Source: a virus
Virus record (IMG/VR): IMGVR_UViG_3300021088_000029
Location: 1-29,472 of that record
Strand: one strand, 5' to 3'
Length of the DNA: 29,472 bases
The notes beneath the pieces are model-generated. The model did not search any database, was not told the DNA's origin, and was given only the letters and a program-made list of their open reading frames with translations. The position numbers were made by a program, and so were the translations under genes. Below, piece by piece: positions 1-29,472 of the stretch. Positions within the stretch are counted from its first letter, which is position 1. The number at the start of each line of letters is the position of its first letter.

Positions 1-92
1 AACAATGCATGGGTGAAGTGAGGGCTGCATATTTGCAATATGTAGGACCAAAGGACAAAGCAACGGAGGTGTATGATGGAGAACTTGGTTAA
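1..92 (+). CDS. C-terminal end of an upstream phage gene, possibly portal (partial)
   Basis: The third reading frame is open from the window edge to a TAA at 90-92 and gives about 29 residues ending in ATEVYDGELG. It overlaps the start of the next gene by about 20 bases, a spacing typical of this cluster. No domain can be recognised in so short a tail. The gene before the GroES-like and scaffold genes in podoviral head modules is often the portal protein, so that is the best guess, but it rests on position alone. The other two forward frames hit stop codons within the first 21 bases. Confidence 0.45.
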   Translation, partial: QCMGEVRAAYLQYVGPKDKATEVYDGELG

Positions 93-675
93 CGCAGTAA
101 GACAAGAGGAGCAACAGTATTTTGAAACGTTGAAACATTATTTTAATGCCATTAAGACTGAGAATGATGAATTACGTAAACGGTTAGAAGATATTGAGGC
201 TACCATTAGTAATCGTAAAGACAATCAATGCAGTTTGATTGAGACGGAAGAAGAAGCTCGGGCTAAGGCTGTAGTTAGAGCTACGTTAGGATTTGAGCCG
301 CCACGTGTAAGCGGTTTTCATATGATTGTTAAAGTTTATACACGCGATGAAGATTTAGTGAAGTTATTTAATGATGACGGTAGTCCTATTATGGACCCGT
401 TAACAGGTAAGCAGAAATGCCTTATAGCGGCAGAAACGACGAGGAGCGAAGACAAATATCGTAATTGCACAGGATTGGTCGTAGCGCAAGGCTTTGATTG
501 TTACAAAGGCGCAAGGTTCAGACTATCAGGTCCTTGGTGTAAGGTGGGTGATTTTATAGTATTCCCACGTAATGAAGGGACGCAGGTTATGTATAGGGGT
601 CTTCCGATGCAATATTTGCCGGATGATAGATGTTTAGGGACCGTAGATGACCCATCTTACGTAACTCGCGGATAA
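73..675 (+). CDS. GroES-like phage co-chaperonin domain protein
   Basis: A 200-residue protein. Residues about 5-47 are charged and heptad-like (coiled coil). Residues about 85-195 resemble the GroES-like proteins found in phage head modules: a strand around GFHMIVKVYT, then GLVVAQG, then GPWCKVGDFIVFPR, then a closing VDDP. In GroES that central V-GD-V/I motif is the core of the beta barrel. The likely role is to help capsid protein folding or to act as a small head protein. GGAGG at 65-69 lies only 3 bases before ATG 73 but 6 before ATG 76, so the true start may be the second Met. It is followed by the scaffold gene after 16 bases. The coiled-coil N-terminus is unusual for GroES itself, and a non-chaperone structural role is possible. 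Confidence 0.6.
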   Translation: MMENLVNAVRQEEQQYFETLKHYFNAIKTENDELRKRLEDIEATISNRKDNQCSLIETEEEARAKAVVRATLGFEPPRVSGFHMIVKVYTRDEDLVKLFNDDGSPIMDPLTGKQKCLIAAETTRSEDKYRNCTGLVVAQGFDCYKGARFRLSGPWCKVGDFIVFPRNEGTQVMYRGLPMQYLPDDRCLGTVDDPSYVTRG

Positions 676-691
676 TTAAGGAGAATTAAAA

Positions 692-1675
692 ATGACAGAC
701 ATACAAGATAATGCGGGCTATGTACCAGAGCAAGAGGAAGTTACAGAACATTTGGATGCACCAGCTTCTGAGCAGGAAGAAGGCGCGCCCAGTGAACAAC
801 CTTTTGATGAATACCAAACAGAGAAATCCGCAGAGCAGCCCAAGAAACATAGAGTGCGAGACAAGATTACTGCGTTACATAATAATGTTTGGCATTTATT
901 AGAAGAAAATCGCGCTAAAGATGAACGTCTTAGACAGTTAGAAGCTGAGAAGGTCGCTTTAGGTGAGCAGTTGCAGCAATCAGCTAATATTGCTCTAAAC
1001 CATTATGACAACAGTGCTAACTTACGTGTAGACCAGGCTAAACAACGCCTTATAGCTGCCGAAGAGACTGGCGATGTAATAGCTAAAGCTGATGCAATTG
1101 CTGAAATGGCAGAAGCTAAAGCTGAAGCACAAAGAGCGCGGGAATGGAAAGCGCAATCATCTTTGCGTGAGCAGTCTTACAGAGATGCAGCAGCAGCTCC
1201 GGCGCCTACACCTGCGCCTATAGATGAAAGATTTGGTCAAGCGTGGGTGCAAAACAACTCCTGGTATAATCCAGGAAGCCATGACTACCAGCCTCTATTG
1301 GCAGAACCCGTAAGGAAGTATGCGTCGCAATTGGATTACCAATTGCACAATAGTGGTCAAGGTCATTTAATTTATTCTCCACAATATTTCCAGGAAATAG
1401 AATCGTATGCACATAATGTAGGAGAGGGTTTGTTAAAAAACAGAGGATTGAATATGCAACAAGGAAATAACACGGTGGCATCTGTAAACAGAAATGGTGC
1501 AGGCGCTCAAGGGACAGGCCGTATATCAGTGAGATTAACGGAAGATGATAAGGCAATGGCTAAACGTTTTGGTGTTAAGGAAGAAGACTATGTTAAATAC
1601 AAAGCTAAAGAAGCAAGTGCTCAGCGTAGCTTTGGCAGGGACTTCGAGATGGCTAAACGTAATGGGAGGTTTTAA
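692..1675 (+). CDS. Putative capsid scaffolding protein
   Basis: A 327-residue hydrophilic protein. Residues 1-55 are acidic and low in complexity, residues about 58-165 form a long Ala/Glu/Lys-rich helix or coiled coil, and an Ala/Pro linker lies near 168-178. A folded segment follows with WYNPGSHDYQPLLAEPV and GQGHLIYSPQYFQEIE, a pattern seen in phage scaffold-like proteins. The C-terminal LTEDDKAMAKRFGVKEEDY segment (about 282-300) also recurs in phage head-assembly proteins. Acidic, helical, two genes before the capsid module, and of ordinary scaffold length, it fits a scaffold. AAGGAG at 678-683 with an 8-base spacer supports the ATG. No protease signature was seen, so a scaffold-protease fusion is unlikely. 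Confidence 0.6.
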   Translation: MTDIQDNAGYVPEQEEVTEHLDAPASEQEEGAPSEQPFDEYQTEKSAEQPKKHRVRDKITALHNNVWHLLEENRAKDERLRQLEAEKVALGEQLQQSANIALNHYDNSANLRVDQAKQRLIAAEETGDVIAKADAIAEMAEAKAEAQRAREWKAQSSLREQSYRDAAAAPAPTPAPIDERFGQAWVQNNSWYNPGSHDYQPLLAEPVRKYASQLDYQLHNSGQGHLIYSPQYFQEIESYAHNVGEGLLKNRGLNMQQGNNTVASVNRNGAGAQGTGRISVRLTEDDKAMAKRFGVKEEDYVKYKAKEASAQRSFGRDFEMAKRNGRF

Positions 1676-1677
1676 TT

Positions 1678-2343
1678 ATGGCAGGTATTAAATCAACAGA
1701 ATTTGCTCGTGTAAGGGAAGAGTTGTCGGCGTCTGAGGCTCGTAACATAGATGTAGATAAAAGGCTGGAAAGCTTAGAGGGCATGATTAGAGGCAGAGAG
1801 GCAAGAGATTTTGCACCTCATGAGTCACGCAATAACGAAACACGCTCAAAAGAACTGCGGGCCGCGACCTTGCGTCAAGACTTTAAGATGAATTACAGGG
1901 GACCTTTATATTTTGCACCTCATGAAATCCCTGAGGGCATGGAATACTTCTGGGTTAGGGAAAGTTCTCAAGGTATGTTAGATACTGGGCGCGTTACTGA
2001 AATGATGTCAACAGGCTGGACTTTTGTTCCTGCCTCTCGTCATCCAGAGCGGTGCTACGTTATTCCTGGGCAAGCAGAAAAATCATTGGATGGATGCCTA
2101 AGATATAAAGATGTAATTCTAATGGAAAGGTCTAAAGAGCTTAATGACGAGGATAGACGGCACTTTGCAGCTGAAACCCAGCGCGCAGTCCGTGACTTAC
2201 CTGGGTTAGATGGTCTAGTAAGGTCTTCTAAGGGAATGCAGTTTACTCGAGACAGTATCATAAATGAAACTTCTCAGGGATTGGCATCATTCCGTGGCAA
2301 TAAAGTGGAGGGTGGATTATCTAATTTATCATTTGGGAATTAA
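1678..2343 (+). CDS. Phage head-module protein of unknown function
   Basis: A 221-residue protein that begins 2 bases after the scaffold stop codon, with GGGAGG at 1664-1669 as ribosome site inside the end of that gene. Residues 1-65 are charged and helical. The middle (about 75-130) contains a compact segment with YFWVRESSQG and GWTFVPASRHPERC, followed by a polar C-terminus ending in GGLSNLSFGN. I do not recognise the family. Similar short proteins sit between scaffold and capsid genes in podoviruses, so a minor head or assembly role is reasonable, without direct support. It is the last gene before the 342-base structured leader and probably ends the first translational unit. Confidence 0.5.
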   Translation: MAGIKSTEFARVREELSASEARNIDVDKRLESLEGMIRGREARDFAPHESRNNETRSKELRAATLRQDFKMNYRGPLYFAPHEIPEGMEYFWVRESSQGMLDTGRVTEMMSTGWTFVPASRHPERCYVIPGQAEKSLDGCLRYKDVILMERSKELNDEDRRHFAAETQRAVRDLPGLDGLVRSSKGMQFTRDSIINETSQGLASFRGNKVEGGLSNLSFGN

Positions 2344-2411
2344 AATAGCTGTAAGGGCGACTGTTTTACGCCTCCCCTTGCAAATAGATTATATTGAATG
2401 ATAAAATAGTG

Positions 2412-2440
2412 TAGAGATTTAAAATAATAAGGGGTATAAT
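2412..2440 (+). promoter_or_regulatory. Sigma70-type promoter ahead of the capsid module
   Basis: A perfect TATAAT at 2435-2440 is preceded, with a 17-base spacer, by TAGAGA at 2412-2417 (4 of 6 matches to TTGACA). The surroundings are strongly AT-rich. It lies in the largest non-coding gap of the window and faces the capsid genes, so it would start an RNA carrying the hairpin-rich leader and the capsid, adaptor and tail genes. This is by far the clearest promoter match seen here. Confidence 0.55.
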
Positions 2441-2498
2441 AGCTTCTTATTATATGGACAGTTGCGGACTACCCACAACTTTAAAAAGGGAGGTCTCC

Positions 2499-2537
2499 AT
2501 GGCAAAGACATATTTCCATGGGAGGGCTAAAATTTGA
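2499..2537 (+). CDS. Possible 12-residue leader peptide
   Basis: The ATG at 2499 follows GGGAGG (2488-2493) with a 5-base spacer, as good a ribosome site as the real genes have, and encodes MAKTYFHGRAKI before TGA. The ATG lies in the CCATGG hairpin (2495-2524), so folding would hide the start. It may be a leader peptide that couples translation to RNA folding, or chance. Nothing in its composition points to attenuation by a specific amino acid. Confidence 0.25.
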   Translation: MAKTYFHGRAKI

Positions 2538-2685
2538 TAAGTTTTAGCGGAACGGTGATTCACTCTTGTCTGACGCAGAGAGAGTGAGAGGTGCAAGTCC
2601 TCGTTATATCTGATGACTATAAAAATTAGTCAAATTTAGGCAAGCCAAAAACGGTTTGTTAAAAACAGATTTAACGGGGATATTA

Positions 2686-3951
2686 ATGTCAAACATTAGC
2701 ACTAGCAGTGTCAATTCGCCTCAAGGCTTTCAACTATGGGGCACCATCGCAGGACGTACCGAATCAGGGCAACTTAGCACCTACGAAGTACTGCCTCCTT
2801 TAAACTACGCACCACTTAACGCAGCATTCACCGGTATTTATCAAGGTGATTATGTTCGCTTAGGAACCTCTCAAGACGCAAATCCTGGGTCTAGTTATTT
2901 ATATCCGGCTAATCCTGGCGAACCAGGCGTAGGTGTTTTCCAAGGATGTTATTATAAGGATGTACTTGGCAACCCAATTTATTCTCCTTATTTATTAAAT
3001 AACACCTTAACATTTGTAGCTAATGGTAATTCGACCTCAATTTTTTGCCTGGTTATGGACGATCCAAATGCATTGTTTAATGTACAAGCTTCTTTCTCTG
3101 GCAATGTTGTTTCATCGACAGTACCACTAGGCATTACCCAAGCACAAATTGGTTTAAATGCCGACTTAGGTATTGGAGGAACATTTACCGATGCGGTTAA
3201 TGGCATAGTAACCCTTCCTACCGGACAGACTTATCTTCAAAATCCTGCTAATGGGAATGCAAGAGCTAGCCACGTATCAGCTGAATATTTAGATATTTCA
3301 ACTATTAGTGGCAATCAAACTTCTCAGTTTAAGATTAAGCAATTTACTCCTGGTGTACAAAATGGCACCCATGCTTACACGACTACTACTGGAGTTGGAT
3401 ATGGCAATGGACTGCAAGGTGCATTTAACAATGTATTAGTTACTTTAAATAATAGTGTTTACAAGAGCGGTATATCGCAAAATTACACATATACAACTAC
3501 CGTTACTAATATAACTAAAGCACAATTTATAGCCATGACCAATGCTGCCGGTGGTGGCCTTGAATTAACACCTCAATCCAGCACTACTACCATTTTTATT
3601 CCTATAAGCGTGGTTTTAACTTTCAATATACCTGTAACCGCAGGTGGCGAGCCATTCACAGCAGGGTCTGGAATACTGCTTAATTACTATGATGGTACTA
3701 ATAATGTAGGGGTTGCGAGTGCAACAGCTTCACCTACTTTGATTACCTCTATTACACCAACAGCTACGGTGCCGGGAACTGGTTCTGTTTATATTCCATT
3801 ACTCCCAACACCCACGTCGCCAGGTGCTTTAATTACCTCTAAACATACATTTTTAGCGCTAAATACTGTAGGGGCTTCATTTGCTAACGCGGGCAGTGAT
3901 ACGGGCAACTGGATTACGGCCTCTGTGTCGTATTTAACGATACCCGTTTAA
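2686..3951 (+). CDS. Beta-rich virion protein, probable capsid decoration or fibre protein
   Basis: A 421-residue protein rich in Thr, Ser, Asn, Gly and Val, almost free of charge clusters and predicted to be beta-rich throughout. An upstream TTG at 2656 is in frame, but ATG 2686 has GGGGA about 6-7 bases before it and begins a normal N-terminus (MSNIS), so the shorter form is chosen. The first half (about 15-150) is a compact region with LWGTIAGRT and PLNYAPLNAAFTGIYQGDYV. The second half contains long Thr/Asn-rich strands suggesting immunoglobulin-like or jelly-roll domains. It directly precedes the capsid gene, where cement or decoration proteins are often encoded in podoviruses such as BPP-1. 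That role is inferred from position and composition. Confidence 0.5.
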   Translation: MSNISTSSVNSPQGFQLWGTIAGRTESGQLSTYEVLPPLNYAPLNAAFTGIYQGDYVRLGTSQDANPGSSYLYPANPGEPGVGVFQGCYYKDVLGNPIYSPYLLNNTLTFVANGNSTSIFCLVMDDPNALFNVQASFSGNVVSSTVPLGITQAQIGLNADLGIGGTFTDAVNGIVTLPTGQTYLQNPANGNARASHVSAEYLDISTISGNQTSQFKIKQFTPGVQNGTHAYTTTTGVGYGNGLQGAFNNVLVTLNNSVYKSGISQNYTYTTTVTNITKAQFIAMTNAAGGGLELTPQSSTTTIFIPISVVLTFNIPVTAGGEPFTAGSGILLNYYDGTNNVGVASATASPTLITSITPTATVPGTGSVYIPLLPTPTSPGALITSKHTFLALNTVGASFANAGSDTGNWITASVSYLTIPV

Positions 3952-3985
3952 CGAATAGTTATTACTTAATTAAAGGAGAATTTAA

Positions 3986-4885
3986 ATGCCTATAAATACA
4001 TCGGCCATCGCATCAGAGCTTCGCCCCGGCTTAGCTGCATGCTTTGGTAACTACGACTTATACCCATCTCAGTGGTCTGAAATTTTTGATACTTATGAAT
4101 CAGATAAAGCGGACGAAATTGAAACCGAAATGAGGTTCCTAGGAGTCGCACAATTCAGAGATGAAGGCGCGCCTACTGCGGTTGACACTATGGCTGAACG
4201 TTACAGGACGGTCTACCACCATCGGTACCTGGCCTTAAGTTTTATCATAACTAGACAGGCCATCATGGATAATTTGTATAAAACACAATTTCCACAAACG
4301 GCTAAAGCATTAAAACGCTCGATGTCTATTGCTAAAGAAATTTTAGGCGCAGCTGTTTTAAACAACGGTTTTACAACCTCTATTGGTGGTGATGGACAGC
4401 CTCTATACAGCTTAACCCATCCTATCGATACAGGTATTGTTCCTAACACTTTACCTGGTTTAGTAGATTTAACTGAAGCAGGTATAGAGCAAGCTATTAC
4501 ACAAATTCGTGTGTTCAAAGACATTGCAGGACTTACCATCGCTGTTAAACCTCTTAAACTAATTGTTTCGCCAAAGAATGAATGGCAAGCAACTCGTATA
4601 TTAGGTAGTGCATTTAGAACTCAAACTGCTAACAACGATATCAATGCTATTTACAACAATAGCGCGATACCAGAAGGCGCACGGGTTAATGTGTACTTAA
4701 ATAACAATGGCAATTGGTTCTTAACCACTGATGCGCCAGATGGATTTAAGCATTACATCAGAGAAGCATTGGAAACCGATGTTTACACCGATTTCTCTAC
4801 TGATAATTTAATGGCGAAAGCAGTCGAAAGATATTCTTTCGGTTTCTCTAACTTCCGTTGCAGCTTCGGCGTGCAAGCCGCTTAA
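3986..4885 (+). CDS. Major capsid protein (HK97 fold, Mu gpT-like)
   Basis: A 299-residue protein that should form the icosahedral shell. It has the layout of Mu gpT-like major head subunits: an N-terminal stretch ending in FLGVAQFRDEGAP, a long helix with IITRQAIMDN and AKALKRSMSIAKEILGAAVLN (the spine-helix region), a loop GQPLYSLTHP (typical of this family), a region around LIVSPKNEWQATRIL, and a C-terminus AVERYSFGFSNFRCSFG. Its length is normal for capsid proteins with separate scaffolds. AAGGAG at 3973-3978 with a 7-base spacer fixes the start. It lies between two beta-rich proteins that may decorate the shell. The exact subfamily is less certain than the role. Confidence 0.82.
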   Translation: MPINTSAIASELRPGLAACFGNYDLYPSQWSEIFDTYESDKADEIETEMRFLGVAQFRDEGAPTAVDTMAERYRTVYHHRYLALSFIITRQAIMDNLYKTQFPQTAKALKRSMSIAKEILGAAVLNNGFTTSIGGDGQPLYSLTHPIDTGIVPNTLPGLVDLTEAGIEQAITQIRVFKDIAGLTIAVKPLKLIVSPKNEWQATRILGSAFRTQTANNDINAIYNNSAIPEGARVNVYLNNNGNWFLTTDAPDGFKHYIREALETDVYTDFSTDNLMAKAVERYSFGFSNFRCSFGVQAA

Positions 4886-4899
4886 TAAGGAATAATAAC

Positions 4900-5580
4900 G
4901 TGTCAGATGTATTTCCCACGAATATTTATAACTGGCCAGCGGTTGACCTTACAGCATTTTGCTCAGGGCAGACTGCTACTACAGGTACAGACTTAACGCT
5001 AAATGGAACTTTAGTTCCGGTTGGTGTGCGAAATCCGGTTGCCAGTTTAATTGCAATGGGAATGGCTAGAACTGTGAGCATAAATTCTACTGCGGATGCT
5101 TCAGGGTCTACCTTTACAGTATATGGCACGTTAAATGGTTGGCCTGTTTCTCAAACTATCACAGGGCCTAATAATACAACCGTATATACTACTCAAATTT
5201 TTGACACAGTATCTAGGGTGAGTGTAGCAGGTGCTGGTGCAGTTATAGTAACTGTAGGAACAGGATTAACCGGGCGCACTACTTGGTTTGCATGTGATTA
5301 CAAGTCGCAAAATCAAGTAGTGACTGCTCAAGTGATAAAAAATAATGATGTAATAAATTGGCAAGCACGAGTGTCATTGCTTAGAGTTACTAGCGCAATA
5401 GACCCTCCTAGTTTAGCAATAGATTCAATAAACGAAGATTCAGAATTAGTGTCTTCAATAGACCAAAATATTGCGGTCATGGCAATATTTATACTACCTG
5501 GCGCTCCTCCCCCAGATGGCACTTTAACAAATGCTTCAGGCTCTTTAACAGCTTATATTTTAGAGCGACCAACATATTAG
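4900..5580 (+). CDS. Beta-rich head protein of unknown function
   Basis: A 226-residue protein that begins at a GTG 14 bases after the capsid stop codon, with AAGGA just upstream. An in-frame ATG at 4858 lies inside the capsid gene and would add 14 unlikely basic residues. The sequence is Thr/Val/Gly-rich, low in Lys and beta-rich throughout, with TVYGTLNGWPVSQTITGPNN and VIVTVGTGLTGRTTWFACDY. Such proteins next to capsid genes are commonly decoration proteins or head-completion factors. No catalytic motif is visible. The direct neighbourhood to the capsid protein argues for an outer-capsid role, but this is inference. Confidence 0.5.
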   Translation: MSDVFPTNIYNWPAVDLTAFCSGQTATTGTDLTLNGTLVPVGVRNPVASLIAMGMARTVSINSTADASGSTFTVYGTLNGWPVSQTITGPNNTTVYTTQIFDTVSRVSVAGAGAVIVTVGTGLTGRTTWFACDYKSQNQVVTAQVIKNNDVINWQARVSLLRVTSAIDPPSLAIDSINEDSELVSSIDQNIAVMAIFILPGAPPPDGTLTNASGSLTAYILERPTY

Positions 5581-5588
5581 GGGTAATT

Positions 5589-5792
5589 ATGGGTAGAGGA
5601 AAAAAGGAAGACGGACACTGGATGCAACAAGCATTTGCGCATAATAAAGGCGCATTACACAAAAGCTTGCATGTGCCAGTAGGACAAAAGATATCGGAAA
5701 ATAAGATGGACAAAGCATTACATTCTTCTAATGGTTTAACTAGAAAACGCGCACAGGCGGCCGAAAATGCTAAACATGCACGCGGGCTTTAA
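5589..5792 (+). CDS. Small basic conserved phage protein
   Basis: A 67-residue, strongly basic protein containing NKGALHKSLHVPVGQKI and repeated Lys/Ala segments after it. The pattern 'KGALH..L.vP.G.kI' recurs in small proteins encoded near phage capsid genes, whose function is unknown. GGGG shortly before the ATG is the ribosome site, and the gene starts 8 bases after the previous stop. Its positive charge would allow DNA or RNA binding in the capsid, but no known fold is recognised. It is kept as a real gene because it fills the gap exactly and shows the conserved motif. Confidence 0.55.
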   Translation: MGRGKKEDGHWMQQAFAHNKGALHKSLHVPVGQKISENKMDKALHSSNGLTRKRAQAAENAKHARGL

Positions 5793-5814
5793 AAAATTTA
5801 CTAGGTATGAATAA

Positions 5815-7008
5815 GTGTCAACGTCGGAACAATATAATTTCCAAAATACTCCCTCAGAGCAGCTCATCGTGGATGCTTATGAACGTATTGGATTTGTTCC
5901 AAGCTTAATTACTGCCCAAAAAATAATATCAGCACAAAGATTATTAAACTTAATTCTTAGCGAATGGATTAATCGCGGCCTGAATTTATGGACCGTAAGG
6001 TTCGATATGTTAGGGCTTTCACCTAATGTTACTAGCTATAAGTTAACTCCAAAAGTTATTACCGACGCCAGCACTCCCACCGCAGTCGGGCAAAATACTG
6101 TAACCGACATATTAGAAGCAACTATTAGAAACTCCAATAGAGTTACCGTAGGGGGGAGCGCCATAGCAAGTGGCACTATTGCGCTACATCCAGCAAGTAG
6201 CGCTTTTGATGGTAACCCAGCTACCTATTGCACTGTTGACACTACTAATGGATGGCTAGGGTATAATTTCACTAATTTACCTAGCGTGCCAACCGCGCCA
6301 CAACTAATCCAATTGATAGGCATAACTAGCCAGGTAGATGCTACTTATACATTAGTCGTAGAATACTCTGATGATGGGATAACTTGGGCTACACCCCCGT
6401 TAATGACTATTCCGTCTTTCCCCTATCCTAAAGGTCAATTAATTTGGTTTGCACTTAACTTAAGCCAAGAATATTTTGCGCAAGCCGACCCGTTGCAATA
6501 TCAAATATATGTTCAGAATTTTGGCTCTAATTATATAAGAATTAGAGAGACTAATAATGCAACTCTATCTATCAATGAATTGTATTTCAATAACTCAATT
6601 AATGATTTAATTCTTACGCGCATCTCGCGTTCTGAGTACATGACCTATCCTAATAAAGAAAATACTGGTCGTCCATCGCTATTTTATCTTGATAGACAAA
6701 GACAGCCTGTAGTTAATCTATATTTAACCCCTAGCCAACAATATAACTGCATGTTCTATAGCTATGCCTCTACTATGCAGGATGCGGGAACAATGCTAGA
6801 TGAAGCCGAAATACCTAACCGTTTCTTGGAGCCCTTAACAGCGGCCTTGGCTTATAAATTATCTATAAAAGAGATTACTGATTTAAATAAAATTCAATTA
6901 TTAAAAAGCGAAAGCGACGAGCAATTTAAACGAGCCGCGGAAGAAGATACTGAGCGTGTGCCGTTGCGTGTTTATGGCGATTACTCAAGAGGATATACCG
7001 TCTCATGA
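5815..7008 (+). CDS. Head-tail adaptor (P22 gp4-like) with inserted discoidin-like domain
   Basis: A 397-residue protein. Residues about 10-55 (QLIVDAYERIGFV, SAQRLLNLILSEWINRGLNLW) match the helical start of podoviral adaptors of the P22 gp4 type, which connect portal and tail. Residues about 265-397 resume such a protein (NDLILTRISRSEYM, RPSLFYLDRQ, FLEPLTAALAYKLSI). Between them, about 106-260, is a beta-rich insert that looks like an F5/8-type C (discoidin) domain: ASSAFDGNPATYCTVD, then GWLGYNF, then VVEYSDDGITWA. These domains usually bind sugars. Translation begins at GTG 5815 with a weak AGGT site. The stop codon overlaps the next ATG (ATGA). The adaptor assignment is moderately sure and the insert is a confident pattern match. 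Confidence 0.65.
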   Translation: MSTSEQYNFQNTPSEQLIVDAYERIGFVPSLITAQKIISAQRLLNLILSEWINRGLNLWTVRFDMLGLSPNVTSYKLTPKVITDASTPTAVGQNTVTDILEATIRNSNRVTVGGSAIASGTIALHPASSAFDGNPATYCTVDTTNGWLGYNFTNLPSVPTAPQLIQLIGITSQVDATYTLVVEYSDDGITWATPPLMTIPSFPYPKGQLIWFALNLSQEYFAQADPLQYQIYVQNFGSNYIRIRETNNATLSINELYFNNSINDLILTRISRSEYMTYPNKENTGRPSLFYLDRQRQPVVNLYLTPSQQYNCMFYSYASTMQDAGTMLDEAEIPNRFLEPLTAALAYKLSIKEITDLNKIQLLKSESDEQFKRAAEEDTERVPLRVYGDYSRGYTVS

Positions 7009-7448
7009 GTTACAGACCAAAAGGTAAGCATGTAAGTGTTGATTCGCAAGCACCCGAAGCATTGGGGATGTGCGATTACACGCAGTTCGTACATGAACGC
7101 AAAGATTTAGTACGGCAGATGGAATATCGCGGTGATGATTTGGTATGGACCGGTCTATATGTAGGTAGACAATACTTAGATGTACCTAACGACCAATTGC
7201 GTCCCCCAATAGTGGCGCCTGACCCGGTACCAGTTCCAGAACCACGGGTACAGCAAGGTTCAGGAGTTATCTTGCCGCAACCACAAGTACCGGCGGTACA
7301 AGCTTTTAATAATTTAGAGAATTACGGGTGGAGCGCACAACCACAAGCGCCCACGCCGGTTCCTGATGGAGATTTTGATGGCGTTCCCGCACTACCAGAA
7401 AATGTGAGGGAACAAATTTTAAGAAACTATGCGTGGACCGCAAATTAA
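7005..7448 (+). CDS. Conserved podoviral protein of unknown function
   Basis: A 147-residue protein whose ATG overlaps the adaptor's TGA (ATGA). The first 80 residues contain a strongly conserved-looking block: RPKGKHVSVD, then PEALGMCDYTQFVHERKDLVRQMEYRG, then LVWTGLYVGRQYLDVPN and a Pro-rich segment with DPVPVPEPR. I recall this block from small proteins next to tail-adaptor genes in podoviruses; their function is not established. The rest is Pro/Gln-rich and probably disordered. Coupling to the adaptor suggests a structural or assembly role at the head-tail junction. No metal site or enzyme motif is visible apart from a single Cys near 23. Confidence 0.6.
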   Translation: MSYRPKGKHVSVDSQAPEALGMCDYTQFVHERKDLVRQMEYRGDDLVWTGLYVGRQYLDVPNDQLRPPIVAPDPVPVPEPRVQQGSGVILPQPQVPAVQAFNNLENYGWSAQPQAPTPVPDGDFDGVPALPENVREQILRNYAWTAN

Positions 7449-7463
7449 TTTAAGGGGAATTTA

Positions 7464-7781
7464 ATGTCTGACACTATACCAAAACCAACCGGCTTAACCA
7501 GATTAGTTTTATCTGATAATCCTCCTCCTATTACTCCTCCTTCTACAGCAATTAATACGTCTAGACTATTTGTATCTGATGTATCTCCTGCCGTGCCTAC
7601 TACACCAGGAAGCATTGCTGTAGAAGTGCAATCAACTACTGGTGGATTTGTATTACCTAGAATGACTACCACACAAAGACTAGCCTTAGTTCAAGTCAAT
7701 GGGATGCTTGTCTATGACACTACGCTTAATCGATTTTATGTCTCTATAAATAACGTATGGGGCAATGTAACCGTAACTTAA
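7464..7781 (+). CDS. Small fibre-like protein, paralogue of the large fibre's N-terminus
   Basis: A 105-residue protein with AAGGGGA before the ATG. Residues about 1-50 are Pro/Ser/Thr-rich. Residues about 50-103 match a module of the next gene: VEVQSTTGGFVLPRMTTTQR, then VNGMLVYDTTLNRFYV and VWGNV. The same module occurs at residues about 38-90 of the 1148-residue fibre (VQTTTGMVLFPRMTTAQR). It therefore looks like a short or truncated copy of the fibre's particle-proximal part. It could be a separate small structural subunit, a chaperone-like partner, or the relic of a fibre exchange. Good ribosome site and clean ends argue that it is expressed. Confidence 0.55.
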   Translation: MSDTIPKPTGLTRLVLSDNPPPITPPSTAINTSRLFVSDVSPAVPTTPGSIAVEVQSTTGGFVLPRMTTTQRLALVQVNGMLVYDTTLNRFYVSINNVWGNVTVT

Positions 7782-7821
7782 TGCATTAATGATAACGCAA
7801 CAAATACATAGGAGTATATAA

Positions 7822-10800
7822 ATGGCACTTAATTCGCGGCCAGCGGCCCCCAGTAATTTTGCAGACATCATTATAGCTGCACCCCCTGCGACCTATACGG
7901 TAAACAATTACAGTCCCGTTGATGCTGCACTTGAAGTGCAAACAACTACTGGAATGGTTTTGTTTCCTAGGATGACTACAGCCCAAAGAGATTTATTAAA
8001 TGTAGTAAATGGTTCGCAGATTTATAATAGTACTACCAATACAATGCAGGTTTATACCAATGGTGCTTGGGCATCCATAAGTACAGGCGGCGCGGGAGGC
8101 AATGTAGTTGGTACTGGTCCAACAACAGTGGGGCATTTAGCTGTATTTAATAATGCTCTTGGCACTGGCATCCAGGATGGCGGCATTGTTCCGCCTGTTA
8201 TTACAGGAACCCCTGGGGATTTCATGGTATTTAATGGCAGCGGCAATCCAAGTGATTCTGGCCTTCACTTAACTATAGATCCAGTTACAAGTAATTTCTT
8301 AATTGTCCCAAGCGCTTCAACTGGCGCTGAACCTAATAACATCGCCCTAGGTTATGGCGCATTAGAGGCCATAGATACTGGTACTTTTAATATAGGAATT
8401 GGTGTTAATGCCGGAGCTGGCACAACCGATGGAAATGAAAATATATTTATAGGGCATGCAGCTGGCACCTCTAATATTACGGGCTCTGGTATTACCTGCA
8501 TAGGCTCTGCATCCGTTGTTGATGATGGCCTTACTAATCCTGTCATAATTGGAACCGATGCGAGCTCCACAGGCAGCCATTCTGTGGCCATTGGTGATAC
8601 AGCTTTTGCAGCTGGTGGTAGTGGTATCGCTATTGGTCAGCTATCTCAAGCTAACACCAATTCCAGTACTGGCGCGATAGCAATTGGACCAGGAGCTAGT
8701 GCTGCTGATGCCAGCTGTATTGCTATAGGAAATGAGGCAACAACGACAGCAGGAGTGTCTGTTTTTGGTGTAAGTATAGCCATAGGAAATAACGCCACTG
8801 TTGCTGGAGATGGTTCAATAGCTATGGGTAATTTTGCAAATGTAACTGCTGATAAGGCTGTTGCAATTGGCGGTAGCGCAGCTGCAACTGTTGCAAATAC
8901 TATGATATTAGGGGGGGTATCGGGCACTTCTGATGCATTAAGCATTGGTATAGGCACGTCCACGCCTGCCGCGGTTTTGGATGTAACCAGTGCAAACAGC
9001 GGATTATTAGTTCCTCGCGTCGCCAATACAGGAGCGGTAACATCTCCTGTTAACGGCATGATTGTTTATGATAATAGCGCTACAGCATTTAAATTTCGTC
9101 AAGCTGGAGCTTGGGTAGCATTAGGCTCAGGTTCTGGAAATGTGGTTGGCCCTGGCACATCAGTAGTTGGCGATATAGCAACGTATAACAACACCACCGG
9201 CACATTAATTAAGGACAGCGGTCTTTTAGCTACCGTAAATAGTGTGACTGGAGATTTTAGTTTATCTGCTACCGCAAGCGGTTCTAGTACCTATGATATT
9301 TCCATAGGTCATTTAGCTGCTGCATCAGCCGGAACTGGCATTGCTATAGGTAATAGCGCCACTACATCTGGAGGTAAGGGAATCGCTATAGGTGATACCG
9401 CTGCCGCAGCTGGCAGTCAAGCTATTGCTATGGGATACAATTCTACCGCATCTTTTGGTGGCTCTATTGCTATAGGTGATACTGCCGGTGCTACTGCCGC
9501 TAATGCCGTTGCTATAGGTATTAATGCAAGCGCAACTGTTGCAAGCACTATGATACTGGGTGGAACAGGAGCAAATGCTGTAAGTATCGGTGTAGGTACA
9601 TCCACTCCCGCTGCATCAGCTCTTTTAGATTTAACTAGCACTACAAAGGCTCTTTTAGTTCCTCGCACCACAACCGCCTCTATAGTGACTCCCGCTAACG
9701 GTATGATTATTTATGATACAGGAACTACTGCAATAATGGTTTATCAAAATACTGCATGGGTTGCAGTAGGGGGAGGCAATGTAACAGGTCCTGGAACATC
9801 GGTTGTGGGTGACATAGCTACTTACAATAATACAACCGGGACATTAATTAAAGATAGCGGCGCATTACTTGCTGTAAATAGCGTGGCTGGAAATTTAAGT
9901 CTCTCCGCTCCCGCTAGTGGTTCCTCTACTAATAACATAAATATAGGTAATTCAACCAGCGCTACAGGCCCCAACGCTATAGCAATAGGCTTTAATACTA
10001 ATGCAAATATTACTAGTGGTTTAGCTATTGGCACCTCGACTAATGCAACCCATCAAAACGCTGTAGCAATAGGACCTAGCTCCTTCGCATCAGGGGATTT
10101 TAGTACGGCATTAGGATATAACGCACATGCAAGCGCAACTAATGCAACAGCATTGGGAGAAAGCGCAAGTGCAACTGTTGCAAATACTTTAATCTTAGGG
10201 GGTACTGGCGCTGATGCTGTGAGCGTTGGTATAGGCACCTCTACCCCGGCTGCGGTATTAGATGTAACTGCTACTACTACTGGTATTTTAGTTCCTCGCA
10301 CTACAACTGCTTCAGTAACATCGCCGGTAAATGGAATGGTTATTTACGATACTGGCACCACTTCATTTCAGTTTCGTCAAAATGGCGCATGGGTAGCTCT
10401 AAGCGCAGGCTCTGGGAATGTAACCGGTCCTGGCACCTCAATAGCGGGCGATATTGCTACTTATAATAATACTACTGGTACATTGATTAAGGATAGCGGT
10501 CTTCTGCTTACCGTAAATGCCACAAACGGAAATTTCACCCTCTCCACTACTGCAAGCGGCACCTCTACGTATGCTATTAATATTGGAAATGGTAATACTG
10601 CAACATCAAATGAATCTATTGCTATAGGTAATACGGCATCTGCTACCGGCGGTAATTGCACTGCTATTGGTTCCAATAGTACAGCAGGGGCATCAGCACT
10701 TGCAGTAGGTCAAGGCGCTAACGCATCAGGCACCCAGGGTGTAGCTATAGGGCCGGCTGCTACGGCCAGCCAAACCAATACAATTGCTATAGGTAATAGC

Positions 10801-11268
10801 TCGGCAACCGCTCTCGCTGCTACCGCAGTGGGCGCTTCTGCTGGCGCTAGCGGAAGCACTTCTACATGCATAGGATTCAACACTCACGCAACTCAAACCA
10901 ATTCTACAGCTATAGGAGCTGGCGCGACGGCCAGTGTTGCTAATTCCGTAGTATTGGGAGCCACTGGAACGCAAGTTTATTTTACAGGCGGTATATTGGT
11001 TGAGCGTACCGCAACTGCTGTAACTTATAGTGCTCTTGTTACTGATTACATCATTGCATGTACCGCCAGTACCTTGACTATACATTTACCTACCGCAGCA
11101 GCTGGAAACTCAGGTCAAACCTACATAATAAAAGATGAAAGCGGGGTTGGCGGAAGCACTGTTAACGTAACAGGAGGTGGCAATATTGATGGTGCAGCTA
11201 CAGCGGCTTTAGGGGCTTATGGAATTGTTAGGGTTTATAGCAATGGCACTCAATGGTTTACTTGGTAG
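7822..11268 (+). CDS. Large modular tail fibre with YadA-head-like repeats
   Basis: An 1148-residue protein rich in Ala, Gly, Ser, Thr and Asn with AGGAG before its ATG. Residues about 1-90 form a particle-proximal module shared with the previous gene. Four blocks of YadA/Hep_Hag head-type repeats (units such as AIAIG, SIAIG and AIAMG about every 14-16 residues) lie near 174-368, 490-590, 707-795 and 919-1045. The later blocks are separated by linkers of the type GIGTSTPAAVLDVT, LVPRTTT, NGMVIYDTGT, GDIATYNNTTGTLIKDSG, with LVPR at 396, 612 and 823. The C-terminal about 90 residues (ILVERTATA to YSNGTQWFTW) form a different beta domain, probably the tip. Such proteins make long trimeric fibres that bind the host surface. 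No C-terminal S74-type self-cleaving chaperone was seen. Confidence 0.75.
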   Translation: MALNSRPAAPSNFADIIIAAPPATYTVNNYSPVDAALEVQTTTGMVLFPRMTTAQRDLLNVVNGSQIYNSTTNTMQVYTNGAWASISTGGAGGNVVGTGPTTVGHLAVFNNALGTGIQDGGIVPPVITGTPGDFMVFNGSGNPSDSGLHLTIDPVTSNFLIVPSASTGAEPNNIALGYGALEAIDTGTFNIGIGVNAGAGTTDGNENIFIGHAAGTSNITGSGITCIGSASVVDDGLTNPVIIGTDASSTGSHSVAIGDTAFAAGGSGIAIGQLSQANTNSSTGAIAIGPGASAADASCIAIGNEATTTAGVSVFGVSIAIGNNATVAGDGSIAMGNFANVTADKAVAIGGSAAATVANTMILGGVSGTSDALSIGIGTSTPAAVLDVTSANSGLLVPRVANTGAVTSPVNGMIVYDNSATAFKFRQAGAWVALGSGSGNVVGPGTSVVGDIATYNNTTGTLIKDSGLLATVNSVTGDFSLSATASGSSTYDISIGHLAAASAGTGIAIGNSATTSGGKGIAIGDTAAAAGSQAIAMGYNSTASFGGSIAIGDTAGATAANAVAIGINASATVASTMILGGTGANAVSIGVGTSTPAASALLDLTSTTKALLVPRTTTASIVTPANGMIIYDTGTTAIMVYQNTAWVAVGGGNVTGPGTSVVGDIATYNNTTGTLIKDSGALLAVNSVAGNLSLSAPASGSSTNNINIGNSTSATGPNAIAIGFNTNANITSGLAIGTSTNATHQNAVAIGPSSFASGDFSTALGYNAHASATNATALGESASATVANTLILGGTGADAVSVGIGTSTPAAVLDVTATTTGILVPRTTTASVTSPVNGMVIYDTGTTSFQFRQNGAWVALSAGSGNVTGPGTSIAGDIATYNNTTGTLIKDSGLLLTVNATNGNFTLSTTASGTSTYAINIGNGNTATSNESIAIGNTASATGGNCTAIGSNSTAGASALAVGQGANASGTQGVAIGPAATASQTNTIAIGNSSATALAATAVGASAGASGSTSTCIGFNTHATQTNSTAIGAGATASVANSVVLGATGTQVYFTGGILVERTATAVTYSALVTDYIIACTASTLTIHLPTAAAGNSGQTYIIKDESGVGGSTVNVTGGGNIDGAATAALGAYGIVRVYSNGTQWFTW
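9007..10995 (+). repeat. Three long coding repeat units in the fibre gene
   Basis: Three units of about 210-236 codons begin at LVPR motifs (nt 9007, 9655, 10288) and end near 10995. Each contains an NGM(I/V)(I/V)YD strand, a GDIATYNNTTGTLIKDSG linker and a block of AIAIG-type head repeats. Protein identity in the linker is very high, but the DNA differs at many third codon positions, so the duplication is old and the protein sequence has been held constant. A more diverged fourth copy lies at the N-terminus (LFPR at residues 47-50). Confidence 0.75.
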
Positions 11269-11274
11269 AACTAT

Positions 11275-11913
11275 ATGTCAATGACCTACAACTCATTAAT
11301 AGCGCAAGTTGCCAATACTCTGGAAAGGGCCGACTTAACGCTGCAAATACCTAACTTTATTAGTCAGGCTGAGCAGCGTATTAGTCGTGAGTCTAAGACA
11401 TTGGGGCTTGAGCAATATGTGAGTGGCGCCTTTACGGTAGGTTTACAAAAGATACCCAAACCTGCCAGATGGAGGCGCACTATAAGCTTTAATTATGGAA
11501 CGCCAAGCACTGAGTTCATGAATCAATTTGATTATACGCAGTTAGAGTTAAGGGATTATGAATATTGCCGCCTTTATTCGCCTAATGCATCTCAAACTGG
11601 CAAGCCGGTATATTACTCGGACTATGGCTATTCAACTTTTCTAGTAGTGCCTGCTCCAGATTTCACCTATCCATTTGAGCTGGCTTATCTAGAACTACCA
11701 GACCCATTGACTGTGACTAATCAAACTAATTGGCTCACGGATTATGCGCCTGATGTGCTTTATTATGCGACCCTCCTTGAAGCTGTAGCCTTTTTAAAGA
11801 ATGAAGAAAAACTTACTACGTGGACCACTTTATACAAAGCGGCACTTTCAAGCTTAAATCAACAAGATGACATGCGGGTCGAGGACAGAATTAGCAACAG
11901 GAGTTCTGACTAA
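11275..11913 (+). CDS. Head-tail adaptor / tail-tube protein (T7 gp11-like)
   Basis: A 212-residue protein. The N-terminal SLIAQVANTLERADL and IPNFISQAEQRISRE, the central strand WRRTISFNYGT, and the C-terminal NWLTDYAPDVLYYATLLEAVAFLKNEEKLTTW are typical of podoviral gatekeeper or tail-tube-A-like adaptors, which form the dodecameric ring under the portal. Length is normal for the family. The ribosome site is weak, with starts possible at ATG 11275 or 11281, so translation may depend on coupling to the fibre gene. The stop overlaps the next ATG by one base. With the gp4-like adaptor upstream, the window encodes two candidate adaptors; which of them binds the portal directly cannot be told from sequence alone. 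Confidence 0.7.
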   Translation: MSMTYNSLIAQVANTLERADLTLQIPNFISQAEQRISRESKTLGLEQYVSGAFTVGLQKIPKPARWRRTISFNYGTPSTEFMNQFDYTQLELRDYEYCRLYSPNASQTGKPVYYSDYGYSTFLVVPAPDFTYPFELAYLELPDPLTVTNQTNWLTDYAPDVLYYATLLEAVAFLKNEEKLTTWTTLYKAALSSLNQQDDMRVEDRISNRSSD

Positions 11914-13490
11914 TGCCTGATAAAATAGTAGCCTTAAATGCTCAGCCGGGCATCCAACGTGATGGGACTAAGTTTGCATCCCGCAGATGGAGCGATGGCT
12001 TATGGTGTAGATTTCAGCGGGGATTACCGCGGAAGATTGGTGGTTACAAACTAATTAGCGATACTATACAAGAAATTGTTTATGGCATGATTGTTGTTAA
12101 CAATACCCCTAATTTCAATATATTTATGGGCACTGAATCTCATTTATATGCGCAACAAATAGATTTTTTTGGCAATCCGCTTGGAGCTGTTTCTGTTATT
12201 TACACTCCTTTTGGATTTCCAACAAGTCCGTTTAATATATGGTCATTTGATTATTTGTATGATGATACGTCAACAAGTAATAGCTTGATAGCACATGCAG
12301 CACCTAATTTAAGCACTATTGAGAACGATATTAATAGACCTGTTTATTTTGGCCCTGTAAATGCAGGAGTCCCATTAATACCGGCATTTACCAATGTTCC
12401 GCCCGGACAAGTAGCTGGCGATTATTATGTAAGTGGCGGCGTGGTATCACTACATCCTTATTTACTTATATTCGGCAACAATGGCTTTGTGGCATGGAGT
12501 GCCGCGAATGACCCTAGTACGGTTTTAAGTAGTGCCCGCATTACTTCCTCTAAAATAGTAGCTGGATTCCAAGTGAGGGCCGGCAATAGTAGTCCTGGCG
12601 GTTTGTTGTGGAGTTTAGATAGCGTAATTCGTGTGACGCTTACTACGTCACCACCTGTGCTCTTTACTTTTGATACTGTCACAAGTGAGTCTTCGGTTTT
12701 CGCACCAAAAACTATTGTTGAATATGATGGGATATTCTATTGGATTTCTGTCGACAGATTTTTACAATATACGGGTGTTGTACAAGAGATACCTAATGAT
12801 ACAAATCTAAATTTCTTCTTTAATAATGTTGATTATGCGTATTCTCAAAAAACATGGGGAACTAAAAGTACGCAATATGGTGAAATTTGGTGGCCCTTCC
12901 CAACTAAAGATACAGCCAGCACGCCTAATCCTACACATGAATGCAATTGGGCGATTGTTTATAATGTTCGAGAGAAGACTTGGTATGATACCCCTCTAGA
13001 ACGCAGCAGCGGTTACTTTAGCGAAGTATTCGCTGACCCTATCTGGACAGGCAACGCCCCTAATGTAGACTTTGGATATGATGTATGGATACATGATATT
13101 GGAGTAGATGAAAATAGAAATAATGTATTAACAGTAATTCCCAGCTCTATTACTAGTCCAGATATTACATTTTGTGCCACGGGTCCTGATGGCAATTGGA
13201 GTGGCATAGATAAGCAGGTAGAACTTTATAGATTAGAACCAGATTTCTTATTATCTGGGAATATGACGTTAACAGTAGATGGCAAGAACTACGCACAATC
13301 ACCAGTATCATCGGAACCAATTTACCAGGCTACTATTACACCAACTACTGAGAAATTAGACATCAGACAACAACGTCGACAGATGACATTAAAATTTGAA
13401 ACCCCTGAATTTGGCACTACCACTACAGGAGGTGACTTTCAGATGGGACAGAATTTATTAATATTTAGATTAGGGGATGGGCACCAATAA
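11913..13490 (+). CDS. Tail nozzle / hub protein (P22 gp10 or T7 gp12 type)
   Basis: A 525-residue beta-rich protein. The opening GIQRDGTKFASRRWSDGLWCRFQRGLPRKIGGY is typical of podoviral nozzle proteins, with a beta-propeller-like body of repeated strands (FNIFMGTESHLYAQ, LLIFGNNGFVAWSAANDPS, GIFYWISVDRFLQYTG) and a C-terminal sandwich (GGDFQMGQNLLIFRLGDGH). The protein would form the distal tail tube through which DNA leaves. AGGAG lies about 10 bases before the ATG, which overlaps the adaptor stop (TAATG), as is common for partners needed in matched amounts. Its length is a little above P22 gp10. The choice between gp10-like and gp12-like cannot be settled by eye. Confidence 0.7.
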   Translation: MPDKIVALNAQPGIQRDGTKFASRRWSDGLWCRFQRGLPRKIGGYKLISDTIQEIVYGMIVVNNTPNFNIFMGTESHLYAQQIDFFGNPLGAVSVIYTPFGFPTSPFNIWSFDYLYDDTSTSNSLIAHAAPNLSTIENDINRPVYFGPVNAGVPLIPAFTNVPPGQVAGDYYVSGGVVSLHPYLLIFGNNGFVAWSAANDPSTVLSSARITSSKIVAGFQVRAGNSSPGGLLWSLDSVIRVTLTTSPPVLFTFDTVTSESSVFAPKTIVEYDGIFYWISVDRFLQYTGVVQEIPNDTNLNFFFNNVDYAYSQKTWGTKSTQYGEIWWPFPTKDTASTPNPTHECNWAIVYNVREKTWYDTPLERSSGYFSEVFADPIWTGNAPNVDFGYDVWIHDIGVDENRNNVLTVIPSSITSPDITFCATGPDGNWSGIDKQVELYRLEPDFLLSGNMTLTVDGKNYAQSPVSSEPIYQATITPTTEKLDIRQQRRQMTLKFETPEFGTTTTGGDFQMGQNLLIFRLGDGHQ

Positions 13491-13717
13491 TGGTTATACC
13501 AAAAAATATTGCATTATCATATTGGGCGGCTTCCTTAATAATAGATTTTCCGGATGACAATATACCAATATTGTTAGATGAAAAAGACTGGAGATTATGG
13601 GGCGATGTTTTGTCGCAATTAAATAGTTTTACGGTTAATGGCGTACCTTCTACTGTAGGTTATGATAATTTTCAAGATTATGCAGAAGGGGTATATCAAG
13701 CAATGTTAAATTTTTAA
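13490..13717 (+). CDS. Small conserved phage protein of unknown function
   Basis: A 75-residue protein whose ATG overlaps the nozzle stop codon by one base (TAATG). It is built of two similar Trp/aromatic-rich halves: IPKNIALSYWAASLIIDFPDDNIPI and, further on, FQDYAEGVYQAML, with DWRLWGDVLSQL between them. Small proteins of this size and aromatic pattern often follow tail genes in podoviruses, but no function is known to me. Its tight coupling to the nozzle suggests a structural or assembly role. It has no signal peptide or membrane segment. Confidence 0.5.
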   Translation: MVIPKNIALSYWAASLIIDFPDDNIPILLDEKDWRLWGDVLSQLNSFTVNGVPSTVGYDNFQDYAEGVYQAMLNF

Positions 13718-13728
13718 GGGAGATTATT

Positions 13729-14499
13729 ATGGCTGGATTTGATTGGGGTAGTTTATTAAACATGGCTAAATCAGCGCTACCTGGTTTAGGAGGAATGGTT
13801 TCGCAAGCGTTACCTGGTCTCGGTGGTATGCTTGGTGGTCTCATTGGTGGGGATAAAGGAAATGCGTTAGGGCAATCTTTGGGTGGTTTAGGACAAGGCA
13901 TTTTAGGAGGCGCGTTAAAGCCTGGACAAAACACTCCTTGGTGGCAGGGGGCAATGCAAGGTGCTGCACAAAATATGGCTCCTGCTCTACAAGGATTAGG
14001 TAGTTATATGGGCGGCAATGCGGGAAATATAGCAAATCAACTAGGGCACATGAGTCAAAACATGTATAACCAATACCAACAAGCACCTAGTTTTAATCAC
14101 TTTGCTCAACAATTACCAGGGCAGATGGCGCAATACTTGCCAGGCTTGGGACAAAATGTAGGTGAAATGTTTGGTGCCGGAGATATGGGGCGCAACATTG
14201 GCCGCATGGGTAGCACTATGGCTAATATGGGTCAAGGCATGATGAATCAATATCAACAAAATCCTGGCCAAGGGTTGGGTAGATTTGCAGGGCAAATGGC
14301 TCAACATTTACCCCAATTAGGGCAGAATATGGGTAGTATGTTTGGTCAAGGACCCATGGGATATCAAGCAGGGCAAACTGCATCTAATATGGCACAAAGA
14401 TATTTGCCACAAATGTCTCATTCTATGAACAATAACATGCACAACTTTGAACCATCTGATGAATCAAGCATGATGCTTGGTCGCAGAGGCATGCAATAA
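13729..14499 (+). CDS. Gly/Met/Gln-rich internal virion protein
   Basis: A 256-residue protein with AAGGGAG before the ATG. Residues 1-70 are Gly/Leu-rich and hydrophobic (GGMVSQALPGLGGMLGGLIGG), able to insert into a membrane. A 60-residue repeat then occurs twice, about 112-171 and 172-229, each starting NQYQQ and containing GQMAQ-LP-LGQN-G-MF. The composition (Gly, Met, Gln, Asn) resembles small ejection proteins that podoviruses inject ahead of DNA. It opens the run of probable internal virion genes. No enzyme motif is present. Apart from the composition and repeats, the role is inferred from position. Confidence 0.5.
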   Translation: MAGFDWGSLLNMAKSALPGLGGMVSQALPGLGGMLGGLIGGDKGNALGQSLGGLGQGILGGALKPGQNTPWWQGAMQGAAQNMAPALQGLGSYMGGNAGNIANQLGHMSQNMYNQYQQAPSFNHFAQQLPGQMAQYLPGLGQNVGEMFGAGDMGRNIGRMGSTMANMGQGMMNQYQQNPGQGLGRFAGQMAQHLPQLGQNMGSMFGQGPMGYQAGQTASNMAQRYLPQMSHSMNNNMHNFEPSDESSMMLGRRGMQ

Positions 14500-14509
14500 G
14501 GGGATATAA

Positions 14510-15910
14510 ATGCGTGACTTATCAAGTATAGCTGAACAACTGCGTAGCAAGGGGCGCAGTGGAGATACAATCTTAGCTCATATCAATCCTGAAGAGGCGG
14601 AATTATTGCGTGGGGGGCAAAAGCAAAGTATTAATCCCCATACGGGATTACCTGAGTTTAGGGGTGGTCTTCTTCATGTTATTGGCAGGGCTCTTGGTAA
14701 ACCGTCACATGCTCAAAAAAGACAGATGCAAGCAGAGGGAACATATCGCAAGCCTCGTCTGGGTAATTATGTAGCAGCAGCATTGCCCTTCTTGGCAGGT
14801 CCTTTAGGGGCTGGGTTGGGAGGTGTGTTGCCAAGCTTTATGTCAAAATTTGGCACTATATTGCCCAGTGGATTAGCTGGTGGTTTAGCTGGTCTTGCTG
14901 GCAATGCATTACAGGGTAATAGAAGTATTCTAAAACAGTCACCTATGGGTTCCTTTATGGGTGGTGCGGGTAAGGGAATAGCATCTTCAACAATCACCAA
15001 TGAATTAGCGCACTTATTTAATGCTGACCCTTATGGAACTTTTGGCAAAACCATTGGTATGCGTGAACCTCTCTTTGATAGCATGCGCTCTACTTTAGCT
15101 CCTGATGTTGCTATGCAAGAAGCTGTTAAAGGTGTGAACCCCTCAAGCTTCACTAAACTTGCCGGAATGATTGGTCAGATTTATCCCGGGGGCGGCAAAG
15201 GAGCTGCTCCGGGAGCAGGTTATGGTGAAGAGGATGAGTTCCACGGGGAACCTTCTACTGTAACTTCGCACGGTATGACACAAGGTAGTGCGGGTCGCAA
15301 TGCCGTGGCTAATTTTGGTGGTGGCAAAACCGCGATGTCTGGCGTGGGAAGCGACGACGGTACAAATGAATTAAATTCTCCTTATTCTCATTCTCAATTA
15401 CTAGAAATGCTAATGAAAATGTTACGTGAGCATCCTGAGAGGCGTGAAGAAATCATGGCAGAAATTAACAAGATGCAGGGTGGGGCGAAACGCCTTAAAG
15501 CAGGCGGTTATGTGTGTGGCAAGTCGGGCGGACAGGCAGATGACCGTCCCGTTAAAATACCGCATGGTTCATATGTTGCTAACGCAACAATTGTTAGTTT
15601 ATTAGGGGATGGCAATTCAAATAATGGTGATAAAAAATTAGAAGAATTTGAGAAAAATGTTTTACGTAGCTCACCATTTATAAGGGGTGAACGAGGTAAA
15701 TGGGAACCTACTAAAAAAGTTGATGCTTTAGTATCGGATGGAGAACGTATAATACATAAAAAGGTGGTAGATGCATTAGGAAGAGGCAATAATGTAAAAG
15801 GGGCTAAAATTTTAGATAAGGCATTTAAAAATGTGTTGGCACATAAAGGTGTTAAGTCAATTTTACCGCCTAAGACTAAGCCGCTTACATCATATATTGG
15901 CAGGATTTAA
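14510..15910 (+). CDS. Probable internal virion (ejection) protein with GDTxLAHINPEE motif
   Basis: A 466-residue protein with AAGGGGA before the ATG. Residues 18-29 read GDTILAHINPEE and residues 42-50 read NPHTGLPEF; the same pair, in the same order, occurs in the protein encoded at 17234-19051. A Gly/Ala/Leu-rich hydrophobic segment follows (about 86-135), which could insert in a membrane. A Gly-rich acidic spacer leads to a distinct C-terminal domain from about 332: GGYVCGKSGGQADDRPVKIP, then GSYVANATIVSLLGDGN, then a Lys-rich helix. This 'GSYV..A..VS.LGDGN' block is familiar from phage internal virion proteins of unknown role. Probably packaged in the particle and ejected. Confidence 0.55.
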   Translation: MRDLSSIAEQLRSKGRSGDTILAHINPEEAELLRGGQKQSINPHTGLPEFRGGLLHVIGRALGKPSHAQKRQMQAEGTYRKPRLGNYVAAALPFLAGPLGAGLGGVLPSFMSKFGTILPSGLAGGLAGLAGNALQGNRSILKQSPMGSFMGGAGKGIASSTITNELAHLFNADPYGTFGKTIGMREPLFDSMRSTLAPDVAMQEAVKGVNPSSFTKLAGMIGQIYPGGGKGAAPGAGYGEEDEFHGEPSTVTSHGMTQGSAGRNAVANFGGGKTAMSGVGSDDGTNELNSPYSHSQLLEMLMKMLREHPERREEIMAEINKMQGGAKRLKAGGYVCGKSGGQADDRPVKIPHGSYVANATIVSLLGDGNSNNGDKKLEEFEKNVLRSSPFIRGERGKWEPTKKVDALVSDGERIIHKKVVDALGRGNNVKGAKILDKAFKNVLAHKGVKSILPPKTKPLTSYIGRI

Positions 15911-15926
15911 AAGGTAGAAAATTGGC

Positions 15927-17156
15927 ATGCCAACAAAGTATGTAATACAGAGAATAAATCCGTGGTCACAAGAATATACTGATGTAGGTGCCCGTGCTGA
16001 AAAGTTAGCCAAAACCCCTTTTCCTGCTGATTTATACCCTGAACGTGGAGCGCCTGGAGAATCATTTAGAAAAGCACAAGAATTAGCGGCGCAAACTGGT
16101 GAAAGCTCTCCTTATAAATATGTTCAATCACTTGCAGCCAGTAATGATTTAGCGAAGCGTGCTGCAGGTCCGGTGAATATGAATGCCTACATGATGCCTT
16201 ATTTAGCTCATGTAGGCGAGGAACTTGCGCGCTCTATGAGACGGACGCATGAACCTATAGCTCAAGAAATGAATAAGAAATTTAATACATCACATCCCAA
16301 AAGTTTCCATAAAAATTTACCGGCACAATTAAATCGTGATTTAGAAAAAGAAATAGAAATACAAAAACAATTAGCAATGGCACAAGGATGGGATTCAGCC
16401 GCTCAACTATCTAAGCAAGATGAGATTCGGAAGCTCCTGGGCTCGGAATTGTTAGGAAAAGGTGGTATACGTCAACAACAGGCGCATATACACGATATTG
16501 AAACATTGAGTAAGAGTGCGAACCTGGCAAGAGCGGAGGAGCAGGGAGCGCGTGAACATTTAATAGCAACTGGGATGAAGATACTAGGCTATCCTTTTGA
16601 TTTATTGAACAGATATAACAGGATAGTACGTGGGTTACCTCTTAAATACGGGATTGATGCAATAAGAGAGGGTAAGATGCCAGCTAAGCCAATACAGACT
16701 CCCCCAATTGATGTTGAGCAAGAACAATATGATGCATTTGTTAGAGGGCAAGAGGAAGCAATAGAGAGAGAAGAGCCCGTTAGAAGAGAACAAGCGGCAC
16801 GGGAAGAACAGGTTAGAGGAAGAGAAAGAGCCGCGGGAATACCAAATCCAGTGATTGGAAGGATGGCAAGGGCATGGGGAGATTGGGCAGAACGCGGCGG
16901 CGAACGTATACGTGCATATTATGAGAATCCACCCCCTGCAAGACCGTATGGACGTGAAGAGCCTAATCCAGCTCATGCTAGGGTTGACGCAGCAGAGGCT
17001 GCCGTAAGAGGCATATATGCGCAAGAAGCTGCCAGACCGCTAAATCCTGCCGCAGTGCAGGCAGAATATCAGAGGCAACATTGGGAACGTTATGCGAAGG
17101 AACAAGCCGCACAACAGGAACATTTAAAACAGCTTCTAGCTAGAAGAAGGCGATAA
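15927..17156 (+). CDS. Probable internal virion protein, helical, paralogous to the next gene
   Basis: A 409-residue, mostly helical and charged protein. Residues about 15-200 align with residues about 120-275 of the next protein. The clearest block is RDLEKEIEIQKQLAMAQGW...LLGSELLGKGGIRQQQAHIHDIETL (about 137-196) against RDVEREIGSQQRLALGQAY...IMSSEMLGKSAIAQQQAEAKEIESM. From about 270 it becomes a highly charged Arg/Glu helix, then a Pro/Arg-rich end. There are no membrane segments. AAAGGT lies about 14 bases before the ATG, so the ribosome site is modest. It sits among ejection protein genes, and a role in the virion interior or in DNA ejection is inferred from this context and the shared domain. 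Confidence 0.5.
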   Translation: MPTKYVIQRINPWSQEYTDVGARAEKLAKTPFPADLYPERGAPGESFRKAQELAAQTGESSPYKYVQSLAASNDLAKRAAGPVNMNAYMMPYLAHVGEELARSMRRTHEPIAQEMNKKFNTSHPKSFHKNLPAQLNRDLEKEIEIQKQLAMAQGWDSAAQLSKQDEIRKLLGSELLGKGGIRQQQAHIHDIETLSKSANLARAEEQGAREHLIATGMKILGYPFDLLNRYNRIVRGLPLKYGIDAIREGKMPAKPIQTPPIDVEQEQYDAFVRGQEEAIEREEPVRREQAAREEQVRGRERAAGIPNPVIGRMARAWGDWAERGGERIRAYYENPPPARPYGREEPNPAHARVDAAEAAVRGIYAQEAARPLNPAAVQAEYQRQHWERYAKEQAAQQEHLKQLLARRRR

Positions 17157-17233
17157 TTGTAGAGCTACGGTAGCGAAAAAATGTTAAACTATTACAACTA
17201 GTTTATATGGTTAATTTAAAAGAGTAACTTACT

Positions 17234-19051
17234 ATGTCAGACGCCCGCCAACAGCAACAATTTGAACATGAAGCAGCTCATGCTGCTATGCTAAAAAAAC
17301 TACAACAAGATGCCAGAGGATTATATGAAAAAGGCCTCCAAGAAGGTCCGTATGGATTTGCTCCACCGGAAGCCGGCGCTCCTCCTGGTGCTCCTCGAAC
17401 TCAAAATAAGCCACCGGCACGAACACCAGCAGAATATATGGCGCCTTTTCAGCCCGCGCAGTCCTATCGAGTTCAGCAACCTGAGATTCAGGTTCCTGCG
17501 GGACAACAAGGTCCGAGCCGTCCATTTATACCTGGGCAGCTTGCACGAGGAGAAGTGCCATCATTCTTTACGCGTCAACAACGATTAGCTCAAAGTGTTG
17601 GTACTAGTCCTATTTATCCCTATAGGGATACTTATAAAAAAGCTACAGATTTAGCGCGGGATGCGGCTGGTAAAAGTTTTGTTGGACTGGGCGAAGCAGA
17701 GCGGCAGCGTTATATTAATCCGCATACACGATTTGTTGCAGATGAGGTAGCGCGTCTGGGGAAGCTGCGCTTAACAGAAGATATCCTGCCAGCTTTAGAG
17801 CAGAAATTTGTACGTGCAGGACAACATGGAAGCGCTGCGCATAAGGAATTAATGGCACGTGCTCAAAGAGATGTAGAGAGAGAAATAGGTTCTCAACAAA
17901 GACTGGCCTTAGGTCAAGCTTATGAATCGGGTGCTAAACTTTATAACGAAGAATTAATGCGCAACATTATGTCATCTGAGATGTTAGGTAAAAGCGCAAT
18001 AGCCCAGCAACAAGCGGAAGCAAAAGAGATAGAGAGCATGGGTGCAGCTCATAATAGAGAGCGCATGGAAGAGGAGTCAAATCGCTCTTATAATGAACAG
18101 AGGGCCGAAGAGCAAAGATTGTGGCCCATGAAGATGTTGCAATTTTGGAGCGATATCATGCATGGTCATCCTGTAGGTCATACTACAACTACTACGACCC
18201 ATAAAAATAATAATAGAAGCACTATAGACGAATTGGCTCGGTTTATGAGCATGGCATCCGCTTTTGGAGGGATAGGAGGGGGCGCCGCAGGGATGAGCAA
18301 CCCCTATGCACATCATGGGCGGGGATTTGCTAAAGGCGGAAGTGTAAAAAGCCTACATAAAGAAGCTGAAGACGTGCGCGCCCATCATGCGCCAGGAGAT
18401 ACAGTGTTAGCGCATATTAATCCCGAAGAATTAGCTTTCTTAGAAAGACATTTTGGCGGTAGCACTAATCCTCAAACAGGCTTACCACAGTTTAGTTTCT
18501 GGGATGATTTATGGGGAGGTATTAAGAAATATGTCCCATTTGTAGGAGGGATAAATAATTTGGTAGAAGGAATTCAGCAACATAAAAGCTTTGGCGATAT
18601 TATGGGTGATACAGCAAAAGGATGGTTAAATCCAATGTTAAATGATGTATCGGCTGCTGGTGGAATTGCAGGCCCTATAGTTGGTGGCGTGTTTGGAGGA
18701 CCCGCTGGAGCTATGGCTGGTTCTGCATTGGGAAACATGGCAAGTCAATTAGCAGGACAGTTAAGTGATGCGCTTAATCCACCTGAGGTTTCCCCTGAAG
18801 AAAGACAAGCGCAACAAATCCAGCAATACCAACAAGTTCAAGATGATCCATATGCAGCCAGCAATCCCACATTAGGCGCAGGTCAGCTGCGCCTAATGGC
18901 TCAACGGCTTGGACAAGGGAATGCGCCAACCAATGACTATCAAGTTGGACAACCACTGCAGCGCATGCTGGCCCAGCAAGGTTTTCAACAACCAAATGAT
19001 GGAAATCAAATGGGGCAACCCGTTTCACAACAATATTACGGAGGATATTAA
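17234..19051 (+). CDS. Probable internal virion (ejection) protein, composite of two neighbours
   Basis: A 605-residue protein made of parts seen in the two preceding genes. After a Pro-rich start (about 40-95), residues about 120-275 align with the helical domain of the protein at 15927-17156 (conserved SEMLGKSAIAQQQ). Residues 388-399 (GDTVLAHINPEE) and the following NPQTGLPQF match the N-terminal motif of the protein at 14510-15910, again followed by a Gly/Ala-rich hydrophobic stretch (about 476-510). The end is Gln-rich. It is preceded by a 77-base gap with only weak promoter-like sequence. The domain order and membrane-active segment fit an ejected virion protein; no enzymatic motif (such as lytic transglycosylase) was found. 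Confidence 0.55.
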   Translation: MSDARQQQQFEHEAAHAAMLKKLQQDARGLYEKGLQEGPYGFAPPEAGAPPGAPRTQNKPPARTPAEYMAPFQPAQSYRVQQPEIQVPAGQQGPSRPFIPGQLARGEVPSFFTRQQRLAQSVGTSPIYPYRDTYKKATDLARDAAGKSFVGLGEAERQRYINPHTRFVADEVARLGKLRLTEDILPALEQKFVRAGQHGSAAHKELMARAQRDVEREIGSQQRLALGQAYESGAKLYNEELMRNIMSSEMLGKSAIAQQQAEAKEIESMGAAHNRERMEEESNRSYNEQRAEEQRLWPMKMLQFWSDIMHGHPVGHTTTTTTHKNNNRSTIDELARFMSMASAFGGIGGGAAGMSNPYAHHGRGFAKGGSVKSLHKEAEDVRAHHAPGDTVLAHINPEELAFLERHFGGSTNPQTGLPQFSFWDDLWGGIKKYVPFVGGINNLVEGIQQHKSFGDIMGDTAKGWLNPMLNDVSAAGGIAGPIVGGVFGGPAGAMAGSALGNMASQLAGQLSDALNPPEVSPEERQAQQIQQYQQVQDDPYAASNPTLGAGQLRLMAQRLGQGNAPTNDYQVGQPLQRMLAQQGFQQPNDGNQMGQPVSQQYYGGY

Positions 19052-19524
19052 TGGGCTTATCACGGCAAAAACTAGATGCTATAGCAAATGATGAATACAA
19101 AAATGAGCGTCTCGAAATAAATGACATTAAAAGTGATGAAGTAGCCAAACTATGCGAGGCTGTGCATGCCAATTCTTATATTAAAGTGTTAATGATTTAT
19201 GAAGATGGACGCGCTTGTTATGAGCTGCCATCGTTATGTCTTACTCCTGAAAATTTAGACCAACTATTAAGATTAGATAACATAGAAAGTTTAACCATTT
19301 TTTGTTCTGATATTTTAAAATATAACATCGACATGAAACTATTAGAGCCTAGTTTGCTTGATTTAATTTCTTATAAAAAGAATATGATGAGCTTAAAAAT
19401 TAATTGCATATCAAGTGAAGACAAAGAGAAAGCCAAGCAAAAATCCTTTTTTGAGATATGTAAATATTTTATAAATAATTGCTGGCAATTCATCAACAAC
19501 AGATGCTTAGGGCCCAGCATGTAA
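19051..19524 (+). CDS. LRR-like small protein of unknown function
   Basis: A 157-residue protein, unlike its neighbours in composition: rich in Leu, Ile, Asn and Lys with Cys residues near the end. Residues about 20-45 (LEINDIKSDEVAKLCEAVHANSYIKVLMI) follow the ribonuclease-inhibitor-type leucine-rich repeat pattern (strand, 'N.I.ddea..L..al..n..l..L.l'), with less regular repeats near 75-85 and 110-120. GGAGG before the ATG and a one-base overlap with the previous stop (TAATG) show it is integrated in the operon. The C-terminus is aromatic and Cys-rich. LRR proteins of this kind act in protein binding and are common among effectors of intracellular bacteria. Whether it is a virion component, an ejected effector or a moron is unknown. 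Confidence 0.5.
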   Translation: MGLSRQKLDAIANDEYKNERLEINDIKSDEVAKLCEAVHANSYIKVLMIYEDGRACYELPSLCLTPENLDQLLRLDNIESLTIFCSDILKYNIDMKLLEPSLLDLISYKKNMMSLKINCISSEDKEKAKQKSFFEICKYFINNCWQFINNRCLGPSM

Positions 19525-19537
19525 AAGGCGTATAAAT

Positions 19538-20626
19538 ATGGTTGATTTAGCACAGCAAATATATTTGGGACAATTAGCCCAACAACAAGCAGGCATACCT
19601 ATGCGCGGCATGATGTCGCCTCCACAACAAGGCATGATGCCGCAAGGCTCCAGTCCTTATGACATGCAGGCTATTAATCAAGTGCGTCAGGCTATGGGTG
19701 CAGGACCGGGACATAAGCCGGTGACGCCAGGCTTTATGGATATGTTAGGGGTATTGGGAAATTATCTAGGTACTCGTAGTAAAAACGCTGAATTTGCGCA
19801 GGCAAGTGACCATCGTTTAGCTAATTTTGCGCCTACTATAAAAGCGCGCGAGCAAGAGAGATTAGCCCTAAATCAACAAATTATGGAGTCATTAAGACAT
19901 GCAGCGCGTGACCAAGAAGATAGAGCTTACAGACACGCCAGCTTAGGAGAAACTATAAGACAACATAACTTAAGCAGAGAAGAGCATGATTTAATGCGTG
20001 ACTTAAGTAAATCTGAAAAGGAAGCTGCTCGCCTTGAGAGAGCAGAATCCAGAATAGAAACCGAACGGCATCATAAAGCTCAAGAGGAGGATAGAAAATT
20101 AAGACACGAGGAGATGGGCGCTCAAAATGCTCATTTGAATAAGAAAGAGATTGATGGAGCTAAAGAAACTTTAAAGATAGGTAAAGAGGCAAAAATTGGG
20201 TTAGCCAATGTTAATAAAATGATAGAGTTTTATAAAGATAAGCCTGCAATAGGGTTTAAACGCTATAATCCCGAGAATCAACAAACATTAAATGCTTTAA
20301 GAAAAGGTCTTCTGGTAAGTGAAATTAAAAAACTTCCAGCTAAAGGACAAAACAAGCAGCTACAGCAGCAAATAAATGCTGCTATTCCTGGGGCTACCTG
20401 GTCACAAACAGCGGCATTAGAGGCATTAGAAGACAAAAAGCTAGAACTGGAAGCGCAAATTCAAGAAGCCAAAGAAGCACAAGAGCTAATAGAATCATTT
20501 AAGATGGGAAAGAAGAGCACGGTACAGTTTGTAGATAAAAATGGCAATCCATTTAATATGGTTAATGCTACACCAGAGGACATAGAGGCAGCTGAAGCTA
20601 GCGGCGAATTCAAGAGAGTGTCATGA
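19538..20626 (+). CDS. Coiled-coil probable internal virion protein
   Basis: A 362-residue protein with AAAGGCG before the ATG. The first 50 residues are Met/Gln/Pro/Gly-rich (GIPMRGMMSPPQQGMMPQG). A long, highly charged coiled coil rich in Arg, Glu, Gln and His spans about 95-215, followed by a more globular helical domain (IGLANVNKMIEFYKDKPAIG, about 225-245) and a second helix with KLELEAQIQEAKEAQELIE. The C-terminus is VQFVDKNGNPFNMVNATPEDIEAAEASG, a small beta-plus-helix tail common at the ends of phage virion proteins. It overlaps the next gene by ATGA. The role is inferred from the ejection-protein cluster. Confidence 0.5.
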   Translation: MVDLAQQIYLGQLAQQQAGIPMRGMMSPPQQGMMPQGSSPYDMQAINQVRQAMGAGPGHKPVTPGFMDMLGVLGNYLGTRSKNAEFAQASDHRLANFAPTIKAREQERLALNQQIMESLRHAARDQEDRAYRHASLGETIRQHNLSREEHDLMRDLSKSEKEAARLERAESRIETERHHKAQEEDRKLRHEEMGAQNAHLNKKEIDGAKETLKIGKEAKIGLANVNKMIEFYKDKPAIGFKRYNPENQQTLNALRKGLLVSEIKKLPAKGQNKQLQQQINAAIPGATWSQTAALEALEDKKLELEAQIQEAKEAQELIESFKMGKKSTVQFVDKNGNPFNMVNATPEDIEAAEASGEFKRVS

Positions 20627-22902
20627 GCGATTGGCGAGCTAAATTAAGGCCAATATCTAATGACAATGGCAGTGATAGCTGGAGAACCAAGTTAAGACCT
20701 CTTGAACCCGTACACAGGGATGCCCCTATTGAAGAACCCATTCCTGAAGAACTTCCCGCAGCCCCCAAGCGCTCCACTACTAGATTCTTGGCACAAGAGG
20801 CGCTAAAGGGGGCAACGGAAGCACCTGACATTCCGCAGAATTTATTAAGCTTAGCAAGCCATATAAACCCGCTGCATTTATCACGGGAATATATACAAAA
20901 ACCTATTGCTAAAAAATTAAATATAGAGATGCCTGAAGCGTCTATTTTAGAGCGTACCGTTGATTTCAAGCCAGAACACCTGCCATCGCATTTTATACAA
21001 GACCAATTAAAAAAAATGGGTGTTGATGTAAATGAGCATCAAGCAGAAGGTTTGTGGGAAAGCATAGCAGGTAAAGGTGCTCGTTGGGCTGGAACCGCAG
21101 CGGGTGCCACAGGATTAGGGGCTTTACTGGGGGCTGGAGCGCCAGCAGCTGCCGCTACCGGAGCCACTACAGTAGGGGCTGGAATAGCGGGAGGTTTAGC
21201 TAAAATAGCCAGACCCTTGTTGAAAAGCGCCGCCCCCGCAGGAGAGGCGGCTTTACTAGGTGCAGGAGCCGAAGCCGCACATCAAGCAGGTTTGCCTGAG
21301 CCAATAGCTGATATAGCTGCATCTTTTATACCCAGCGCTGCCAAGAAACTCGCTAAGCTACCTAAAGAGGCATTATTGGCATCTGTAGCTAAAGGGGCTA
21401 AGCCTAATGTTGAAATATTTAAGATGGCCAAAGAGCATGGTATTGAGCTGCCGTTTAATGTAGGGATGAATAGTAAGCGAGCCAATAATGCGGCTAATAA
21501 TGTATTGCAATCTGTTTATACTAGTGAAGCTTATAATGAGGCAATTAAGAGGAGTAATAAATCTGTATTAGGTGCTGTGGAACGCTCTATAAAGTCATTG
21601 GGCGCTGAACATACAACTCCTGAAATAGGCTCACAGGCATTAAAGGCAGAAGCACATACAGGTCGTAATATAGCTAGAGCAGAGGCCTCTAAATTATATG
21701 AAGAGGCAAACTCATTGTTAACTGATAAGGATAAAATTGTTCCGCATAATACACATGCTCTCATTGAAAAAATAAAGGATAAGATTTTAACCACTCGCTC
21801 AAATGATGCTGGTCGTGTTAAATTAGCTAACACCTTAAAAGATTTAGCAATAGATTTAGAGTTACCACTATCTGAAAAATACAAAGGCACTGAGCTATCG
21901 GGAATGAATAAAAGCGTAGTCAGTGTTTTGGAACAGGAAAATTTTATTAAACAGGTGACTGAGCAATTAGAAAAGAAATTTAAGACTGCCATACCAACCT
22001 CTAAATTGACGGCGCTTGAAGATATTTTAGGCAGCAAGACTGGTTATGAGTCTAAGAATGGGGTTGAGAATTTTATAAATGGATTAAGGGGGGCATTAGC
22101 GGCAGACATTGAACGCTCGCCTAATAAGGAATTTGTAGTAGCGCACAAAGATGCAGATAGGTTTTATAAACAAAATATAATAGACCGCTATAGAAGTTCG
22201 GTAGCTGATGCTATTTTGAAGAATAAAGAACCTAAAGAAGCTTATGCGCTGATGACTACTCCTAAAAACATAGAGTTATTAGAAAAAGCTGCCGGCAAAA
22301 CACCTGAAGGCATTAAAATATTTAATGATTTGAAGGAAACTAAATTACGGGAAGTGCTAGCAAGGAACGGTTATAACCCAGAAAGAGAGGGTTTAAGTAG
22401 TCAAAGCTTCGCTAATTTGTTTACCAAAAAAGAACATGGTGACGGAAGATTGGTACAGAGCTTATTAGGAAAGGAAGAGTATAAGAAATTAAGTGAAGTG
22501 GGTAAAATAGCAGAACAATTTGCTAAAGATGGTAGAGAATTATTAAATACTAGCGGAAGTGCTTTAGTGGCTGCTGATTTAGTGCGCAAAGGCTTGGTGT
22601 CTAAAGCCATGATGATGAGCGCATCCACAGCAGTATCTGCGGTATTGGGAACCACTGGAAACCTTACTGGAGCAGGCGCCGCCATTTTGCCAGCGGCTTA
22701 TGCAGCAGGCTACCCTTACATACTTAGCCATATGGTATCCAGCCCTAGGATAGTAAATTTTGCACGCTCTTATGCAGTTGCCAGACAAGCCGGCAAAGAA
22801 GCTTTAGCACAAAATATTTTGAAACGACTTATGCAGGCAGTCGTTTTAGATAGCGGCAAGATTGCGCAGAATTTAAATAACAAAGAACAAAAGGAAGAGT
22901 AG
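20623..22902 (+). CDS. Large internal virion (ejection) protein
   Basis: A 759-residue protein, the largest of the ejection cluster, with its ATG overlapping the previous TGA (ATGA). The N-terminus repeats a short motif, WRAKLRP and WRTKLRP (residues 4-10 and 20-26). Two Ala/Gly-rich hydrophobic segments, about 150-198 and 662-704, could span or insert into the inner membrane. Between them is a long helical region (about 230-640) rich in Lys, Glu and Leu. This plan (large, last, helical, with membrane-active ends) resembles the biggest ejection proteins of podoviruses, which form the channel for DNA transfer. I saw no transglycosylase, polymerase or peptidase motif. The gene ends 65 bases before the second fibre. 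Confidence 0.55.
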   Translation: MSDWRAKLRPISNDNGSDSWRTKLRPLEPVHRDAPIEEPIPEELPAAPKRSTTRFLAQEALKGATEAPDIPQNLLSLASHINPLHLSREYIQKPIAKKLNIEMPEASILERTVDFKPEHLPSHFIQDQLKKMGVDVNEHQAEGLWESIAGKGARWAGTAAGATGLGALLGAGAPAAAATGATTVGAGIAGGLAKIARPLLKSAAPAGEAALLGAGAEAAHQAGLPEPIADIAASFIPSAAKKLAKLPKEALLASVAKGAKPNVEIFKMAKEHGIELPFNVGMNSKRANNAANNVLQSVYTSEAYNEAIKRSNKSVLGAVERSIKSLGAEHTTPEIGSQALKAEAHTGRNIARAEASKLYEEANSLLTDKDKIVPHNTHALIEKIKDKILTTRSNDAGRVKLANTLKDLAIDLELPLSEKYKGTELSGMNKSVVSVLEQENFIKQVTEQLEKKFKTAIPTSKLTALEDILGSKTGYESKNGVENFINGLRGALAADIERSPNKEFVVAHKDADRFYKQNIIDRYRSSVADAILKNKEPKEAYALMTTPKNIELLEKAAGKTPEGIKIFNDLKETKLREVLARNGYNPEREGLSSQSFANLFTKKEHGDGRLVQSLLGKEEYKKLSEVGKIAEQFAKDGRELLNTSGSALVAADLVRKGLVSKAMMMSASTAVSAVLGTTGNLTGAGAAILPAAYAAGYPYILSHMVSSPRIVNFARSYAVARQAGKEALAQNILKRLMQAVVLDSGKIAQNLNNKEQKEE

Positions 22903-22967
22903 TGTTATAAGCAATAGCTTTAGATAGTAAAAATCATAGAAGATTTAATTAACAACAAGGAAAAGTG

Positions 22968-24122
22968 ATGTCATATATTAATATTATTGGTAGCGGGGTA
23001 ACGCAAACCTCTTATACCTCTTATGCGGCTTATACGCTAAATAATACTACCGTACCTGTTAATAATCCTCTTGTTTTATACTGGTCTACCCAATTTATAG
23101 ATACCCCCTATATAGTTGCAGGGTGGATAGATATAACCGCGACAGATGCGGGCAGCAATACAGTTATGATGCCGAACGCGCAAGAAGCAAGCACTGGAGA
23201 GAAAGTAACTTTTAATAATCCGGGCACTAATGCTTATATCGTAGCAAACAATGGAGGCACCACATTAGCCACTATTGCGCCAGGCGAGTTTTGGGAATTT
23301 ATTTTAACTGACAATACAACGGTAAATGGCAGCTGGCGCGTTGTTCGTCCTGCTGGCTCTGCCGCGGTTACCTCCATAAACGCTGATTCTCTAAATAATA
23401 ATGTTGTAATTACGGGAACTCCAGGGCTTCCTATAACAACTACAGGGACTATTAATGTTGGTTTAGCACATGATTTATTGGCATTAACTCAATTTGGAGG
23501 GGCAACTGGATTCGCTGATAGAACAGGGGTTGATACGTGGGCATTAAAGTCGATAACAGGTGCCACTCCTATTACAGTTACTACCAGTTCCGCTAACATC
23601 CAGATTGGCATAACGCCAAATCAATACGTTGATTCTATTGGCGCTGATGTTCCCAATGGTACCAATGCAGCTAATTTGGTAATAACAAGCAGCACAACCA
23701 ACCCTATAACTGGCAATGGCATTTTTCATTTTGCATTCGGAAGCGACTTGCTTGCATTAATTAGCTTTGGAGCAGGAACGGGGATACCGGTACGTACTGC
23801 TCCTGGTGTTTGGTCTTTAACTGGTTCGGGAATAGCGAATGTACGGTTTAATGGAGTAACAGGAGCTATACCTCAGCTTTGCACCATTAATTCACAGTTT
23901 AATGTAGCAACTGTAAATCACATTGCTACGGGTCAATGGGTAATTACTTATACAACGCCATTGGCTAATACTAATTATGTTGTGATAGCTACAGCTGGTA
24001 ATGGCGCATCTATTGTTACTAGCTATGCAGCAACATTAACAACTAGTGTTACGGTTTATGCTTTCACCACTAACACAAATGCGCCTACAGACGTTGCTGA
24101 TATAAGCGTTACTATAAGTTAA
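22968..24122 (+). CDS. Second tail fibre / receptor-binding protein
   Basis: A 384-residue Thr/Asn/Gly-rich beta protein. AAGGA (22957-22961) lies 6 bases before ATG 22968; a GTG three bases earlier is in frame but less well spaced. Residues about 10-115 form a first beta domain. Two similar repeats follow, each with a strand block, DLLAL, a short Gly-rich turn, RT and a W-L or W-AL strand (near 165-195 and 260-285), a pattern widespread in phage fibres. The last about 90 residues (NVRFNGVTG, then FNVATVNHIATGQWVITYTTPLANTNYVV, ending ADISVTIS) look like the C-terminal tip domain found in many tail fibres. The host-binding role is inferred. It is unrelated to the large fibre in its repeat type. 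Confidence 0.65.
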   Translation: MSYINIIGSGVTQTSYTSYAAYTLNNTTVPVNNPLVLYWSTQFIDTPYIVAGWIDITATDAGSNTVMMPNAQEASTGEKVTFNNPGTNAYIVANNGGTTLATIAPGEFWEFILTDNTTVNGSWRVVRPAGSAAVTSINADSLNNNVVITGTPGLPITTTGTINVGLAHDLLALTQFGGATGFADRTGVDTWALKSITGATPITVTTSSANIQIGITPNQYVDSIGADVPNGTNAANLVITSSTTNPITGNGIFHFAFGSDLLALISFGAGTGIPVRTAPGVWSLTGSGIANVRFNGVTGAIPQLCTINSQFNVATVNHIATGQWVITYTTPLANTNYVVIATAGNGASIVTSYAATLTTSVTVYAFTTNTNAPTDVADISVTIS

Positions 24123-24124
24123 AA

Positions 24125-24499
24125 ATGCCCAGAAAATATAATAAAACAGAAGAAAAAGAACAGGCGTTTTTCTTTAGATGGTTAAGCTATGCCCATCCTG
24201 AGCTAAGGAAAGTAGTTTACGCTATACCTAACGGAGGCTCCCGTAATATCTTTGAGGCTCATAACATGAAGCTTGCGGGGGTAACGGCGGGAGTGCCTGA
24301 TGTAAGTATTGACATTGCTTCTAAAGATGGTAAACATCACGGCTTAAGGCTTGAGTTTAAGGTAAAAGGCAGAAAATCTAGTCCTATTCAAAAGGACATT
24401 CAGGACGCCCTACGACAACAAAACTATCGAGTTGAAATCGTTTATAGCTGGAATGAGGCGCAACAAGTTTTTCTTGAGCATTGTGGTTTATCTAGCTGA
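24125..24499 (+). CDS. VRR-NUC family nuclease
   Basis: A 124-residue stand-alone VRR-NUC domain, a PD-(D/E)XK nuclease type. Visible motifs are an N-terminal helix with Glu9/Glu12, IPNGG (34-38), GVPD with the catalytic Asp59, and LRLEFK with Glu77 and Lys79, followed by Q/K-rich helices ending in W-EA. Length is normal for single-domain phage members. Such enzymes cut DNA junctions or flaps and may help resolve replication or packaging intermediates; cellular relatives (FAN1) act in repair. It starts 2 bases after the fibre stop with a weak ribosome site, so it is probably translated by coupling. It is the last clearly functional gene of the rightward block. Confidence 0.85.
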   Translation: MPRKYNKTEEKEQAFFFRWLSYAHPELRKVVYAIPNGGSRNIFEAHNMKLAGVTAGVPDVSIDIASKDGKHHGLRLEFKVKGRKSSPIQKDIQDALRQQNYRVEIVYSWNEAQQVFLEHCGLSS

Positions 24500-24514
24500 T
24501 TTGTAAGCTTAGAC

Positions 24515-24685
24515 ATGAAGAACGCAAACAGTGCACACCCCTCAAATGCTAGTAATAGATGGAGGGACTATATAATAGCCCTAGCATCTAAGAAAAAGAA
24601 ATGTTCAAATATAAGTAAAATATCGACAATAGGTTTGGAATATGTCGATTGCATAAACAAGAGGCTCCCCAATGTTTATCTTTAA
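24515..24685 (+). CDS. Possible 56-residue ORF filling the gap after the nuclease
   Basis: From ATG 24515 an open frame of 56 codons runs to TAA at 24683-24685, spanning almost all of the gap between the nuclease and the next gene and overlapping the latter by 14 bases. The product is basic, with a KKKK run and hydrophobic segments (RDYIIALA, ISTIGLEYVD). The ribosome site is weak. It contains two inverted repeats described separately, so the stretch may instead be a regulatory gap. No family is recognised. Confidence 0.3.
   Translation: MKNANSAHPSNASNRWRDYIIALASKKKKCSNISKISTIGLEYVDCINKRLPNVYL
24564..24581 (+). promoter_or_regulatory. Hairpin GGG-a-CTAT/ATAG-CCC containing TATAAT
   Basis: GGG (24564-24566) and CTAT (24568-24571) pair with ATAG (24575-24578) and CCC (24579-24581) around a 3-base loop. 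An outer ATGCT/AGCAT pair (24546-24550/24583-24587) extends the fold. TATAAT lies at 24571-24576 within it, but there is no good -35 at 16-18 bases. There is no T-run after it on either strand, so it is not a plain intrinsic terminator. It could be an operator or an RNA hairpin after the nuclease gene. Confidence 0.3.
24622..24649. repeat. Inverted repeat ATCGACA / TGTCGAT
   Basis: A 7-base perfect inverted repeat (24622-24628 and 24643-24649) with a 14-base centre lies just upstream of the gene at 24672. The arm spacing, centre to centre 21 bases or two DNA turns, would suit a dimeric repressor, and an HTH regulator is encoded at 28403-28732. It may equally form an RNA hairpin. There is no evidence which protein, if any, binds it. 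Confidence 0.3.
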
Positions 24686-25040
24686 TTATGTATCTACCCT
24701 ATTAAACGGTCCACAATGGATAACCTGGTGGTTAATTATGGCAGTATTGGTAATAGCGGCCCCCTTCTGTATATGTGATGTATTATTTCGCACAAAGTCT
24801 ATTAGGGAGAAGCTAACTAATTTTATTACAGAGTCGCGGGCGCGCAGAGCGTCTCGGCCACCCTCTCCAACAACGCTGGGAATTTTAGAGGTAACCCAAG
24901 CATGTATTGAGGATTACACAGAAATACCAATAGCCCAACCGGCTATATTGTTTTCGCATACCATAACCATTATGGTTCCTCACGAAAGACATGTAGAAGA
25001 AAGGGCAGTTAGGAAATCCATGTTAGGACTACCAAATTAG
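24672..25040 (+). CDS. Small membrane protein of unknown function
   Basis: A 122-residue protein with AGAGG about 8 bases before the ATG. One strongly hydrophobic segment (about 18-40, ITWWLIMAVLVIAAPFCICDVLF) is followed by a basic stretch (REKLTNF, RARRAS), which suggests an N-out or reverse-anchored single-pass inner membrane protein with a cytoplasmic tail by the positive-inside rule. The tail is Pro/Ser-rich, then has EVTQACIEDYTEIPIAQP. A holin or spanin role was considered because no lysis genes are visible, but a single helix with a non-coiled tail is a poor match to either. The family is not recognised. Confidence 0.45.
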   Translation: MFIFNYVSTLLNGPQWITWWLIMAVLVIAAPFCICDVLFRTKSIREKLTNFITESRARRASRPPSPTTLGILEVTQACIEDYTEIPIAQPAILFSHTITIMVPHERHVEERAVRKSMLGLPN

Positions 25041-25054
25041 GGTGACTCTTAATA

Positions 25055-25083
25055 TTGACGTCCGTTGTATATCGCGCGAAAAT
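25055..25083 (+). promoter_or_regulatory. Candidate promoter with an 8-base palindrome in its spacer
   Basis: TTGACG (25055-25060, 5 of 6 to consensus) and GAAAAT (25078-25083, 4 of 6) are 17 bases apart and precede the small gene at 25112. The palindrome TCGCGCGA (25072-25079) sits in the spacer and overlaps the -10, in otherwise AT-rich DNA, a place where a repressor would act. Both calls rest on pattern alone. Confidence 0.3.
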
Positions 25084-25111
25084 ATAGGACCAAAAGCTCA
25101 CGGAACGGCAA

Positions 25112-25393
25112 ATGCACCATATTTTCAAGGACATATTACTTCAACCTCCCTATAATAAGACATCTGAGGCTGATAAAGCGTTGGCTGTACGCAGGACCTA
25201 TGAACAAAAACAGATTAAAGATTTAGAGAAAAAATGCCAGGCATTGTCAGATGCATATGAGGAGGACCTGGGGGATAGCAGTAGGTATACAGCCGCGTTA
25301 GAGAGGAGAATAGAGGTGGCTGATGAAATGCTAGAGAAAGCTCTAACGCAAGAATTCAAGAGGCAGCTTAACATTATCTTGAATGTAACTTAA
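25112..25393 (+). CDS. Small coiled-coil protein of unknown function
   Basis: A 93-residue protein, charged and almost wholly helical after residue 15 (KDLEKKCQALSDAYEEDL, RRIEVADEMLEKALTQEF). The ribosome site is weak (CGGA about 8 bases before the ATG). A candidate promoter lies at 25055-25083. It is the last rightward gene, and its TAA shares the tetramer TTAA with the stop of the convergent permease gene. No family is recognised. The charged coiled-coil composition makes it a plausible real protein rather than a chance ORF, but support is modest. Confidence 0.4.
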   Translation: MHHIFKDILLQPPYNKTSEADKALAVRRTYEQKQIKDLEKKCQALSDAYEEDLGDSSRYTAALERRIEVADEMLEKALTQEFKRQLNIILNVT

Positions 25394-26598
25394 CTACAGG
25401 ATTTTAGTTTTCGTGCTGCATACAGAAAGGGTATGCTTGAAACTGCCACGATAATAAAGAAAAGGGGCCAACTGATATTGGTATAGCCCTTAAAATAGCC
25501 ACTCCCATAAGCCAATAATGTGCGCATAAATGATGCAAATGAGCATACTACAGCAATTTTAGTGATTATATATTGACCTTTACATAAACTGGCTAAAAAA
25601 GTCATTAGTGCCGTATGAGCCATTCCACATACAATAGCTTGAATAACTACCGTAATAGTAAAGATAACTTTGTTTTGGCTGCTTGTTGCGAAATACAACA
25701 ACACCAAGGGAGCAGCTAACTGTAAAATACCACACCCAATCATGCCTCGCATAATTCCTGTTTTAGTAAGCCATTTGCCGGCAATAGCACTCGCCACCAG
25801 CATGGCTACAGTACCCACAGTTCTTACGGTAAAGGCTAATTCAGATTTGCTAAATCCTAAATCCATAAACATTACTGGACCCCAGTATTGGGTAACAGAA
25901 TCACTAATTTTATAAAACAATATAAATAATGCAAGCCACTTCAATGAGTGGCTCTGGTTTAAATCCTTTAATGCATGTTGTAAAGTTTTAACAAAATCTC
26001 GTAGGGGCTGTTTATCTGGGTGATTAGAGATAGCGTTTTGGGTAGTATCACCCAAGCATAACCAACCTATAAAGCTAGGTATTAATAAATATAGCATTAG
26101 TAGATTAATTCGTTGCCAGGAGAAGTTATGAGCAGAACAATATAAAGACCCAGCGCCTGCTAATAATAAACCCGTATAAAATCCCATGTTAGTAAAAGCC
26201 ATAGCCATCGGCAAACGTTCCTTGGTGAAGTTCCCCGCACGGTAAGCTGCTGATATAGTATCTATCATAGCCATCCCCATGCATATGAGAGTTGCTAATA
26301 AGCAGGTTAATAGATAATCCTTGTGTGGCGATGTATAGGGCATAAACCCCATCATGATAAATAAAACAGCAAGTAAAAATAACGCCCACGCCTTACGATG
26401 ACCAAAGCATCTATATAGAACTGGGGCCACATTATGATCGAAATACGGCGCCCATAATATTTTTAAAGAATAGGGAATTGTTATTAACGCTAGAATGCTG
26501 ATTTGCTTAGCAGAACCATGCTCAGAATAGATTAATAACGGTAAGCTGCTTGCTAAAAAAATAAACACGGAGCCTGAAGAAAAAGCTATTCCAAACAA
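25390..26598 (-). CDS. AmpG-like MFS permease
   Basis: A 402-residue integral membrane protein with about 12 hydrophobic segments. The N-terminal FSSG, the PYSLKILWAPYFD block, FGHRKAW and MAMIDTISAAYR match AmpG-family permeases, which import anhydro-muropeptides for cell-wall recycling; AmpG-like paralogues with unknown substrates are frequent in Legionella, Coxiella and Rickettsia. The only standard start in reach is TTG 26598, without a ribosome site and truncating the first membrane helix. Upstream in frame, ATA at 26623-26625 lies 6 bases after AGGAG, overlaps the lipoprotein's TAA as ATAA, and would add nine residues (I-NINFAFFS) that complete the helix. The gene ends a phage recombination operon, an odd place for a permease. 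The family is fairly sure; the substrate and expression are not. Confidence 0.75.
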   Translation of the reverse strand: MFGIAFSSGSVFIFLASSLPLLIYSEHGSAKQISILALITIPYSLKILWAPYFDHNVAPVLYRCFGHRKAWALFLLAVLFIMMGFMPYTSPHKDYLLTCLLATLICMGMAMIDTISAAYRAGNFTKERLPMAMAFTNMGFYTGLLLAGAGSLYCSAHNFSWQRINLLMLYLLIPSFIGWLCLGDTTQNAISNHPDKQPLRDFVKTLQHALKDLNQSHSLKWLALFILFYKISDSVTQYWGPVMFMDLGFSKSELAFTVRTVGTVAMLVASAIAGKWLTKTGIMRGMIGCGILQLAAPLVLLYFATSSQNKVIFTITVVIQAIVCGMAHTALMTFLASLCKGQYIITKIAVVCSFASFMRTLLAYGSGYFKGYTNISWPLFFIIVAVSSIPFLYAARKLKSCS

Positions 26599-26621
26599 AG
26601 AAAAGAAAGCAAAATTTATAT

Positions 26622-26765
26622 TTATAAAAGTCTCCTATTCCCATTCCCTTTATCTAGAACCATGGACTTCATAAGCTCAAATTCCGGGTCTATATCTATC
26701 TCATTAGCCTTCATAATGCAACCATTAAGCGACATAATCGCTAGGATTACTAGTATATTTTTCAT
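26622..26765 (-). CDS. Small lipoprotein (47 residues)
   Basis: A 47-residue protein with a short signal peptide: MKNILVILAIMSLNGC, a Lys-containing n-region, a hydrophobic core and the lipobox LNGC with Cys16 as the lipidated residue. The mature part is about 31 residues, acidic then basic (ANEIDIDPEFELMKSM, ending NGNRRLL). GGGAG lies 5 bases before the ATG, which follows the upstream stop codon by 2 bases. Its last codons carry the AGGAG that serves the permease gene. Asp/Asn after Cys was not seen (Ile follows), so outer-membrane sorting is expected in a gammaproteobacterium. A superinfection-exclusion lipoprotein or an outer-membrane spanin (Rz1 type) are possibilities; it lacks the Pro-rich character of Rz1. 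Confidence 0.6.
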   Translation of the reverse strand: MKNILVILAIMSLNGCIMKANEIDIDPEFELMKSMVLDKGNGNRRLL

Positions 26766-26767
26766 TT

Positions 26768-27160
26768 TTACTCCCATTCCAGAAGGCCAAAACAAGGACC
26801 ATCTCTAAAGAAAGTTTTATTTGCCCTTGTACATCTATATAGGCATGCCGATACCGATTGTTTTTTGCTTTTATATTTTGGCCCCATTAGTTTTAATATT
26901 TTTTTCACACGAAGAGGGCGAGCAGCTTGCGCAAGTATGTCCTTAACCATTCCCTCATACCCTCCTTCTATATGGATCCTTTTTTGACAAGGTATGCGAG
27001 TAATAGGAAAGTCCTTCTTAACTTGCTGTTCTTTTTGCCAAATTTTAGCCTCTAAAGCTAGCCTAAGAGCGCTCTCTGTGTATCTGTCAATATTTATAAA
27101 AGCATCTTGCTCTACTACTGGCTTATTAAACAAACTCTTTAAAAAACTAGTAATACTCAT
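26768..27160 (-). CDS. HARE-HTH-like DNA-binding protein
   Basis: A 130-residue protein. Residues 1-60 are helical and charged. The C-terminal about 65 residues (GMVKDILAQAARPLRVKKILKLMG, then SVSACLYRCTRANKTFFRDG, ending FGLLEWE) look like the winged-helix HARE-HTH domain (HB1, ASXL, restriction endonuclease HTH), which ends in a similar F-L-EW. These domains are thought to read or bind DNA in chromatin factors, sigma-like proteins and restriction systems. The ATG overlaps the recT stop by one base (TAATG), so the two are translated together. It may regulate transcription or guide recombination. The fold call is by pattern only. Confidence 0.5.
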   Translation of the reverse strand: MSITSFLKSLFNKPVVEQDAFINIDRYTESALRLALEAKIWQKEQQVKKDFPITRIPCQKRIHIEGGYEGMVKDILAQAARPLRVKKILKLMGPKYKSKKQSVSACLYRCTRANKTFFRDGPCFGLLEWE

Positions 27161-27972
27161 TATTCACCCCCTATCTGTTCATTGGTTTCAATAGCCCCAA
27201 TTATAGGCGCTTCCTTGGGCTCCTTCTCCCGCTCTTGCATCTTTGCTTCCATCATATTAACCCACCCTTGTGCTGCTTCTTCTGTAAGCTGAGCTAATGT
27301 TTTTACCCGAGCTTTGCGTAAGATTGCTTCCTCTGTTGCAAATGGATCGCTCGCGAAAGTAATCAAATGTGCCAATTTTTCCAGGGTCTCCACCGTTATA
27401 GGAACGACCTCATTCACAGTATGTTCTATTATATTACCATCATTAATAGGCTTGCGCACAATAGCGGGGCTATCTTGAGCCTCTTCAGCTGATATTAAGC
27501 CTTTTAATAAATGAGGGAAAGCATCTCTTAAGGCAAACCCGCGAGCACGCATCTGTAGCATACGCTTAGGATAGGTGGTCCATGGTCCTTGTTTACCCCA
27601 TAGGTTTGCCTTCTGTGCATCTTCCTTGCTGAATTTAGCAACAACATCTGCCTTATCCTTTCGCTTAACAATGCACACCGCAACCCATATATCTTCGTCA
27701 AAAGTTTCTATTATATCCATGCATTCTACAGCCCTCTCACATAATGCCTTCATTAGGTCACCCCAGACAGCGGGCTTGCCATTAATAACCGCAATGTTCT
27801 GTAATGCTTGTAGGGGCTGTATACCAAGCTCCCCCCCATGCGCCACAGCCAGCAATACATCTATAGGCCTCCCTTTAAAGCTTCCTGGACAAAAGCTTGA
27901 ATTAGCTATTAGGTTGGCTGAGCGCTGGGCATGCTCGAAGCTCGAAAAATCTAAAATCTGTATACTACTCAT
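27160..27972 (-). CDS. recT: RecT-family single-strand annealing protein
   Basis: A 270-residue recombinase that anneals single DNA strands during phage recombination. Hallmarks of the RecT family are visible: FKGRPIDVLLAVAHGGELGIQPLQALQNIAVINGKPAVWGD (about 33-73), an A-VVAKFSKEDAQKANLWGK region, and WTTYPKRMLQMRARGFALRDAFPHLLKG (about 130-158). The C-terminus is charged and variable, as in many relatives. AGGAG about 5 bases before the ATG fixes the start. It pairs with the YqaJ-type exonuclease encoded upstream in the same operon, the usual phage exonuclease/annealing partnership, analogous to RecE/RecT or Exo/Beta. Length is typical. Confidence 0.9.
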   Translation of the reverse strand: MSSIQILDFSSFEHAQRSANLIANSSFCPGSFKGRPIDVLLAVAHGGELGIQPLQALQNIAVINGKPAVWGDLMKALCERAVECMDIIETFDEDIWVAVCIVKRKDKADVVAKFSKEDAQKANLWGKQGPWTTYPKRMLQMRARGFALRDAFPHLLKGLISAEEAQDSPAIVRKPINDGNIIEHTVNEVVPITVETLEKLAHLITFASDPFATEEAILRKARVKTLAQLTEEAAQGWVNMMEAKMQEREKEPKEAPIIGAIETNEQIGGE

Positions 27973-27985
27973 CTTTACTCCTAAT

Positions 27986-28207
27986 TTATATTACCAATCT
28001 ATTATCAATCTGCCGTCTATTCTCCTCTAATGTCATTCTTGCTTGTATTTGCTGGTTAGTAACAACTTGAAATTGCGCTATTAATGGGCGAGCCGCTTGC
28101 CTTCCTATGAGCAAATTTCCCCGTATTCTTTGTTGTCTTTGATGAGGCATTTCAAGAACCTCTTGTATATCCCTTCTTTCCGGTGGTGTTATATTAATGT
28201 CTGACAT
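27986..28207 (-). CDS. Small polar protein of unknown function
   Basis: A 73-residue hydrophilic protein rich in Gln and Arg (HQRQQRIRGN, NQQIQARMTLEENRRQ), probably helical. AAAGGAA lies before the ATG, and it sits 13 bases before recT. There are no membrane segments, Cys clusters or known motifs. Its position between regulator and recT genes, in a tight operon with good ribosome sites, supports it being real. A small early-phase accessory protein is the most that can be said. Confidence 0.45.
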   Translation of the reverse strand: MSDINITPPERRDIQEVLEMPHQRQQRIRGNLLIGRQAARPLIAQFQVVTNQQIQARMTLEENRRQIDNRLVI

Positions 28208-28220
28208 GTTTGTTCCTTTA

Positions 28221-28406
28221 CTATTTTAAAAACCAAGCCATAATTGAGGCCCCAAGCACAAAAAACGATAAGCATAAGCGCATAACAATAACATCTAATT
28301 GGTCTATAATTTTTTCTTCCACTAACATATCCATTACCTTGCTAACCACAAAAGACCCTCCCAGACAGCACACGAATATAAATACTATTGTTGTAATTTT
28401 TGTCAT
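28221..28406 (-). CDS. Two-helix small membrane protein
   Basis: A 61-residue protein with two hydrophobic segments, about 4-23 (ITTIVFIFVCCLGGSFVVS) and 41-60 (VIVMRLCLSFFVLGASIMAW), joined by an acidic loop (MLVEEKIIDQLD). Its ATG overlaps the regulator stop as ATGA. Two short helices with short ends resemble class II holin topology or superinfection-exclusion proteins, but its place in the recombination operon rather than by lysis genes makes holin unlikely. An ORF on the opposite strand covers the same bases but lacks operon context. Confidence 0.5.
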   Translation of the reverse strand: MTKITTIVFIFVCCLGGSFVVSKVMDMLVEEKIIDQLDVIVMRLCLSFFVLGASIMAWFLK

Positions 28407-28732
28407 GCTTGCTCTACTTTTAATTGCTTAAGTTTTTCTTCTAAGGTTTTAATCTCAGCCTCTGTTCTTTTTAAATCTATATGGTGTGTAACTACCTCCC
28501 TAACCCGAACCTTTTGGTCATCCGTCATAATGTCAATCATGTGAGGCCCCCAAGCCATTCCAATTCTATGTAATTTTTGCCATGCAATTAGAGTATGCCT
28601 AGGCGGTCCGGGAATGGTTTCAGGTTCCTTCATCCATCTACCAACGCTGCGAGGATGAACACCCATAAGCTTGGCTAATTGTTTTTGCGTAAGGCCAAGC
28701 TCTTGCATGATTTGTAAAATATCTATCTTCAT
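28403..28732 (-). CDS. HTH transcriptional regulator (XRE/Cro type)
   Basis: A 109-residue DNA-binding protein. Residues about 5-38 form a helix-turn-helix: MQELGLTQKQLAKLMGVHPRSVGRWMKEP, with the Q-A-L-GV turn and a recognition helix PRSVGRWM. The rest is helical and ends in a coiled coil (KTLEEKLKQLKVEQ), which suggests dimer formation. It overlaps the exonuclease stop (ATGA) and the next gene (ATGA), so it is co-expressed with the early operon. It may repress its own or the opposing operon. The specific operator is unknown. Confidence 0.75.
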   Translation of the reverse strand: MKIDILQIMQELGLTQKQLAKLMGVHPRSVGRWMKEPETIPGPPRHTLIAWQKLHRIGMAWGPHMIDIMTDDQKVRVREVVTHHIDLKRTEAEIKTLEEKLKQLKVEQA

Positions 28733-29472
28733 TCCTTACTCACTTTAAAACTTAACTGTACGTACTCTTTGGCTTTTACAGTATATTCTTTAGTGGTAAC
28801 CTGTTTTCTAACGAAGTAGTTACCATTGCTTAACTTAGCCACACTGGCATTGCCCATGTCAGCTAGTATTTTATTCTCTAGACCTTCTTTAATTTTTTGA
28901 TACTCTCTGATTTGCTCTTTAGCCCCATGGATTACTTCACTAATCTGAATGCAGTCATCAGGCAGCTCTACAACCTCATCTTGCACCTTATCATATTGAC
29001 GTTTAATGCATTCTTTAAAACGAGGATGCACAAAGTTACGGTCAGGCGGAATCTTCTTAAGAACATGCTCTTCCCAAAAATGCTTTGCTTTATTAAAAAT
29101 GAGCTCATCCATTTCATAATCGCGTTCAAAGTTATATATCCTAAACTCATTACCGCCAAATAAGACAGCCACATCCCAAGCAGGATAGTCCAGAACCAGC
29201 ATGTAGTGGGCTATTTGATAATAATAATGCATGGGTATATCGGAGCTGGTACTAGGACCACCGTCGCCCCACAGATGTTTAGAGTTCATGTTGACGGTTT
29301 TTATCTCTAGGCCTTTGCGTTCACCCTTAATTAATCTATCGGGATGAGCTAATAGAAATGGATAAGGCTGGTAATCAAGTATAGCGCTATTGCCTGGATT
29401 AATTAACTCTTTTCCAGTCACTTGAGAATAGTGTTGTGCTATAGGCTCTTCTAATAGATTACCCCATATGAC
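28729..29472 (-). CDS. YqaJ-type viral exonuclease (partial, 5' end outside window)
   Basis: The frame stays open to the window edge, so the gene starts beyond 29472; a GTG at 29421 is only an internal possibility. The edge-proximal residues VIWGNLLEEP form the usual first helix with its Glu. Counting from the GTG, HPDRLI gives catalytic Asp28 and LEIKT gives Glu39 and Lys41, the PD-(D/E)XK core of lambda-exonuclease/YqaJ enzymes, followed by HYYYQIAHYM with the family's Q-x-x-x-Y helix. A Lys/Glu-rich C-terminal helix and small tail follow. It resects double-stranded DNA to give single strands for the RecT protein encoded downstream. The family assignment is secure; total length is unknown. 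Confidence 0.85.
   Translation of the reverse strand, partial: VIWGNLLEEPIAQHYSQVTGKELINPGNSAILDYQPYPFLLAHPDRLIKGERKGLEIKTVNMNSKHLWGDGGPSTSSDIPMHYYYQIAHYMLVLDYPAWDVAVLFGGNEFRIYNFERDYEMDELIFNKAKHFWEEHVLKKIPPDRNFVHPRFKECIKRQYDKVQDEVVELPDDCIQISEVIHGAKEQIREYQKIKEGLENKILADMGNASVAKLSNGNYFVRKQVTTKEYTVKAKEYVQLSFKVSKE

Follow-up and report, generated by a model that had tools for sequence, protein, structure and literature searches.

The recombination operon and its last gene

The window, by which is meant the whole stretch of DNA that was analysed, is a virus record of 29,472 bases and contains a leftward operon on the minus strand. The operon begins with a RecE/YqaJ-like exonuclease gene (28729..29472; Pfam YqaJ, 7.2e-10; phrog_434, 3.8e-45), which is cut at the window end and whose frame is unbroken across the joined ends of a closed twin contig described below. 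The exonuclease gene is followed by a gene for a 109-aa HTH protein (28403..28732; Pfam HTH_3, 9.3e-08), two small open reading frames of 61 aa (28221..28406, hydrophobic by eye) and 73 aa (27986..28207), a recT-like gene for a single-strand annealing protein (27160..27972; Pfam RecT, 2.1e-07; phrog_561, 1.7e-38), an open reading frame of 130 aa (26768..27160) with no match in Pfam or PHROG, an open reading frame for a 47-aa putative lipoprotein (26622..26765) and, in last position, the gene for an AmpG-like MFS permease (26625..25390). A convergent gene of 93 aa on the plus strand (25112..25393) overlaps the permease stop with its own stop. The first-pass annotation had the permease following recT; the two genes do share an operon, which the permease ends, but the 130-aa and putative lipoprotein genes lie between them. 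No siderophore or TonB gene was recognised near the permease, and Rfam gave no match. Near the end of the right arm, the plus strand also encodes a VRR-NUC nuclease-like protein (24125-24499; PF08774, 2e-06; phrog_824, 1.3e-35). Elsewhere on the plus strand, a 1148-aa repeat protein (7822-11268) contains 10 YadA-head repeat stretches (PF05658, 3.6e-29) and is a candidate trimeric-adhesin-like tail fibre.

The permease frame is open for 414 codons with no internal stops, whereas the plus-strand reading of 25390-26625 contains 46, which places the gene proposed for this interval on the minus strand. A chance open reading frame is ruled out by the Pfam, NCBIfam and PDB family matches given below. 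The frame comprises 411 codons when read from an ATA codon at position 26625 and 402 when read from TTG 26598, the first of its ATG, GTG or TTG codons; the first ATG, at 26355, falls within the third hydrophobic segment. A Shine-Dalgarno-like AGGAG (26632..26636, minus strand) precedes the ATA codon in the sequence ...aataggagactttt-ATA, and the site aataggagactttt has a calculated pairing energy with the 16S tail of -7.3 kcal/mol, as compared with +1.9 for TTG 26598 and a median of -5.6 over 30 other phage genes. Translation can begin at an ATA codon, though poorly. Because a strong Shine-Dalgarno site accompanies ATA and none accompanies TTG 26598, the ATA codon is preferred and is probably the start of the permease, with possible help from coupling to the lipoprotein gene. 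Initiation at TTG 26598 is possible, but would proceed without a ribosome site.

The first-pass annotation had described the permease as coupled to a lipoprotein. The genes indeed overlap by four bases (26622..26625, minus strand), such that the ATA start of the permease and the TAA stop of the upstream gene share the sequence ATAA; the lipoprotein itself is best called putative. Its product has a signal-like start and a lipobox-like LNGC in which N occupies position -2, a residue outside the usual lipobox pattern at that position. The product has no match in PHROG, and its similarity to Pfam MxiM is weak (0.0025, below the cut-off). The ATAA sequence looks like the common ATGA overlap with one base altered, and a relative that would show the change from ATGA to ATAA was not found. 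Inspection by eye revealed no slippery site through which a frameshift could fuse the permease with the lipoprotein.

With respect to expression, a scan for sigma-70-type promoters gave 15 promoter-like sites in the region against 15.8 expected by chance, and a scan for simple terminators gave no terminator-like site just behind the permease. The permease ends an operon rather than forming a strict moron with its own promoter and terminator, and the simplest reading is that it is expressed from the message of the recombination operon.

Residence in a phage genome and rarity among phages

When 2.9 million viral contigs were searched with the permease as query, one other copy of the gene came up, on a contig of 53,411 bases, here called the twin. 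The twin and the window agree without mismatch over a segment of 10,052 bases in which the permease lies, so that the frame, which the first-pass annotation had considered might be broken in relatives, is unbroken in the only further copy detected. Against the left half of the window, the twin shows four mismatches in 14,882 bases, located at 1753, 1764, 1767 and 10044, three of them within 15 bases. Beyond the region covered by the window, the twin carries genes for a terminase, a portal protein, an SSB and a replication protein, and its ends form a 98-base direct repeat. Upon joining of the ends, the genome would form a circle of 53,313 bases that contains the permease.

The first-pass annotation had also raised the concern that the gene might be host DNA at the edge of a prophage. 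As the twin closes into one circle containing the permease, with phage genes on both sides of it, a prophage edge is ruled out. The broader explanation, that the locus is host DNA or part of a chimeric contig, would account for the four AmpG matches in the phage collection described below, but it has to contend with the closed twin and with the agreement of two contigs that have different ends, and we judge it extremely improbable. With a codon-use score of 0.129, the permease falls inside the span of 0.001 to 0.157 seen for 36 other phage genes, which were called by ATG, GTG or TTG starts and whose want of ATA starts thus proves nothing. This codon use, together with the stop overlap with the 93-aa gene, argues for long residence in the phage. 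We are highly confident that the permease gene belongs to the AmpG family of the MFS and resides in a phage genome.

Full-length inner-membrane importers are rarely carried by phages. A rarity of AmpG permeases in phages, which had been proposed from the sequence, was borne out in each set of records searched. Among 50,697 phage records there are four AmpG matches, all of which are in bacterial DNA. In the Mcat17 record, the stretch that holds the AmpG gene has no phage genes annotated, and the frames around it were judged by eye to be housekeeping; two MD-2021a records, one of which was inspected, have AmpG among ordinary chromosomal genes; and EC22.5-2 is an unverified 3,683-base contig carrying E. 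coli AmpG. Relatives of the phage were gathered through the terminase (17 besides the twin) and the capsid (8, plus 49 more), for a total of 74. Pfam MFS_1 was found in none of 23 records in one set and in one of 50 in the other, the one being the twin itself, such that the 72 other relatives contain no match. Of these 72, 56 are shorter than 48 kb and 16 are at 48 kb or longer; the 16 longer records likewise contain no MFS gene. The remaining two relatives were scanned whole with the AmpG profile, without a match.

Searches centred on the neighbouring genes gave the same result. Among the 80 recT relatives kept of 563, none of the 79 non-twin loci has an AmpG-like frame within 5 kb on either side, where that much sequence is available, and the exonuclease scan returned the twin only. 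A viral-contig scan with canonical AmpG motifs yielded a single incomplete relative, located where a contig of 4,290 bases ends. Pattern scans of this kind detect near relatives only, which makes rarity a lower-grade statement. The searches made turned up no diverged homologue of this phage gene, and a literature search combining AmpG with phage and auxiliary-gene terms, over titles and abstract openings, returned no report of AmpG in a phage. As to whether the permease and lipoprotein occur as a pair in other phages, which the first-pass annotation had suggested examining, the permease recurs in the twin only in the viral-contig scan, and the putative lipoprotein matches nothing in phages at E values up to 10. 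The permease is therefore a bacterial-type gene that resides in a closed phage genome and is absent from 72 relatives: a rare cargo gene and, so far, an accessory gene of this phage alone. One related record of 58 kb is possibly a phage-plasmid. It has two recT-like genes (L035 and L038) on opposite strands, which are 46 and 47% identical to that of the window, and a ParA-like ATPase, named by eye, lies upstream of one of them.

Family assignment and conserved residues of the permease

The permease matches Pfam MFS_1 at 6.8e-23 (81.6 bits against a cut-off of 33.4), and its best NCBIfam family is TIGR00901, the 'AmpG family muropeptide MFS transporter' (1.7e-65, 221 bits), with an alignment that covers positions 9-411 of the 417 in the profile. 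The best chains in a phmmer search of the PDB are AmpG structures, 8zgz (2e-20) and 9c3f (3.8e-20). Similar to E. coli AmpG, to which these chains belong, the permease aligns over nearly its full length within a common fold family; it does not have the C-terminal extra helices of the E. coli protein (411 versus 491 residues). The RhtX/FptX siderophore transporters (TIGR02718) represent a related MFS branch, but the score of the permease against that family is 46.7 bits, compared with a cut-off of 356. Residues 72-386 of the 402-residue form also match phrog_2034 (2.9e-15), a phage/prophage family of unknown function, although this match is much weaker than that to TIGR00901. Identity to the AmpG-like matches in the plasmid collection ranges from 21 to 27%.

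The score of 221 bits falls short of the curated TIGR00901 cut-off of 350 bits. Control proteins from Azospirillum (506 bits), E. coli (496), Methylobacterium (482) and Legionella (380) all pass this cut-off, whereas AmpG of Acinetobacter baumannii, at 193 bits, is likewise far below it and also scores below the permease. The N-terminal residues of this Acinetobacter control are those of the A. baumannii AmpG cloned in PMC5154545, as judged by eye from the primer in an excerpt of that report. The same excerpt states that A. baumannii ampG restores the ampicillin resistance of a P. aeruginosa ampG deletion (MIC 1024 versus 32). Since A. baumannii AmpG works at 193 bits, a score under the cut-off does not by itself exclude AmpG function or muropeptide import.

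For a comparison of individual residues, 16 AmpG-like proteins were chosen from 30 plasmid and four phage records with matches, a sample rather than a full AmpG tree. The sample includes the Moraxella gene of the Mcat17 flank and omits the EC22.5-2 contig as a duplicate, and several of its proteins, whose starts were set mechanically, have overlong N termini. In the 411-residue numbering, the permease keeps W58, P60, D63, G75, W80, A119, D122, G148 and W170, and thus the W-x-P-x-x-D and GHRK-x-W scaffold motifs and the aspartate D122 of TM4 are common to the permease and AmpG. Altogether, 25 columns are kept of the 41 in which at least 10 of the 11 proteobacterial comparators agree. Among the polar residues lost are Q85 (to L), Q121 (to I), D126 (to A), R150 (to Y) and D/E329 (to Q). 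The D126 column, in TM4, is acidic in all 16 comparators, including cyanobacterial and Bacteroides MFS proteins that adjoin TonB receptors, and the Q121 column is Q in 14 of the 16. As a consequence of these substitutions, the permease departs from the TM4 motif [ST]QD-x(3)-[DE], as read from the comparators here. In A. baumannii AmpG, by contrast, this motif is present as ATQDIATDA. Residues G29 and A129 of P. aeruginosa AmpG, which the excerpt of PMC5154545 describes as sensitive, correspond by eye to G18 and A119, both kept in the permease.

The amino-acid make-up of the permease is odd. In a tree with the comparators, which answers in part a suggestion of the first-pass annotation to place the gene among bacterial AmpG paralogues, the permease has the longest end branch of the 17 (3.55 changes per column), a branch too long to place. 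That 411 codons have stayed open despite such a branch points to constraint through most of the history of the gene, which need not extend to its recent past. Hydropathy analysis shows 10 hydrophobic segments over a simple threshold; TM5 and TM7 are weaker and are assumed from the alignment. A single-sequence AlphaFold model, made without an alignment, is poor (pLDDT 48). We take the permease to be a protein in which the AmpG scaffold has been kept and the core has been altered; a link of the lost polar residues to substrate or to proton coupling is our inference.

Possible functions and host

In many Gram-negatives, beta-lactamase induction is signalled through cell-wall recycling, and the first-pass annotation had considered, among other roles, that the permease might act on this pathway. 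The reading that we prefer, to which we give a probability of about 0.4 from the sequence, is that the permease is an acquired inner-membrane importer with an altered substrate that is weakly translated and useful to the infected cell. A tailed phage would have taken up a bacterial gene for an AmpG-family transporter, and the acquired gene would have become the last of the leftward recombination operon, adjoining the convergent right arm. The permease would be read from the operon message, with inefficient initiation at ATA that is coupled to the lipoprotein gene's end. This would yield a 12-helix inner-membrane MFS protein that has kept the AmpG scaffold and lost polar residues of the transport core; because of this loss, it would most likely import a periplasmic solute other, or broader, than the classic anhydromuropeptide. 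Such an accessory importer would benefit the infected cell. A more specific and speculative version of the same idea is that the phage carries an AmpG-family importer put to a new use, whose translation begins at AUA and whose gene overlaps that of a very small envelope lipoprotein. While infection proceeds, the importer would take up or intercept signals in the periplasm, derived from the cell wall or otherwise; no report of such a transporter acting in the infection phase was found.

The permease could alternatively be a working anhydromuropeptide importer like AmpG, returning wall fragments made by phage or host to the cytoplasm and thereby feeding recycling or stopping signalling or leakage. 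The family scores, which favour TIGR00901 by far, the scaffold residues and the match at the two sensitive positions of P. aeruginosa AmpG all fit such an importer, but Q121, D126, R150 and D/E329 are lost and no adjoining peptidoglycan-recycling gene was recognised with Pfam or PHROG. We consider this explanation doubtful, and the loss of polar core residues leaves muropeptides, the substrate first proposed, unsupported. Effects on beta-lactamase signalling, the lysis state or phage exclusion, proposed alongside, likewise gained no support. Unlikely in turn is that the permease is a decaying passenger, its start decayed to ATA and its core residues lost, the protein doing nothing. The ATA codon, the want of a usual start with a comparable ribosome site near the beginning of the gene, the lost residues and the odd make-up would all follow from decay; on the other hand, 411 codons are free of stops and frameshifts, the gene is identical in a twin that differs elsewhere from the window, and the phage genome is compact, with overlapping stops.

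The overlap of the two genes, the want of relatives for the putative lipoprotein and the eroded transport core are also compatible with an envelope exclusion or protection pair, in which the lipoprotein would mask a surface or block entry and the permease-derived protein would jam DNA entry or an inner-membrane receptor. This arrangement seems less probable still, as the genes belong to a recombination operon and do not accompany a repressor or lysogeny module, PADLOC gives no match for either protein, the lipobox is imperfect, and the lipoprotein may be unrelated. If the preferred reading of an importer with altered substrate is correct, a phage AmpG-type transporter with an altered polar core would be a natural experiment on the residues that set substrate and coupling, and a case of infection changing envelope uptake. 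If the gene is merely a decaying passenger, it would be a footnote only.

Several searches bear on the host and donor. A pattern scan of genome contigs found no relative of the permease, and the replication and outer-membrane proteins have no useful plasmid relatives. A search of genome contigs with the capsid alignment gave only two, both from one MAG labelled Actinomycetota, and these were not taken as host evidence. The named phages closest in capsid have hosts that include Roseobacter, Pelagibacter and Caulobacter, which hints at an alphaproteobacterial host, although this is only a guess. The abstract of PMC9790009 describes Rhizobiales and Rhodobacterales as without AmpG, and that of PMC11980594 gives Caulobacter one AmpG. 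The intracellular host for which nutrient import had been imagined is unsupported by anything found here.

The twin contains further genes of interest, all on its minus strand. A 251-aa outer-membrane beta-barrel-like protein (L004:8309-9064; PF13505, 7.3e-05, below the cut-off) has no plasmid relative, and a MarR-like winged-helix regulator is encoded at L005:7316-7780 (PF13463, 2.2e-06). At 41559-41984 of the twin contig (L005:760-1185), outside the window, a 141-aa protein is encoded whose first half consists of an RNA polymerase alpha C-terminal domain (PF03118, 5.4e-20). Only the twin has this protein among 35 related records searched; in the phage collection 16 records match the domain, and of the 15 listed, those with an annotation are bacterial rpoA. 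It is possible that the 141-aa protein is a mimic that redirects host transcription, which would perhaps be more surprising than the permease.
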